Under the pieces are notes generated by a model. It was given only the letters and a program-made list of their open reading frames with translations. It was not told the origin of the DNA and made no database searches. DNA of 64,000 bases. Source: Bacteroidota bacterium. GTDB taxonomy: Bacteria; Bacteroidota; Bacteroidia; NS11-12g; UBA9320. This document shows positions 1-64,000 of this stretch, in pieces. The stretch covers positions 1 to 64,000 of the forward strand of contig JAIBDD010000015.1 in assembly GCA_024679565.1 (NCBI GenBank), read 5' to 3'. Position 1 is the stretch's first letter, and each line of letters opens with the position of its first letter. A program made the position numbers and the translations under genes.

Positions 1-204
1 ATTACTATAAGATGCCTTAAAGTAAAATTATGGAGTATTAATCCGAATTTCTTCGGGCTATTCTCCAGTTGAAGGTAGGTTGCATACGTGTTACGCACCC
101 GTTCGCCGGTCTCAATAAGTGCAAGCACTTATCTACCCCTCGACTTGCATGTATTAGGCCTGCCGCTAGCGTTCATCCTGAGCCAGGATCAAACTCTTCG
201 TAGT
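1..204 (-). rRNA. rrs: 16S ribosomal RNA, 5' end only (partial)
   Basis: The reverse complement of positions 178-197 is the universal 16S start segment AGAGTTTGATCCTGGCTCAG. The bases that follow (GATGAACGCTAGCGGCAGGC and onward) are the normal first 200 bases of 16S. The gene runs off the left edge, so the rest of the rRNA operon lies outside the window. The mature 5' end is placed near 204 by analogy with other 16S genes, with an uncertainty of a few bases. It is transcribed away from aroB, from the promoter array at about 325-613. Confidence 0.97.
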
Positions 205-325
205 AAAAAATTGTTTGAATAAAATCTCAGGTTCTTTCTCAAATTAAAATTTGAGGGCTCGCTATTTCTATCAATATTTCAAAGAACTTACAATTTATAT
301 AAAACTAAATTGATTCGTTTTTTCA
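205..325 (-). other. rRNA leader with boxA-like element and hairpin
   Basis: Between the promoters and the mature 16S end the transcript carries a boxA-like GTTCTTTGAA (complement of about 278-287). It is followed by a perfect 7-bp hairpin, CTCAAAT/ATTTGAG with a 4-base loop (238-255). In rRNA operons such boxA and hairpin elements load antitermination factors and guide processing. The sequence match is seen directly; the antitermination role is inferred from other bacteria. Confidence 0.6.
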
Positions 326-331
326 GGGCTG

Positions 332-360
332 CAAAGCTAAAATCATTTTTACTTACAACC
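332..360 (-). promoter_or_regulatory. rRNA promoter P3 (proximal)
   Basis: Minus strand: TAGCTTTG (332-339) matches TAnnTTTG and is followed by CAGCCC. A GGTTGTA block supplies TTG (356-358), 16 bases upstream of the box. It is the promoter nearest the 16S gene. A fourth, degenerate copy lies at about 486-518: it has the TTTG (515-518) and the CAGCCC, but its -7 box is lost. Confidence 0.7.
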
Positions 361-425
361 TAAAGATTTTTATAAAATTTTCTAAAAAATTTCTCTTTAA
401 AAATCTCTCCCGTTTTAAGGGGCTG

Positions 426-453
426 CAAAGTTAATTTCATTTTCAATACAACC
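426..453 (-). promoter_or_regulatory. rRNA promoter P2
   Basis: Minus strand: TAACTTTG (426-433) matches TAnnTTTG exactly and is followed by CAGCCCC. The upstream block GGTTGTA carries a TTG (449-451) only 15 bases before the box, shorter than the 19 of P1. The -7 element is clear; the -33 contact is less certain. Confidence 0.7.
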
Positions 454-582
454 TAAAATAATTTTAATTTTTTTTAACCTTTTTTCAGGGCTGTTATTAA
501 ACTAAAACTACTTACAAAGAACAAGCGTTTTTTGAGTGGATTTGCCGGCTTTTTCAAGCACTACCTCCCTCAAACGCGGCTG

Positions 583-613
583 CAAATCTAAAACGCTTTT
601 TCGTTACTACAAA
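583..613 (-). promoter_or_regulatory. rRNA promoter P1 (distal), full Bacteroidota consensus
   Basis: On the minus strand this reads TTTG (610-613), a 19-base spacer, then TAGATTTG (583-590), a perfect match to the Bacteroidota TTTG / TAnnTTTG promoter. It is followed by CAGCC, which recurs after every promoter of this array. It drives the 16S gene. Confidence 0.85.
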
Positions 614-718
614 CCTTTTTAAGTTTATTTCTAGAATAATTCACAATACACTGATAATCAGTACAATAAATTTAAAAATAATCAATCTCGAAATCCACCG
701 CTTATCCTTATACACCAT

Positions 719-726
719 TATCTTTG
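719..726 (+). promoter_or_regulatory. -7 box of the aroBAC promoter, leaderless spacing
   Basis: TATCTTTG ends four bases before the aroB ATG at 731. By the spacing seen at the SRP RNA promoter, transcription would start on the A of the ATG. No clear TTTG is seen at the -33 position. Confidence 0.6.
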
Positions 727-730
727 TGCT

Positions 731-1771
731 ATGGCTGTGCATTACATCACCTCAACACCCCAGGTTTTGAAATTATTAAATTCCTTAAAAAAGGGACAAA
801 CGTGTGTAATCACAGACCACCATTGCCTCGAACATTGTGTGGCAGCCTTATTTGACCATCCAGAGCGATTCGATCCAAAGATTTTCACCTTCCCTGCCGG
901 TGAAATAAATAAGACCTTGGATACCTTTTCTGAAGCGATAGATTTTTTAGCCCAAAACAACTTATCGCGTCAAGACCAAATAATAAATATAGGTGGTGGT
1001 GTAACAACTGACTTAGGTGGATTTGTTGCTGCTTGTTATAAAAGAAGTATTCCGTTTATTAATGTCCCTACATCTTTATTGGCTATGGTAGATGCCGCAC
1101 ATGGCGGAAAAGTTGGTGTCAATCACGGCAAACTAAAAAATTACATCGGTTCCTTTACAACTCCTTCACACACTATCATCTGTCCTGAATTCTTAAACAC
1201 ACTCCCAAAAGAGCACTTATTATCAGGGTTTGCAGAGATGTTAAAACATGGGATAATCTCTAGCAGTCGTTATTGGGATACCCTCAAGTCGTCATCCATT
1301 GAAAACCTATCACCATCCAACTGGATGAATCTCATTGAAGAAAGTATTCGTATTAAAACTGAAATAGTTCAAAATGACCCATTAGAAAAAGGCGAGAGGA
1401 AAAAACTCAATTACGGCCACACCGTTGGACACGCCATTGAATCACACTTATTGCATTCAGCCAGTCCTGTCCATCATGGTAATGCAGTTGCCGCGGGTAT
1501 GATCATAGAAGCCCATATTGCAATGTCTGCCGCTGGTTTAAACAAGCAATCTGTTGAAGACATTACGAACCAAATAATAGACCTGTATGGAAAAGTGCCG
1601 CTAGAACATGGAGATTTCGGCGCACTTATTGAACTCATGCAAGCAGATAAAAAAAATCATAGTGACAGTTTTCGAATGGCATTGCCTAAAAAGATTGGTG
1701 TCTGTGATTATGATGTACCGGTTAATGCAGAACTGATTAATAGGGCTCTACTTTATTATATAAACCTGTAG
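731..1771 (+). CDS. aroB: 3-dehydroquinate synthase
   Basis: Converts DAHP to 3-dehydroquinate, the second step of the shikimate pathway, in the cytoplasm with NAD and a divalent metal. The 346-residue length is normal for the family. The glycine-rich NAD segment GGGVTTDLGG lies near residue 90, followed by the family block VDAAHGGKVGVNHG. Metal ligands are visible in SGFAEMLKHG (Glu), LNYGHTVGHAIE (His) and HHGNAVAAGM (His). It is the first gene of an aroB-aroA-aroC cluster, with only one base before aroA. The ATG lies four bases after a TAnnTTTG box, so the transcript is probably leaderless. It runs opposite to the rRNA operon. Confidence 0.95.
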   Translation: MAVHYITSTPQVLKLLNSLKKGQTCVITDHHCLEHCVAALFDHPERFDPKIFTFPAGEINKTLDTFSEAIDFLAQNNLSRQDQIINIGGGVTTDLGGFVAACYKRSIPFINVPTSLLAMVDAAHGGKVGVNHGKLKNYIGSFTTPSHTIICPEFLNTLPKEHLLSGFAEMLKHGIISSSRYWDTLKSSSIENLSPSNWMNLIEESIRIKTEIVQNDPLEKGERKKLNYGHTVGHAIESHLLHSASPVHHGNAVAAGMIIEAHIAMSAAGLNKQSVEDITNQIIDLYGKVPLEHGDFGALIELMQADKKNHSDSFRMALPKKIGVCDYDVPVNAELINRALLYYINL

Positions 1772-1772
1772 C

Positions 1773-2948
1773 ATGCGTGTATCCTATCACAACAAATCAT
1801 ACATAAGACCAATTCAAGTACCTGGTTCTAAAAGCATTACCAATAGGTTACTAATCCTTAAGCATTTGTTTTTTGACAACATGCACATTGATAATGCTTC
1901 GGATAGCACGGATTCGTTGTCTCTTAGAAAATCCCTGTTTAATCAGAAAGATGGTGTAACCAAGTTTCACGTTGAAGATGGAGGTACAACCTTGCGCTTT
2001 TTAATATGTTATCTCGCAAGGACGAATACCGCTTCTTACGTCACCTGTGGATCTAAACTGTTCCAGAGGCCACACGACGACCTTATAACAACATTAAATA
2101 ACATAGGTTTTGATGTAGAAAAAACGCGAGATGGGTTTACCTTAAATCCGGTTGACTTAGCTAACATCTCTGCCCAATGGGACGTTGACATTTCAAAATC
2201 TAGCCAGTTTGCTACGGCATTACTGTTAATTGCGCCATCACTAAACAAACCTATCACGTTGTCGCTTAATGGCCGTCCTGTAAGTATTGGCTATTTTGAT
2301 CTAACCGTCGGTTTGATGCAAGATTTAGGTTGCTCAATTAAACGCATCGAAAATTCGCTCACCATTCTTCCAATGGAGAAAAACGCAAAAACATTGCTTG
2401 CCACTGTTGAGGCAGACTGGAGCACTATTTCTTATTTTGTTGCTATTGCGAGACTATCAAACCACAGCCTAACGATTCAAAACGTTAACGAAAACTCGTT
2501 ACAGCCAGACGTAAACATATTGGAATTTGCAAAAATGATTGGCATTGATTATGCCTTTAACGATTCTAACCTCATCTTACATCCAACAACTCCCTATACA
2601 TATCCAAAGGAAATCAGACGTGATTATACCAATTGCCCAGACATTGCTTTAACCGAACGGGTCATATGCAAAGCACTTGGAATTGAAATAACCGCTACTG
2701 GAACCGAACATTTAAAATACAAAGAGAGTAACCGTAGTGAGGTTATTGAACAAGAGTTGTCCAAATTTAACCAGGCCACGCCAGAGCTTCATACCCACAA
2801 CGACCATAGGGTAGCAATGTGCTTAACGGCCTTATCTATTATTAAGCCAATACAATTAGACGACATAAGTGTTGTTTCAAAATCATTTCCCGATTTTTGG
2901 CAAGAAGTTTCTAAAATAGGCATCTACTTAATCCCCGACAATGGCTAG
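1773..2948 (+). CDS. aroA: 3-phosphoshikimate 1-carboxyvinyltransferase (EPSP synthase)
   Basis: Transfers enolpyruvyl from PEP to shikimate-3-phosphate, the sixth shikimate step. The N-terminal signature VPGSKSITNRLLIL holds the PEP/phosphate-binding lysine. SSQFATALLL, the aspartate in ADWSTISYF, the block KYKESNRSEVIEQE and the C-terminal NDHRVAMCL are all in family order. At 391 residues it is somewhat shorter than the usual 425-430, as is common in Bacteroidota. The ATG follows the aroB stop by one base, and the last eight bases overlap aroC, which suggests translational coupling. Confidence 0.94.
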   Translation: MRVSYHNKSYIRPIQVPGSKSITNRLLILKHLFFDNMHIDNASDSTDSLSLRKSLFNQKDGVTKFHVEDGGTTLRFLICYLARTNTASYVTCGSKLFQRPHDDLITTLNNIGFDVEKTRDGFTLNPVDLANISAQWDVDISKSSQFATALLLIAPSLNKPITLSLNGRPVSIGYFDLTVGLMQDLGCSIKRIENSLTILPMEKNAKTLLATVEADWSTISYFVAIARLSNHSLTIQNVNENSLQPDVNILEFAKMIGIDYAFNDSNLILHPTTPYTYPKEIRRDYTNCPDIALTERVICKALGIEITATGTEHLKYKESNRSEVIEQELSKFNQATPELHTHNDHRVAMCLTALSIIKPIQLDDISVVSKSFPDFWQEVSKIGIYLIPDNG

Positions 2949-4011
2949 TAATCAATTTGGCACGCACTTTTCTGTTACATCTTTTGGCGAATCTCACGGC
3001 AAACACATCGGAGTAGTTATTGATGGGTGTCCGTCAAACATCGTTATTGATGAAGCCCATCTGCAACAAGAGCTTTCAAGAAGAAGACCCGGACAGAGTG
3101 AGGTAACCACGTCGAGATCAGAGCAAGATATTTTTGAAATCACATCAGGTGTGTTTAATGGCAAAACGACGGGAGCCCCTATTGCGATTTTGATTCCCAA
3201 CAAGGATGCTCGTTCAAAAGACTATAGCGAACTAGAAGATATTTATCGGCCTTCGCATGCTGATTTTACGTACAAAAAAAAGTACGGACATAGAGACTTT
3301 AAAGGAGGCGGTAGGTCATCTGCCAGAATTACAGCTGGCTGGGTGGCTGCAGGTGCGCTTGCAAAGCAAATTCTTGCGACACATTTTGACATTGAAATTT
3401 CGGCGTATGTGAGCCAAATTCATTCCATCAAATGCCCCAAATCCATAGATTATTCTGCAAATGCGATTGAAGACTCGTTAGTGCGTTGCCCAGATGACAC
3501 CTCTAGCAGAAAAATGATAGAGGCAATAAACGCAGCTAAAGAAGAAGGTGATAGCCTTGGGGGAATTGTGAGTTGCGTCATAAAAAACTGCCCCATTGGT
3601 GTTGGAGACCCGGTGTTCAGAAAGCTAAATGCCCAACTAGCCCATGGACAATTTTCCATTAATGCGGTTAAAGGATTTCAAATTGGTAGCGGGTTCAGCT
3701 CAATTGTACAAAAAGGAAGTGAACTCAACGACGAATGGACTTATGACGACGGCAATTACACAACAAAAACCAACAACTCTGGCGGTATTCAAGGCGGTAT
3801 ATCCAATGGCATGCCGATTACGTTCGACACCGCATTTAAACCGACATCAACGATATCCAAAGAACAAACCACCACAAATAATCAAGGTGACCTTGTGGAT
3901 TTAAAGATGCAAGGCAGACACGACCCCTGTGTTGTGCCCAGGGCTGTACCCATCGTTGAAGCGATGGCGGCGCTGACATTAATCGACTTCTTGATTCATC
4001 GTTGCCCATAA
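2941..4011 (+). CDS. aroC: Chorismate synthase
   Basis: Makes chorismate from EPSP using reduced FMN; this is the last shikimate step. The N-terminal signature HFSVTSFGESHG, the block GRSSARITAGWVAAGALA and the C-terminal DPCVVPRAVPIVEAMAA are hallmarks of the family. The 356-residue length is normal. It overlaps aroA by eight bases in another frame. Having aroB, aroA and aroC together gives three of the seven pathway enzymes in one transcription unit. The neighbour after a 52-base gap has its own promoter-like box. Confidence 0.96.
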   Translation: MASNQFGTHFSVTSFGESHGKHIGVVIDGCPSNIVIDEAHLQQELSRRRPGQSEVTTSRSEQDIFEITSGVFNGKTTGAPIAILIPNKDARSKDYSELEDIYRPSHADFTYKKKYGHRDFKGGGRSSARITAGWVAAGALAKQILATHFDIEISAYVSQIHSIKCPKSIDYSANAIEDSLVRCPDDTSSRKMIEAINAAKEEGDSLGGIVSCVIKNCPIGVGDPVFRKLNAQLAHGQFSINAVKGFQIGSGFSSIVQKGSELNDEWTYDDGNYTTKTNNSGGIQGGISNGMPITFDTAFKPTSTISKEQTTTNNQGDLVDLKMQGRHDPCVVPRAVPIVEAMAALTLIDFLIHRCP

Positions 4012-4051
4012 ACATTTCGGCCTCATCGATTAGATAAATTGTTGGAATACT

Positions 4052-4059
4052 TATTTTCG
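4052..4059 (+). promoter_or_regulatory. -7 box of the DAACS transporter gene, leaderless spacing
   Basis: TATTTTCG (one mismatch to TAnnTTTG) ends exactly four bases before the ATG at 4064, the same distance as for aroB and the carboxylase gene at 36608. Confidence 0.45.
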
Positions 4060-4063
4060 GCAA

Positions 4064-5473
4064 ATGAAAAAAATTGCGTTGCATTGGCAGGTGGTGATTG
4101 CCTTACTTCTGGGTTTAGCCTATTCGTATTTTGCAGTTTACACAAACTCTGAATCCTTCCCAATCAATCAATTTACAAGCGACTACATCTCCCCTTTTGG
4201 CAAAATATTCATCAACATCCTAAAGATGATTGCCGTACCACTTGTTCTATTTTCAATTATTGCAGGCATTGTCAACTTAAAGGACGTTAAAAAACTGGGC
4301 AGAATTGGCACAAAGACGTTACTTATATATGTAGGCACTACACTTACAGCTGTAACCATTGGTTTACTTGTGGTAAATCTTTGGAAGCCAGGAGCCAATG
4401 TGAATCAGGAAACGAGACTGGAGAAACGGATTGAGTACGAGTTATGGCTAGAGTCAAATCCAGATATCAAAAGGTTGGACACCATTTGTGTTTCGTGTAG
4501 ACCTGAAAACGCATTGCTCGTTGCTGAAATAAAATCAGACTCGACTCGGGACGACCTGAGCGCTGATGTCAAAAAGAAAATGGCCGACGCTGCAAAAAGC
4601 AAGGCCGAAGGGCCATTATACCCTCTAGTTGATGCCGTGCCTTCAAACATCTTTTACGCTATGGTCGAAAATAAGATGCTACAAATCATCTTTTTCTCCA
4701 TATTTTTTGGAATCGTACTGATTCAACTGCCCAAGAAGCAAACAGAATCAATGGTAAACTTGGTAGAAAGTGCTAATGTCGTTTTTGTTCGAATGGTTGA
4801 AATTGTAATGATAGCAATGCCCTTTTTCGTTTTCGCACTGATGGCAGGCACCTTGGTCAATATTGCTGGTGAGGACATTACCAAACTATCAGATTTACTT
4901 AACTTCTTGCTTCAATACAGCACAGCTGTTGTGATTGGATTGGTAATTATGGCAGGCGTCATTTATCCAATCTTAGTGAAAGTTTTTGGTAACGGGATGG
5001 GTTTCAAAGCATTTTTTAAAGGAATAAACAAAGCCCAACTCACTGCATTTAGTACAAGTAGTTCTGTGGCCACGTTACCAGTAACGATGGAGTGTGTTCA
5101 CGACAATTTAAAAGTTCCTGAAAGTACCACGAGTTTTGTTTTACCCATTGGGGCCACAGTTAATATGGATGGCACAAGTTTGTATCAAGCTGTTGCGGTG
5201 GTTGCTTTAGCACAACTGCATATGGTTGATTTATCTATTGCACAACAATTGGTTATAGTCATTACAGCAACACTCGCAAGTATCGGTGCTGCAGCTGTAC
5301 CAAGCGCCGGTTTAGTTTTGATGATATTGGTTCTTGAAAGTGTTGGGCTAAATCCAGCATGGATTGCATTGATCTTGCCAGTTGACCGAATATTGGACAT
5401 GTGCAGAACAGTTGTAAATGTAACTGGAGATGCTTCTGTTTCGGTTATCGTAAGCTCGGACGAAGCACAGTAA
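4064..5473 (+). CDS. Dicarboxylate/amino acid:cation symporter (DAACS family)
   Basis: Inner-membrane secondary transporter that takes up glutamate, aspartate or C4-dicarboxylates with Na+ or H+. Family marks are the serine-rich re-entrant motif FSTSSSVATLPVT, NMDGTSLYQ in TM7 and the C-terminal block DRILDMCRTVVNVTGD. The substrate cannot be decided from sequence alone. A long hydrophilic insert lies between TM3 and TM4, roughly residues 105-185, rich in charged residues and with a CxxC (CVSC). It is longer than in the E. coli homologue. At 469 residues the protein is a little long because of this insert. Confidence 0.9.
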   Translation: MKKIALHWQVVIALLLGLAYSYFAVYTNSESFPINQFTSDYISPFGKIFINILKMIAVPLVLFSIIAGIVNLKDVKKLGRIGTKTLLIYVGTTLTAVTIGLLVVNLWKPGANVNQETRLEKRIEYELWLESNPDIKRLDTICVSCRPENALLVAEIKSDSTRDDLSADVKKKMADAAKSKAEGPLYPLVDAVPSNIFYAMVENKMLQIIFFSIFFGIVLIQLPKKQTESMVNLVESANVVFVRMVEIVMIAMPFFVFALMAGTLVNIAGEDITKLSDLLNFLLQYSTAVVIGLVIMAGVIYPILVKVFGNGMGFKAFFKGINKAQLTAFSTSSSVATLPVTMECVHDNLKVPESTTSFVLPIGATVNMDGTSLYQAVAVVALAQLHMVDLSIAQQLVIVITATLASIGAAAVPSAGLVLMILVLESVGLNPAWIALILPVDRILDMCRTVVNVTGDASVSVIVSSDEAQ

Positions 5474-5628
5474 AGTGTTAAGGATATTGCCTTGATGGCA
5501 ACCTAAATCTTACTTTTATCTGTCATTGACTTCCAAACTGTCCTACATTGCAAGTGTTGTGTTAAAATAATATGTGACGTCAGCGTTTTGATATTTAAAT
5601 TGCATATTCGCCGTTTTATTTACGTTCT

Positions 5629-7749
5629 ATGAGAATATTTCTACTTCTTTTTGGCCTATCTTCATTAGGAATCTCCGGTTTCGGACAGCATGTTCAATGC
5701 GGCACCGACCAATTTGTTGACGAGCAAATTCAGAACAACAAACAAAAAGCAGAGTCGATTTATTCTGTACCTGACGCTATTTTAAACTACCCAGGTAAAA
5801 TTCATGGTAAAAAAGCAGTGGTCACAATTCCAGTCGTTTTTCATGTCATTCATGAATACGGGCCGGAAAATATTAGCAAGGCTCAAATTTTGGATCAGAT
5901 GCGTATCCTAAACGAAGACTTTCGACGCAGAAATGCAGATACGTCAAAAACAAGAGCTATTTTCAAATCAATAGCCGTCGATTGCGAAATTGAATTCAAA
6001 ATGGCAACCAAAGATCCAAAGGGTAACTGCACTGATGGTATAACACGCACAGAGTCAAACTTGACAAATGGTGGTGACGAAGAAGCTAAAAAAATAATTA
6101 AATGGGACCAATCACAATACCTCAATATTTGGGTGGTTAAAAAGATTGGTCGAGCTGCAAACATTTTAGGCTATGCGGTATTGCCAACCTCTAACGACAA
6201 GTCAGGTGATGGCATCATTTTAAGGGCAGCATACGTGGGGAGTATTGGCACTGGAAGTAAAGAATATGCTGGAAGAACCTTAACACATGAAGTTGGTCAT
6301 TATCTAGGTCTTTGGCATCCATTCCAGAACGCTCAACACGATGCAAATGGCGACCCTATTCCGGATTGCGGCTCATCTAATTGTCAGCGAAGCGGCGATT
6401 GGATCTGTGACACGCCACCCGTTTTAAGTGCTTCTTTTGGTTGCAATACGGCAAGAAATTCATGCACGAATGATGCTCCCGACCTTTTAGATCAAATGGA
6501 GAATTTTATGGATTATGCTGATGGTAATTGTGCGAACATGTTTACCAGAGATCAACGAACGCGAATGCTTGGCTACCTGAACAATACGGGAAACTTTGGA
6601 CGCGCTAGTCATATTTCAGCTGCTACTGCTAACGCCACTGGTATCAACATAACAAATCCTTGCGCACCGAAAGCGGATTTTCATGTGAAAAACTTACAAA
6701 CCATTATTTGTGAAGGAAATGCCCTTGAATTTATTGACATGTCGTGGAACGGTGACATAGTAGATCGCGTTTGGACATTTGAAGGTGGATCACCAAGTTC
6801 GTCGACTTTTCAAAATCCAACGGTAACTTATAATACCCCTGGCACCTATAAAGTTACCTTGAAGGTAACAAATTCACAGGGATCATCGGAAACCACAAAA
6901 ACGGAGTTTATTGAAGTTCAAGGGTCTGTTGCCGAATTGGCCAGTCCATTTCTAGAGACTTTTCAAAGTCCTTTTTCGGAGTTTACATGGAAAAAAGAAA
7001 CAAATGGTGCTTACGGTTGGGAGCGTCTTGACAAAACAGGATACGACAAATCATTTGGTGTGGTTTGCAATGTGGATGACAATACGCCAATAGGAAGTCA
7101 ATATTCATTGGTGTCGCCCAACTTTGATTTAAGCCTGCACAAAGACCTAAGCCCTGTATTAAGTTTCCGCACTGCCTATTCTATGCGCCAAACTGGTTCA
7201 GCTGGCGAACGTGTTGTCATATATGGTTCTGTCGACTGTGGTGAAACATGGCGTGTACTTAAATCATTAATAGGAATCACAACATTGAGTTCTACCAATA
7301 ATTTTATTCCGGATTGGACACCAAGCACCAATAGCGATTGGAAACTTCAAGTGGTCAACTTAGATCAGTTTGGTTTTGCATCAAGCACCAACTTAATCTT
7401 GCGTTTTGAAGTAACAACCAACGCTGGTAACTCGGTATATATCGATGACATTAATGTAGATCGAAATGTTTTATCAACAAGGAATAAGACTATGGATGCG
7501 ACTCAGTTCAACCTTGTCCCCAACCCGTCAGAAGGTCAATTTAGGGTAGAACTTAATTCGCAAAACGAAAGAATCAACATTGACGTATTGGACGTACTTG
7601 GACAAAAAGTACAAACTTTGAATGCAACGCCGAACGCAAATGGTCGTGTTAACCAGGAGGTTTCTGTTTATCAATCGGGCCTATATTTTGTACGCGTTCA
7701 TGGAAAAAACATAGATTTCACGAAGAAAATTATAATAACCAAATATTAA
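5629..7749 (+). CDS. Secreted M43 (pappalysin-type) zinc metalloprotease with PKD domain and T9SS sorting tail
   Basis: A signal peptide (about residues 1-19, ending at GFGQ) is followed by a catalytic domain. The zinc motif HEVGHYLGLWH places ligands at H220, H224 and H230 and the catalytic glutamate at E221. The Met-turn region NFMDYADGNCANMF follows, as in M43 enzymes. A PKD domain lies near residues 345-435 (VWTFEGGSPSS, TPGTYKVTLKV), then a jelly-roll region that ends in YIDDINV. The last 75 or so residues (LVPNPSEGQF to KKIIITKY) are a type A T9SS C-terminal domain. The protein is expected to cross the outer membrane by T9SS and be released or anchored. It is probably extracellular and digestive; the substrate is unknown. 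Confidence 0.9.
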   Translation: MRIFLLLFGLSSLGISGFGQHVQCGTDQFVDEQIQNNKQKAESIYSVPDAILNYPGKIHGKKAVVTIPVVFHVIHEYGPENISKAQILDQMRILNEDFRRRNADTSKTRAIFKSIAVDCEIEFKMATKDPKGNCTDGITRTESNLTNGGDEEAKKIIKWDQSQYLNIWVVKKIGRAANILGYAVLPTSNDKSGDGIILRAAYVGSIGTGSKEYAGRTLTHEVGHYLGLWHPFQNAQHDANGDPIPDCGSSNCQRSGDWICDTPPVLSASFGCNTARNSCTNDAPDLLDQMENFMDYADGNCANMFTRDQRTRMLGYLNNTGNFGRASHISAATANATGINITNPCAPKADFHVKNLQTIICEGNALEFIDMSWNGDIVDRVWTFEGGSPSSSTFQNPTVTYNTPGTYKVTLKVTNSQGSSETTKTEFIEVQGSVAELASPFLETFQSPFSEFTWKKETNGAYGWERLDKTGYDKSFGVVCNVDDNTPIGSQYSLVSPNFDLSLHKDLSPVLSFRTAYSMRQTGSAGERVVIYGSVDCGETWRVLKSLIGITTLSSTNNFIPDWTPSTNSDWKLQVVNLDQFGFASSTNLILRFEVTTNAGNSVYIDDINVDRNVLSTRNKTMDATQFNLVPNPSEGQFRVELNSQNERINIDVLDVLGQKVQTLNATPNANGRVNQEVSVYQSGLYFVRVHGKNIDFTKKIIITKY

Positions 7750-7763
7750 AGACAAAGAGGAGA

Positions 7764-10235
7764 ATGGCGAAAAATCTTGTAATTGTTGAGTCCCCTGCAA
7801 AGGCAAAAACTATTGAGAAATTTTTAGGTGCTGATTTTACGGTAAAATCTTGTTTTGGGCACATCCGTGACCTAGTTAAAGGTGATAAAGCCATTGATGT
7901 AGATGATGGATATACACCACATTACGAAGTACCAGCAGATAAGAAGTCTGTTGTAAACGACCTCAAAAAACTAGCGAAAAAGAGCGACGTTGTTTGGTTA
8001 GCATCGGATGAGGATCGAGAAGGAGAAGCCATTAGTTGGCATTTGTCGGAAGTCCTGGGTTTGAATAAGGAGAATACAAAGCGCATCGTGTTTCATGAAA
8101 TCACGAAACCAGCCATATTAAAAGCCATTGAGTCGCCAAGACAAATAGACGAACACCTTGTTGACGCACAACAAGCACGAAGAATATTAGATCGATTGGT
8201 AGGTTTTAAGCTGTCACCAGTACTTTGGAGGAAGGTAAAACCTTCGTTATCTGCTGGTCGGGTACAAAGTGTTGCGGTAAGACTAGTAGTTGAGCGAGAA
8301 CGCGAAATAGAAGGTTTTGAGTCAAAAAGCACGTTTAAGGTCGTTGCCAAATTCAATCAAAAAGGAAAACGTTTTCAAGCAGATTCGAATACAAAATTTC
8401 AATCTGAGGCAGATGCACAAGTATTTTTGGACTCCTGTAAAGGAGCTGTATTTACAGTAGACCGGGTCGATGTAAAACCGGGCACCAAAAAACCTGCCGC
8501 ACCATTTACGACAAGTACCTTACAGCAAGAAGCAAGTAGAAAACTTGGGTATTCTGTGTCAAGAACCATGTCGTTAGCTCAAAGACTCTATGAAAATGGG
8601 CACATCACGTATATGAGAACTGACAGTGTGAACCTTTCGGATCTTGCCGTGTCATCCGCCAAAACAGAAATTGAGAATCAGTATGGGCCAGAATATTCTA
8701 ACCCAAGAAAATACTCTACCAAATCGGCTGGGGCTCAAGAAGCGCACGAAGCGATTCGACCTACCTATTTTAATATTAACAGTGCGGGGAACAACTACGA
8801 TGAAGAGAGGTTGTACCAACTCATTTGGCGCCGTGCCATTGCTTCACAAATGAGTGAAGCCAAGCTTGAAAAAACGACAGTCAAGATTAGTAACAATAAC
8901 AATGAACACCTTTTCACCGCAAATGGTGAAGTATTAAAATTTGAAGGATTCCTCAAGGTGTATTTAGAAGGCACTGATGACGAGGAGCAAGAAACTGCCG
9001 GACTTTTGCCACCTCTAGCCAGTGGCGACCAACCGAATTGTGACGAAATTACAGCGACACAGCGTTTTTCTAGACCACCTGCAAGATACACGGAAGCCAG
9101 CCTAGTTAGAAAACTAGAAGAACTTGGAATCGGAAGACCAAGTACATATGCCCCAACGATTTCAACTATCCAGAAACGTGGTTATGTTGAAAAAGGAACC
9201 GGCGAAGGATTTGAACGTCAGTATAAGGTATTAAAACTTATAGGAGACGATATCAATGTGTCGGACAAAACGGAAATGACTGGAAGCAATAAGAACAAAA
9301 TGGTACCAAGTGATATTGGTAAAGTTGTTACTGACTTCTTAATCAAACATTTTGACCACATCATGGACTACAATTTCACGGCAAACGTTGAAAAAGAGTT
9401 TGATGAAATAGCCAATGGCTTAAAAGAATGGTCTACAATGATTGACAACTTTTACAACCCGTTTGCTAAAACAGTCGATACGGCTTTAGAAACAGCAGAA
9501 CGAGCTAGTGGAGAACGCATTCTTGGTGAAGATCCAGTAACCGGCAAACAAGTGAGTGTGCGACTTGGAAGATTTGGGCCAATGGTTCAAATAGGTATTG
9601 CAGATGAAGAAGACAAACCAAAATTTGCAAGTTTACAAGCCGGACAAAAAATAGACAATATGAGCCTTGAAGAGGCTTTGGAGTTATTCAAATTTCCAAA
9701 GGTAATAGGTACTTATGAAGGAGAAGAACTAGTTGTTGCGCAAGGCAGATTTGGCCCTTATGTTAAGTTTAAAGACATGTTTGTGTCCATTCCTAAAGAT
9801 GAAGACTTAGGGTCGGTTGATTTAGATCGTGCCGTTGAGCTTATTATCGCGAAACAGAAAGCCGACGCTCCCGTAGCGCATTATGAAGAAATGCCCGTGC
9901 AAAAAGGAACAGGGCGATTTGGTCCATTTATCAAATGGAACGATATGTTTATCAATGTCAATAAAAAGTACGATTTCGACAATTTAACTTATGACGACAT
10001 TGTTGAACTTATCGAAGTTAAGAAACAGAAAGAAATTGACAAGTACATTCATCGATGGGATGATGAAGGAATTTCTGTTCAGAAAGCCCGATGGGGACGT
10101 TTTAACATCATACAAGGCAAGATTAAGATAGAACTAGCTAAAACTTTCAATGTCAAAGATTTAACACTAGATGAAGTTAAAAAAATCATTGAAGAAAAAG
10201 CACCAAAAAAGAAGTCTAGAGCCAAAAAAAAATAA
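7764..10235 (+). CDS. topA: DNA topoisomerase I
   Basis: Type IA topoisomerase that relaxes negative supercoils. The Toprim domain at the N-terminus shows VIVESPAKAKTIEKFLG and the acidic DEDREGEAISWH. The catalytic tyrosine is Y283 in ITYMRTDSVNLS. The C-terminus lacks the cysteine zinc fingers of E. coli TopA. It carries instead several GRFGP-type topoisomerase C-terminal repeats (GRFGPMVQ, GRFGPYVK, GRFGPFIK, RWGRFN) and ends in a lysine-rich tail. The 823-residue length fits Bacteroidota homologues. The gene follows the protease by 14 bases and leads into the SirB1-like gene nine bases later. Confidence 0.96.
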   Translation: MAKNLVIVESPAKAKTIEKFLGADFTVKSCFGHIRDLVKGDKAIDVDDGYTPHYEVPADKKSVVNDLKKLAKKSDVVWLASDEDREGEAISWHLSEVLGLNKENTKRIVFHEITKPAILKAIESPRQIDEHLVDAQQARRILDRLVGFKLSPVLWRKVKPSLSAGRVQSVAVRLVVEREREIEGFESKSTFKVVAKFNQKGKRFQADSNTKFQSEADAQVFLDSCKGAVFTVDRVDVKPGTKKPAAPFTTSTLQQEASRKLGYSVSRTMSLAQRLYENGHITYMRTDSVNLSDLAVSSAKTEIENQYGPEYSNPRKYSTKSAGAQEAHEAIRPTYFNINSAGNNYDEERLYQLIWRRAIASQMSEAKLEKTTVKISNNNNEHLFTANGEVLKFEGFLKVYLEGTDDEEQETAGLLPPLASGDQPNCDEITATQRFSRPPARYTEASLVRKLEELGIGRPSTYAPTISTIQKRGYVEKGTGEGFERQYKVLKLIGDDINVSDKTEMTGSNKNKMVPSDIGKVVTDFLIKHFDHIMDYNFTANVEKEFDEIANGLKEWSTMIDNFYNPFAKTVDTALETAERASGERILGEDPVTGKQVSVRLGRFGPMVQIGIADEEDKPKFASLQAGQKIDNMSLEEALELFKFPKVIGTYEGEELVVAQGRFGPYVKFKDMFVSIPKDEDLGSVDLDRAVELIIAKQKADAPVAHYEEMPVQKGTGRFGPFIKWNDMFINVNKKYDFDNLTYDDIVELIEVKKQKEIDKYIHRWDDEGISVQKARWGRFNIIQGKIKIELAKTFNVKDLTLDEVKKIIEEKAPKKKSRAKKK

Positions 10236-10244
10236 CGTAACTGA

Positions 10245-11138
10245 ATGATTGATAAGAAAGAGATTTCTAGTCTGATTTATTTGCTTGACGATTCTGATGA
10301 AGAAGTCATTGAACAAATTGAATCAAAAATTCTCTCGTTTGGTTATGAAGCCATTCCCTTTTTAGAAGAAGCTTCATTAAATGAAGAAGAAGTTCTGAGG
10401 CTAAAGCGAATGCAACGCATTATCCGAGAACTTAGGAAAACAGAAATTCTACGTGACCTTACTTTTTGGAAACAACACGATTCTGCTGACTTACTTAAGG
10501 GATTGCTGATACTTGAGCGCGTTGAATATCCGCACACAGACCATCAAGAGGTTAACAAGCAACTTGAAAAAATTCGATTAGATGCATGGTTAGAATTCAA
10601 CTACGACCTCACATCTTTTGAGCAAGTAAAGGTGCTTAATTACATTTTCTTTAAAGTACATCGCTTTAAAGGCAATGCAGAAGAATATCACGACATCCAA
10701 AACTCCTGCATAAGTAAGGTGCTTGAAAATCGTTCGGGCAACCCAGTTTCGCTCGGCATTATATATTCTTTAATTGCTCAACGACTTAACATTCCTGTAT
10801 ACGGCGTTAATCTCCCACAACACTTTGTTCTTGGATATAAAAACATCGAAGGACTTGAAATTTTAAAAAGTTTTAATGACGAGAGTAGCTTAACTCATGG
10901 CGAAACCAACGAGGTTATGTTTTACATTAACCCATTCACTGAGGGATTGATTCTTAATGCGGATAGTATTAAGTCATTTTTAAAGCAACTTGAGGTAGAA
11001 CCGCGGCCTGAATACTTCAACGTATGTTCAAATGTTGAGATTCTTAAGCGCGTGCTTCGAAATATGTTGTTCAGTTACGAAAAAGTAAAACAACACGACA
11101 AGAGTGAGATTATTCAGAAACTGCTGGGATCACTCTAA
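10245..11138 (+). CDS. SirB1/transglutaminase-like protein
   Basis: The segment ENRSGNPVSLGIIYSLIA followed by NIPVYGVNLPQHFVLGY is the core of SirB1-type proteins, a transglutaminase-like fold. The histidine in PQHFV is kept. The cysteine of true transglutaminases is absent: GNPVSLG stands where it would be expected, so catalysis is doubtful. The N-terminal third is helical and acidic. The function is not established in this group. The gene sits nine bases after topA, so the two are probably cotranscribed, and it overlaps the end of the convergent yebC by nine bases. Confidence 0.75.
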   Translation: MIDKKEISSLIYLLDDSDEEVIEQIESKILSFGYEAIPFLEEASLNEEEVLRLKRMQRIIRELRKTEILRDLTFWKQHDSADLLKGLLILERVEYPHTDHQEVNKQLEKIRLDAWLEFNYDLTSFEQVKVLNYIFFKVHRFKGNAEEYHDIQNSCISKVLENRSGNPVSLGIIYSLIAQRLNIPVYGVNLPQHFVLGYKNIEGLEILKSFNDESSLTHGETNEVMFYINPFTEGLILNADSIKSFLKQLEVEPRPEYFNVCSNVEILKRVLRNMLFSYEKVKQHDKSEIIQKLLGSL

Positions 11139-11843
11139 AATGGCATTGTGAAAGACGTTTTGAACGTCGTCAACTTCTTCTAAACTTTCAATTAGAATAT
11201 TCACCTCTTCGCTTTGTTCTCCTTTGAGTTCAACTGTATTAAGTGGAATACGTTCTTTATCGACCGATACGATTTCAATTCCTAACGATTCTAATCCCTT
11301 TTGCATATTGCCAAAATCAGTAAAATCGGTCGTAATCAATGTTTCGTCTTCTACCTGTTCTACCTCTTCTAAACCAAAGTCAATCAGCTCCAACTCGAGT
11401 TCTTCCATATCGCGGTCGTTAAGTTCAATTTTGAAAATACATTTACGTTCGAAACCAAACTCTTGTGACCCACTAGTGCCGAGCTCGCCCCCTTTTTTTC
11501 TAAATACCGCACGTATATCTGCAACCGTTCTATTGATGTTGTCAGTTGCTGTTTCTATCATCATACCCACTCCGTAAGGCCCTTTACCTTCATAAAGTAC
11601 CTCATCGTAATTGCTACTATCCTTGTCTGACGCTCGCTTAATAGCAGCTTCAACACGGTCTTTAGGCATGTTCTCAGATTTGGCATTTTGGATCGCCATG
11701 CGCAAACGAGAATTGTTCGCAGGATCTGGACCACCTTCTTTTACCGCCATGGCAATCTCTTTGCCAATTCTGGTAAAGGTTACTGCCATCTTACCCCATC
11801 TTTTTAACTTACGTCCTTTTCGAAATTCAAATGCTCTTCCCAT
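11130..11843 (-). CDS. YebC/PmpR family protein
   Basis: The opening MGRAFEFRKGRKLKRW and TRIGKEIAMAVKEGGPDP, then NMPKDRVEAAIKRA and YGVGMMIETATDNINRTVADIR, are signatures of the YebC family. Members have been described as DNA-binding regulators and, more recently, as ribosome-associated factors that help translate proline-rich stretches. The 237-residue length is normal. It is a single-gene unit that converges with the SirB1-like gene, overlapping it by nine bases. A near-consensus box AACATTTG stands about 20 bases upstream of the ATG. Confidence 0.93.
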   Translation of the reverse strand: MGRAFEFRKGRKLKRWGKMAVTFTRIGKEIAMAVKEGGPDPANNSRLRMAIQNAKSENMPKDRVEAAIKRASDKDSSNYDEVLYEGKGPYGVGMMIETATDNINRTVADIRAVFRKKGGELGTSGSQEFGFERKCIFKIELNDRDMEELELELIDFGLEEVEQVEDETLITTDFTDFGNMQKGLESLGIEIVSVDKERIPLNTVELKGEQSEEVNILIESLEEVDDVQNVFHNAILE

Positions 11844-11985
11844 ATCTCTTTTGCTAATGCAAATGTTTAATTATTTATGAAAACCCAAGTAGTTTGCTTT
11901 GAATAGTTTTCCTTAGTCTTCAAAATAAAAATACAGTCAAATCTACTTAACTACTGGGATACAAACGATTATTTTTGAGGAAACT

Positions 11986-13392
11986 ATGTCAGAAAAATAC
12001 CAACGTGTTTTAATTGCCTTTCTCGTCTTGGCTGACATCGTATTAGTCTTCTTTAATGGCAGTACGTATGATTCGGGAGACAGCATCTTGCATTACTTAC
12101 AATCTAAACAAAGTTTTGAGCATCATCGCTATTTCCTTGATGTTTGGGCGAAGCCAATCTTTGTCCTTTTAAGTAGTCCTTTTGCGCAATTCGGCTTTGT
12201 AGGTATGAAGCTCTTTAACACCATTTGCATTTTACTGACCATCCATCTCAGTTACAAGATTGTAAAACCTTCCTATCCAAAATATGCCTATTCCATGTAC
12301 ATTATTGGGCTATTTGCAGTACACGTTTTCCTCATCCAGTCTTCGGGGTTGACAGAACCTTTAATTGCACTATTTGTTGCTGCCGGTATCTATTTCGTTC
12401 GATTCAACAAAATCCCATTGGCTCTGATGCTACTCTCATTCACGCCATTAATACGCTCTGAAGGATATATTTTCATTGGCGTTTTTGCCCTATATGCCAT
12501 CATCAAAGGCCACTGGAAAAGCCTGTATTTGTTAACCATTGGCAGCCTTGTTTACAGTATTATTGGATACTTCTATCATCATGACCTCCTGTGGTTGTTT
12601 CACCAAAACCCATATCAAGGCATTGAAAAGAAGTATGGCAGTGGGGATTTGTGGCACTTTGTTAACCAGCTTCCCTATTTAGTTGGCTGGCCAACGGCGG
12701 TTTTCCTACTACTGGGAATTGTAAAGCAGTTGACAATGCTTGTTAAACAGCGATCGAGCTTAAAAGACACCTCAACATTGGCCCTGGGTTGTTTTATTGC
12801 ATTACTTGCTGCCCACTCGATTTTCTGGCATTTCGGTTGGTTTCATTCCTTTGGACTTAAACGCGTTTTGCTCGCCGCTACAGCACCTATGCTAATTCTT
12901 GCCTTTGACGGTGTACTTTGGATTGTTTCCTCTGCCTCTCGGCTCCACATCAAACGAAGTTTACTTGGCGGTTTGTTACTTATTACTGTCGCGTTTCCGT
13001 TTAGTAAAAATAAAGCCGGATTTGAGATGCCAGATGATTTTCAGCTACACCCTTCTCAAGTATTGGTGCAAAACGCCACAGACTGGTACAACAAGGAGTA
13101 TACAAGAAAACCCAAAGTTAGTTTTGGCAACTTTTATTTTGCAGAAACCTTAGGTGTGGACATTGACGATAATAAAGAATGTCTGTTAGTTGATGCCGTT
13201 ACCAATAATCTTGTGCCTGTAGGAATGATTGTGTTTTGGGATAATTATTTCTGTGTTACCGACAAGGGGGTTTATGAAACTGCTTTTAGTGACCCTGAAT
13301 CTTACAAGAAATTAAAGTCGTTTGAGAATAAGCATGCAAACCGAATAGTCGTTTATCAGAAACTACCAGTTCAAAATCTTGGCAAAGATTAA
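11986..13392 (+). CDS. Polytopic membrane protein, possible GT-C fold glycosyltransferase
   Basis: About ten hydrophobic segments cover the first 330 residues, followed by a soluble C-terminal domain of about 120 residues. The first extracytoplasmic loop holds acidic residues (TYDSGDSILHYL) and an arginine/aspartate pair. This layout resembles GT-C enzymes such as dolichyl-phosphate-mannose transferases and ArnT, but I see no diagnostic motif. The box TATTTTTG stands eight bases before the ATG, implying a very short leader. The 3' end overlaps the convergent deoxyhypusine-synthase-like gene by 30 bases. A polyprenyl-phosphate mannose synthase is encoded at 34868; whether it supplies this enzyme is a guess. 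Confidence 0.6.
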   Translation: MSEKYQRVLIAFLVLADIVLVFFNGSTYDSGDSILHYLQSKQSFEHHRYFLDVWAKPIFVLLSSPFAQFGFVGMKLFNTICILLTIHLSYKIVKPSYPKYAYSMYIIGLFAVHVFLIQSSGLTEPLIALFVAAGIYFVRFNKIPLALMLLSFTPLIRSEGYIFIGVFALYAIIKGHWKSLYLLTIGSLVYSIIGYFYHHDLLWLFHQNPYQGIEKKYGSGDLWHFVNQLPYLVGWPTAVFLLLGIVKQLTMLVKQRSSLKDTSTLALGCFIALLAAHSIFWHFGWFHSFGLKRVLLAATAPMLILAFDGVLWIVSSASRLHIKRSLLGGLLLITVAFPFSKNKAGFEMPDDFQLHPSQVLVQNATDWYNKEYTRKPKVSFGNFYFAETLGVDIDDNKECLLVDAVTNNLVPVGMIVFWDNYFCVTDKGVYETAFSDPESYKKLKSFENKHANRIVVYQKLPVQNLGKD

Positions 13393-14334
13393 TGGTGCAA
13401 CAATGGTGGCATCCGATTCTATGATGTATTTGGGGGTATCGATTTCAAGTTTCCCCCAAGTAATTTTCTCGTTCGGCACAGCACCAGAGTATGAACCATA
13501 ACTTGTTGTAGAGTCTGATATTTGACAGAAGTAACTCCAAAATGGCACTTCAGCCCATTCTAAATCTTGATACATCATCGGAACGACACATATGGGAAAA
13601 TCTCCTGCTATTCCCCCTCCTATCTGAAAGAAACCTACCCCTTTACCTGACGAATTCTCTCTATACCAATCCGTTAAATACATCATGTATTCAATTCCAG
13701 ATTTCATCGTAGAGGTCTTTAACTCGCCTTTTATGCAATAACTCGTAAAAATATTGCCCATCGTGCTGTCTTCCCACCCAGGAACAATTATGGGTAAGTT
13801 CTTTTCTGCTGCAGCAAGCATCCAGCTGTCTTTAGGATCAATTTCGTAGTATTCTTCTAAATCCCCACTGAGTAACATTTGGTACATATATTCATGAGGC
13901 AAATACCGTTTTCCTGAATCTTCAGCCTCTTTCCATTGTTTGACTATCTTATCCTGCAATCTGCGAAATGCTTCCTCTTCAGGTATACACGTATCGGTAA
14001 CCCGATTTAATCCTTGGTCCAAAAGTTTTTGCTCATCTTCGGCCGTTAAGTCACGGTAATTAGGAACGCGTTGATAATGTGAATGCGCTACTAAATTCAT
14101 AATGTCTTCTTCGAGGTTTGCTCCAGTACAGGAGATTATAGACACTTTATCTTGGCGAATCATTTCAGCCAAAATTTTGCCCAACTCAGCTGTACTCATT
14201 GCACCCGCCAATGTAATCATCATTTTACCACCATCGTCTAGATGCTTGATATAGCCATTAGCCGCGTCAACCAATGTTGCTGAATTGAAATGCAGGAAAT
14301 ATTTATCTATAAACGCTGAAATTTGATTCTCCAT
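13363..14334 (-). CDS. Deoxyhypusine synthase-like protein (probable polyamine aminobutyl transferase)
   Basis: Homologue of eukaryotic deoxyhypusine synthase, which moves an aminobutyl group from spermidine using NAD. The catalytic lysine equivalent to human Lys329 is kept as K295 in ITWGKLEID. The blocks SISCTGANLEEDIMNLVAHS and GGGIAGDFPICVVP mark NAD and substrate regions. Bacteria lack eIF5A, so the natural acceptor cannot be the eukaryotic one. Bacterial homologues have been linked to homospermidine or related polyamine synthesis, and that is the best guess here. It lies nine bases after an arginine decarboxylase on the same strand, which supports a polyamine role. Confidence 0.85.
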   Translation of the reverse strand: MENQISAFIDKYFLHFNSATLVDAANGYIKHLDDGGKMMITLAGAMSTAELGKILAEMIRQDKVSIISCTGANLEEDIMNLVAHSHYQRVPNYRDLTAEDEQKLLDQGLNRVTDTCIPEEEAFRRLQDKIVKQWKEAEDSGKRYLPHEYMYQMLLSGDLEEYYEIDPKDSWMLAAAEKNLPIIVPGWEDSTMGNIFTSYCIKGELKTSTMKSGIEYMMYLTDWYRENSSGKGVGFFQIGGGIAGDFPICVVPMMYQDLEWAEVPFWSYFCQISDSTTSYGSYSGAVPNEKITWGKLEIDTPKYIIESDATIVAPLIFAKILNW

Positions 14335-14343
14335 AATTGTTTT

Positions 14344-15738
14344 TTAATACCCCAATATTTTCAACATGCTTTTATGGCTCTGTTCCTTCGAAAATATTCG
14401 TGTAACCATTTCTCCTTTAGCATTCTTATCTATAACAATGTGTTTGGGGGCTGGAATTAAACAATGCTGAATTCCGCCAAAACCACTCAACGACTCTTGG
14501 TATGCTCCTGTATTGAAAAATCCAATGTATAGCGGGTTGTCTTTGTCAAATTCAGGAACGTAAATCGCATTTACATGCTGTTCGGCATTATAATAATCAT
14601 CACTGTCGCAAGTTAACCCTCCCAACAATATTCTTTCGTATCGCTTATCCCAATGGTTCACTGGCAACATTACAAACCGTTGATTGATGGCCCATGCATC
14701 CGGCAAAGTGGTCATAAAGCTACCATCAATCATGTTCCACCTTTCCCTATCGTTCTGTTTCTTTTGATGCACTATGTTGTAGATCGTTCCGCCGCTCTCC
14801 CCAACAGTAAAAGAACCAAATTCGGTAAAGATGTTGGGTTCGGAAACTCCAGCCTCATTACAAACTGTTTTAATCTGAGCGATAATTTCTTCCGTCATGT
14901 ACTCATAATCAAAATCAAAGTTTAATGACCGTTTAATCGGGAAACCACCACCGATGTTGAGCGAATCCAATTCGGGGCATTCCTTTTTTAACGTACAATA
15001 CACTTTAAGGCACTTTTGAAGTTCATTCCAATAATATGCAGTGTCGTCAATTCCGGTATTGATAAAGAAATGTAACATCTTTAGTTTGGCATTTTCAACT
15101 GGTTTTACCTTGTTTAGATAAAATGGCAAAATATCTTTATACCCTATGCCCAATCGACTTGTATAAAACTCAAATTTGGGTTCTTCTTCTGATGCAATTC
15201 GAATACCAACGTTAAATGTTGTATTCACCAAACCAGCCAGACGCCCCATTTCTTCCTGGTTATCGATGATCGAATGACAATGTACAAATCCGTCATTCAT
15301 TAAATCAGCAATCCGATCTATATAGCTGTCTGTTTTATATCCATTGCAAACAATGTGTTGGTCTTTCGATATTTTACCCTCGGCGTGTAAGGCCTTAACT
15401 ATCTCTAAATCAAATGCTGAGCTCGTCTCTATATGAATATCATTTTGCAATGCTTCCTCCATAACAAATCTAAAATGCGAACTTTTCGTGCAATAACAGT
15501 AGTTATACGTTCCTTGGTAATCTACCTTAGCTATAGCTACAGCAAACCATTTTTTTGCACGCTGTATGTTTTCTGAAATTTTGGGTAAATAGGTAAACTT
15601 TAAAGGCGTACCATATTGCTTCACAATATCCATTAAAGGTATACCATGAAATTTTAGCTGATGTTGTTCATCTAGCTGAAATTCTTCCTGAGGAAAATCA
15701 AAGGTTTGTTCAACTAGGTCGATGTACTTATTTTTCAT
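14344..15738 (-). CDS. speA: Arginine decarboxylase-type PLP enzyme (fold III)
   Basis: Decarboxylates arginine (or a related basic amino acid) to agmatine as the first step of polyamine synthesis. The PLP lysine is K85 in YCYCTKSSHFR. The glycine-rich phosphate loop is LNIGGGFPI, FTEFGSFTVGESGG lies mid-protein and the catalytic cysteine motif GGLTCDSDDYY is near the C-terminus. At 464 residues it lacks the extra domains of the 630-residue E. coli SpeA, as is usual in Bacteroidota. Substrate assignment rests on family similarity. It heads a two-gene unit with the deoxyhypusine-synthase-like gene; no agmatinase gene is seen nearby. Its promoter overlaps a perfect palindrome. Confidence 0.85.
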   Translation of the reverse strand: MKNKYIDLVEQTFDFPQEEFQLDEQHQLKFHGIPLMDIVKQYGTPLKFTYLPKISENIQRAKKWFAVAIAKVDYQGTYNYCYCTKSSHFRFVMEEALQNDIHIETSSAFDLEIVKALHAEGKISKDQHIVCNGYKTDSYIDRIADLMNDGFVHCHSIIDNQEEMGRLAGLVNTTFNVGIRIASEEEPKFEFYTSRLGIGYKDILPFYLNKVKPVENAKLKMLHFFINTGIDDTAYYWNELQKCLKVYCTLKKECPELDSLNIGGGFPIKRSLNFDFDYEYMTEEIIAQIKTVCNEAGVSEPNIFTEFGSFTVGESGGTIYNIVHQKKQNDRERWNMIDGSFMTTLPDAWAINQRFVMLPVNHWDKRYERILLGGLTCDSDDYYNAEQHVNAIYVPEFDKDNPLYIGFFNTGAYQESLSGFGGIQHCLIPAPKHIVIDKNAKGEMVTRIFSKEQSHKSMLKILGY

Positions 15739-15770
15739 AAATCCAAGTGCGCTACTTCGAGTCTGTAAAT

Positions 15771-15816
15771 CAAATGTAACTCAGTTACATTTACAAAACA
15801 TTTACGTTTAATTTTG
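15771..15816. promoter_or_regulatory. Divergent promoters of speA and the TPR gene with a perfect 21-bp palindrome
   Basis: Positions 15772-15792 form a perfect inverted repeat, AAATGTAACT, one central base, AGTTACATTT. The left arm contains the minus-strand -7 box TACATTTG (15771-15778) for speA, with TTTG at 15794-15797. On the plus strand TAATTTTG (15809-15816) is the -7 box for the TPR gene. Overlap with the speA box makes this a candidate operator; the binding protein is unknown. Confidence 0.6.
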
Positions 15817-15831
15817 TGTTATAATTTTCGA

Positions 15832-16479
15832 ATGAATTTTAACGAAGCACTAGCGGCTTTTCAGGCCCAAAACTACCCCTTAGCACTTGATCACCTTTCG
15901 AGTGACTCTGCTGTTTTAACAGAAAACGAGATACGTTTAAAAGCGGAGGTGCTACAAAAGTTGAAGCGCTATGAAGACGCCATGAATGTTTGGAATGTAG
16001 CTATCGCCAATTTTGGAGAACAAGCCGACTTTTATGCCGATCGAGGTGTTTGCAAATTCCATTTACGCTTTAAGTCGTCGATGGACGATTTAAACAAAGC
16101 CATTGAGTTAGATTCAGACAATGGATATCGGTATGCCTGTAGAGCCTACGTTAAGGATAAGATTGGTGATACTGAGGGCGCAATCGCTGATTACACCAAG
16201 GCCAACGAACTAGACCCAGGAAACGATATCACGCTTAATAATCTTGGGCTTGCGGAGGAAAAACTTGGTCATACGCAGCGTGCTAGAGCGAACTTTAAAC
16301 AAGCTGATAGTATTGCTGGAATCGCACATATCACAGACAAATACTTCAAAGAAAGCCCTGAACCTGTTGTTCAACAAAAGACAACAATGGTTACTGAATT
16401 AAGGAAAATACTGAGCTCGAAAACAGAGTTTAAAGCCTTTTGGTCTGATGCGTTAAAAATCATGCGAATCAAGAAATAA
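15832..16479 (+). CDS. Tetratricopeptide repeat protein
   Basis: A soluble 215-residue protein without a signal peptide. At least three TPR units are visible: around LKRYEDAMNVWNVAIANFG, SSMDDLNKAIELDSDNGYRYACRA and TEGAIADYTKANELDPGND, with the usual alanine and proline positions. TPRs bind other proteins; no partner is evident. The ATG at 15832 is chosen over the TTG at 15814 because the -7 box TAATTTTG (15809-15816) overlaps that TTG. The gene is divergent from speA and shares its control region. Confidence 0.85.
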   Translation: MNFNEALAAFQAQNYPLALDHLSSDSAVLTENEIRLKAEVLQKLKRYEDAMNVWNVAIANFGEQADFYADRGVCKFHLRFKSSMDDLNKAIELDSDNGYRYACRAYVKDKIGDTEGAIADYTKANELDPGNDITLNNLGLAEEKLGHTQRARANFKQADSIAGIAHITDKYFKESPEPVVQQKTTMVTELRKILSSKTEFKAFWSDALKIMRIKK

Positions 16480-16532
16480 GCATCTTGTGAGGTGATTGGT
16501 TTTTAGTTAAACTTGCCACTCAAAAGATTCTT

Positions 16533-17828
16533 ATGAAATACCCGCAGATAAACAACCAACTTTTTATAGACAACAGAAAACGCTTTGTCGCTCAAATGGA
16601 GCCGGGCAGTATTGCTATTTTTCATAGCAACTATCAATATAGCTGGAATGGTGATGCGTTTCATAAATTCAAACAGAATTCTGATTTATTCTACCTATCA
16701 GGTATCGACCAAGAAGATTCGGTTTTAGTCCTATTTCCTGATTGCCCCATAAAAGAGTATCAAGAATGTCTCTTCTTATTAGAAACGAATGAGCACATAG
16801 CCGTTTGGGAAGGATACAAATACACCCAAAAGCATGCCACAGAAACCTCTGGCATTGACGATGTATACTGGAATCAGGGGTACATGGACAAGCTTCGGAG
16901 TGTGATTAATATGGCCGACAACATTTATTTACCGCTAAATGAAAATGATCGTGCTCCTTATAAATCTCCATATAAAAATTTAGATTTTGCCAATGAGATT
17001 CAACGTATGTTTCCGTTGCACAATTACAAGCGTGCAGGTAAAATATTACAACGTTTGCGTTCGATTAAACATCCTGTGGAAATTGACATGGTTCGCGAAG
17101 CGGTTGCCATTAGCAAAAAGGGGTGGGAACGAATCATGCGGTCTACAAAACCTGGAATTAACGAGTACGACATCGAAGCTGAATTAATCCATGAATTTAT
17201 AAGCAACCGTGGAAACGGCTTTTCATTTGAGCCTATTGTTGCCAGTGGAGCCAATGCATGCGTATTGCACTACATCGAAAATAAGGGAAAGGTCAATGAT
17301 GGAGATTTAATATTGGTTGATTGTGGCGTGGACTACGGAAACTTCGCAAGTGACATGACAAGATGTTTACCAGCAAATGGTAGATTCAGCCAGCGGCAAA
17401 AAGATGTATATAATGCAACCTTGCGCGTGATGAAAGAAGCGCGTGACCTTCTTACACCAGGCAATTTGTTAATGGAGTACCATGAAGTTGTCGGAAATAT
17501 TATGGAAAAGGAATTGGTCGATTTAGGTTTGATTACCATGGACGATATCAAAAACCAAGACCCCTCGTGGCCAGCTTACAAAAAGTACTTTATGCACGGC
17601 ACCTCGCATTTTTTAGGCATTGATGTACACGACAGTGGAATGCGCTACGAACCTATGCAAGCAGGAAATCTGTTTACTTGCGAGCCTGGCATTTATATTG
17701 CCGAAGAAGGTATCGGCGTACGTATCGAGAATAACATCATTATTGAAGAGAATGGCTATACCGACCTAATGGATGAAATCAGCATGCCAATAGAGGTAGA
17801 TGAGATTGAAGACATTATGAACGGATAG
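16533..17828 (+). CDS. pepP: Xaa-Pro aminopeptidase (M24B)
   Basis: Removes N-terminal residues preceding proline from peptides. An N-terminal aminopeptidase P domain (about residues 1-150) precedes the pita-bread catalytic domain. The metal ligands are all present: D263 and D274 in VDCGVDYGNFASDM, the histidine in GTSHFLGIDVHD, the glutamate in CEPGIYI and the glutamate in GVRIENN. The 431-residue length is close to E. coli PepP. A weak box TAAACTTG lies about 20 bases upstream of the ATG. It converges with alaS across a 32-base gap. Confidence 0.95.
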   Translation: MKYPQINNQLFIDNRKRFVAQMEPGSIAIFHSNYQYSWNGDAFHKFKQNSDLFYLSGIDQEDSVLVLFPDCPIKEYQECLFLLETNEHIAVWEGYKYTQKHATETSGIDDVYWNQGYMDKLRSVINMADNIYLPLNENDRAPYKSPYKNLDFANEIQRMFPLHNYKRAGKILQRLRSIKHPVEIDMVREAVAISKKGWERIMRSTKPGINEYDIEAELIHEFISNRGNGFSFEPIVASGANACVLHYIENKGKVNDGDLILVDCGVDYGNFASDMTRCLPANGRFSQRQKDVYNATLRVMKEARDLLTPGNLLMEYHEVVGNIMEKELVDLGLITMDDIKNQDPSWPAYKKYFMHGTSHFLGIDVHDSGMRYEPMQAGNLFTCEPGIYIAEEGIGVRIENNIIIEENGYTDLMDEISMPIEVDEIEDIMNG

Positions 17829-17860
17829 TCTCCTCATTTAAGCCGTTCAAAAAGAGAAAC

Positions 17861-20479
17861 TTATACGAATGCCTTTGCCAATTCCAACACTTTTGGCAAC
17901 CCACTAACGTCAGCACCCCCAGCTTGAGCAAAAAATGGTTGGCCACCGCCGCCACCTTTTACTTCTTTTGCCCACTCACGAATGAGTTGACCCGCATTCC
18001 AACCTTTGTCCTTTACTAAGCTGTCGGAGATCATAATCGATAGGCTTGGTTTGTTATTGATGTTAGCTACCAACACAGCAAACAGATTGTCAACTTCATT
18101 TCGCAACTGAAATAAAACATCTTTAATACCGGCTGCATTATCTGCCTCAACCTGCTCGATAAGAACATTAACCTCATTATGGGCCGACACCTTACTACGT
18201 AAGGTATTTTTGAGTTGTCCCAATTGGGCTTGACCTAGAACTTCGAGTTTCTTGGTATTTTCTTTGTTTTCCTTTAGAAGCGATTGAACCTGCTTCACCA
18301 AATCCTTTGGATGTCCAAGAAGTGTTTCCACTTCTTTCAGCACGTCTAGCTTCTTGACGAAATAATCTTCTGCTTCGTCTCCAGTAATGGCTTCAACTCG
18401 TCTTACGCCAGCGGCAACACTCGACTCATGCATAAACACAAATCTGCCAATTTCAGACGTATTTGCTACATGAGTTCCACCACATAACTCTTTGCTGAAA
18501 TCTTCACCAAAGGTGATTACACGAACAACATCTCCATATTTTTCACCAAACAAAGCCGTTACCCCACTATTGATTGCGATGTCGTATGGCACGTTTCGTT
18601 TCTCATCCAGCACAATTGATTCTCCAATTTTGGTATTAACGATGTGTTCAATTTTGTGAAGCTCTTCATCGGTTACCTTCGTAAAATGCGAAAAGTCAAA
18701 ACGCATTTTTTTAGGGTCAACCAAACTCCCTTTTTGTGCAACATGGTCGCCTAAAACTTCTTTTAAAGCAGCGTGTAGCAAGTGCGTAGCACTGTGGTTT
18801 TTTTGCGTGTTATCGCGTTTATTAAGGTTAATATTGGCATGGAATACTTGCTTAGCATTGTCTGGCAATAGATCGACAACGTGAACAATCAAATCATTCT
18901 CTTTTTGTGTATCAAGTACTTTGATTTTCTCTTGATTCTCAGACCCAACCAGTACACCCGTATCACCTACTTGCCCACCACTTTCGGCATAAAACGGCGT
19001 GATATTAAAAACAATTTGAAATTTCTCTTTCCCCTTGACTGTGAGTGTTCGGTAACGCGTAATTCTAACATTAGCGTCAGTATAGTCGTAGCCTACAAAC
19101 TCCTCCTTCTCATCGTTAAGTAATACCTGCCAATCTCCAGTTTCTTTGGCTGCGTCGGCTTTAGATCTTGCTTTTTGTTCAGCCAGCGCCTTGTTAAAAC
19201 CATCCATATCAACGGTCAATCCTTTTTCAGCTGCAATCAGCTGAGTAAGGTCTATAGGAAAGCCAAACGTATCATAGAGTTCGAAAACTTCTTCCCCGTT
19301 TATAAGGTTCTCATTGGCGTTTTCAACTGACTTATCGAGCCTATCTAAGCCGGCAAACAGTGTTCTTAAAAATGATATCTCTTCTTGCTCAATTACCTTA
19401 GCAACAAAATCCTTCTGCTCTGGCAATTCATTAAACACACCCTCGAATTGTAGAGATAATTTGTCAATGATTTTATACAAGAAAGGCTCTTTAAAATCTA
19501 AAAAACTATATCCGTAACGAACCGCTCTTCTCAATATCCTTCTGAGCACATATCCAGCACCCGTATTACTCGGCAATTGGCCGTCGGCAATACAAAAAGC
19601 TAATGCACGAATGTGATCGGCAATAACTCTAAAGGCAATGTCGGTTGGTTCATTTTTACCGAATGTCTTCCCACTTATTGACTCTAAGTCTCGGATGGTA
19701 TCCATAAACAAGTCAGTATCGTAGTTGGAGTGCTGCATATGCACTGCGCGCAACACACGCTCGAGCCCCATTCCTGTGTCCACATGTTTTGCAGGTAACG
19801 ACTCAAGTGATTTATCTGCCTTGCGATTAAACTCCATAAACACCAAATTCCACAACTCGATTACCTGAGGGTGGTCGGCGTTAACCAATTCTTTTCCACT
19901 CAATTTATCAACCTCAGCTTGAGGTCGTAAATCCATATGTATTTCTGAACAAGAACCACATGGACCAGTCTCCCCCATCTCCCAGAAATTGTCTTGCTTA
20001 TCGCACCTCAAAATCCGATCAGCATCTATATACTTTTTCCAAATGTTTTCCGATTCGATATCAGGACCAACACCATCGGTTTTATCGCCTTCAAAAACAG
20101 TAACATAAAGCCGGTTTTTATCAAGCTTATACACCTCTGTCAATAGCTCCCAAGCCCAAGCTATCGTATCTTCTTTAAAGTAATCTCCAAAACTCCAATT
20201 ACCCAACATTTCAAACATCGTATGGTGGTAGGTATCCACTCCAACCTCCTCTAAATCATTGTGTTTACCCGAAACACGTAAACATTTCTGAGTATCTACA
20301 ACACGCACATCCTTCGCCTCTTTGTTACCCAAGAAGTAATCTTTGAACTGATTCATTCCTGCATTTGTAAACATAAGCGTAGGGTCGTTTTTAACGACAA
20401 TAGGTGCCGATGGAACTACCTTATGCCCCTTGTTCTGGAAGAAGCTTAAAAATGCATTACGTACCTCTTTAGATGTCAT
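17861..20479 (-). CDS. alaS: Alanyl-tRNA synthetase
   Basis: Charges tRNA-Ala and edits mischarged serine and glycine. The class II catalytic core is at the N-terminus (NPTLMFTNAGMNQFKD, ERVLRAVHMQHSNYD). The editing domain shows the zinc-type motifs NHSATHLLH and ELCGGTHV. The C-Ala domain ends with the GGGGQPFFAQAGG glycine-rich stretch. At 872 residues it is full length. The gene is divergent from the M23 peptidase gene, with 109 bases between the two start codons. Confidence 0.97.
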   Translation of the reverse strand: MTSKEVRNAFLSFFQNKGHKVVPSAPIVVKNDPTLMFTNAGMNQFKDYFLGNKEAKDVRVVDTQKCLRVSGKHNDLEEVGVDTYHHTMFEMLGNWSFGDYFKEDTIAWAWELLTEVYKLDKNRLYVTVFEGDKTDGVGPDIESENIWKKYIDADRILRCDKQDNFWEMGETGPCGSCSEIHMDLRPQAEVDKLSGKELVNADHPQVIELWNLVFMEFNRKADKSLESLPAKHVDTGMGLERVLRAVHMQHSNYDTDLFMDTIRDLESISGKTFGKNEPTDIAFRVIADHIRALAFCIADGQLPSNTGAGYVLRRILRRAVRYGYSFLDFKEPFLYKIIDKLSLQFEGVFNELPEQKDFVAKVIEQEEISFLRTLFAGLDRLDKSVENANENLINGEEVFELYDTFGFPIDLTQLIAAEKGLTVDMDGFNKALAEQKARSKADAAKETGDWQVLLNDEKEEFVGYDYTDANVRITRYRTLTVKGKEKFQIVFNITPFYAESGGQVGDTGVLVGSENQEKIKVLDTQKENDLIVHVVDLLPDNAKQVFHANINLNKRDNTQKNHSATHLLHAALKEVLGDHVAQKGSLVDPKKMRFDFSHFTKVTDEELHKIEHIVNTKIGESIVLDEKRNVPYDIAINSGVTALFGEKYGDVVRVITFGEDFSKELCGGTHVANTSEIGRFVFMHESSVAAGVRRVEAITGDEAEDYFVKKLDVLKEVETLLGHPKDLVKQVQSLLKENKENTKKLEVLGQAQLGQLKNTLRSKVSAHNEVNVLIEQVEADNAAGIKDVLFQLRNEVDNLFAVLVANINNKPSLSIMISDSLVKDKGWNAGQLIREWAKEVKGGGGGQPFFAQAGGADVSGLPKVLELAKAFV

Positions 20480-20588
20480 TTATCGAATAATTTACTTGTT
20501 AACTATTTGCTTGAAAATCTAGTCCTTTTTTTATATATATTCGCGGTGCGAAATTAGGGGACAAAAATACGAACCCTAATCATAAAAC

Positions 20589-21557
20589 ATGGCAAAAAAT
20601 CGATATAAATACAACCCCGAAACCCTTAATTACGAGACAGTTAAGACTCCGTTATGGATTCATGGCTTAAAAGTATTTGGGTTTTTGTGTGCTGTTGCGA
20701 TTTTTTCAACCTTGGTAATTTCTGCTTCTTATTCTTTTTTCGATTCTCCAACGGAACGTAAACTTAGAAAAGAATTGGTAGATCGCGACATCAAAATCGG
20801 TGAATTAGAAAATCGGTTGGGTGACTTAAATGAGGCAGTAGTTGCCTTAGAAGAGAAGGATGGCGAAATCTATAGAGAGATATTCGACGCCCCTATGCCA
20901 GACGCATTAAAAAATGCAGGTATTGGAGGGGGAAGAAATTACAATTCGCTTGATGACTTAACCTACGGCAAGTCACTCAATAAGCTAAACCAAAAAATCG
21001 ACTTATTGTCGGCTAAGGTTCGTGTTCAAGAAAGCTCTTACAGCCAATTGATAAAACTGGCAAAAGAAAAATCAAAGCAACTTGCATCAGTGCCCGCCAT
21101 TATGCCAATTCCAAATAAGGATTTAAAAAGAATGGCTTCGGGTTACGGTTACCGTATAGACCCATTTTACAAAACGCGTAAATTTCATGCAGGAATGGAT
21201 TTCACCGCACCAACAGGAACTGAAGTTCATGTTTCAGGTGATGGTGTGATAGAGTCAATCGAAATTAAGCGATGGGGTTACGGTCGCAACATTGTGGTTA
21301 ACCATGGATTTGGTTATAAAACGAGATATGCGCATTTAAGTAAGTTTAAAGTGAAACGTGGTCAGAAAGTAACCCGTGGTCAAGTAATCGGACTTGTGGG
21401 AAGCACAGGAAAATCAACAGCACCACACCTTCATTATGAAGTGACATTAAATGGCGCGAAGCAGAATCCTGCTAACTATTATTACAATGATTTGTCAGAC
21501 GAGCAATATGAGGAGATGATTGAACTATCTAGTCATCCTAATCAGTCTTTTGACTAA
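20589..21557 (+). CDS. M23 family metallopeptidase, membrane-anchored cell-wall endopeptidase
   Basis: One transmembrane helix at about residues 27-48, then a periplasmic coiled coil (about 55-90 and 135-170), then a C-terminal LytM/M23 domain. The zinc motif HxxxD is present as HAGMD, and the second as HLHYEV, so the domain should be active. It would cut peptidoglycan cross-bridges. The arrangement alaS - M23 - MerR is common in Flavobacteriia. Its stop codon overlaps the start of the MerR gene by one base. A TATATTCG box lies about 50 bases upstream. Confidence 0.9.
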   Translation: MAKNRYKYNPETLNYETVKTPLWIHGLKVFGFLCAVAIFSTLVISASYSFFDSPTERKLRKELVDRDIKIGELENRLGDLNEAVVALEEKDGEIYREIFDAPMPDALKNAGIGGGRNYNSLDDLTYGKSLNKLNQKIDLLSAKVRVQESSYSQLIKLAKEKSKQLASVPAIMPIPNKDLKRMASGYGYRIDPFYKTRKFHAGMDFTAPTGTEVHVSGDGVIESIEIKRWGYGRNIVVNHGFGYKTRYAHLSKFKVKRGQKVTRGQVIGLVGSTGKSTAPHLHYEVTLNGAKQNPANYYYNDLSDEQYEEMIELSSHPNQSFD

Positions 21558-21889
21558 TGTCTAACAATCCCCTACCCGACAAAATTTATTACTCAATTGC
21601 TGAACTATCAGCTCATTTTGGTGTAGCAAACTCCTTACTGCGTTATTGGGAAAAAGAGTTTTCAAAAATCAACCCAAAGCGGAACGCCAAAGGCACACGA
21701 TTTTATTCAAAACAAGACGTTGAACAGATTCGTTTGGTCTACCATCTTGTAAAAGAAAAAGGCCACACCTTAGAAGGGGCACGCAAAGAATTAAAGACTA
21801 GAAAAAAGCAAGTGGCCAACCGAATTGCCGTTAAAGAATCTTTGCTTCAGATTAAAACTCAATTAAAAGCTCTACGAGACCAACTGTAA
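21557..21889 (+). CDS. MerR family transcriptional regulator
   Basis: A 110-residue protein with an N-terminal winged helix: KIYYSIAELSAHFGVANSLLRYWEKEF fits the MerR recognition helix, and RFYSKQDVEQIRLVYHLV the wing region. There is no long C-terminal ligand domain or cysteine set, so no metal or drug sensing is suggested. Its ATG overlaps the stop codon of the M23 gene (TAATG), so the two are translationally coupled. Confidence 0.88.
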   Translation: MSNNPLPDKIYYSIAELSAHFGVANSLLRYWEKEFSKINPKRNAKGTRFYSKQDVEQIRLVYHLVKEKGHTLEGARKELKTRKKQVANRIAVKESLLQIKTQLKALRDQL

Positions 21890-21912
21890 ACCTGAACTAA
21901 CTTCGGGCTTAC

Positions 21913-22728
21913 ATGAAACCAAACCAACTAACTTCTTTGAAGATTGGCGTAGCTGTCATTTTTCTAAACCTCTATTCCATTTGCCACAGTCAGCCTTTCT
22001 CTAGCCTCGGCGCCGAATCACACGGACTTTCTAGCATTAGATTTGGGCTTCAAAACGTATGGTCTACCTTCAATAATCCATGCGACATGCATACCGACTC
22101 TATGTTAAGCATCGGCCTTTCAGCACATCGTCTGTATGGAATATCTGAATTAAAAAGTGCGACGTTGTCTGCACTTTACACTATCAAACACACCGCGGTA
22201 GGTGGATATTACCACTACTATGGATATTCCGTATCCCACAGCAGCCAAATTGGGCTTTCGACTTCGAGAAATCTAACAGCCCGATTTACGTTAGGTGTTG
22301 GCGTTCGACTTTCGTCCTTTCAAGTCATTGATGCATCGCGAAATCGTCAGTTTTCTGTTGCTGTTAGCAGCAATCATCAGCTGCAACATAACAAGACGCT
22401 TTATTTCTTAATTGAAAATAGGTTGCCAAATAATAGTACGGCTACAACAACCAATTTGTTCGCCGGTATCTCATTCCAGCTAAATACTCAAGTTAAATGG
22501 CTTAACCAGCTAAAGGTAAATCCAGCATCAAGAGCCAGCCTTCAATCAGGCATTCGATATCAGTTGTCGGATGAGATCGTTGTACTCTCTGGACTAAACA
22601 CGATGCCCTCCTCACTGTCTTTTGGTTGTGCGATTAAACTACCAAAAATTAAAATCACCTTAGCCTTCAGTACACATCAAGTTTTAGGCTTCACCCCTAC
22701 ATTGTCAAGCGAATGGCCAAATCTATAA
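21913..22728 (+). CDS. Secreted outer-membrane barrel-like protein, unknown function
   Basis: A signal peptide is likely (residues 1-27, ending SICHSQ). The mature part has many alternating short strands (LSIGLSAHRLYG, RFTLGVGVRLSSF, NLFAGISFQL) typical of an outer-membrane beta barrel. The opening GAESHGLSSIRFG and FNNPCDM is reminiscent of PorV/PorQ-like proteins, but the match is too weak to name. It overlaps the next gene by 16 bases, which suggests a functional pair with the helix-hairpin-helix/barrel protein. Confidence 0.6.
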   Translation: MKPNQLTSLKIGVAVIFLNLYSICHSQPFSSLGAESHGLSSIRFGLQNVWSTFNNPCDMHTDSMLSIGLSAHRLYGISELKSATLSALYTIKHTAVGGYYHYYGYSVSHSSQIGLSTSRNLTARFTLGVGVRLSSFQVIDASRNRQFSVAVSSNHQLQHNKTLYFLIENRLPNNSTATTTNLFAGISFQLNTQVKWLNQLKVNPASRASLQSGIRYQLSDEIVVLSGLNTMPSSLSFGCAIKLPKIKITLAFSTHQVLGFTPTLSSEWPNL

Positions 22729-24683
22729 TTATTGGCCTTTTCATAACGCTTCATGCAACCGCTTTCGGTCAATTCACACTAGCCGAAAATGAGGAGTCTA
22801 CTGGATCCAACAACTTAATTACAGAAGCTTTGGAGCACGTCAAACAACACCCTATTAATTTAAATAAGATAGAGACATCCATACTGCATGAATTAGAAAT
22901 CATTCCAGGAGATGTCATCGACAAAATCATGCAACATGTTAATAATTATGGGCCCATCATTCATGTACTGGAGTTACAACAATGCCATTTAACCGCAACT
23001 GAAATTAAACACTTGCTGCCATTTGTCTATGTGCCGCAACACACACAAACCAACAATACAAACAAACGGAAGCACACAATCGTATTCACCTCAACACACC
23101 AACTTGCTGACAACAAGAAACCTGCTGGATCAACACAGTATGTGGGTGATGCGATAACAACGACGTTTCGCTATCGAGGGCTGGTAGCCCCTAACTTAAA
23201 CGTAAGTTTTACAGGAGAAAAAGATGCGGGTGAAGCATATTTTGAATCAAACCAATACACGGTATTCGATTTTAACAGCGGGTGCATTCAAATCAACAAT
23301 ATACGAGGCAATAACTCCTTGATTCTTGGGGATTACACCTGTAATTTTGGCCAAGGACTTACCCTAGGTAGTGGCATGCGCATAGGCAAGTCTTCACGTA
23401 CTGTTCAAACGAACAAATCAAGTTTTGGATTAAAGCCTTATCGATCGGTAACTGAGTTTGGATTCAATCGAGGTGCCGCTTTGTCAATGGCAAAGAATCG
23501 ATCTCGTTACCATCTTTGGCTACATCATAATGATGAAGATGCGACCTTCAAACTGGTAAATGGGCAAAAAGAATACAGCAATTTGAGCAGAACTGGATTT
23601 CACCGCACCAACACTGAATTAAATAACAAAAACAGTGTTCGGTCGAGTCAAATAGGTCTTAATTACACGCAACAGTTTAATCAGTTAAAAGTGGAGTACA
23701 CCGGTGTATTCACGAAATACAGTGGCCGTTTTCGCAAATCAGAAAGACTATATCAGCGATTCAACAATTCAGGTCTGTCGTACGGCAAACATGGTATTGC
23801 CTATAGATACACCCTCAACAACGGTTACCTATTCGGAGAAACAACGCTTTGCTCAAACCAGAAAATGGGCAATCTTCATGGATTTGTTGTTGGACTTGGA
23901 AAACGTATTAGCATGACTGGTCTATTTCGCAACGTCCAACCTGGATTTATATCCAATGGGAGTGCCTCGTTTGTTGAATCTAGCGTTGTCAATAATGAGA
24001 GAGGGATCTACGTTGGATTGAGCTACGAACCAACATCACATTCAAGCTTGGCCGTGTATGTCGATCAGTACTGGTTTCCTTGGCTCAAGAGCGCAACAGT
24101 TACATCAAGTTTTGGTGTAGACTACTTGGTCCGCTATGAGGCCCGGCTGTCTAAGTCTCTCTCTTGGCATATCCAGATGAAGTACGAAAACAGGCAGAAA
24201 CAAATAATTATCGATATGCCGATGAAAAGCACTGTCCCAACTGGTTTGTTAAAAGTTCGAGCCCATATCAGTCACGCTGTGTCGAAACATGTCAAATTAC
24301 AAACACGGTTTGCCAGAAATACCTCCATCCTTGCGCATAGCCGTCTATTTGGTTCGTTGCTGTATCAAGATATTCAGCTCGACCCACTAAAGTGGCCAGT
24401 TAAACTCTATATCCGAATTTCAGCTGCCCATATAGAAGATAACGCTGTGCGTATTTACACATACGAGAATGACTTGGCTTATCGGCTTAGCTTACCTTCA
24501 TTTTCAAAAAGTCAAGTCCGTTCGTACGTTTTAGTGCGATGGAAAGCAAAGAAGCATGTCGACTTCTGGATTAAATACATGTTGACTTATAAAAATGAAC
24601 TAAAAAATTTCGGAAGTGAATGGGATTCTGTTTCTTCGCCGCACGTATCCAACATTCATTTACAACTAAGGATTAAATTATGA
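22713..24683 (+). CDS. Helix-hairpin-helix domain plus predicted outer-membrane barrel
   Basis: A signal peptide (residues 1-19, TAFGQ) is followed by a region of about 90 residues with two ComEA-like helix-hairpin-helix units (HPINLNKIETSILHELEII and later LLPFVYV). The remaining 520 residues are rich in alternating strands and end in the aromatic-rich pattern of outer-membrane barrels. Helix-hairpin-helix domains of this type usually bind DNA. A channel with a periplasmic DNA-binding domain would suit DNA uptake, but that is inference. The start overlaps the previous gene by 16 bases and the stop overlaps pdxJ (ATGA), so the three are one transcription unit. Confidence 0.65.
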   Translation: MAKSIIIGLFITLHATAFGQFTLAENEESTGSNNLITEALEHVKQHPINLNKIETSILHELEIIPGDVIDKIMQHVNNYGPIIHVLELQQCHLTATEIKHLLPFVYVPQHTQTNNTNKRKHTIVFTSTHQLADNKKPAGSTQYVGDAITTTFRYRGLVAPNLNVSFTGEKDAGEAYFESNQYTVFDFNSGCIQINNIRGNNSLILGDYTCNFGQGLTLGSGMRIGKSSRTVQTNKSSFGLKPYRSVTEFGFNRGAALSMAKNRSRYHLWLHHNDEDATFKLVNGQKEYSNLSRTGFHRTNTELNNKNSVRSSQIGLNYTQQFNQLKVEYTGVFTKYSGRFRKSERLYQRFNNSGLSYGKHGIAYRYTLNNGYLFGETTLCSNQKMGNLHGFVVGLGKRISMTGLFRNVQPGFISNGSASFVESSVVNNERGIYVGLSYEPTSHSSLAVYVDQYWFPWLKSATVTSSFGVDYLVRYEARLSKSLSWHIQMKYENRQKQIIIDMPMKSTVPTGLLKVRAHISHAVSKHVKLQTRFARNTSILAHSRLFGSLLYQDIQLDPLKWPVKLYIRISAAHIEDNAVRIYTYENDLAYRLSLPSFSKSQVRSYVLVRWKAKKHVDFWIKYMLTYKNELKNFGSEWDSVSSPHVSNIHLQLRIKL

Positions 24684-25399
24684 GTGCACCTATTTTAAGT
24701 GTAAACATTAACAAGTTCGCGACTATTCGCAATGCGCGTGGAGGCAACAACCCAAACCTTTTACAAGTTGCGAAAGACTGCGAGTCTTTTGGGGCTCAGG
24801 GCATAACCGTACACCCTCGACCAGATGAGCGACACATTCGTTATGCAGACACGATTGCATTATGTGATGTTGTGTCCACCGAATACAATGTCGAAGGAAA
24901 CCCAACTCAAGCGTTTATCGACTTGGTGTTACAAGCCAAGCCAACTCAAGTTACCTTAGTACCTGATAGCCCCGAAACCCTAACTTCTGATGCAGGATGG
25001 GATTGTATAACTCAGGCGGCTTATCTTCAAAAAACAATCTCTATTTTTAAGGAAGCGGGTATACGAACGGCCATTTTCATTGACCCCGTTGTTGACCAAA
25101 TCAAGGCTGCAAAGCAAACGGGAACTGATCGGATAGAGTTATATACAGAAGCCTATGCAAGAGGATTTGCAAACGACAAAAATGCGGCTATTGCCCCATA
25201 TACGTTAGCTGCCGAAGAAGCGGAGAAACAAGAAATTGGGTTAAATGCTGGTCATGACTTGGATTTAGAAAACCTGAAGTTTTTTAAACAAGAGTTGCCA
25301 AATTTGTTGGAAGTAAGTATCGGACACGCATTGGTATGCGATGCCTTGTATCTGGGGCTACACAATACTATTGTAGCCTACCGCAATCAGTTGAAATAA
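24680..25399 (+). CDS. pdxJ: Pyridoxine 5'-phosphate synthase
   Basis: Condenses 1-deoxyxylulose 5-phosphate with 3-amino-2-oxopropyl phosphate to give pyridoxine phosphate, the last ring-forming step of de novo vitamin B6 synthesis. The N-terminal VNINKFATIRNARGG, ITVHPRPDERHI and the C-terminal LNAGHDLDLENL and VSIGHALVCDALYLG are family blocks. The 239-residue length is normal. It is coupled to the upstream gene by an ATGA overlap and meets the Hpt gene tail to tail with no gap. Confidence 0.95.
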   Translation: MSAPILSVNINKFATIRNARGGNNPNLLQVAKDCESFGAQGITVHPRPDERHIRYADTIALCDVVSTEYNVEGNPTQAFIDLVLQAKPTQVTLVPDSPETLTSDAGWDCITQAAYLQKTISIFKEAGIRTAIFIDPVVDQIKAAKQTGTDRIELYTEAYARGFANDKNAAIAPYTLAAEEAEKQEIGLNAGHDLDLENLKFFKQELPNLLEVSIGHALVCDALYLGLHNTIVAYRNQLK

Positions 25400-25762
25400 C
25401 TACCTGTTTCGTAACTGCTGAACGACGTTATTAAGCGTTTCGATTACCTCGTCTAACAGACTAGGAATCATATCAACATTCGTTCTGTTTTTACCCCATT
25501 GCTCAAGATCTCTAATCTTTTGCTTAAGTGAGGTAATACCCATCATATCAATAGAAGGCTTAACCTTATGTGCAGCAGCACCTAAATCTTCCAAGTCATC
25601 TTCTGACAAAGCCGTTAACATTCGATCAACTGACTCTGGTGCCATCTGGATGAACATATCGACCATTTTATTGACAAACGCCGTATCGCCTGAAGCAAGT
25701 GCCTCAAGTTGATGTAAGCTATATAAATTTTCTTCCATTTCTAAAGTAGTTTTTGTGTGCAT
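25400..25762 (-). CDS. Hpt (histidine phosphotransfer) domain protein
   Basis: A stand-alone phosphorelay carrier of 120 residues. The phospho-accepting histidine is H65 in GAAAHKVKPS, the classic Hpt motif. It would pass a phosphoryl group between a hybrid sensor kinase and a response regulator. It lies 12 bases after the sigma-54 response regulator gene on the same strand, the most likely partner. No kinase is encoded in the window. Confidence 0.88.
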   Translation of the reverse strand: MHTKTTLEMEENLYSLHQLEALASGDTAFVNKMVDMFIQMAPESVDRMLTALSEDDLEDLGAAAHKVKPSIDMMGITSLKQKIRDLEQWGKNRTNVDMIPSLLDEVIETLNNVVQQLRNR

Positions 25763-25774
25763 TAGTAGTTATGT

Positions 25775-27136
25775 TTAATTATTGGTAAGCGATACAGTTT
25801 CTTCCTGCAACATTCTGTAAATCGTGGACTTTCCGATGTTGAGTTTTTTCGCAACGGTTACAACATCTTGATTGTATTTGTCCAAATAGTATTTTACAAT
25901 TCTATTGGTATACTCTCTGAGTGGCATTTCTGCTTGAAGCAACGTATCAATAGACCCTGAAGAGTTAAATGTGATGTGTTCATCGTCAACCGTCTTGGAA
26001 TCGGTCATAACACATGACAATTCAACAACTGCTTTTAACTCACGAATATTACCCGGCCATGGGTACTTTAACAATTTGTTTTGTGCTGATGGAGAAACTG
26101 TTAGTTTACCTATCTCATTCTCTTTACAATATTCATCGATAAAATGTTTGGCTAAGAGTAAAATATCATTGCTTCTTTCTCTTAAAGCGGGAAGGCTAAT
26201 GGGTAAACCAAGTAGTCTGTAGTATAAATCCTCTCTAAAGTTTCCTTTGCGTACTTCTTCGGCAAGATCTTTATGTGTTGCCACAAGAATTCTACAATTT
26301 AATTTGATTACACCTGACCCACCAACACGTGTGAGTTCTTTTTCTTGCAATACACGCAGCAGTTTCGACTGCATGTTAATATCCATCTCCCCAATCTCAT
26401 CCAAAAAAATTGTACCGCCAGTAGCTTCTTCAAACTTCCCAATACGTCTTGCTATCGCCCCTGTAAAGGCTCCTTTCTCATGACCAAACATCTCACTTTC
26501 CATCAATTCTGACGGTATAGCCGTAATGTTAACAGCCACAAATGGTTTTTTCGCCCTACCACTATTGTAGTGAATTGCCTTCGCTACAACTTCTTTACCC
26601 GTTCCAGTTTCACCTGTAATAGACACTGTAATGTTACTGCCGATTGCCTTTTGGATTAGACTAAAAATACGCTTCATTGGCGAACTATTACCAATGATGC
26701 TTTTACTGAAGTCGTATTTCTGAACAATCTGATTTTTCAGTTGAGAAATCTCCTCTTTCAGTTCTTCTTTCTCTCTGATGTTTTTGATAACGTTCCAGAT
26801 ACGATCTTTGGTCTCGTCATCTTTTATGATATAGTCATAAGCTCCATCCTTCAAAAGCGATATTGCAGTTCCAATATCCTCTTGACCAGATATAATTACG
26901 ACAGGTGTTTCGGGGCTGTATTCCTTTATACGCTTTAACACTTCTTCTCCAGAAATATCAGGGAGTGAATAATCAAGCGTTACTAGTGATGGTTGCTCAT
27001 CAAGACATTTTAGAAAGTCTTTTCCATTGGTGAACTTCTTTACGGTTACGTCTGGATTAAGCGAAAGGTGATATTCAATTACCTCTCCATACCATACGTC
27101 ATCCTCTACAATAAAGATCTTAAATTCTTCGGCCAT
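25775..27136 (-). CDS. Sigma-54-dependent response regulator (NtrC family)
   Basis: A receiver domain (residues 1-120) has the phospho-aspartate D55 in LVTLDYSLPD. The AAA+ domain has Walker A GETGTGKEVVA and the sigma-54 contact loop HEKGAFTGAIARR. A C-terminal Fis-type helix-turn-helix (VAKKLNIGKSTIYRML) follows. It activates sigma-54 promoters when phosphorylated. The reading frame is open up to 27247, but the ATG at 27136 is chosen because the receiver starts there and a TATTTTTG promoter box (27163-27170, minus strand) lies between. The downstream Hpt gene is probably cotranscribed. Confidence 0.92.
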   Translation of the reverse strand: MAEEFKIFIVEDDVWYGEVIEYHLSLNPDVTVKKFTNGKDFLKCLDEQPSLVTLDYSLPDISGEEVLKRIKEYSPETPVVIISGQEDIGTAISLLKDGAYDYIIKDDETKDRIWNVIKNIREKEELKEEISQLKNQIVQKYDFSKSIIGNSSPMKRIFSLIQKAIGSNITVSITGETGTGKEVVAKAIHYNSGRAKKPFVAVNITAIPSELMESEMFGHEKGAFTGAIARRIGKFEEATGGTIFLDEIGEMDINMQSKLLRVLQEKELTRVGGSGVIKLNCRILVATHKDLAEEVRKGNFREDLYYRLLGLPISLPALRERSNDILLLAKHFIDEYCKENEIGKLTVSPSAQNKLLKYPWPGNIRELKAVVELSCVMTDSKTVDDEHITFNSSGSIDTLLQAEMPLREYTNRIVKYYLDKYNQDVVTVAKKLNIGKSTIYRMLQEETVSLTNN

Positions 27137-27162
27137 AATAGTAGCATGTTGTTTATCAGTTA

Positions 27163-27170
27163 CAAAAATA
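27163..27170 (-). promoter_or_regulatory. -7 box upstream of the sigma-54 response regulator
   Basis: TATTTTTG on the minus strand, 26 bases before the ATG at 27136. It argues against the longer reading frame that starts at 27247. No convincing -33 element is visible. Confidence 0.45.
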
Positions 27171-27321
27171 AGAATTAATTCCCAATTATGGAAATTTTCT
27201 ACAAAAATATTTCGCATACAATTTGTAGAGACGTTCTCAGTAGGCAAATTAGCACCCGAAAGTCCTGATTATTAGAGCTTTTATAACATGCCTAGAAACC
27301 TTCGTTTTTTTTTGCGAATAG

Positions 27322-28887
<1,566 letters not shown>

Positions 28888-28892
28888 TTAGC

Positions 28893-29123
28893 ATGTATTT
28901 AGAACTCATAACACCAGACCAAACCTTGTATGAAGGTGAAGTCATTTCAGTTAAGTTTCCTGGCTCAAAAGGCAAGTTTGAAACGTTAAACAATCACGCG
29001 GCCATTATTTCTAGTTTAGATAAAGGAACGCTTAGTGTTAAAACTGCTGAAGGCGTAAAAGATTTCGAAGTCAAAGGTGGCATTGTGGAAGTACTGAATA
29101 ATAAAATTATCGTACTCGCTTAA
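28893..29123 (+). CDS. atpC: ATP synthase F1 subunit epsilon (short form)
   Basis: A 76-residue protein matching the N-terminal beta-sandwich of epsilon (LELITPDQTLYEGEV, VKFPGSKGKFETLNNHAAIIS, VKGGIVEVLNNKIIVLA). The C-terminal helical hairpin that inhibits ATP hydrolysis in E. coli (total about 139 residues) is missing. Shortened epsilons are usual in Bacteroidota. It starts five bases after atpD and is followed by a strong terminator. Confidence 0.93.
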   Translation: MYLELITPDQTLYEGEVISVKFPGSKGKFETLNNHAAIISSLDKGTLSVKTAEGVKDFEVKGGIVEVLNNKIIVLA

Positions 29124-29142
29124 ATCGCCTTTCAGAATATTA

Positions 29143-29179
29143 CAAAAAAAACCCGATGTAAATACATCGGGTTTTTTTG
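29143..29179. terminator. Bidirectional rho-independent terminator
   Basis: A perfect stem ACCCGATGTA / TACATCGGGT (29151-29160 with 29163-29172) is flanked by a run of A on the left and of T on the right, so it can stop transcripts from both sides. It ends atpDC on the plus strand and the T9SS protein gene on the minus strand. Confidence 0.9.
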
Positions 29180-29195
29180 CGTTAAGATTATCCAA

Positions 29196-29735
29196 TTATT
29201 TCTGGACAATTACTTTACGAACCTCGTTGTGCCATCTTGATTGAATGGATACGAAGTATATCCCGTTTGGAAGTTCTGTTGCGTCTATGGCAACGAAACC
29301 CTGGCTTGCAACCTGTGAAGCGGCAACTTCTTGACCAGCCAAATTAGTAATCCTCACATGCTCAACGTTGGCTCCATTAACATGAATATTAATCTCGTTT
29401 TTAGCCGGGTTTGGATAGACAACAATAGAACGTTGCTCAAAAATATGCACAAGTCTTATTTCTGAATACTCGAACTGACCGTCGAAATCAATTTGCTTTA
29501 CACGGTAATAAATTACCCCATTTGGCACGTTAAGATCTGCGTGGTTATAGTAGTTAACCTCAGTTGAATTACCTGCTCCATTAATGTGCTGACTAACGAC
29601 TTCAAATAGCTCTCCGTCAAGTGAACGTTCAACCACAAAATAGTCATTGTTTTCCTCAGACGCAGTTGACCAATTTAAGTCAACATCATTAGCACCATCT
29701 ATGGTTACTTCAAAATCCAACCAAGTAACAGGCAC
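29196..29735 (-). CDS. C-terminal fragment with T9SS type A sorting domain
   Basis: Begins at a GTG inside the continuation of the giant protein (PVTWLDFEVTIDG). It has a fibronectin-like strand region (LNWSTASEENNDYFVVERS) and ends in the sorting domain VVYPNPAKNEINIHV ... GIYFVSIQ ... VRKVIVQK. PVTW-LDFE followed by the ENNDYFVVERS block is the standard pre-sorting-domain segment in Bacteroidota surface proteins. Standing alone it lacks a signal peptide, so it is best seen as the displaced tail of the upstream frame. Confidence 0.75.
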   Translation of the reverse strand: MPVTWLDFEVTIDGANDVDLNWSTASEENNDYFVVERSLDGELFEVVSQHINGAGNSTEVNYYNHADLNVPNGVIYYRVKQIDFDGQFEYSEIRLVHIFEQRSIVVYPNPAKNEINIHVNGANVEHVRITNLAGQEVAASQVASQGFVAIDATELPNGIYFVSIQSRWHNEVRKVIVQK

Positions 29736-29742
29736 AGGACCA

Positions 29743-32700
29743 TTAAAAGCGATAAAAACCGTAATCGTTTCCTAAATCTTCTTGGTTTGGTCCATCAAAC
29801 TGTGCCGACTCATAATTATCTGTAGTCAATTCAGTTTCGTCTGGGTATGTATTTAAGTTTGTTTCAATTATGTAACTGTTGAATTCTTTACAAAACTGCA
29901 CACCATAAATTGCATAATCAGCATAGTTGGTTGTTGTGCTTCCATTTGTATTGTATCCTGAAATAGTATTTATCGTGTTTTTATCAAACTTGATATAATT
30001 CACATCTCTATCCGCGGTGATAGTGTATTCACCTTTAGATGAAGAAGTGATGGCAATGTTCGTATTGTGATAGAAATTAATTCCATCGGTCGATTCACTA
30101 ATAATAGCATAAGCACCAGACTCAATTGCTTTTAAGTAAATAGAATACTCTTCACCATCTTTTATTCTGCCATCTAATTCAACTATCAGATTATCTGCAT
30201 TGTTGTTATAGGTTGCGAAATTTGTACCAGGCGCACCTAACAAGTTGCTTGGATTGTCTATACTGTATTGGTATTCAACATTATTGATATAACCTTCGTT
30301 ACACACAAAGTCAACTAAGAATTCGTAAGTACCGTCTGTTCCAGTTAACACACTGTCTATTGGGTCTAATTCGTTGTCGTCCAACACACCATCGTCGTCT
30401 TTGTCGTCGTATAAGTAAACCATAACATTTGGCTCGCCATCTTCAGCGTTGTCCAATGTGGTGTCTCTATCGGCGTCAAAAAATACGGTTCCAGCAATAC
30501 GATTCTTACCATCATTGGTTTCACAAGGTAAGTACCAGTTAAACATTGCACTACCTGTTACATAACTATCTCCGTTTGAGTTTGGAGAAGACATGGTAAG
30601 TGTTGCACTTGTCACATTTCCTGGGATATCGTTTAACGACAATGATTGCAAAGTCATTGAACGACCTAGGTCGTAACTATTAATGGTAACCGATTCTGAT
30701 TCTCCTCCAGCCGTTAATGTAAATGTTGCAATACGCGAATCATTATTCATTTCTGCAATTGGCAACACAGCTGTAATATTTTTAGTATTAATCGTGGCTG
30801 GCATGCTGAACGACGTATTGTTCGTATTTTGATACGTGTAATATCTTTCGTCACTTACAGACGTAAAATTGTCGGCGCAGAACTCATCTTTCATGACTAC
30901 ATATGCCGCCATTCCGTGCATCTTGCTTTGGTTGTTCGATACATTCATCGTAACAGAAGATGCAGCTGGAAGCGTTCCTTTATAGTATCCTTTATCAGAA
31001 GTACCCGATACATTGTCTAACGCCTTTGCGTCAGAACCAGACCAAGTAACTGTATTTGTTCCGTTAGTAAAGCTACCAGAAGTTGGCTTTCCACCTTTAT
31101 AAATTCCTTCTACTACGATCTCCTTGATTTCCGAAACAGTTTGTGTTATCAAAATAGTTGTTGAAGACCTATTGTAAGACCCTTTTCCGTATGTGATAAT
31201 ACAAGGGTCATAGTTGTGTGTTTCATCACACTCAGAGTCCTCATTTGAACAATCTTCAGACAACATAACATTAATATCGCCAGATTTAATATGACCATTA
31301 CCTCCTGCAACAGCTAACCACCCTGAGGCACCAAAACCATCTTGCGTAATGTTTGCACCATCTCCCATCTGGAATGCTGGCCCTGCTCTTGAGATTGTCA
31401 TATCTCCGTAGCTTGTTGAAGTAATTGTTCCTTCTGTAGTTTCAAAATACACCCAACCTGTATTGCTTCCTACCGTGAAACAATTGCTGTTCTTCGGACT
31501 ATTCGTTGGAGGAGTTAATGTTCGTCCAGAGAATAATAAGTCCACATCAAATGTTCCGCTCAATCCACTAGCAGAAATATCGTTAGCGATGAATTTAACA
31601 TCACCATTATTATACGATAACCATTGGTATTTTGTGCTGTCACCTTTTAAGTGATGCGCTGCACCATTCTTATCTTTTAGCCAAATCACGTATGGCTTTC
31701 CTGCACAACCTCTAGTATTAGCAACAACTCTTTCACATTCTGGTTGAGGATCTTCACACTCCTCAGTCAACATGATGTTGATGTCTCCGGCTTTAATATG
31801 ACCGGTACCCCCAGAAACAGCTAACCAACCTGACCCACCGAATCCATCTTGTGTTATGTTTGCGCCGTCACCAACGTGGAATGCTGGTCCTTGACGAGTT
31901 ATTGCCATAGTTCCATAGTTAGTAGAAGCTATGCTGCCTGTTGTAGTACTATAGTATTTCCAACCTGAAACACTACTTACTGTAAAGCAAGAACTATATT
32001 TCGGACTATTTACTGGAGGAGTCGTTGTCACTCCAGAGAACAGTAAGTCTACGTCAAAATTCCCACTTAATCCTGGAGCAGATAAATCTTTTCCAATAAA
32101 TTGTACGTCACCATTGGTATACATTTTCCACTGATAATCTGTTGAATCCCCACTTAAATGATGTGCAGATCCATTTTTATCTACCAAATAAATAACATAA
32201 GGTTTGTTGGAACACCCTCTTGTGTTGCCCACAATTACCTTGCAATCTGGAGTCATGTCACATTTCTCTACGTTGACAACCACCGGTATGTCAGCACACC
32301 ACTTGTTTGCACCGGAGGTGCAAACCTCAAATATTACTGTATCTAACCCTGTAAAGCCTGGCGCAGGGACATATGTCAATGACGACTCGCAATCAGGTGC
32401 TCCACCAGAACAAGTTGATCCATCAACGGTCACTGATGATATAACGATTGTACCATACTGCTCACCAGAAATCAACGGTTGACTACAAGAAATGTGAATA
32501 TTTGAAAATTGCAGCAATGATGACCCATCTGCCGACATAATTCTTAGGTAGTGGTTTGCTTGCCATTTCTTTGACTGATTTCGAAGAACCGTAAAGCGTT
32601 CACCTGCATTAACCAATCCTCTATAAAGTGCGTTACTCGTATCTGAAGCATTTGAATTACCACTAACAACGATTAATACCTTTCTTCCTCCAGGAGCAGT

Positions 32701-34503
32701 GTAAGTTGTCACGTTGCTATTAGTTTGACTATTATTTATCTTATTCGACGACACATATTGGTAAGTAATTGCATTTGGTTTGTTACCATTACAACAATCA
32801 ACTCCAGAAGTATAACTGCCAGTTTCTACCATAACAGAACTGCCTGCATTAGATGAAGTACTTGACTGAACCACAACATCTTCTCCGTATATACTATCCA
32901 GGTTCACTAAGTCATCAATGCAAATACTTAGCGTGTCATCTGCACATACTTTCGCCTCTAAGCCTGGCAAAATACACCCGCTTAACATCACGTTAAAATC
33001 TCCATTGGGAAAGTAACCGGCTCCACCTGTAATATTAAACCAGCCTGATGCACCATATCCATCTTGAGTTATGTTAGCGCCATCTCCGATTTGAGCTGCC
33101 GGTCCTTTTCTCGAAACCGTCATTGACCCATAATTCGTTGAAGTAATAGTTCCAGAGGTTGAGTTGAAGTAACCCCATGCTGATGTACTACCAGCCGTAA
33201 AACAGTTAGAATATTTCGGACTGTTTGTTGGAGGAGTATTTGTGTGGCCCGTAAAATTTAACTCCACATTAAACGTACCAGACAACCCTGACGCACTTAA
33301 ACCTTTAGCAATTAACTTAGCATCACCATTATCATATTCGTACCAGTTGTACCTTGATGAATCCCCTTTCAAATAATGTGCGCTTCCATTTTTATCTCTT
33401 AACCAGATAACATATGGTTTGTTAGAACAACCCCTAGTATTTCCAACTACTTTTGAGCAAGTTGGCTCATCCGAAATACAGTCATCTTCCATATCAAGGT
33501 TAAAATCTCCATATGAGAATTTATCCGATCCACCGGCAATATTTACCCAACCACTAGCGCCATAACCAGCCTGAAAAATGTTTGCATCAACACCTAGCTG
33601 AGTAGCTTGACCTTTACGCGAAACAGTCATGTTACCATAATTGGTAGACTTTATTGTTCCTGAGGTAGTTGTAAAATATTCCCAATCAGTAGTTGTAGAC
33701 ACAGTAAAACAAGCACTATATCGTGGGCTACCAGTTGGAGGTGTCGTTGTATTTCCTGAGAAAGTAAAATCTATATCAAAAGAGCCTGTTAGCGTAGATG
33801 TACTAAGTCCTGTTGCTTTCAAACGCATGTCTCCATTGGCGTATTCTTCCCAAACGTAGTTGTTTGTATCACCAGACAAGTAGTGATCTCCTCCTGATTT
33901 GTCTCTTAAGTAAAAGATAAACGGCTTGCTCACGCATCCCGTGTTGTTTCTAATCTTCTTTGTACAGACTGGATCACCTGAGCTACAGTCTTTGACCATA
34001 ACTTTAATCGTATCTTTTAGTGTGCTCCCACACAATGAGGCCGTTAAAACATAATCCGTCGTTTCTGTTGGACTAACGGTAATTGATTTTGTTGTTTCAC
34101 CAGAGCTCCAAGCGTAGGTGGCTGTACACGTTTTTTCATACGTAATGGCATCAATCTTAAACGGCGAACATCCTTTATTAATGATATTAAAATCTCCATT
34201 GGTTGTAACGCATATGTCTCGGTATGAACTTCCACATACGTACTTAGATGCAATTAGGGTATAATCAGACCCGTATGCATACATATCCTTTGCACCAAAC
34301 ACTTTAAAATATGCTGTACCAGAAGGTACCTTAATACGTATTTTCAATTTTGTGCCTGACGGCAAATTACACGGAAGCGACCAAACTGGTCCAGTGTATT
34401 TCCCAGAGTTTCCTCTGCAGAAATAGGCTCCATTTCCGTCGGGAGCACCTAAGGCATTTGTTGGATTTGAAACCACTCCTTGATAGGCAAGTAAGCTTTC
34501 CAA
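29743..34503 (-). CDS. Body of the T9SS repeat protein (four 162-residue modules, SdrD B domain)
   Basis: An open frame of 1,586 codons, in the same frame as the signal-peptide fragment. Residues 1-125 resemble a discoidin/galactose-binding domain (NPTNALGAPDGNG), and a similar one recurs at about 1405-1540 (NPSNLLGAPG). Residues 128-170 are Ig-like (YAWSSGETTKSITVSP). The four modules start at residues 180, 349, 754 and 923. An SdrD-type B domain is near 1335-1400 (GTVFFDADRD, YLYDDKDDDG), a calcium-binding fold in other bacteria. With no signal peptide of its own and no sorting tail, this piece alone could not be secreted. Confidence 0.7.
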   Translation of the reverse strand: MESLLAYQGVVSNPTNALGAPDGNGAYFCRGNSGKYTGPVWSLPCNLPSGTKLKIRIKVPSGTAYFKVFGAKDMYAYGSDYTLIASKYVCGSSYRDICVTTNGDFNIINKGCSPFKIDAITYEKTCTATYAWSSGETTKSITVSPTETTDYVLTASLCGSTLKDTIKVMVKDCSSGDPVCTKKIRNNTGCVSKPFIFYLRDKSGGDHYLSGDTNNYVWEEYANGDMRLKATGLSTSTLTGSFDIDFTFSGNTTTPPTGSPRYSACFTVSTTTDWEYFTTTSGTIKSTNYGNMTVSRKGQATQLGVDANIFQAGYGASGWVNIAGGSDKFSYGDFNLDMEDDCISDEPTCSKVVGNTRGCSNKPYVIWLRDKNGSAHYLKGDSSRYNWYEYDNGDAKLIAKGLSASGLSGTFNVELNFTGHTNTPPTNSPKYSNCFTAGSTSAWGYFNSTSGTITSTNYGSMTVSRKGPAAQIGDGANITQDGYGASGWFNITGGAGYFPNGDFNVMLSGCILPGLEAKVCADDTLSICIDDLVNLDSIYGEDVVVQSSTSSNAGSSVMVETGSYTSGVDCCNGNKPNAITYQYVSSNKINNSQTNSNVTTYTAPGGRKVLIVVSGNSNASDTSNALYRGLVNAGERFTVLRNQSKKWQANHYLRIMSADGSSLLQFSNIHISCSQPLISGEQYGTIVISSVTVDGSTCSGGAPDCESSLTYVPAPGFTGLDTVIFEVCTSGANKWCADIPVVVNVEKCDMTPDCKVIVGNTRGCSNKPYVIYLVDKNGSAHHLSGDSTDYQWKMYTNGDVQFIGKDLSAPGLSGNFDVDLLFSGVTTTPPVNSPKYSSCFTVSSVSGWKYYSTTTGSIASTNYGTMAITRQGPAFHVGDGANITQDGFGGSGWLAVSGGTGHIKAGDINIMLTEECEDPQPECERVVANTRGCAGKPYVIWLKDKNGAAHHLKGDSTKYQWLSYNNGDVKFIANDISASGLSGTFDVDLLFSGRTLTPPTNSPKNSNCFTVGSNTGWVYFETTEGTITSTSYGDMTISRAGPAFQMGDGANITQDGFGASGWLAVAGGNGHIKSGDINVMLSEDCSNEDSECDETHNYDPCIITYGKGSYNRSSTTILITQTVSEIKEIVVEGIYKGGKPTSGSFTNGTNTVTWSGSDAKALDNVSGTSDKGYYKGTLPAASSVTMNVSNNQSKMHGMAAYVVMKDEFCADNFTSVSDERYYTYQNTNNTSFSMPATINTKNITAVLPIAEMNNDSRIATFTLTAGGESESVTINSYDLGRSMTLQSLSLNDIPGNVTSATLTMSSPNSNGDSYVTGSAMFNWYLPCETNDGKNRIAGTVFFDADRDTTLDNAEDGEPNVMVYLYDDKDDDGVLDDNELDPIDSVLTGTDGTYEFLVDFVCNEGYINNVEYQYSIDNPSNLLGAPGTNFATYNNNADNLIVELDGRIKDGEEYSIYLKAIESGAYAIISESTDGINFYHNTNIAITSSSKGEYTITADRDVNYIKFDKNTINTISGYNTNGSTTTNYADYAIYGVQFCKEFNSYIIETNLNTYPDETELTTDNYESAQFDGPNQEDLGNDYGFYRF
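31249..33966 (-). repeat. Four copies of a 162-residue module inside the T9SS protein
   Basis: Copies lie at 33478-33966, 32974-33459, 31756-32244 and 31249-31737. Each starts with a Cys-containing strand and [N]NTRGC, then KPYVIxLxDKNGxAHxLxGDS, a Y..W motif, the block PPTNSPKYSxCFT, the block STNYGxMxxSRxGPA and DGANITQDGxGxSGW, and ends in GDxNxMLxxxC. Conserved cysteines at both ends and in the middle suggest a disulfide-stabilised fold. Copies 2, 3 and 4 are closer to each other than to copy 1. A segment of about 240 residues separates copies 2 and 3. I do not recognise the module. Confidence 0.85.
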
Positions 34504-34527
34504 ATTTCCTGTTAATTTAAAGTTTTC

Positions 34528-34686
34528 TTAAGGGGTGAGTGTTGCGGAACTGTCAGAACACACTTCAACGTCATTTCCTAAATCAATGCTGCCACAAGTT
34601 TGGGCAGAGACAAAATGAGCAGATAGCAAAACACTAAAAATAACGGCAAGTGTTTTAACACCGTTGTGGTAAAATTTTCTAATCAT
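34528..34686 (-). CDS. N-terminal fragment of the T9SS repeat protein (signal peptide)
   Basis: The ATG at 34686 gives MIRKFYHNGVKTL, a hydrophobic core and the cleavage site FVSAQ, a clear signal peptide. The mature start, CGSIDLGNDVEVCSDSSATLTP as split by the stop after TLTP, is the opening of an Ig-like domain often found in Bacteroidota surface proteins. The frame is the same as that of the downstream 1,586-codon body. The first codon of the open stretch (34719) is less likely as start because it precedes the signal peptide by 11 residues. Confidence 0.65.
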   Translation of the reverse strand: MIRKFYHNGVKTLAVIFSVLLSAHFVSAQTCGSIDLGNDVEVCSDSSATLTP

Positions 34687-34867
34687 GCGACTATAATTAT
34701 AAGTATGCACAAGGCACACTTTGACTTGGTGCTGCCTACAAGTAGCTTACCAAAGAAAATATTATTCACAAACACTTGAATATCAGCGCTTTAAAACTAA
34801 TGCATTAAAATACACATACGGGAATATTCCCAATAAGTAAACAACCATTCCAGAATTGGGACGGTTT

Positions 34868-35590
34868 TTAATACTTTTTAAACCAGCTCTGAATTTTCAT
34901 TTGGATGACTCCAAAAAGAGCTTCTTTAACGATTCCTTTACTCATTTTTGACGTCCCTTTTGTACGGTCAGTAAATATGATGGGAACCTCCGAAATTGTG
35001 AATCCATGCTTAATCGCGGTGAATTTCATTTCGATTTGGAAGGCGTATCCTCTGAAACGGATTTTATCCAAATTTATAGATTGCAACACCTCCGAACTGT
35101 AGCAGACAAAACCTGCTGTAGTGTCCATAATTTTCATCCGAGTGATGAATCTAACGTACATGGAGGCAAAATAAGATAATAATACACGACCCATCGGCCA
35201 ATTTACGACATTCACCAAGTGATCAACGTAACGAGAGCCTACAGCGACGTCACCTTTCCCATTTTGGCACGCGTCCCATAATCTTTCAAGATCTATTGGA
35301 TTATGTGAAAAATCACAATCCATTTCAAAGATATAATCGTACCCTTTTGCTAAACACCATTTAAACCCGTGAATGTAGGCTGTACCTAGTCCGTTCTTTT
35401 CTTGTCTTGATTCAAGAAATACATTGTTAAACTCTTTTTGTAGAGACTGAACACATTGAGCTGTGCCGTCTGGAGAGTTGTCGTCTACAACTAATACATC
35501 AACATCGAAGTCTAACCCCATAACGGTCCGAATCATGTCTTCGACATTCTCAATTTCGTTGTAGGTTGGTATAATGACGATGTTTTTCAT
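34868..35590 (-). CDS. Polyprenol monophosphomannose synthase (GT2)
   Basis: Family 2 glycosyltransferase that loads a sugar, usually mannose, onto polyprenyl phosphate at the inner face of the membrane. The N-terminal VIIPTYNEIENVEDMIRTV and DVLVVDDNSPDGTA, the DxD motif in EMDCDFSHNP, and the C-terminal FTDRTKGTSKMSKGIVKEA are diagnostic of the DPM1 type. It lacks the C-terminal membrane domain of some homologues. The 240-residue length is normal. A terminator at 35613-35640 separates it from the upstream aldolase gene. Confidence 0.9.
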   Translation of the reverse strand: MKNIVIIPTYNEIENVEDMIRTVMGLDFDVDVLVVDDNSPDGTAQCVQSLQKEFNNVFLESRQEKNGLGTAYIHGFKWCLAKGYDYIFEMDCDFSHNPIDLERLWDACQNGKGDVAVGSRYVDHLVNVVNWPMGRVLLSYFASMYVRFITRMKIMDTTAGFVCYSSEVLQSINLDKIRFRGYAFQIEMKFTAIKHGFTISEVPIIFTDRTKGTSKMSKGIVKEALFGVIQMKIQSWFKKY

Positions 35591-35605
35591 AATCGCGGTA
35601 ATAAT

Positions 35606-35644
35606 AAATAAAAAAGAGCAACTACATGTAGTTGCTCTTTATAA
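35606..35644. terminator. Rho-independent terminator after the small transaldolase gene
   Basis: A perfect palindrome of 28 bases (35613-35640; AAAGAGCAACTAC, ATGT centre, mirror arm). On the minus strand it is followed by TTTTTTATTTATT, so it stops the transcript of the gene at 35661-36317 just before the mannosyltransferase start. Confidence 0.85.
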
Positions 35645-35660
35645 CGTTTTTGTTATCCGA

Positions 35661-36317
35661 TTAGTTGCTTGATTTTTTGTGATCAGCTAAAAATTTTGCT
35701 AACCCAATGTCGGTCAACGGATGATTTAGTAATCCCAAAATTGAGCTTAACGGACATGTGCATACGTCAGCTCCTGCTTCTGCAGCTTTTACAATATGCA
35801 ATGGGTTACGAATTGAAGCTGCAAGTATTTGGGTTGAAAATCCTTGAATTGCATAGATATTGCTAATCTGCTCGATTAATTCCATGCCATCCCAGCTAAT
35901 GTCATCAACACGACCGATAAACGGAGATAAGTATGTAGCTCCTGCTTTGGCAGCCATAATGGCTTGACCAGCAGAAAAAACTAACGTACAGTTTGTTTTA
36001 ATTCCGTTGTCTGTAAAATATCTTATCGCTTTTATTCCTTCCTTGATCATCGGAACTTTAACAACAATTTTATCGTCAATTTGAGCAAGGTTCTCCCCTT
36101 CTCTAACCATTCCTTCAAAATCAGTTGAAATTACCTCAGCACTTACATCTCCATCTACTAAGTCACAAATAGCCTTATAATGCGACAATACACTATCAAC
36201 TCCCGAAATTCCTTCCTTAGCCATCAAACTTGGATTCGTTGTTACTCCGTCGAGTATTCCTAAATCTTGAGCTTCTTCAATTTGTTTTAAGTTAGCGGTA
36301 TCTACAAAAAATTTCAT
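35661..36317 (-). CDS. Fructose-6-phosphate aldolase / small transaldolase family
   Basis: A 218-residue TIM-barrel aldolase. It opens with MKFFVDTANLKQIEEA and GVTTNPSLMAKEG, and K87 in KIVVKVPMIKEG is the Schiff-base lysine (E. coli FSA Lys85). FSAGQAIMAAKAGATYLSPFIGRVDD is the family signature. Whether it acts as transaldolase in the pentose phosphate pathway or as an aldolase cannot be settled from sequence. A near-consensus box TTGCTTTG lies about 25 bases upstream. Confidence 0.92.
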   Translation of the reverse strand: MKFFVDTANLKQIEEAQDLGILDGVTTNPSLMAKEGISGVDSVLSHYKAICDLVDGDVSAEVISTDFEGMVREGENLAQIDDKIVVKVPMIKEGIKAIRYFTDNGIKTNCTLVFSAGQAIMAAKAGATYLSPFIGRVDDISWDGMELIEQISNIYAIQGFSTQILAASIRNPLHIVKAAEAGADVCTCPLSSILGLLNHPLTDIGLAKFLADHKKSSN

Positions 36318-36416
36318 TTGATATATGTTTTAGATTGCAAAGCAACGTAATTTTTTAATTGGATTATTAAAAAGCGAAGAAAAATACCCCCCATTTTTCC
36401 ACGTATAAAAAGACAT

Positions 36417-36430
36417 AAAAAAAGGCTGAC
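36417..36430 (-). terminator. Terminator of SRP RNA
   Basis: The 3' arm of the closing stem (GTCAGCC) is followed by seven T on the minus strand, so the SRP RNA stem itself serves as the terminator hairpin. Confidence 0.7.
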
Positions 36431-36507
36431 ATCGCACCGCTACAACCACCTTACCCTTGCTGCATTCCTGCCCTGGGGGAGTTCGGAGGGAGCTGGTCGT
36501 GTCAGCC
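36424..36507 (-). ncRNA. ffs: Signal recognition particle RNA (4.5S type)
   Basis: The minus strand contains the SRP domain IV core, GGCAGGAATGCAGCAAGGG, with the GGAA tetraloop and the conserved AGCA side. The ends pair exactly as GGCTGAC / GTCAGCC. A run of seven T directly after the 3' end (36417-36423) terminates it. The length of about 84 bases fits the small bacterial form. It forms a complex with Ffh to target membrane proteins. The promoter is described separately. Confidence 0.93.
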
Positions 36508-36511
36508 GGCG

Positions 36512-36544
36512 CAAAAGTAACATTCTTCCAGCTTTTGATTCAAA
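36512..36544 (-). promoter_or_regulatory. SRP RNA promoter (sets the transcription start spacing)
   Basis: Minus strand: TTTG (36541-36544), a 21-base spacer, then TACTTTTG (36512-36519). Four bases after the box comes the first base of the terminal stem of the RNA (36507). This gives a start-site ruler of box plus five for this genome. Confidence 0.8.
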
Positions 36545-36595
36545 ATTTTAGGTAAATTTATTTTTATTCTCAAATCGGTTAGTCGGCTGGAACCC

Positions 36596-36603
36596 TATAT
36601 TTG
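36596..36603 (+). promoter_or_regulatory. -7 box of the acyl-CoA carboxylase gene, leaderless spacing
   Basis: TATATTTG matches the consensus and ends four bases before the ATG at 36608, so transcription should start on the start codon. There is no Shine-Dalgarno sequence. Confidence 0.6.
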
Positions 36604-36607
36604 AATT

Positions 36608-38242
36608 ATGAATTCGGAGCAACTAGAATTTAACAAAAACGAAGACAAATATCGACAGTTACTCACCAAATTGAACAGCCAAATAGCGGCCATTCAAAAA
36701 GGCGGAGGAGAGAAGTCTGCGGCGAAACAAAAAAGTAAAGGAAAATTGCTTGCCCGCGAACGAATCGACTTTCTGAAAGACGATGATGCTTCGTTTCTAG
36801 AAATTGGGGCACATGCCGGTTACGATATGTACCAAGAGCATGGTGGTTGCCCTGCAGGCGGCGTTGTAGGCGGTATAACCAAGATTAAAGGTCGTCAATG
36901 CATCATTGTGGCAAACGACGCAACGGTTAAAGCAGGTGCGTGGTTTCCGATTACAGGTAAAAAGAACCTTCGTTTTCAAGAGATTGCAATGGAAAACCAC
37001 TTGCCAATCATTTACTTGGTTGATAGCGCCGGTGTTTATTTACCAATGCAAGATGAAATATTCGCAGACAAAGAACACTTTGGCCGCATATTCAGAAACA
37101 ATGCTGTGATGAGCAGCAAGGGCATCATTCAAATCGCTGCTGTTATGGGTAGCTGTGTTGCTGGTGGAGCATACTTGCCAATCATGTCGGATGAGGCATT
37201 GATTGTAGATAAAACAGGTTCAATCTTTTTAGCTGGCTCGTACTTAGTAAAGGCAGCAATTGGTGAAGAAATTGACAATGAAACATTGGGTGGTTCTGTG
37301 TCGCAAACTGAAATATCTGGTGTGATTGATGATAGATTTCCGAACGACAAAGAATGTTTAGAGCGCATCAAGTTCTTAATGGACAAAATTGGGAGCTTTG
37401 AACAAGCTGGTTTTAACCATAGTCCTGAAAAATTTGAAACGCCTAACCAGCAAGACCTTTACGGCATATTGCCTTCCGAACGATCTAAACCGTATGAGTC
37501 TGTGACCTTGGTTGAGCAATTGTTAGACAATGGCGAATTTAAACAGTACAAAAAAGACTTCGGCAAAACTATTCTTTGTGGATTTGGGCGAATCAATGGA
37601 TGGGCAGTTGGTGTGGTGGCTAACAACCGTCAAATAGTAAAAAACAAAAAAGGGGAAATGCAGTTTGGGGGCGTTATTTACAGCGACTCTGCCGACAAAG
37701 CCGCGCGGTTTATTATGAACTGTAACCAAAAGAAAATCCCATTGGTGTTTTTACAAGACGTTACCGGCTTTATGGTTGGGTCCAGATCAGAAAATGGAGG
37801 AATCATAAAAGATGGAGCAAAAATGGTAAACGCAATGAGCAATAGCACTGTTCCGAAATTTACGGTAGTAGTGGGTAACAGTTATGGCGCTGGCAATTAT
37901 GCCATGTGTGGCAAAGCCTATGACCCAAGGTTAATCGTTGCTTGGCCAACCGCAAAAATTGCAGTGATGGGCGGCGAGCAAGCAGCTAAAGTTTTACTTC
38001 AAATCGAAAAGGCTTCGCTAAAAAAGGCCGGAAAAGAAATTAATGAAGCGGATGAAAAAGCAATGCTCAACAAAATAATTGACCGTTACAATACGCAGAC
38101 CACGCCCGAATATGCTGCAGCGCGTTTGTGGGTGGATGCCATAATTGACCCAACAGATACCCGCGACTGGATATCATCTGGAATTGAAATGGCCAATAAC
38201 AATCCAATCGAAAAGTTTAACGTAGGTGTTTTACAAACTTAG
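36608..38242 (+). CDS. Acyl-CoA carboxylase carboxyltransferase (beta) subunit, methylcrotonyl-CoA type
   Basis: Transfers CO2 from carboxybiotin to an acyl-CoA. The protein has the two crotonase-like halves of the family. LVDSAGVYLPMQDEIFADKEHFGRIF resembles the methylcrotonyl-CoA carboxylase beta subunit (normally SGGANLPRQ). GSCVAGGAYLP, LAGSYLVKAAIGEEI and the second-half VVGNSYGAGNYAMCGKAYDPR support it. Leucine breakdown is the likely pathway, but propionyl-CoA or another acyl-CoA cannot be excluded. No biotin carboxylase subunit is encoded nearby. The 3' end overlaps a convergent gene by four bases. Confidence 0.88.
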   Translation: MNSEQLEFNKNEDKYRQLLTKLNSQIAAIQKGGGEKSAAKQKSKGKLLARERIDFLKDDDASFLEIGAHAGYDMYQEHGGCPAGGVVGGITKIKGRQCIIVANDATVKAGAWFPITGKKNLRFQEIAMENHLPIIYLVDSAGVYLPMQDEIFADKEHFGRIFRNNAVMSSKGIIQIAAVMGSCVAGGAYLPIMSDEALIVDKTGSIFLAGSYLVKAAIGEEIDNETLGGSVSQTEISGVIDDRFPNDKECLERIKFLMDKIGSFEQAGFNHSPEKFETPNQQDLYGILPSERSKPYESVTLVEQLLDNGEFKQYKKDFGKTILCGFGRINGWAVGVVANNRQIVKNKKGEMQFGGVIYSDSADKAARFIMNCNQKKIPLVFLQDVTGFMVGSRSENGGIIKDGAKMVNAMSNSTVPKFTVVVGNSYGAGNYAMCGKAYDPRLIVAWPTAKIAVMGGEQAAKVLLQIEKASLKKAGKEINEADEKAMLNKIIDRYNTQTTPEYAAARLWVDAIIDPTDTRDWISSGIEMANNNPIEKFNVGVLQT

Positions 38243-38991
38243 TAACCTGTAATTGTTCCGGGGTTTAACTGTCCGCCAGTCTGAAAATTATATGAAAAAC
38301 CTACAGTAAAACTAGGGCTGTAACGTGTTGTACTGGGATAGTCGTGAGGATCTATCTTCGTGTATTTTTCCAAGTCAAACTTCTCGTCACGTAATAGTTC
38401 CCTTTCAATTGACTCGTAAGGACTAATATTCATAATGAAGATCAACGACACATTACCTAAGTTTCGACCATAGCCAATGCCACCTGCCATTTTCTGATTA
38501 AATAATCCGATTTTAAACTCTTCCCTATTGGTAACATCACCCAAGGGAACATTAAAAATTAAGCTGTGTTTTTCCTTAATCTTATAAGCCATAAAACCGC
38601 TTAGGATAAAACTTAAACCGTTTTCGTTACCATACTCTCCAATGGTGCTGTCGTTTTTGACATAATATTTAGGCGGGCTGCTCGTAAAATAGTTGAACCC
38701 AAAACCAATACCGAAAAAGACTCCATTCTTATATCTTTTCAACTCATTATCGAGCTCAAGGTTTTCTATTCTTAAAGATTCAATTTCTTTATTGAGATCT
38801 ACAGTATCGCGCTGTAAAAGCTCAATCTGGCGATTTAACTCTAACTGCTGCATCTTAAGCTCTAATACCTGAGTACTTGATCGTTCATGCAATAGATGTT
38901 GTTGAGGGACTGTGTCGGTAGCCAGAGGTGTTTGAGCACTTGCAATCATGCAAATACCAACAAACAGCAAACTTAACAACAGTCTAAACAT
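38239..38991 (-). CDS. Secreted coiled-coil/outer-membrane barrel-like protein, unknown function
   Basis: A signal peptide (ending IASAQ, residue 20) is followed by a coiled coil at about residues 35-90 (heptads in VLELKMQQLELNRQIELLQ). A beta-rich C-terminal region (FFGIGFGFNYF, LSFILSGFMAYKI, SFTVGFSYNFQ) looks like a small barrel. I do not recognise the family. It stands alone between the carboxylase gene (four-base tail overlap) and the atpG terminator. The box TTGATTTG lies eight bases before the ATG. Confidence 0.55.
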   Translation of the reverse strand: MFRLLLSLLFVGICMIASAQTPLATDTVPQQHLLHERSSTQVLELKMQQLELNRQIELLQRDTVDLNKEIESLRIENLELDNELKRYKNGVFFGIGFGFNYFTSSPPKYYVKNDSTIGEYGNENGLSFILSGFMAYKIKEKHSLIFNVPLGDVTNREEFKIGLFNQKMAGGIGYGRNLGNVSLIFIMNISPYESIERELLRDEKFDLEKYTKIDPHDYPSTTRYSPSFTVGFSYNFQTGGQLNPGTITGY

Positions 38992-39068
38992 TTCAATTTC
39001 AAATCAATAGGGTATTACTAATAGCGTGAAACAGAATATAATTATTGTGTCATCCGAAAATAATGACA

Positions 39069-39100
39069 TAAAAAAACCCAGTCCTAATGGACTGGGCTTA
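39069..39100 (-). terminator. Terminator of the ATP synthase operon
   Basis: The stem CCCAGTCC / GGACTGGG (39077-39084 with 39089-39096, loop TAAT) is followed on the minus strand by seven T. It lies 19 bases after the atpG stop. Confidence 0.9.
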
Positions 39101-39119
39101 TCATATTGTAATGTTTTGA

Positions 39120-40004
39120 TTACGCCTCCAATGCTGCTGCTCCACCAACAATTTCTAAGATTTCTCCAGTAATGGCAGCTTGACGCGCTTGGTTGTATTT
39201 CAATTTTAATTTCTCAATAAGTTCACCTGCATTTTCAGTGGCTTTGTCCATCGATACCATACGGGCACCGTGTTCGGAAGCTAATGAATCAAGACAAGCT
39301 TTAAATAATTGTGTTTTGACCGCTCTAGGAACTAAATCATACAATATCTCTGCTTTTCCTGGCTCAAATATATAATCTGTCGTAGTTGTGTTCGCCCCTT
39401 CAGATTCGAATTTCTCCATCTCAACAGGTAACATTTTTTCAACTTTAACGATTTGTGTAGCCGCGTTTTTAAACTGATTGTATATCACACGAACTTCATC
39501 AAAATCGCCGCTTTTGAATCTATTGATGATTCCTTCAGCTACTTCGAAAGTGCTTTCTGCAGTGATAGTTGTTAAATGCGCCATGCTATCCGTATTTAAA
39601 TTGTAGTCGCCTCTTTTATAAGGGTCGTACGCTTTTTTACCGATGAACATGAGTTCAAAGTCTACTCCGTTAGCATCGTAATGCTCTGCGATTAACTTAT
39701 TAGTTGCTTTTATTACGTTCGAATTAAAAGCACCACACAATCCTCTATCAGAAGAAACAACAACAACTAAAGCTTTTTTAGGTTCCCGATACTGGAAATA
39801 ACTTTTTAGGTTGTCATCATCTTTAGCACTATCTCCAAGATTCATCAAGATCTCGTTCAGCTTTTCGGCATACGGTCTCATTTTAGTGATAGCCGTTTGT
39901 GCTTTACGCAGTTTAGTAGCCGAAACCAATTTCATGGCTTTGGTAATCTGCTGCGTCGATTGTGTTGACGATATTCTATTTCTGACCTCTTTTAAGTTAG
40001 GCAT
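39120..40004 (-). CDS. atpG: ATP synthase F1 subunit gamma
   Basis: Central rotor shaft of F1. The N-terminal NRISSTQSTQQITKAMKLVSATKL, the middle VVSSDRGLCGAFNSNVIK and the C-terminal MDKATENAGELIEKLKLKYNQARQAAIT are signatures. The 294-residue length is normal. It is the last gene of the atpBEFHAG operon and is followed by a strong terminator. Confidence 0.97.
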   Translation of the reverse strand: MPNLKEVRNRISSTQSTQQITKAMKLVSATKLRKAQTAITKMRPYAEKLNEILMNLGDSAKDDDNLKSYFQYREPKKALVVVVSSDRGLCGAFNSNVIKATNKLIAEHYDANGVDFELMFIGKKAYDPYKRGDYNLNTDSMAHLTTITAESTFEVAEGIINRFKSGDFDEVRVIYNQFKNAATQIVKVEKMLPVEMEKFESEGANTTTTDYIFEPGKAEILYDLVPRAVKTQLFKACLDSLASEHGARMVSMDKATENAGELIEKLKLKYNQARQAAITGEILEIVGGAAALEA

Positions 40005-40021
40005 AATATGATCGTTTTAAA

Positions 40022-41602
40022 TTATTCAGCGTAGTTTTTAGCAACTTCCGCACCAATCGTTTCTAGTGCTCCAGTAATCTCATCGCTAAGTTTACCAGCA
40101 TTTAGTTGACTCAACGTATCAGGACTTTTCTTTTCTAGTGTTTCTAAGTATTCGCTTTCAAAAGCTCTTACCTTATTCACTGGTACGTCCTTCAATAAAC
40201 CTTTAGTTCCAAGATAGATAATCGCTACTTGCTGACCCGCAGATAATGGTGAATACTGACCCTGCTTTAACACTTCCACGTTTCTAGATCCTTTATCAAG
40301 AACTGCTTTTGTAGCCGCATCAAGATCAGAACCAAACTTGGCAAACGCTTCAAGCTCGCGATACTGTGCTTGATCAAGTTTCAATGTACCTGAAGTTTTC
40401 TTCATTGATTTAATCTGAGCTGAACCCCCAACACGCGATACCGAAATACCTACGTTAATTGCTGGACGTACACCAGAGTTAAACAAATCACTTTCTAAGA
40501 ATATCTGACCATCTGTAATTGAAATTACGTTGGTAGGAATATAAGCAGATACATCACCCGCTTGTGTCTCAATAATTGGAAGTGCTGTTAACGACCCACC
40601 ACCTTTTACCAATGGCTTAAGGTTGTCTGGTAAATCATTCATTTGAGAAGCAATCTCATCAGAACCATTCACTTTCGCCGCTCTTTCAAGCAATCTTGAG
40701 TGCAAGTAGAATACATCACCAGGGTATGCCTCACGTCCTGGAGGACGTTTAAGAAGCAAAGATACCTCACGGTATGCAACCGCCTGCTTTGACAAATCAT
40801 CATAGATAATTAAAGCTGGGCGACCTGTATCTCTAAAGAACTCTCCAATAGCTGCACCCGCCATTGGCGCGTAAAACTGCATTGGAGCAGGATCTGCTGC
40901 ACTTGCAGAAACAACAGTTGTATAAGCCATTGCTCCTTTTTCTTCAAGGGCCTTAACTACTTGCTTTACTGTTGAAGACTTCTGTCCGCAAGCAACGTAA
41001 ATACAGTAAACTGGCTCTCCTTTGTCGTAAAATTCTTTTTGGTTGATAATAGTGTCAATAGCAACTGCTGTTTTACCAGTTTGTCTATCACCAATAATCA
41101 ACTCACGCTGACCTCTACCAATTGGAATCATTGCGTCAATCGCTTTAAGTCCAGTTTGTAGTGGCTCTGTTACAGGCTCTCTATAGATAACACCCGGTGC
41201 TTTACGCTCCAATGGCATCTCGTATAGATCTCCTGTGATATCACCTTTACCATCAAGTGGCTTACCAAGTGTATCAACAACACGACCCAACATACCTTCT
41301 CCCACATTAATGGAAGCAATTCGGTTGGTACGCTTAACCGTGTCACCCTCTTTAATTTCTGAAGATGACCCTAATAATACCGCTCCAACATTGTCTTCTT
41401 CAAGGTTCAATACAATTGCATTGATACCATTGTCAAATTCAATTAACTCTCCAGATCTAACGTTAGTTAAACCATGGATACGGGCAATACCGTCACCAAC
41501 TTGTAATACTGTGCCAATTTCTTCTAATTGAGCAGCAGTTTGAACATTTGATAATTGTTCTTTAATGATCGATGAAACTTCATCTGGTCTGATCTGAGCC
41601 AT
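40022..41602 (-). CDS. atpA: ATP synthase F1 subunit alpha
   Basis: Non-catalytic nucleotide-binding subunit of F1. The P-loop [15 protein letters not shown], the block [23 protein letters not shown] and [18 protein letters not shown] are diagnostic. At 526 residues it is full length. It lies six bases after atpH and 17 before atpG. Confidence 0.98.
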
Positions 41603-41608
41603 AACCTA

Positions 41609-42145
41609 TTAATTATAAATTAATTGCTTTCTAATTTCTTTTAATTCTTTCGCGATGCTTAGGTCAAGTAGTTTGTCGTCAAACTGGATAACCATACCTC
41701 CAATAACAGATGGATCTACAGTGTTTACAATTTGAAGGTCATCTTCTTTAACCAACCCTTTTAAATATCGCTTCACATCCTCTAACGACTTATCGTCCAG
41801 TGCAATGGCTGACTTAACAGACACCTTTACCACACCTTTGTTTTGGTCATACATTTGGATGTACACTTTCGCTATGTTAGCAAGTTCCGATTCTCTCTTG
41901 CGACCTACCACTAGCGATACAAAGCTTTTTGTTAATGCAGACGCATCAACAAAAACTTTGTCTAACACTTGTGCTTTGTCATTGCCAGAAACAACAGGAT
42001 TAGAAAGTAAGTCACGTAAGTCTTTACTTTCTGAAGCCAACCCGCTAAACGCCACCATCTCATCGTACACTTTGCTGTCTACTGACTGCGTTTGTGCCAA
42101 CTCAATGAGGGATTTTGCGTATCGTGTTGCTACTCTACTTGACAT
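41609..42145 (-). CDS. atpH: ATP synthase F1 subunit delta
   Basis: Links F1 to the peripheral stalk. The opening VATRYAKSLIELAQTQ and the C-terminal VDPSVIGGMVIQFDDKLLDLSIAKEL match the OSCP/delta family. The 178-residue length is normal. One base separates it from atpF. Confidence 0.95.
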   Translation of the reverse strand: MSSRVATRYAKSLIELAQTQSVDSKVYDEMVAFSGLASESKDLRDLLSNPVVSGNDKAQVLDKVFVDASALTKSFVSLVVGRKRESELANIAKVYIQMYDQNKGVVKVSVKSAIALDDKSLEDVKRYLKGLVKEDDLQIVNTVDPSVIGGMVIQFDDKLLDLSIAKELKEIRKQLIYN

Positions 42146-42146
42146 A

Positions 42147-42650
42147 TTACGATAATTGAGATTGTTTCAAGTGTTCTTCAACAATTTCAGCTTGCTTGTC
42201 TTTGTTAGACAGTTCTGAGCGTAGTACTTTCTCTGCAATATCGATAGATAACGCTGCTACCTGTGTCTTAATATCAGACATGGCTTTAGCCTTTTCTTTT
42301 TCGATTTCTTCACGAGCGCTATTGATAATTCTATCGCCCTCAGATGCAGCCGTTTTCTTCGCATCAGCAATAATGCTTTCTTTAGTTTCACGCGCTTCTT
42401 TGAGCATTTTTTCACGCTCAACACGTGCTTCAGCCAACAATTTCTCATTGTCTGATTTTAGCTGACCCATTTGTGCCTTTGCTTCTTCCGCCGACTTCAA
42501 TGACTTATCTATAAAGTCATTTCTTTCTTGTAAGGTGTTCAAAATTGGCTTCCAAGCCAACTTCTTCAACAACACCAACACAATAATGAAGGCAACAGAG
42601 GTCCAAATAATAAGACCCAACGGAGCTGCTAATAAATTTAGAAGAATCAT
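42147..42650 (-). CDS. atpF: ATP synthase F0 subunit b
   Basis: Peripheral stalk subunit. One N-terminal membrane helix (about residues 8-28, LGLIIWTSVAFIIVLVLLKKL) is followed by a long charged coiled coil with regular heptads. The 167-residue length is normal. It starts about 40 bases after the terminator-like hairpin that follows atpE. Confidence 0.96.
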   Translation of the reverse strand: MILLNLLAAPLGLIIWTSVAFIIVLVLLKKLAWKPILNTLQERNDFIDKSLKSAEEAKAQMGQLKSDNEKLLAEARVEREKMLKEARETKESIIADAKKTAASEGDRIINSAREEIEKEKAKAMSDIKTQVAALSIDIAEKVLRSELSNKDKQAEIVEEHLKQSQLS

Positions 42651-42680
42651 AAATGCTTAATTTTAATTCGTTGAAAACAA

Positions 42681-42713
42681 GAAAAAAACCTGGAGCCGAC
42701 TATCGGCCCCAGT
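42681..42713 (-). terminator. Intra-operon terminator-like hairpin between atpE and atpF
   Basis: The minus strand reads CTGGGGCCGA, loop TAG, TCGGCTCCAG, then GTTTTTTTC. The stem has ten pairs including one G-U, with seven T after it (42682-42688). It lies 22 bases after the atpE stop and before atpF. Partial termination here would raise c-subunit transcript over downstream genes. Confidence 0.8.
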
Positions 42714-42734
42714 ATAATATTTTTCTAGTTTAAC

Positions 42735-43007
<273 letters not shown>

Positions 43008-43026
43008 TTAAATAAAAATTTGCTTG

Positions 43027-44202
43027 TTAATGATGTCCGTCTTCAACCGCTGACCCAAAGTACAATGCCGATAGTAATGTAAATACATAGGCTTGCAAGA
43101 AGGCAACTAACAGTTCGATTAAGAACATAAATACCATAAATATCAATGATCCTGCACCAACACCATATCCAGCAACTGCACTACTTTGACCGAAAATAAA
43201 AATCAATGCAGTAAAGGCTAATATGATAATGTGTCCTGCTGTGATGTTCGCTGTTAAACGTACCATCAAGACCAAAGGTTTAATAAAAATTTGTAATGCT
43301 TCAATTGGCACTAAGATCAACTTAATGGCGAAGGGTACACCTTCAGGTGCAAAGATGTGCTTCCAGTAATGCTTGTTACCATTGATGTTGGTAATAACAA
43401 ATACAAAAAACGCAAGTACTAAGGTTACACTCATGGACCCCATGACGTTATAACCTCCGATAAAACTCATCAGCCCCAATAGGTTAGCAATCCATATAAA
43501 GAAGAATACCGACAATAAGAATGGTGTAAACTTAGCTGCCTTTTCTCTGCTTCCAACAGAAGGAATGATGATTTGCTCATGGGCAAATTCAACTAAAGGC
43601 TCTATAAACGCTTGCAATCCTTTTGGCGCTTGTGTATGGCCTCTTTTCTTATAAGCCTTACCAACTGCTATAAAAATCCACAACAATATAATTACCGACA
43701 GCAATAGACCAACAACCGTTTTGGTGATGGACATATCCAATGGCTTACTGTTGATTATCGAGCCAGCTTCATCTCTAACAATTCCGTGATCTCCACCCTC
43801 TTCTTTGTTGTAAATCACTTCATCAATCATGATGTAGTTGCCATAAGCAAAACCGTGGCCTTCTTCAAGGTGCAAAGCTTCACCGTGATAAAGATGCTTA
43901 GAACTAAACACCTTAACTGCTCCATTCCCAATAAGGATAATAGGTAAGTTAATCGTAACGTGCTTTTCGTTTTCCTTGCCTGCATTTAAAGTCAAGAAAT
44001 GAATTTCGTGGGCGTCAGCAATGTGGTGCATAATCATCTCACCAGCATTGAATTCTTCCTTTTCCGCATGATCGTCATGGGCTTCTTCATGTTCTGTACT
44101 TGCAAAAGCAGTCACAAAACAGAAAAACAAGCCAAACAATAAGATTTTCCTTAATCCAAACACTTTTGTAAAGTCCTTATTTTCAGTGGTTTGAAACATC
44201 AA
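43027..44202 (-). CDS. atpB: ATP synthase F0 subunit a, with His-rich N-terminal extension
   Basis: Channel subunit of F0. The essential arginine is in LVLMVRLTANITAGH. About 150 residues precede the usual membrane part. They have a signal-like hydrophobic stretch (about 19-35), a His/Asp/Glu-rich patch (HEEAHDDHAEKEE, about 38-50) and a periplasmic-looking segment. The transmembrane core begins near residue 155. Similar extensions are known in Bacteroidota a subunits; their role is unclear. The total of 391 residues compares with 271 in E. coli. Confidence 0.95.
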   Translation of the reverse strand: MMFQTTENKDFTKVFGLRKILLFGLFFCFVTAFASTEHEEAHDDHAEKEEFNAGEMIMHHIADAHEIHFLTLNAGKENEKHVTINLPIILIGNGAVKVFSSKHLYHGEALHLEEGHGFAYGNYIMIDEVIYNKEEGGDHGIVRDEAGSIINSKPLDMSITKTVVGLLLSVIILLWIFIAVGKAYKKRGHTQAPKGLQAFIEPLVEFAHEQIIIPSVGSREKAAKFTPFLLSVFFFIWIANLLGLMSFIGGYNVMGSMSVTLVLAFFVFVITNINGNKHYWKHIFAPEGVPFAIKLILVPIEALQIFIKPLVLMVRLTANITAGHIIILAFTALIFIFGQSSAVAGYGVGAGSLIFMVFMFLIELLVAFLQAYVFTLLSALYFGSAVEDGHH

Positions 44203-44209
44203 TAGCTCC

Positions 44210-44581
44210 TTATTTTTCGGTGCGCAATTTAGTCACTAAATGATATAATTCAAAAGTTGTGAATAATAAATATAAAAATAGAAAATTCACTATCACAATT
44301 CTGTCTCTTACCTCATTGACAATCAGGTAAATAACTACGAAAAAAATGCTAAAAATAAATCTCAAGCCGATGCTTCCATACATAAATGTTAAGAAAGATT
44401 TTTGACTTGATTTAAGCATGCTTATGGAAAGAAAATGAGTCAATAGATTTAACCCAAAAAAGAACCCTAAGGCCATCCAGCTCCATACCGAAACAGAAAG
44501 CCCAAAAGCAACGTGGATTAGCAGCATTAATACTGCTACAACCGCCGCCATTATGATTAATTTACTTAGATAAGATTTCAC
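44210..44581 (-). CDS. Small four-helix membrane protein of the ATP synthase operon
   Basis: A 123-residue protein with four predicted membrane helices. The start codon is GTG at 44581. It sits between the AtpI-like gene and atpB, seven bases before atpB, a position typical for Bacteroidota ATP synthase operons. It has no clear family match. By position it may be an assembly helper of the c-ring, but that is inference. Confidence 0.75.
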   Translation of the reverse strand: MKSYLSKLIIMAAVVAVLMLLIHVAFGLSVSVWSWMALGFFFGLNLLTHFLSISMLKSSQKSFLTFMYGSIGLRFIFSIFFVVIYLIVNEVRDRIVIVNFLFLYLLFTTFELYHLVTKLRTEK

Positions 44582-44660
44582 TGACTACAAATTCAGCCGC
44601 AAAGGTGTACTTATTGCATGAATATGCCAATAAAACGATTCAAAATATTAAGAAATGTGA

Positions 44661-44897
44661 CTATTTAGATTTAGTCACTCTAACAATTAGGTATACCATC
44701 GAACCAACTACAGCCAAAACCGCCCCCAATAATGTAAACCATGGGGTATCATTATTCACGTATGCATCCAATTTACCCCCAGCGTACACAAGAATTAAAA
44801 TGGTTGCTACTATTTGAAATGCCAAAGCAGAATATTTGGCATAACCCCTATTGCGTGGTTTATTGTCCAACTGCGCCTTTAGTTTGCTTTGCCGCAT
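44661..44897 (-). CDS. atpI: AtpZ/AtpI family protein
   Basis: A 78-residue protein with two membrane helices (YSALAFQIVATILILVYAGG and FTLLGAVLAVVGSMVYLIV), the layout of the AtpI/AtpZ family that helps assemble the c-ring. The ATG at 44897 (MRQSKLKAQLDNK) is chosen over the open frame start at 44957 because the extra residues are shadow translation of the bactofilin gene. Even so it overlaps the bactofilin 3' end by 38 bases in another frame. Confidence 0.8.
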   Translation of the reverse strand: MRQSKLKAQLDNKPRNRGYAKYSALAFQIVATILILVYAGGKLDAYVNNDTPWFTLLGAVLAVVGSMVYLIVRVTKSK

Positions 44898-45267
44898 CAA
44901 TGGGTATTGCGGACTTACCCATCTCACATTTACCATTAAACTCTCCTCCCGACTCAACTACAAGTTTATTTGTATGGATATCACCAACAATTCTTGACGT
45001 TGATTTTAGATACAGGATTTCAGAAATATTTACGTTACCGGCAACCTTCCCGCTAATATCGGCTGACTTGGCATTTGCATCTCCTTCAATTTTACCTGAA
45101 ATACCCAGTACCAATTTGGATGATGTTTTTACTGACCCAACCAAGGTTCCGTCAATGCGCACATCTCCATTAGAAGTAATGTTCCCTTCAATTACAGTAT
45201 CGGATCCAATTACATTAATTGATCCATTTGGTGCTGATGGTGAGTCTTTCTTTTTATTCGATAACAT
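44860..45267 (-). CDS. Bactofilin (polymer-forming cytoskeletal protein)
   Basis: A right-handed beta-helix protein that self-assembles into filaments. GSDTVIEGNITSNGDVRIDGTLVGSVKTSSKLVLGISGKIEGD is the family core with its hexapeptide-like rhythm, with short polar N- and C-terminal tails. It follows the M23 peptidase gene by 18 bases; bactofilin with an M23 partner is a known pair in cell-shape control. The minus-strand box CATATTTG lies four bases before the ATG. Confidence 0.93.
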   Translation of the reverse strand: MLSNKKKDSPSAPNGSINVIGSDTVIEGNITSNGDVRIDGTLVGSVKTSSKLVLGISGKIEGDANAKSADISGKVAGNVNISEILYLKSTSRIVGDIHTNKLVVESGGEFNGKCEMGKSAIPIDAAKQTKGAVGQ

Positions 45268-45271
45268 AGTA

Positions 45272-45279
45272 CAAATATG
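45272..45279 (-). promoter_or_regulatory. -7 box of the bactofilin gene, leaderless spacing
   Basis: CATATTTG (one mismatch to TAnnTTTG) on the minus strand ends four bases before the bactofilin ATG at 45267. It lies between the stop of the M23 gene (45286) and bactofilin. Confidence 0.45.
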
Positions 45280-45285
45280 ATGATT

Positions 45286-46146
45286 CTAAAATTTAATATA
45301 GTCTGCTGGGTTTACGGCTAATCCATTATGCCACAATTCAAAGTGCAAATGAGGCCCAGAAGTTAACTCTCCTGAATTCCCCATTAAGGCAATTACCTCT
45401 CCTACCCTAACTCGATTGCCCTGTTTTTTTAGTAATACAGCGTTGTGCTTATATACTGATATAAAGTTGTCCGTATGCTGAACTACCATTACATGACCTG
45501 TTTCTGGCGTCCACGAACTGAGCACAACGGTGCCATCAAGCGTAGCCTTAACAGCAGCATTTGGATATGAGGCAATATCGATTGCCGTATGTTTATTTCT
45601 TTGGTTAAACGTATCGGTTATTACACCTTTTAGTGGCGTATAGAATGAGTATACGCGCTTCATAGGCGCTTTATCCTTGTCTGAACTCACACTTGACTCA
45701 GCAATTGCCGGGGTTGAATGACCTACATGAGCAGTAGCCGTTGGAAAAAATGACCACGAATTGAATTGTTGAACTGGCTTGGGCTTTATGTCATAAAATG
45801 ATGTGGCTGAATCGACACCGATCAATATGCGATACAAATTTGAATCTCGTTGGTCGCGTAGCTCCATGCTTCTTTCGATGGAATCTAGTCGATGTTTCAT
45901 CACGCGAAAATCGCGTGGGTTTATTTCTCCACCACCTGGCATTATATAACGAAGTGGCGTTAGCGGTAATAAGAAGATAGAAATCGCTGTAAAAACAACC
46001 ATCAAACCACTGAGCAACAACACTACGTTAAGTGGTGTCAATACCATCGAAATACGTTCCTCCAAATTGCGGTCGTTTCGGATAATCAACCGGTAGCGAT
46101 TACGCAGTTTTTTGGTTAAAAATTCCTTTATTCGAGATACTTTCAT
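45286..46146 (-). CDS. M23 family metallopeptidase, membrane-anchored
   Basis: One membrane helix at about residues 35-58 (VVLLLSGLMVVFTAISIFLL), then a short coiled coil and linker, then a C-terminal LytM domain. The zinc motifs HTAID and HLHFELWHNG are intact, so the domain should be active on peptidoglycan. Its partner is probably the bactofilin encoded 18 bases downstream. It is the first gene of the long minus-strand block that leads into the ATP synthase operon. Confidence 0.92.
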   Translation of the reverse strand: MKVSRIKEFLTKKLRNRYRLIIRNDRNLEERISMVLTPLNVVLLLSGLMVVFTAISIFLLPLTPLRYIMPGGGEINPRDFRVMKHRLDSIERSMELRDQRDSNLYRILIGVDSATSFYDIKPKPVQQFNSWSFFPTATAHVGHSTPAIAESSVSSDKDKAPMKRVYSFYTPLKGVITDTFNQRNKHTAIDIASYPNAAVKATLDGTVVLSSWTPETGHVMVVQHTDNFISVYKHNAVLLKKQGNRVRVGEVIALMGNSGELTSGPHLHFELWHNGLAVNPADYIKF

Positions 46147-46227
46147 TTCAATTGTGGGAACTCCTTGACTAAAAATACCCAGTTATAAAATATTATTGCA
46201 GATTCAAAGTTATAACTAATACCAATA

Positions 46228-46235
46228 TTTATTTG
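46228..46235 (+). promoter_or_regulatory. -7 box of the sprE/porW gene, leaderless spacing
   Basis: TTTATTTG (one mismatch to TAnnTTTG) ends four bases before the GTG at 46240. Confidence 0.45.
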
Positions 46236-46239
46236 AATC

Positions 46240-48849
46240 GTGACGGTATTTACACCTAAAAAAGTTCTGAGTTTATCCTTGCTTTTGCTCCTCCAAATGA
46301 CTGCATTTGGGCAGGCAAAGGAGAGTTGGCTGAAAAAGAATTGGCACAATATGAACGCCCGATTTAATGGGTTGTATTTAGCTAAAGTCCAGCTTAATGA
46401 AGCTAAAGAATCTTTAAAGACTCAACATGTCGACGATTTTACCAGGATAATTAGTGTATTCCCTTACGGAACAGCTGCACAAAGAACTGCACAAAAACCA
46501 AACCTCGACGAGGTGTATAAAAAATGTTCTGGGGTTATCAAAAAGCACCCGAAAAGCAAATGGGTTGATGAAGCGTGGTTTCTTATTGGCCAATCGTACC
46601 TATACCAAAACGAATTGTTTACGGCAATCGAGACTTACCAGTATGTTGCCAATCAATTTCCAAACGGTGAAAAAAAATATGATGCCAAACTTGGCATCTT
46701 GATGTCTTATATCGCTCAAGAAAAGTATTACGATGCGGAAGCCATCATGAGTGTTATTCAAAAAGAAGGCGAATTTCCTTCTCGATTGCAAAAAGACTTT
46801 TCTGTAATCTCCGCAGAGATCTACATCCAGCAAGAGAAATATCTTCAAGCAATTGACGCTTTAGAAGAGGCGCTTAAACTCACTAAAAAAAGAGATGAAA
46901 AATCTCGATACAACTTCATTCTTGCGCAGTTATACCTAAAGACGAAGGAGATTGAGAAATCTAAAAATCACTTTATACGAACGATTAAACTAACCCCCCC
47001 TTACGTTCTTGCCTTCCAATCAAACCTAGGACTTATAAAAACCATTGGATTAAGTGAAGAAAGCACTTCGCTTAAAACACCCAGGAAATACCTTAAAAAG
47101 ATGTTGGCCGACGACAAAAACATCGAGTATTACGATCAGATATACTTTGAGTTGGCGAACTTAGAAATTCAGGCTAACAATATTGATGAGGCCATTCGTA
47201 ACTACGAATTATCTGCGGCATCAAGTGTAAAAAACAAAGATCAAAAAGCCAATAGTTATTTAGCATTGGCAACGATATATTTTGAACGTAAGAACTACGA
47301 AAAATCGCAGAAGTACTTTGATAGCACGGCCATGTTCATGTCGAACACAAGGCCAGATTATGAGAACATCAAGGCAAAACAAATTGTACTTACCGATTTG
47401 ATTGAGAACTTAGTTACAGTATACACACAAGACAGTTTATTAAATTTAGCCAGTCTTCCTCAAGCTAAATTGGACAAAAAAATAGCTGAGCAGGTCGCTA
47501 ACGAAAAACGAGAAGCTGCTCTGGCAAAAGAACGAGAAGACCAAAACAAACCACTTATCGACGACTTTGACCCTTTTGGACAGCCAAATAAAGTAAACAC
47601 AACTGCCGTGGTGGGTGGCACCTGGTACTTCTACAATAAATCTGCAGTAGCTAGAGGATCAAACGACTTTAAACGGCAATGGGGAACACGGCCAAAGACC
47701 GACTTGTGGCGATACTTAAGCATGCAGGCCAGCCTTAACAAAGTGGACGACACTGATGACCCTGACGATCCGGATGATGATGGAGACGAGGAAGTCTACG
47801 ATCCAGACCAGGATTCTGACGCACAGGACGTCATTAGCAAAGTATCAGAAGACAAAAAGAAATATTATCGAAATATCCCATTTTCGAAAGAAGCAAAGGC
47901 AGCAGCCTATAGCAAAATTGAAATGGCACTGTTTAACACGGGCAAAATTTATTTCGAAGACCTAAAAGAGTTTGTTAAGTCAAAATCATACTTACTACAA
48001 TCGTTGAACAGATTTCCTGATGGTGTAAACGAGCCAGAAACCTATTTCATTTTAAACAAGATAGAAACGGAATTAGGAAACACGGCGGAGGCTGATAAGT
48101 ATTCTAAGCTATTAGACGAAAAACACCCCAAAAACCCGTTCAACCTTGTGCTAAACAATCGGGAGCTTGCCGAGCAACTTGGAGGCACCAACGAAGTATC
48201 TCAATTATACGAAAAAGCATACGCAGCCTATAAACAAGGAGAATACGAGAAAGCGCTAGAGGTAAAAAGAGAAGCTAGTGAAAAATATGCGGGTAATAGC
48301 CTTCAGGCAAAATTTGACTATTTACAAGCGTTAATTATCGGCAAAACGAAAGGGAAAGATGCTTATGTAACGGCGTTACAACGCATAGTTGAGTTGTATC
48401 CAGGAACTCGAATTGCGAACCAAGCCAGTTACACAATTCAATATTTAAACGAACAAGGAAGTGAGAATGCCAACGAAGCAGAGTCGAAAAAATACAAATT
48501 CGCACCAGGTGAAGAGCATTATTTTATTGTGATATATGACGGTGGATCTAAGTCTGAAATTTTAGCCGGTTTTAGTGACTACAACCGCGAAAAGCATAAC
48601 ATAGAAAACATTAAAACCACAACGTATTTGGTAGGCGACAAAAATGTAATTGCGGCCCAAAGTTTTGAAGACAAGGACAAAGCGGAGTCTTATTATCTTG
48701 AATTCATCAAAAATGACAAGTTCTTCAAAGCCTTAGGCATTCGTGCTTATGACCTATATATTATCTCTCAAAGTAATTTCCGTACTTTGTTAGTCGACAA
48801 TAATGCAGATGCATATGCCTTGTTTTTTGTAAGAAACTATATTCAATAG
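46240..48849 (+). CDS. sprE: SprE/PorW-like TPR protein of the type IX secretion system
   Basis: An 869-residue TPR protein matching SprE/PorW in length and layout. The N-terminal NMNARFNGLYLAKVQLNEA fits the family opening, and several TPRs cover about residues 85-390. The C-terminal domain EEHYFIVIYDGG to LFFVRNYIQ matches the SprE tail, which binds near the gliding/T9SS machinery. A signal peptide is present (ending TAFGQ), but no lipobox cysteine is seen, whereas PorW is a lipoprotein. An Asp-rich stretch at about residues 503-529 is unusual. The start is GTG. The PBP1A gene follows with no gap. Confidence 0.8.
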   Translation: MTVFTPKKVLSLSLLLLLQMTAFGQAKESWLKKNWHNMNARFNGLYLAKVQLNEAKESLKTQHVDDFTRIISVFPYGTAAQRTAQKPNLDEVYKKCSGVIKKHPKSKWVDEAWFLIGQSYLYQNELFTAIETYQYVANQFPNGEKKYDAKLGILMSYIAQEKYYDAEAIMSVIQKEGEFPSRLQKDFSVISAEIYIQQEKYLQAIDALEEALKLTKKRDEKSRYNFILAQLYLKTKEIEKSKNHFIRTIKLTPPYVLAFQSNLGLIKTIGLSEESTSLKTPRKYLKKMLADDKNIEYYDQIYFELANLEIQANNIDEAIRNYELSAASSVKNKDQKANSYLALATIYFERKNYEKSQKYFDSTAMFMSNTRPDYENIKAKQIVLTDLIENLVTVYTQDSLLNLASLPQAKLDKKIAEQVANEKREAALAKEREDQNKPLIDDFDPFGQPNKVNTTAVVGGTWYFYNKSAVARGSNDFKRQWGTRPKTDLWRYLSMQASLNKVDDTDDPDDPDDDGDEEVYDPDQDSDAQDVISKVSEDKKKYYRNIPFSKEAKAAAYSKIEMALFNTGKIYFEDLKEFVKSKSYLLQSLNRFPDGVNEPETYFILNKIETELGNTAEADKYSKLLDEKHPKNPFNLVLNNRELAEQLGGTNEVSQLYEKAYAAYKQGEYEKALEVKREASEKYAGNSLQAKFDYLQALIIGKTKGKDAYVTALQRIVELYPGTRIANQASYTIQYLNEQGSENANEAESKKYKFAPGEEHYFIVIYDGGSKSEILAGFSDYNREKHNIENIKTTTYLVGDKNVIAAQSFEDKDKAESYYLEFIKNDKFFKALGIRAYDLYIISQSNFRTLLVDNNADAYALFFVRNYIQ

Positions 48850-51102
48850 ATGGTTACCAAAAAGAAATCTAGAAAAAAAACAAAACGTAACTGGTCGCGC
48901 TTTTTGTGGCGTTACTATTTTCTAGGGTTGGGCTTATTTGTCCTTTTTATGTTTACCGTTAGTTGGGGTTGGTGGGGATATATGCCAGATGTAAACGAAG
49001 TGGCAAACCCAAACACTACCCTTGCCACAGAAATATACTCTGAAGACGAAGAACTACTTGGTAAACTATATCGGTTAGAAAACCGAACTAACATCGAATA
49101 CAACGACATCCCGCCTTACATGGTTGAAGCATTGGTGGCTACCGAAGATGCGCGCTTTTATAAACATAGTGGCATTGATGCCAAGGCATTAATACGTGCT
49201 GTTGTTAGACTAGGTCGTGATGGTGGTGGCAGTACCATTTCTCAACAACTTGCTAAAAACCTATTTCATGGAGTTGAAACGGATAGAACTGTTAATCGAA
49301 TTCTTAAAAAGTTTAAAGAATGGATTATCGCCGTTAAGTTAGAACGGCAGTATGCCAAACACGAAATCGTTACCATGTATTTTAATACCGTTAGATGGGG
49401 AAACAGCTCGGGAATTAAATCTGCGGCAAAAACATTCTTCAACAAACCTGTTGTATCCCTCAATCCAGAAGAGGCTGCAGTGTTGGTAGGCATGTTACGT
49501 GCACCGTCGAAGTACAACCCTTACCGCAATCCAGAAAGTGCTAAGTTGGTGCGTAACGTAGTGCTCAACCAGATGGAGAAATATGAGTACATCACGGAAT
49601 CTACTTGTGACAGTCTTAAGAACCTCGAATTGGTGCTTGACTACAACTTCTCATCACACAATCGTGGAATGGCGACGTATTTTAGGCAACAAGTGCATCA
49701 GTACATGAAGAAATGGTGTAAGGAAAATGGGTTCAACATATATAGCGATGGTTTAAAGGTATATACTACGATCGATAGCAAAATGCAGGAATATGCAGAA
49801 GCCGCAGTTGAGTCGCATATGCACACACTTCAAAACCAATTGTATAGAGAGGTTAAGCGAACCAAGCTAAAACCGTGGTGCGACCCTGAAGTTAATTGGC
49901 GTGAAGACAAGAACTACATACCAAAACATGTTAAACGCACATGGCAATACAAACAAGCTAAAGAAGATGGGTTATCTGAATCTGAGATAACAGCCAAAAT
50001 GAATAAACCTGTGCCTATGCGCATTTTTTCGTGGAACGGCACCATTGATACAGTAATGTCACCAATCGACTCTCTAAAGTATTACAAGCAAATATTACAT
50101 GCTGGTTTTATGGCCATGGATCCACAAACGGGTAACATCAAAGCCTGGGTTGGCGGAATTAACTTCAGCCATTTTCAATATGATCATGTGAATAAGCGTG
50201 CCACGCGACAAGTGGGTTCTACCTTTAAGCCTATTGTATACGCCCGTGCAATTGAAGACCAAATCATTCAGCCATGTGAATTAATTTCAAGTGGGCCAGT
50301 GACCTTTGAAGGGGAAGACGGAAATACCTGGACACCGAAAAATTCATCAAAACCAAAGGCAGACCCATTACGTATTTACGAAGGTTTGAAACACTCGCAC
50401 AATACAATGACGGCCCGTGTAATGAAACGCATGGAACCAAATTCGCCGTTAAAGGTGAAAGACTTTAGCGATAAACTGGGAATTGACACGAAGAAATTTA
50501 TGCCGTATCCTTCCATTTGCTTAGGCACAATGGATATAAGTGTATACGAAATGGTTGGCGCTTATGGTGCGATTGCGAATGGTGGTGTGTGGACTGAACC
50601 TATATTCATCACCCGAATTGAAGACAAACATGGCAATGTGTTGGCTGAATTTATACCTAAAACGGAAGAAGCCATGAATAAGCAAACGGCCTACGTGATG
50701 TGCAAGATGCTTCAGAAAGTACCTGAAGGCGGTACAGCAACTAGACTGCGAACACGATATGGTATAGGATTTCCTGTAGGAGGAAAAACAGGAACAACCC
50801 AGAATAACTCTGATGGTTGGTTTATGGGCATTGCCCCAGAGCTGGTAGGTGGATGCTGGGTAGGCGCTGAAGATAGAACAGTGCATTTTAGATCTACCAC
50901 ATATGGTCAGGGTGCAAACATGGCTTTACCCATTTTTGGTTTGTTTATGAAATCTGTTAACAAAGACAAAAATCTAAAGTTGAGTGACGACGACTTCACA
51001 AAACCAGACATAGAATTTACGATTGAAACGAACTGTTCGGAATACAAGCAACCTACAAATAACACTGCAGGTAGTGACGAAATTGACCCGTTTCAGCGCT
51101 AA
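48850..51102 (+). CDS. Penicillin-binding protein 1A (bifunctional glycosyltransferase/transpeptidase)
   Basis: Makes and cross-links peptidoglycan. A basic cytoplasmic tail and one membrane helix (about residues 15-42) lead into a GT51 domain with EDARFYKHSGID and GGSTISQQLAKNL. The transpeptidase domain has the SxxK motif (GSTFKP), the SxN (SHNTMT) and the KTG (GGKTGTTQNNSDGWFMG). The 750-residue length is normal. It begins directly after the sprE stop, so T9SS and wall synthesis are linked in one unit. It overlaps the convergent lptD by four bases. Confidence 0.95.
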   Translation: MVTKKKSRKKTKRNWSRFLWRYYFLGLGLFVLFMFTVSWGWWGYMPDVNEVANPNTTLATEIYSEDEELLGKLYRLENRTNIEYNDIPPYMVEALVATEDARFYKHSGIDAKALIRAVVRLGRDGGGSTISQQLAKNLFHGVETDRTVNRILKKFKEWIIAVKLERQYAKHEIVTMYFNTVRWGNSSGIKSAAKTFFNKPVVSLNPEEAAVLVGMLRAPSKYNPYRNPESAKLVRNVVLNQMEKYEYITESTCDSLKNLELVLDYNFSSHNRGMATYFRQQVHQYMKKWCKENGFNIYSDGLKVYTTIDSKMQEYAEAAVESHMHTLQNQLYREVKRTKLKPWCDPEVNWREDKNYIPKHVKRTWQYKQAKEDGLSESEITAKMNKPVPMRIFSWNGTIDTVMSPIDSLKYYKQILHAGFMAMDPQTGNIKAWVGGINFSHFQYDHVNKRATRQVGSTFKPIVYARAIEDQIIQPCELISSGPVTFEGEDGNTWTPKNSSKPKADPLRIYEGLKHSHNTMTARVMKRMEPNSPLKVKDFSDKLGIDTKKFMPYPSICLGTMDISVYEMVGAYGAIANGGVWTEPIFITRIEDKHGNVLAEFIPKTEEAMNKQTAYVMCKMLQKVPEGGTATRLRTRYGIGFPVGGKTGTTQNNSDGWFMGIAPELVGGCWVGAEDRTVHFRSTTYGQGANMALPIFGLFMKSVNKDKNLKLSDDDFTKPDIEFTIETNCSEYKQPTNNTAGSDEIDPFQR

Positions 51103-53675
51103 AAATCGGCGTTCTGCCAAGTATCTCTTCGCTTAATCTTCAAGTCTTTTAGCATTGCCGCTTTAACTTTTAGCTCAAAGTTGAATTGTCGGAAAGTACC
51201 AACCGGAATCCAATGGAAGTTAAACACCCAGCAATGTAAATCACGTGCAAAATCTATACTCGTGATACTTGGTTGGCCTGTGGCAAAGTTATAGCCAGAC
51301 CGGAATCCAATCTTCCAATACTCGGTAAGTTTTACGTTTCCGTTAAACATTAAGGTCTGGTCTTTTGTACTTTCAGTGCTTCCAATACTGCGATTAAATG
51401 AACTACTAAAGTTCAAACTCAAATCCCAAGGAATACTAAAATCCATAAAGTAATCCATCCCAGAAACAAACTCCCCTTCGTTGGTATTACTTCTGCGCTT
51501 TAAAGCGGCTGGGTTTAAACTTGTAGAAAGCTGAATAGACCCAGATCGTAATTCTCCAATTTTGCCATCTTCTATGGAGAACTTGTCGATGGAGGTAAAT
51601 CCATTTCTACTAGAATCGTATGCGTATTGATATGGATCCAACCGGGTAGAAAAATTGACTCTAATTTTGTTAAACAAGGTGGTGAATGCCGTAACATTAA
51701 TCTGACTCAAGTTTAAAGAATCGGCCACCAAGTTATATCGGGTACTAAAATTAAAACTCTCTATTAATTTCACCTTTTTAACTCCACCGTTGGATGTATC
51801 TTTTGGTGTAATCACTTTCATTTCTAGGTTGTTGTTAACAGAGAAGTCTATCGAACCGTTTCCTGTTCCGCTCGGCCCACTATAAATCCCATTTTCATAA
51901 ATGGAATACGGTGAGATGGTACCAGATGTATCTGTTTGCACGAATCGAAATCCTCCATTGTTACTCTCTTGATAGTTGGGAGACCAACTCATGCCGATTG
52001 TAGGTCTAATAATATGACGAATAGCCTTAACCCTACCTTTAAATGTTTTTGTACCGTAAATTACGGTATTGACGTTAAAACCAGCATTGTATGCAGCTGC
52101 CCGCGAAAAGCCTTTAACGTCTTGTTCGATTAGCGTGTCATTTTCCCAAAGCTTTTCGGTCGTTTTAAAGTACCAGAAATCAGTAAAGGATGCGTTAGGA
52201 GAAACATTAAAATACTTCAACACATTAAAGCTGGTATTAAAACTGGCGGTATGCCTCACACCGTTTCGTATACTTTCAAGGAATGTTGGATTGAGTTCTA
52301 GTGTTCGCTTTCCTGCCTTGTTAAAGATCGAATCCTGATTCACGCTCACATTATTTCTAAACGCAGTGCTATAGTTAAATCCGAAGTTACGTAGCACCTT
52401 GTATTTGTCTTTGGGTCCTGACATGTTTTTAAATGGCTGCATTCGCTGAACGTTGACGTTCATTTCTGGCAGCTCCATGTCTAAATCTCCGGTAGATAGA
52501 TTTTGAGAAATACGACCATTCGTTGTAAGGAAAACCATTCGGTTTGCAAAGCTTTTTGAGTAAGCAACACTTGAGTTAGCCGTGGTTGCTATGATCTCGT
52601 TAACATCGGTAGACGCATACTTCTGCTGATTACGTGTGATATATTTAACATCAGCTGAAAAATTACGTCCTGGTTTAGCACGTTGATCTTGCCTATATAT
52701 CCATTCTACCCTCCAGTTATTTACTTCAGAATACTCTGAGGTTTCTTTTTCTCCTTCGATGTATTTATTGTACTTCACAAGTGCATACCCGTTGTACTTG
52801 TATATTCTTTTGTAGTTCGATTTGGCAGAGAATCCAAAACTACCACGTAAGTAAATATCGGCAGACAGCAACATGTCCAACTTTTCATTTATTGGCGTAT
52901 AAAACCCAAAATCACGAAGTCCATACCCCCATCTATCTTGTTGATCAAAACTACCTACCACAAGACCTTTAGACCTTTTCTTCTGTATTGGAAAAAACCC
53001 AAATGGAAGTACTATCGGTGTATTAATCCCGGCAATCACCAAGTTGGCTGGGCCACTTATAACTTGCTTCTCGGGTATTACCTTAAACTTATTGGCTGAT
53101 ATCCAGAAATGCGGATGTTCGGCATTACAGGTCGTATATGTCGCTTCTTTAATGAACATATTGTCGCTAGAATCTTTCAAGATCTTGCCCCCTCTAATCA
53201 GTCCACCCTCCTGAGTAGTAACAACACCAGTAGAAATACCTTTCTTGGTTTTAAAGTTATACCACATTTCTTCTGCATTAAAGGGCTTTCCGTCGGTTGT
53301 GAAAATTGGTTTCCCAACAATGGTTCCGCTCGAATCGGGTAATCCTTTGGCATGAATTTCATTTGTATTAAAATCTACCTCGATAAAATCCGCCTCCAGT
53401 TTCATGTCTTCATACGTCACAATGGCGTTTTTGTACATGTACATCTTTTTTTCTTTGATGGACGTAATTACGGAATCCAATGCTTCAACCATCACCGGAG
53501 ATTTGATACCATCTTTTCCGGGCTTTAGACCAACAACGGTTGAATCAGACTGCTTCAGGCTATCAGGCACCTGAGCATCACAATGTGCAGTAAAGCATAC
53601 AAGTACGCTAAACAAAGGGATAACTATGGAAGCTATCCGCCTGAATATCATATACCTACCGTTAAATTTGGTCAT
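51099..53675 (-). CDS. lptD: LPS assembly outer-membrane protein LptD/OstA-like
   Basis: A signal peptide (about residues 9-34) precedes an OstA-like N-terminal domain (AIVTYEDMKLEADFIEVDFNTNEIHA). A long C-terminal barrel follows, with the LptD pattern GFFPIQKKRSKGLVVGSF and many strand repeats. It inserts lipopolysaccharide in the outer leaflet. The open frame reaches a TTG at 53693, but that codon overlaps the promoter box TAGTTTTG (53691-53698). The ATG at 53675 is therefore chosen (858 residues); the ATG at 53651 is also possible. It is divergent from the amidase gene. Confidence 0.9.
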   Translation of the reverse strand: MTKFNGRYMIFRRIASIVIPLFSVLVCFTAHCDAQVPDSLKQSDSTVVGLKPGKDGIKSPVMVEALDSVITSIKEKKMYMYKNAIVTYEDMKLEADFIEVDFNTNEIHAKGLPDSSGTIVGKPIFTTDGKPFNAEEMWYNFKTKKGISTGVVTTQEGGLIRGGKILKDSSDNMFIKEATYTTCNAEHPHFWISANKFKVIPEKQVISGPANLVIAGINTPIVLPFGFFPIQKKRSKGLVVGSFDQQDRWGYGLRDFGFYTPINEKLDMLLSADIYLRGSFGFSAKSNYKRIYKYNGYALVKYNKYIEGEKETSEYSEVNNWRVEWIYRQDQRAKPGRNFSADVKYITRNQQKYASTDVNEIIATTANSSVAYSKSFANRMVFLTTNGRISQNLSTGDLDMELPEMNVNVQRMQPFKNMSGPKDKYKVLRNFGFNYSTAFRNNVSVNQDSIFNKAGKRTLELNPTFLESIRNGVRHTASFNTSFNVLKYFNVSPNASFTDFWYFKTTEKLWENDTLIEQDVKGFSRAAAYNAGFNVNTVIYGTKTFKGRVKAIRHIIRPTIGMSWSPNYQESNNGGFRFVQTDTSGTISPYSIYENGIYSGPSGTGNGSIDFSVNNNLEMKVITPKDTSNGGVKKVKLIESFNFSTRYNLVADSLNLSQINVTAFTTLFNKIRVNFSTRLDPYQYAYDSSRNGFTSIDKFSIEDGKIGELRSGSIQLSTSLNPAALKRRSNTNEGEFVSGMDYFMDFSIPWDLSLNFSSSFNRSIGSTESTKDQTLMFNGNVKLTEYWKIGFRSGYNFATGQPSITSIDFARDLHCWVFNFHWIPVGTFRQFNFELKVKAAMLKDLKIKRRDTWQNADF

Positions 53676-53727
53676 AATCAATGAAGGGCTCAAAACTACG
53701 TATTTCCAAACTTCATATCACACAATA

Positions 53728-53757
53728 TTTGTTGTGGATAAAGAGTTAATAACTTTG
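53728..53757 (+). promoter_or_regulatory. Promoter of the amidase gene
   Basis: TTTG (53728-53731), an 18-base spacer and TAACTTTG (53750-53757) match the Bacteroidota consensus. The predicted start is about 18 bases before the ATG at 53780. The box for lptD (TAGTTTTG, 53691-53698, minus strand) faces the other way. Confidence 0.75.
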
Positions 53758-53779
53758 CACCCTGCTTATTAAAAGAATT

Positions 53780-54571
53780 ATGCTAAAGCACATCGCATTA
53801 TCGACTTCTTTGCTGGTTTTGATGGTCGTTGGAACTTCACATCCGCTAAACCTTCAAAAATTATCGTTGAACACTATTGTGATTGACGCTGGCCATGGTG
53901 GGCACGACCCTGGGTGCATATCTTACGGCAAGGATATTTACGAAAAAGATATTTGCCTGAAGATTGCCAAAAAGCTAGGTAATAAAATTACGGATAGCAT
54001 GCCAGGCACTAATGTCATTTACACACGAACCACGGATAAATTTGTACCGCTGTGGCAACGCGCAGCCATTGCCAATCAAAACAACGCTGACCTTTTCATC
54101 TCTGTACATTGCAATGCGCACGCTCAGTCTGCGTTTCACGGAACAGAAACGTATGTAATGGGATTAAGCAAAAGCAAGGGAAATCTTGAAGTAAGCAAAA
54201 GAGAGAACAGCTCGATAGTATTGGAGGATGACTACAAAGACAATACAGAGTATGGCGGATTTGATCCTGACTCTGACGAAGGACATATTATTTTAAGCCT
54301 TTATCAAAATGCGTATCGCACACAGAGTTTAACCCTTGCATCTACGTTTCAAAAAACCGTTGAGAAAAAACGTATTCGCAAAAATCTTGGTGTGAAGGAA
54401 GCTGGCTTTGTCGTTTTATGGAAAACGGCCATGCCAAGCATATTGGTTGAAACCGGGTTTTTAACCAACCCAGACGAGAAACAATACCTCGTTTCAGATG
54501 TTGGGCAAAACAAAATCGCTCACTCCATTTACGAATCAGTGGTCGAATACAAAACCAAGTTAGAAAAGTAA
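53780..54571 (+). CDS. N-acetylmuramoyl-L-alanine amidase (Amidase_3)
   Basis: Cuts the bond between muramic acid and the stem peptide in the periplasm, usually for daughter-cell separation. A short N-terminal signal (residues 1-20) is followed by one catalytic domain with the zinc motifs VIDAGHGGHDPGC and ISVHCNAH and the glutamate of SILVETGFLTNPDE. At 263 residues it lacks AMIN or SPOR domains. It is followed after 88 bases by the MlaD-like gene. Confidence 0.94.
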   Translation: MLKHIALSTSLLVLMVVGTSHPLNLQKLSLNTIVIDAGHGGHDPGCISYGKDIYEKDICLKIAKKLGNKITDSMPGTNVIYTRTTDKFVPLWQRAAIANQNNADLFISVHCNAHAQSAFHGTETYVMGLSKSKGNLEVSKRENSSIVLEDDYKDNTEYGGFDPDSDEGHIILSLYQNAYRTQSLTLASTFQKTVEKKRIRKNLGVKEAGFVVLWKTAMPSILVETGFLTNPDEKQYLVSDVGQNKIAHSIYESVVEYKTKLEK

Positions 54572-54624
54572 CCCACATTTTTTGTCATTTATCTTCAAAT
54601 GATTCACCGAATGAGGTGATTTCA

Positions 54625-54632
54625 TATCTTTG
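54625..54632 (+). promoter_or_regulatory. -7 box upstream of the MCE/MlaD gene
   Basis: TATCTTTG matches the consensus, 27 bases before the ATG at 54660. No good -33 element is visible. Confidence 0.45.
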
Positions 54633-54659
54633 GCATCTAAGTCGAAAGAATAGCATTAC

Positions 54660-55649
54660 ATGAAAGTTTCCAACGAAACCAAAGTCGGACTAATTGCAGC
54701 ATTTGCCATAACCGTATTGATACTCGGTTTTAATTTTCTGAAAGGAGAATCGCTCTTTTCAAAGAATAACACGTATTACGCCGTCTATGACAAAGTAGAT
54801 GGTTTGTTCAGATCCAACCCTGTGGTTTTTCACGGTGTTTCTGTCGGAACAGTAACTTCTGTAGAAATGGACTACGCTTCACGACAAGTGATCGTTAGCG
54901 TTCAGGTGCCAAAAGAACTTGAGATACCTCGCAATACAACATTAAAGATTACAAACAATGATTTACTTGGCAGCAAGGCAATCGAGATCATGATACCTCA
55001 CGACACACTAGCCTTGCCGGTTTTGGCTGCGACAGGAGACACCCTAATATCAAAAAAGGATGCGGGTATGGCACAAGCTCTAACCAGTGTTTTATCCCCT
55101 TTATCCGAAAGCATCAATAACGTTTTAGGCAACGTTGATGCCGCAATATCTGATGTAAGTTTAAACTCAACTTTGCAAGATTTAAGTGAAGCGTTGGCCT
55201 CATTCAAAACAACAGCGGTTAAGATGAATAGCTTGCTCGACGGTAAAGATGTGCAAGTAGCCAGTATACTTGGCAATATTGAAGGTATGACAAAGGACCT
55301 TAAGGCAAGCACACCAAAAATAAATGAAATCGTTTCAAGCTTAGATGAAACAACTAAGGAAATTGCAGCACTTGACTTAAAAAGCTTAACTACAGAGTTG
55401 AATGCCACCATTGCAGAACTGCGCAATACGTTATCCTCTATACAAGCTGGTAAAGGCACACTTGGGAAAATGGCCACTGACGACGCTCTTTGGAATCAGT
55501 TAAACAAAACAACACATGATCTAGATTCATTACTTAATGACATCATCATGTACCCTCGACGTTATACGGGAATCACCGAAAAACAACGAAAGAAAGGCGA
55601 CCTTCAGAAAGAAGTTAAGGAAGGGATTGATTTGCCGGATGGCAAATAA
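54660..55649 (+). CDS. MCE/MlaD family lipid transport protein
   Basis: Periplasmic substrate-binding subunit of a phospholipid transport system between inner and outer membrane. One N-terminal membrane helix (KVGLIAAFAITVLILGFNFL) is followed by a single MCE domain (YYAVYDKVDGLFRSNPVVFHGVSVGTVTSVE). A long helical C-terminal region (residues about 130-300) may form a channel or coiled coil. The 329-residue length fits the Bacteroidota form. No permease or ATPase partner is encoded beside it. Confidence 0.92.
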   Translation: MKVSNETKVGLIAAFAITVLILGFNFLKGESLFSKNNTYYAVYDKVDGLFRSNPVVFHGVSVGTVTSVEMDYASRQVIVSVQVPKELEIPRNTTLKITNNDLLGSKAIEIMIPHDTLALPVLAATGDTLISKKDAGMAQALTSVLSPLSESINNVLGNVDAAISDVSLNSTLQDLSEALASFKTTAVKMNSLLDGKDVQVASILGNIEGMTKDLKASTPKINEIVSSLDETTKEIAALDLKSLTTELNATIAELRNTLSSIQAGKGTLGKMATDDALWNQLNKTTHDLDSLLNDIIMYPRRYTGITEKQRKKGDLQKEVKEGIDLPDGK

Positions 55650-55879
55650 TTTTTAATTTTTAATTAAGCATGCTATCTGCGATGGTCATTGAATAGCGCT
55701 CCGCATTGAAAGTATTGGGCCCCAACTAAGTCGGCCCACTCCTCGTTAGGTTTTAAGATGTATTTCTCCGACGAAACCTCAGCAATTGCAAAATCACCTA
55801 TCTGATGCTTATAGATGTTCCTTAGCTATTTGGAAATTGCCCCAAAACATTCCACATTAACAATTAAGAATTAAACATT
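55650..55879 (-). other. Intergenic stretch with a short unassigned open frame
   Basis: On the minus strand the frame from 55825 to 55673 is open for 50 codons and reads like protein (GDFAIAEVSSEKYILKP, then EEWADLVGAQYFQCGALF), but it has no ATG. A nearby ATG in another frame (MWNVLGQFPNS) could join it by a one-base shift. It may be the relic of a small gene. Both edges are AT-rich (TTTTTAATTAAGC; CAATTAAGAATTAAAC). Confidence 0.3.
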
Positions 55880-56926
55880 CTAGCCCGCTAATCGCCGAGT
55901 AATCCGCGATATCATTTTCGGGCCTTCATAAATGAAGCAAGAATAGACTTGAACTAAATCGGCTCCTGCGTCAATTTTTTGAATTGCATCGGCCCCAGTT
56001 TGAATGCCACCCACACCGATAATTGCAATGTTGCTGTTTTTAGACCTGATATACTTCACAACTTCATCAGACCTATGCTGAACTGGCTTGCCACTTAACC
56101 CACCAGCTCCTATTTGACTAACAAGTGATGATTTTGTATTTAAACCGTCTCGCGATATGGTTGTATTCGTCGCAACTATCCCTGCCAATTTGTATTCCTC
56201 TACCAATGACAAAATATCATCGATTTGATCGAATGAATTATCTGGAGATATTTTTACAAATAACGGGCGTGCCTCTCCGTAGCGTTCAATTAAGTTGGGC
56301 TCAACATCACGCAATGTTTTAAATATAGTTCGCAGCGCATCTTTATCTTGCAGCTCCCGCAAATTGGGTGTGTTGGGTGAACTTACATTCACCACAAAGT
56401 AGTCTACAAGGCCATATAACTTCTCAAAGCAAATTCTATAGTCTTCGTGGGCCTGGTCATTTGGCGTTACTTTATTTTTTCCAATATTCCCGCCTATGAT
56501 TAGTTTACTTCTTGGCTTTGTACGCCTAAAAGCTTCAATAAGGTAAGCTGCGGCGTCTACACCTCCATTATTAAACCCCATACGGTTTATTAGTGCCGTG
56601 TCTTCAGGTAATCTAAATAATCTTGGTTTTGGATTTCCTTCTTGCCCAACTGGCGTTACGGTTCCAATTTCTACAGACCCGAATCCCAGAATATCCAGTT
56701 CGTGCAAGTATTCTGCATTCTTATCAAATCCTGCCGCAAGGCCTAATTTATTTTTGAAGTTTAATCCATAAACCGTTACCGGTTCATTGTACACCTTGCC
56801 CACAATTAATGGTTTAAGTAATCGCAAGACTCCAGTTTTTCGTGACAAATGCAATAATGTCGTCGTCAAATGATGTGCTCTTTCAGCGTCTAACCGAAAT
56901 AATAAATTCTTGAGTATGGCGTACAT
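55880..56926 (-). CDS. pyrD: Dihydroorotate dehydrogenase, class 2 (quinone-dependent)
   Basis: Oxidises dihydroorotate to orotate at the membrane, passing electrons to quinone; the fourth step of pyrimidine synthesis. The N-terminal helices (MYAILKNLLFRLDAERAHHL) are the class 2 membrane-binding part. GLAAGFDKNAEYL, NVSSPNTPNLRELQ with the catalytic serine, and GVGGIQTGADA are diagnostic. The 348-residue length is normal. It is divergent from the fumarylacetoacetase gene with 65 bases between. Confidence 0.96.
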   Translation of the reverse strand: MYAILKNLLFRLDAERAHHLTTTLLHLSRKTGVLRLLKPLIVGKVYNEPVTVYGLNFKNKLGLAAGFDKNAEYLHELDILGFGSVEIGTVTPVGQEGNPKPRLFRLPEDTALINRMGFNNGGVDAAAYLIEAFRRTKPRSKLIIGGNIGKNKVTPNDQAHEDYRICFEKLYGLVDYFVVNVSSPNTPNLRELQDKDALRTIFKTLRDVEPNLIERYGEARPLFVKISPDNSFDQIDDILSLVEEYKLAGIVATNTTISRDGLNTKSSLVSQIGAGGLSGKPVQHRSDEVVKYIRSKNSNIAIIGVGGIQTGADAIQKIDAGADLVQVYSCFIYEGPKMISRITRRLAG

Positions 56927-56991
56927 TTCGAGGGCGAATATAGGTTGGGATAATGGATAATGATTAATTTCGAAGCTTCAAAAAAAGCGAA

Positions 56992-58221
56992 ATGCAAAAC
57001 TGGTTAAACGTATCTGATCTTCACGACTTTTCTATTCATAATTTACCCTTTGGTGTTGTAAATCGAGACGGACTTTCGTCGCCTTGTATTGCCATTGGTG
57101 ATCACATAATTGACTTAAGACGTGCCTCGGAAATTGGCATTTTGGACAGCCTACCCTTTGATCATACCGTTTTTCAAAACCCTTTGCTAAACCCATTTAT
57201 CGAAACAGGAAAATCGAATTGGAGGGCGTTAAGAAACTTCGTTCAAGAAGCTCTATGCGACACAAAGTCTGCCTTACATCAACACAAAGACGTGTGCTTG
57301 GTAAATCGATTAACGGCAACAATGGAGTTACCAATACATATTGGAGATTACACTGATTTTTATAGCAGCATAGAGCACGCGACAAACGTTGGTAAGATGT
57401 TTCGTGATCCAGCCAATGCCCTACTACCCAATTGGAAACATATTCCTGTTGGATATCACGGCAGAGCAAGCTCTATAGTAGTGAGTGGAACGGACATCAA
57501 ACGTCCAAACGGGCAGACCTTGCCACCAGAAGCAACGCAGCCTATTTTTGGGCCTAGCAAAAGAGTTGACTTCGAGCTAGAAATGGCCTTCGTGGTTGGA
57601 AAACCAACTACTTTGGGAGATACAATTCCAGTTGCTGATGCAGAAGACCACATATTTGGCATGACCGTTTTTAACGACTGGAGTGCAAGAGATATGCAAA
57701 AATGGGAATATGTGCCTTTAGGCCCATTTCTTGCCAAAAACTTTGCCTCTACCGTTTCTCCATGGATAGTTACTATGGAAGCCTTGGAGCCATTTAGATG
57801 TGCAAGTGTAAAACAAGAACCTGCCGTTTTACCTTACTTGCAATACGACGGTGACAAGAACTTTGACATCAATCTTGAAGTTGATTTGACCCCAGAATCT
57901 AGCGCCGCTACTACCATTTCAAAAAGTAATTTCAAATACATGTACTGGAACATGGCGCAACAATTAGCGCATCATACGGTAAACGGTTGCAACGTTAATG
58001 TAGGTGACATGATGGCCAGCGGCACGATAAGTGGTAAAGACGAGAACAGCTATGGTTCGATGTTGGAATTATGCTGGGGAGGCAAAAAAGATATTCCATT
58101 AAATAATGGAGACACTAGAAAGTTCATTTTGGATGGCGACACAATTACCATGCGTGCATTTTGTGACGACGGTAAACGCCGCGTTGGGTTTGGCGAAAGC
58201 GTTGGTAAGATTATTGGGTAA
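56992..58221 (+). CDS. fahA: Fumarylacetoacetase
   Basis: Cleaves fumarylacetoacetate to fumarate and acetoacetate, the last step of tyrosine and phenylalanine breakdown. The 409-residue length, the N-terminal SH3-like domain (about residues 15-110), the metal site in IGDYTDFYSSIEHATN, VGYHGRASSIVVSG and the ELEMAFVVG segment with metal-binding glutamates fit the family. FNDWSARDMQKWEYVPLGPF is a signature. No other gene of the pathway is in the window. Confidence 0.95.
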   Translation: MQNWLNVSDLHDFSIHNLPFGVVNRDGLSSPCIAIGDHIIDLRRASEIGILDSLPFDHTVFQNPLLNPFIETGKSNWRALRNFVQEALCDTKSALHQHKDVCLVNRLTATMELPIHIGDYTDFYSSIEHATNVGKMFRDPANALLPNWKHIPVGYHGRASSIVVSGTDIKRPNGQTLPPEATQPIFGPSKRVDFELEMAFVVGKPTTLGDTIPVADAEDHIFGMTVFNDWSARDMQKWEYVPLGPFLAKNFASTVSPWIVTMEALEPFRCASVKQEPAVLPYLQYDGDKNFDINLEVDLTPESSAATTISKSNFKYMYWNMAQQLAHHTVNGCNVNVGDMMASGTISGKDENSYGSMLELCWGGKKDIPLNNGDTRKFILDGDTITMRAFCDDGKRRVGFGESVGKIIG

Positions 58222-58239
58222 CACAGCCGTTGGCCTTTT

Positions 58240-59085
58240 TTAACCAAAGGTCATCGTGATGCTTTTTTCCATCCGATTACCTGCCTCTAAAACCATCACA
58301 CCCTCTTTCTCAAAAATATTACCGTTGTGGTCTTTATGATCTGCAATTCCACACCATGGCTCAATGCAAACGTAACTTGCTTTAGGCTTGGCCCAAATCC
58401 CTAAAAAAGGAAAACCCTCAAACTCCACTTTGACTTGATTTTCACCTTCGTTGCTCTTTAGCACAACGCTATTAGAATTCAACTTACTAAAAATTAAGGC
58501 GTCTTCATCAAATATGTTTTGTGTTAGCTGAATCCTGTTTTCGTCAAAAACTGGCTTGGTTTTATCTCCTCTAACACCATCTTCAATGATTACAGACTCT
58601 TGGTCTTCATTTTGGTCAAACGTTATGTAATGTCCATCAATCGGATTTGCATTAAACGCAGGGTGTGCACCAAAACTAAATGGCAGTGTTTGTGAATCGG
58701 TATTAATCACTTCGAACGATTGAATAATTGAGTTCTCTTCCAACCTATATCCGACTCTAAAATCAAAATGGAATGGATACGAAGTGTACGTTTCTGGAGA
58801 TGATTTTAAAGATAAAACTATTTCTGTTGGGTTCCATTTTACAACGTCAAACGCTGAGTCACGAGCAAACCCATGTTTGCCTAACGAATACGATTCCTCT
58901 CCTATCTTGTATGCATCTCCTTTAAGTTGCCCCACCACTGGAAACAACAAAGGCGCGCGTCGTGCCCAAAACTCAGGGTCGCCCTGCCAAAGATACTCTT
59001 TGCCGGTTTCGACGCTTTTTATGCTTTGTAGCTCTGCACCAACCAAGGAAATAGCTACGTCTAGTGCACTGTTTTCTATTTTCAT
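58240..59085 (-). CDS. Aldose 1-epimerase family protein (LacX-like)
   Basis: A galactose-mutarotase-like beta-sandwich enzyme of 281 residues. HGFARDSAFDVV and FSFGAHPAFN carry the histidines typical of mutarotases. It probably equilibrates sugar anomers; the sugar is unknown. It converges with fahA over an 18-base gap. Its upstream side is AT-rich and carries one arm of a 14-bp inverted repeat. Confidence 0.88.
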   Translation of the reverse strand: MKIENSALDVAISLVGAELQSIKSVETGKEYLWQGDPEFWARRAPLLFPVVGQLKGDAYKIGEESYSLGKHGFARDSAFDVVKWNPTEIVLSLKSSPETYTSYPFHFDFRVGYRLEENSIIQSFEVINTDSQTLPFSFGAHPAFNANPIDGHYITFDQNEDQESVIIEDGVRGDKTKPVFDENRIQLTQNIFDEDALIFSKLNSNSVVLKSNEGENQVKVEFEGFPFLGIWAKPKASYVCIEPWCGIADHKDHNGNIFEKEGVMVLEAGNRMEKSITMTFG

Positions 59086-59097
59086 ATGCTTAATTGA

Positions 59098-59515
59098 AAA
59101 TTGATATTTGAGAATTTACAATTGTCACAAATATCTTTGCTTAGTCGTTTTAATAATAGCGATTAACAATCTTTTTAATTCTTTAACCTTCTCGGCATAA
59201 GTGTTGTAAATCCGGTTTGACAAGTAGTCAGTCTTCCATAACAACTCTAACCAATAGCCTGTTTCGTTCGCCTCTTTAAGTGCAATTGATAGTTTATGGA
59301 CAAAATCCTTCTTGCTTTCTGAATGTTCTGCTTCTTTTATAAGCGCTCCTACAGCCGTTCCGGATCTTAATAATTGCTTTGACATTACCCATTCTTTCCT
59401 GACATTTAACTGCTTGAATAAATCGACAATCTCTATAGCAAAATACATGCTTTTAGTTTGAATTAAATTATGCTCACCCAAGTGTTGATACTTTTGAATT
59501 GTCAAATATCAATTT
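59098..59515. repeat. 14-bp inverted repeat pair flanking the four-helix-bundle gene
   Basis: AAATTGATATTTGA (59098-59111) returns as TCAAATATCAATTT (59502-59515), an exact inverted pair on either side of the gene at 59125-59505. The surrounding sequence (AATTGTCA, AATTATCAATTGG) is of the same AT-rich kind. Confidence 0.55.
59125..59505 (-). CDS. Four-helix-bundle protein (23S rRNA intervening-sequence protein family)
   Basis: A 126-residue protein. ENLxxxKSxxFAxxIV-type opening (here NLIQTKSMYFAIEIVDLF), VMSKQLLRSGTAVGALIKEAEHSESKKDFVHKL and ETGYWLELL are the signature of this family. Members were first found inside 23S rRNA genes and are scattered through Bacteroidota chromosomes; their role is unknown. 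The only start in frame that keeps the conserved opening is TTG at 59505; the next ATG would cut the first helix. It lies between the aldose-epimerase gene and nadE. Confidence 0.85.
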   Translation of the reverse strand: MTIQKYQHLGEHNLIQTKSMYFAIEIVDLFKQLNVRKEWVMSKQLLRSGTAVGALIKEAEHSESKKDFVHKLSIALKEANETGYWLELLWKTDYLSNRIYNTYAEKVKELKRLLIAIIKTTKQRYL

Positions 59516-59573
59516 CTAATTATCAATTGGTTATTGAGAACTCCTCCCGGATGACAACGGTCTCCTAATATCT

Positions 59574-61211
59574 TTAATTATAGAACCTGCCGACTAAAGG
59601 CATCTGACGCCCTACACCAAACGCTAGGTTTGATATTCTAAGAATCGGTGCTGCCTGAAACCGTTTGTACTCATTACGATCAACGAGTTTAATCACTTTT
59701 CGTACCAAGGCTTCGTCATAACCCATTGCGACGATTTCCGTCCAGCCCTTTTGTTCCTCAATGTATAACATTAAAATTTTGTCAAGAACCGGATACGGTG
59801 GTAACGAATCGCTGTCTTTTTGGTCGTGCCTCAACTCAGCTGATGGGGCTTTGTTTATTATCTCTTCTGGGATAATTTCCCTGTCTCTATTAATGTATCT
59901 GGCCATTTCATACACTTGCATTTTATACAAGTCGCCAATGGCAGATAATCCTCCGCACATGTCTCCATAAAGAGTTGCATACCCAACAGCCGTTTCACTT
60001 TTATTACTCGTATTAAGCACCATACTCCCGTACTTGTTGCTTAATGCCATCAATAACAATCCACGACTCCGGGCTTGAATATTTTCCTCAGTTACATCAA
60101 CATCATATCCGTCAAAGTGTGGTGTCAACGTGCCTTCCACTACTTTGACCATATCCTCAATCGAAATTATCTTATATGGACTGTTTAAGTTTTTTGATAA
60201 GGTTTCAGCGTCAACAACCGACCCCGTCGAAGAGTATTTTGAAGGCAACAAAACCGCCATTACATTTTCAGGGCCTAAAGCTTCCGCCGCAAGTGCGTGA
60301 ATAACCGCCGAGTCTATTCCACCCGAAGACCCTAGCAAGGCCTTTTTAAAACCCATTTTACCAAAGTAATCTCTTATCCCCATGACGATTGCGTCATGAA
60401 TCAATTCAATATCCTCGTCTTTGTAGTCAAGGCTGTTATCTGGGTAGACTTCGTCTTTTGACCAATCTATACACCTATAATCTTCTTGAAAGTAGTTCAA
60501 CTCCTCGGCAATTTCACCCGTTTGATTGATAAACATTGAGCCACCATCAAACAATATATCGGTGTGTGCACCAATCTGATTTACATATACCAATGGTAGT
60601 TGATACTGTTTGGCATTGGCCACCATTCGATTTTTACGATCTTCCACGTGGTTATAACTGTAAGGAGACCCCGACAAATTAATCATGATGTCTGGCTGCA
60701 ACGCCATTAACTCATCCATTGGAGTGGTCGAATACAGATGTGGTGCATCAAGATTCCACAAGTCTTCACAAATCGTAATAGCCATTTTTACGCCTTTGTA
60801 TTCAACTAAATTGAAGCTTGTATTTGGCTCAAAGTATCGGTATTCGTCAAAAACGTCGTAGGTAGGAAGTAACGTTTTATGTACTTCTTGAAGTATTTCT
60901 CCGTCTGCCATGACAACGGCAGAATTATATAGTTTTTTTCCCTTAGTTAGGCCAGATCTAGTTGGCATGCCTGCAATTATCGCTATGCCATTGGCATAGG
61001 CTTTCAACGTATCTAACGCCGTGTAACACCTTTTAACGAAGCTCTGATAGTTCAGCATATCCTTTGGGATATAACCACAAATACTTAATTCGGAGAAAAC
61101 AATTATATCGGCACCATCGTTTTTGGCTCGATTGATGTGTTCAGCCATTTTATTGACATTGCCATCAAGGTCGCCAATCGTGTAGTTAAGCTGAGAGAGA
61201 ACAATTTTCAT
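59574..61211 (-). CDS. nadE: Glutamine-dependent NAD+ synthetase
   Basis: Last step of NAD synthesis. An N-terminal nitrilase-type glutaminase domain has the Glu-Lys-Cys triad (SELSICGYIP, HKTLLPTYDVF, ICEDLWN). The C-terminal synthetase domain has the P-loop LLGSSGGIDSAV and SNKSETAVGYATLYGD. At 545 residues it is the two-domain form. It lies 15 bases after the barrel gene on the same strand. In other Flavobacteriia nadE is also found near gldB. Confidence 0.96.
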   Translation of the reverse strand: MKIVLSQLNYTIGDLDGNVNKMAEHINRAKNDGADIIVFSELSICGYIPKDMLNYQSFVKRCYTALDTLKAYANGIAIIAGMPTRSGLTKGKKLYNSAVVMADGEILQEVHKTLLPTYDVFDEYRYFEPNTSFNLVEYKGVKMAITICEDLWNLDAPHLYSTTPMDELMALQPDIMINLSGSPYSYNHVEDRKNRMVANAKQYQLPLVYVNQIGAHTDILFDGGSMFINQTGEIAEELNYFQEDYRCIDWSKDEVYPDNSLDYKDEDIELIHDAIVMGIRDYFGKMGFKKALLGSSGGIDSAVIHALAAEALGPENVMAVLLPSKYSSTGSVVDAETLSKNLNSPYKIISIEDMVKVVEGTLTPHFDGYDVDVTEENIQARSRGLLLMALSNKYGSMVLNTSNKSETAVGYATLYGDMCGGLSAIGDLYKMQVYEMARYINRDREIIPEEIINKAPSAELRHDQKDSDSLPPYPVLDKILMLYIEEQKGWTEIVAMGYDEALVRKVIKLVDRNEYKRFQAAPILRISNLAFGVGRQMPLVGRFYN

Positions 61212-61226
61212 GTAGTTGGGTAGCCG

Positions 61227-61955
61227 CTAAAAGAAGACACCAATATTTAAACTGGCAAATTTGTTTCTACCCGTAGTGGCGTTATCAGCCACAAACATGT
61301 CTACAAAATCGTTGTCCCATCGAAGACCGGCATAAAGTGCTGTATTTCCGGCCAATGCATATTCAACACCTGCACCCATCATAAGCGGCATGCGCATTAG
61401 AAAAACTTTGTCGTCGAAGTTGTCGTAATGATAGTCGTCGTTACCTGATTTGTTCACTCGAATATCTGTTGGGTCCTCAAAAGGCACTGTTTTACCCGTT
61501 ATGTCTGCTTTCGCACTTGTTAAAAAGGATGGCGATGCACCAACTTGCGCCCAATAGGTCCAATAACCGTATTGCTTTGTTTTAAATTTTATCGAAATAG
61601 GGAGTTGTATATAACTCATGCGGTAATCAAACTGCACATCACTATGACTTGTTGTACCCATCGAATCTGTATACGCCAAACGATCTGTATGCACGATACT
61701 ACCAGCCAATTCGGTTAACAGCAACTCAGCACTGATGGAGTAATATTGCTGAAAACTGTAATCACCCATCAAACCATAACTGTATCCGGCACTTGTTCCC
61801 AAACGTTCGATATTTTTAGTAACGGGTGTAATCCAAGATACATTTCCCGAAAATTTCATCCCTATGCGAAAACGTTGATCTTGAGCGTTAGCGTTATAAG
61901 AAACCCCTAAAAAGAATACCAATAATGCGGTTGTTGCTATTGTTTTCATCTTCAT
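61227..61955 (-). CDS. Outer-membrane beta-barrel protein (porin-like), unknown function
   Basis: A signal peptide (MKMKTIATTALLVFFLGVSYNANAQ) is followed by about eight alternating strands (FRIGMKFSGNVSW, YGLMGDYSFQQYYSISAELLL, YIQLPISIKFKTK, NTALYAGLRWD) and a final strand ending in phenylalanine (FASLNIGVFF), as recognised by the BAM machinery. It resembles the eight-stranded PorT-like/OMP_b-brl proteins. Its promoter region overlaps that of gldB on the other strand; the two start codons are 30 bases apart. Confidence 0.7.
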   Translation of the reverse strand: MKMKTIATTALLVFFLGVSYNANAQDQRFRIGMKFSGNVSWITPVTKNIERLGTSAGYSYGLMGDYSFQQYYSISAELLLTELAGSIVHTDRLAYTDSMGTTSHSDVQFDYRMSYIQLPISIKFKTKQYGYWTYWAQVGASPSFLTSAKADITGKTVPFEDPTDIRVNKSGNDDYHYDNFDDKVFLMRMPLMMGAGVEYALAGNTALYAGLRWDNDFVDMFVADNATTGRNKFASLNIGVFF

Positions 61956-61962
61956 ACTTTTG
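61934..61962 (+). promoter_or_regulatory. gldB promoter inside the divergent barrel gene's start
   Basis: TTG (61934-61936), an 18-base spacer and TACTTTTG (61955-61962) fit the consensus. The -33 part lies inside the first codons of the divergent barrel gene. The ATG is at 61985, giving a leader of about 18 bases. Confidence 0.65.
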
Positions 61963-61984
61963 CAATTCTAATGTTACGACAAAA

Positions 61985-63028
61985 ATGGTAAAAAAAACGA
62001 GAATATTCTGGTTAATCCAATCCACAATATTGATTCTATGTATAGGTATATCTGGATGCAAAGAATCCAGCAAATATGCCGTTGACATCAGTAATTCGGA
62101 AGTAGAAATTAAGATCAACCGGCTTGAGGATGACATTTTTGCCATTCGTAACACGCAAGACTACATCAACCTAGACCAAATTGACTCGGTTTTCATAAAA
62201 GATTTCAAACGTGGGATTATGGCCTACGAAACCCGGGATGGATTTGTTCCTGTTGATGTGAGTGCTCAAGGGCTTGTAGAATTCGTCACCTTCCCCGACA
62301 TGGTTCACCTATACAATTCGGTTGATTCGACTTATCCAGATTTATCTGATATTGAGACTGAACTGAGCAATGCCTTTTCTTACTTCAAGTACTACTTTCC
62401 AACAAAACAAATTCCAAAAGTATATTCTGTAGTTACACCGTTTCGCAGCCAGGTAATATCGAGTCAACATGCTATTGGCATTTGTTTGGATATGTATTTA
62501 GGCGCGGATTTTTCTCCATACCAAACGCCATTGATGCAATTCCCTCAATTTATTATTAAGCGATTTCGAGAAGACTACATATTACCAAATGTAATGCGTG
62601 GATGGGTTGAGACAGAATTTCAAGACACCTCTAAACAGCATAGGTTATTGGATGAAATGATCTATCAAGGGAAAATCCTTCATGCGTTAGATCGCCTTCT
62701 TCCAGAAACTGCAGACTCTTTAAAGATTGGGTATGACATGGGTAAAATTGAATGGTGCTTTACAAATGAGCCACAGATTTGGACCCATTTGGTGGATCAA
62801 GATCTTTTATACAGCACCAATTACAGGGACTTCTCTGGTGTATTGGTTGAGGCACCCTTCTCTAAAGGGATAAACGTTCCTCAAGATGCCCCAGCAAAAA
62901 TTGCAGTATGGGCTGGTTGGCAGATTGTTAGGCGGTATATGGACAAACATCCAAAGGTGTCTTTAGAGCAGCTTCTTCAAGACTTTGACAATGATAAAAT
63001 ACTGAGAGAATCTGGATACAAACCTTAG
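61985..63028 (+). CDS. gldB: Gliding motility lipoprotein GldB
   Basis: A lipoprotein of the gliding machinery needed with the T9SS in Flavobacterium. The signal has a lipobox ending in CIGISGC with C25. The C-terminal part (LLDEMIYQGKILHALDRLLPETAD, EWCFTNEPQIWTHLV, LLYST, APFSKG and AVWAGWQIVRRYM) matches the family. The open frame reaches back to 61925, but the ATG at 61985 is chosen because it begins the signal peptide and follows the promoter. gldC, its usual neighbour, is not present here. The end overlaps the convergent gene by four bases. Confidence 0.88.
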   Translation: MVKKTRIFWLIQSTILILCIGISGCKESSKYAVDISNSEVEIKINRLEDDIFAIRNTQDYINLDQIDSVFIKDFKRGIMAYETRDGFVPVDVSAQGLVEFVTFPDMVHLYNSVDSTYPDLSDIETELSNAFSYFKYYFPTKQIPKVYSVVTPFRSQVISSQHAIGICLDMYLGADFSPYQTPLMQFPQFIIKRFREDYILPNVMRGWVETEFQDTSKQHRLLDEMIYQGKILHALDRLLPETADSLKIGYDMGKIEWCFTNEPQIWTHLVDQDLLYSTNYRDFSGVLVEAPFSKGINVPQDAPAKIAVWAGWQIVRRYMDKHPKVSLEQLLQDFDNDKILRESGYKP

Positions 63029-63864
63029 TAAAAACTCAAATACGGTTCAACTTTATTCAACCAGCTAGAATCGAGATTGTGTATTTTGTGTAAATCGCCA
63101 ACATGGTTAAAAGGCCCATGCATCCTACGATAGGAAACAATTGATTTTGCCTGACGATAACTGATATACGGGTGGCGTCTTAATTCCACAACTGTATTGG
63201 CATTGATCTCGAGCAATTCAAGATCCGCAACAAAATCTATATACGGCAAGAGCTGCTTATACGACGAGTCAGAGATACCGTACACCTCTTTTAATTGCTC
63301 CACTGTAGCAAATCCGCCTAACGCGTTTCGATACTTCACAATACGCTTCGACAAGGTTTTGCCAATTCCTGGAAGCTTTTTAAGCGTGACCGAATCAGCG
63401 TGATTTAGATTGACCACAAGCCGAGCTTGGGGCTTATTCTTCTGTTGCCTCAATTTGACTTTATAGCGTGTAAAATCAAGATAAGGCGCAACAAGATTGT
63501 ACTCCGTTGTAGAGAGCAACTCCAAATTTCTGAACTGCTCGACACTTCTTACAAATCCGACCTCTTGCTTTTTGCTGAACCACTTACCAATAAATTGGTT
63601 AGAGAATCCTTTGCGACGTAATTCCCGCGCTGTGGCGTAATTGATGTCAAATGATTCCAATTTCCATTGACGTGTTTGCTTGGTTTGAGAAACTGGAAGC
63701 TCACCGGTGCTATTTGTCGTTGTGTCAATTGCGGTCAAGTGTAATTCAACCTGTGTATTGTGTACCCATGGCCAAAAACGCATACAAATCGATAAGCCCA
63801 GTAGAACCAACAAAACAACTATTCCACGCTGTTCGCTAAGACTATAGGAAACCAGACCAAACAT
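63025..63864 (-). CDS. Helix-hairpin-helix membrane protein (ComEA-like)
   Basis: One N-terminal membrane helix (GIVVLLVLLGLSICMRFW) is followed by about 240 residues with several helix-hairpin-helix units. The clearest are NLNHADSVTLKKLPGIGKTLSKRIVKYR and NANTVVELRRHPYISYRQAKSIVSYRR. Such domains bind DNA in ComEA, the periplasmic receptor of natural transformation. The protein would sit at the outer face of the inner membrane. The open frame reaches a TTG at 63900, but that codon lies within the terminator of the upstream gene, so the ATG at 63864 is chosen (279 residues). Confidence 0.8.
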   Translation of the reverse strand: MFGLVSYSLSEQRGIVVLLVLLGLSICMRFWPWVHNTQVELHLTAIDTTTNSTGELPVSQTKQTRQWKLESFDINYATARELRRKGFSNQFIGKWFSKKQEVGFVRSVEQFRNLELLSTTEYNLVAPYLDFTRYKVKLRQQKNKPQARLVVNLNHADSVTLKKLPGIGKTLSKRIVKYRNALGGFATVEQLKEVYGISDSSYKQLLPYIDFVADLELLEINANTVVELRRHPYISYRQAKSIVSYRRMHGPFNHVGDLHKIHNLDSSWLNKVEPYLSFY

Positions 63865-63870
63865 TTTATC

Positions 63871-63904
63871 AAAAAAAAGGCCTTGAATGTGATCATTCAA
63901 GGCC
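63871..63904 (-). terminator. Strong terminator of the gene at the right edge
   Basis: The minus strand has a perfect 11-bp stem GGCCTTGAATG / CATTCAAGGCC (63894-63904 with 63879-63889), loop ATCA, followed by eight T (63871-63878). It ends the gene at 63928 and overlaps the start of the long open frame of the helix-hairpin-helix gene. Confidence 0.9.
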
Positions 63905-63927
63905 GATTCATTATACGTAGCAGATTG

Positions 63928-64000
63928 CTATCCTAAAGAAAGGTCAGCTACCTCATTTTTTTGATATTCGCCATTGGCCAGTTTTTCTTTAATTGCGCCA
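63928..64000 (-). CDS. C-terminal end of an unidentified protein (partial)
   Basis: The last 24 codons of a gene that continues past the right edge. The tail reads AIKEKLANGEYQKNEVADLSLG and then stops. It is followed by a strong terminator, which supports that it is a real gene end. The fragment is too short for me to name. Confidence 0.6.
   Translation of the reverse strand, partial: GAIKEKLANGEYQKNEVADLSLG

Follow-up and report, generated by a model that had tools for sequence, protein, structure and literature searches.

A giant type IX-secreted surface-protein gene in a Bacteroidota genome, interrupted by a stop and a probable deletion scar, reads as a young pseudogene

The interrupted giant gene on the minus strand of the window (the whole stretch of 64,000 nucleotides analysed here) is very probably a recently inactivated gene, a young pseudogene, for a giant type IX-secreted, adhesin-like surface protein, and would represent ordinary gene loss and not a special decoding of the gene. 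Read along this strand, a 52-codon signal-peptide piece is followed by an in-frame TAA, an open body of 1,594 codons and a type IX (T9SS) sorting tail that is off by one base (Table 1). The body terminates with a TAA at 29743-29745, joins the tail at the four-base run 29745-29748, and comprises 1,586 codons when counted from a TTG at 34503, which eight open codons precede. An earlier note made from the window sequence had placed the signal-peptide piece and the body in one frame, with only the TAA between them and eight open codons after it, and the coordinates of that layout hold. Because orthologues match the body at 70-83% identity over long stretches, its openness is not due to chance. The tail matches the C-terminal sorting-domain profiles of T9SS type A cargo (TIGR04183 / PF18962, E 3e-15 and 6e-13) above their cut-offs, and the signal-peptide-like piece expected of Sec-dependent export, whose counterpart shares a polypeptide with the sorting domain in the relative G002, is cut off from it by the TAA in the genome that contains the window (G000). 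With signal peptide, body and sorting tail never joined, the protein would now not be exported.

Table 1. Positions in the window of the pieces and lesions of the interrupted gene.
Feature	Positions	Strand	Remarks
N-terminal piece, 52 codons, signal-peptide-like start (by inspection)	34531..34686	-	ATG at 34686; begins MIRKFYHNGVKTLAVIFSVLLSAHFVSAQ, ends LTP
Premature in-frame TAA	34528..34530	-	threonine codon in relatives: ACT (G002), ACC (G004)
Open body, 1,594 codons	29746..34527	-	same frame as signal-peptide piece; several ~165-residue repeat copies and C-terminal SdrD-like part
DUF7467 domain, body residues 583-697	32437..32781	-	E 1.3e-16
Frame-break region: body end GNDYGFYRF and TAA	29743..29781	-	probable scar of ~1.4-kb deletion; relatives' DUF2341/LamG block absent
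T9SS type A sorting tail, +1 frame relative to body	29196..29747	-	coding 29747-29199, stop 29196-29198
Por_Secre_tail / TIGR04183 domain proper	29205..29420	-	domain profile matches in tail

The repeat of about 165 residues in the body follows the pattern NTxGCxxKPYVIxLxDKNGSAHHLxGD ... DGANITQDGFGASGW ... GDINVML, and no Pfam model reaches its cut-off on it. It recurs in giant proteins of the family, being found in the window at 29746-34527 (minus strand) and also at the loci L022, L023, L024, L025 and L026.

Evidence for a single original gene comes from G002, a member of the same genus, where the same syntenic slot holds an intact orthologue of 1,722 residues, free of stops and shifts (G002:C17:206257-211425, that is L023:2758-7926), flanked by ATP-synthase genes on one side and by glycosyltransferase and transaldolase genes on the other. 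The two genes share the signal peptide, the repeat domains, the SdrD-like part, the T9SS sorting tail and their neighbours, whereas the G002 orthologue is one continuous frame, has fewer repeat domains and carries a DUF2341 and Laminin_G_3 block ahead of the tail. The N-terminal piece of the window gene aligns in frame with G002 (60% amino-acid identity) and with the record G004 described below (80%), and a gene of another genus of the family, in G009, likewise runs for 1,922 codons without a break and includes the LamG block. The proposal that the pieces belong to one gene with one in-frame stop and one frame break is borne out by this comparison; measured against an intact orthologue, the window gene carries the frame-disrupting lesions that mark a pseudogene. 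When 46 genes of the window were compared with G002, every break except the one in this gene was attributed to an artefact of start extension or of an antisense frame. Of the named genome collection, a scan picked out G004 alone, the wider order yielded no further close orthologue, and a literature search returned nothing specific to this locus.

The frame break near the 3′ end looks like a deletion scar because it sits where the DUF2341/LamG block of the relatives should be. About ten bases at the junction are unmatched in the relatives, and a stretch of about 1.4 kb of G002 and G004, including the LamG block that is also present in G009, is missing. On the left side of the junction, the alignment of G000 with G004 runs along the SdrD end through GGAAACGATTACGGTTTT, and on the right side the tail of G000 aligns with the sequence that follows the LamG block. 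Within G004, CAACGATTACAG at the LamG end stands in a reading phase that differs from that of the SdrD end. Read in the frame of the tail, the bases upstream of it give TITVFIAFNGPVPVTW; the LamG end of G004 has the similar ATITDSSGCGAVPVTW, but FNGPV is also close to FNGPVEM at the SdrD end of that record. A deletion of about 1.4 kb between short direct repeats (AACGATTAC-like, at the ends of the SdrD and LamG parts and in different phases) would join the SdrD end to the LamG end and leave the observed frame offset, and this comparison of aligned ends makes a deletion scar, and not a one-base slip, the best fit. The one-base frame shift that had been described at the four-base run is real, but it is not simply an extra homopolymer base, and the suggestion that correcting a single-base error would restore an ordinary intact gene finds no support at a junction that looks like a rearrangement scar without the domain block of the relatives. 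Relocation of the missing block within the genome by phase variation or shuffling was rejected, as the LamG block has no match anywhere in the G000 genome while the positive controls G002, G004 and G009 score strongly.

The sister species G001, with about 86% DNA identity to the window genome over the syntenic block, has lost nearly the whole gene from the same slot. Its remnant (G001:C37, L088:5072-5660) consists of the bases upstream of the gene and its initial 30 bases, followed at once by a tail with 87% amino-acid identity to that of the window; these parts are common to both species, whereas the whole body is deleted in G001, and no strong match to the body was found in its genome. The body may have been lost via a short repeat (ACGGTKTT-like). 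The bases adjoining the tail (YATCGCTTTTAAYGG) are common to G000 and G001, and the end points of two separate deletions must therefore lie only a few bases apart, a coincidence unless repeat-driven that counts against the preferred explanation, as does the early TAA, which differs from the threonine codons of the relatives by at least two bases. A simple ten-base insertion inherited by both species was rejected because it conflicts with the strong constraint under which the tail has evolved since the two diverged. Comparison with orthologues thus upheld the single gene that had been read from one genome, and G002 has it intact, but the neat pair of stop and slip gave way to a probable deletion scar and a near-complete loss in the sister species.

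The pattern of substitution places the damage late. Between G000 and G001 the tail shows a dN of 0.063 and a dS of 0.692 (dN/dS 0.091), the dS lying within the range of neighbouring genes (0.32 to 2.1), and 57 of its 80 differences fall at third positions. Only 23 amino-acid changes are seen against a neutral simulated mean of 54.5 (minimum 42 in 2,000 runs), which indicates that the tail remained in use over most of the period that followed the split of the two species. In the body, the 75 amino-acid changes on the G000 branch against 48 on the G004 branch at first seemed an excess pointing to relaxed selection (p 0.019); this candidate was rejected, as the ratio matches the background of 776:645 in 35 neighbouring genes (Fisher p 0.19). 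Given the strong constraint on the tail and the normal evolution of the body, the damage is recent, and a frame break inherited from a common ancestor by two dead genes is at odds with the constrained tail. The losses in G000 and G001 are both recent and probably independent. The earlier view that the decay is not old agrees with simulation, in which a neutral body at 2% divergence stays free of stops in only about 2% of runs. Young bacterial pseudogenes arising by nonsense mutation and deletion likewise show few lesions, an open body, an intact relative and parallel loss in a sister, and the present locus does not differ from them in substance. The tails of G000 and G001 are 45-49% identical to those of G002 and G004 (45-46% for G002 against the window gene, where the body reaches 69%), while G002 and G004 tails share 65% and bodies 69-81%; these identities mark the G000/G001 tail as unusually divergent and suggest that it was exchanged, or was fast-evolving, before the gene broke.

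An assembly or consensus error, or a minority or strain-mixed metagenome variant, with the gene intact in the organism, is an unlikely alternative to recent inactivation. The window genome is an assembly of 54 contigs with 91% completeness, and indel errors seem to be present here in the related assembly of G004, in the neighbouring transaldolase too. Apart from this gene, however, the genes of the G000 window show no such damage in the comparison with G002, the lesion is the absence of about 1.4 kb and not a homopolymer slip, and the sister species is damaged in its own way at the same place. The junction sequence is single-copy in the G000 genome, with no repeat misjoin evident, and repeat-driven misassembly was rejected on this ground.

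The G004 record (CALSTB010000005.1, a metagenome-assembled Bacteroidia record; L022, G004:C5 110-118 kb) also has its signal peptide followed by a stop and its tail preceded by a +1 break, at positions differing from those in G000. Its transaldolase and the gene beyond are frameshifted as well, the shifted stretch of the transaldolase keeping a normal codon structure, and the clustered frameshifts of G004, which hit conserved genes such as that for transaldolase, are probably sequencing or consensus errors. As they look like such errors, the G004 breaks give no support to conserved recoding, which this double lesion had first made attractive and which was rejected because the positions differ and the neighbours are frameshifted. 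A public assembly with indel errors can thus mimic a conserved double lesion.

Programmed recoding, in which readthrough of the early TAA and a +1 frameshift at CGC UUU UAA (a UUU-U slip by the stop, resembling the RF2 site) would yield the full protein, is very improbable. A UUU followed by a zero-frame stop is a plausible +1 slip site, G001 has CGCTTTTAA-YGG ahead of its tail too, and the tail is under constraint. Recoding is nevertheless disfavoured because neither break is conserved: the full-length orthologue in G002 is open throughout, without the shift expected of a prfB-like site, G004 has none at this place and its differing interruptions lie in an error-rich stretch, and both relatives have sense codons where the early TAA stands. 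Two rare events in series would leave almost no product, and in G001 the site would do no more than attach to the tail 13 residues that lack a signal peptide. Genome-wide reassignment of the stop finds no support either, since TAA ends neighbouring genes. The readthrough and frameshifting that the earlier note had considered necessary for production of the protein are not supported: neither site is conserved in the relatives, and other damaged genes of G000 contain all three stops, TAA, TAG and TGA, as inactivating codons. A variant in which the UUU-UAA site common with G001 is a working +1 signal that keeps the tail selected, with the early TAA read through to give a very rare surface protein, is extremely doubtful. 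Comparison with relatives is what separates a fresh pseudogene from recoding here. That the body, the tail or both function as genes in their own right, each with its own start, is hardly credible: although the tail frame is kept in G000 and G001 and the body is open from the TTG, inspection shows no export signal, a requirement for T9SS cargo, on either piece, the relatives encode a single continuous protein, and recent loss explains the constraint equally well.

The preferred reading of recent inactivation has parallels elsewhere in G000. Among about 147 genes comparable with G001 in the fetched stretches, two others have clear breaks in G000 while their G001 orthologues are open, the remaining flags being read as start extensions or spurious frames. 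In a caspase/TPR gene (L093, G000 C23, about 33.7-37.9 kb of the contig) CAA has become TAA and one base is deleted; in a DUF6089 gene (L103, G000 C5, about 43.1-43.9 kb) CAG has become TAG and CGA has become TGA. Matches to the tail number 25 in G000, 29 in G001, 46 in G002 and 45 in G004, differences of which part may reflect completeness, and accessory surface genes of this kind seem to be disappearing from the lineage. On contig C41 of G000 (L027:2560-6429), a sigma-54 response regulator has an internal TAG (3484-3486) and the adjoining T9SS protein is frameshifted inside its tail (~6158), the pair forming a second damaged surface-gene module.
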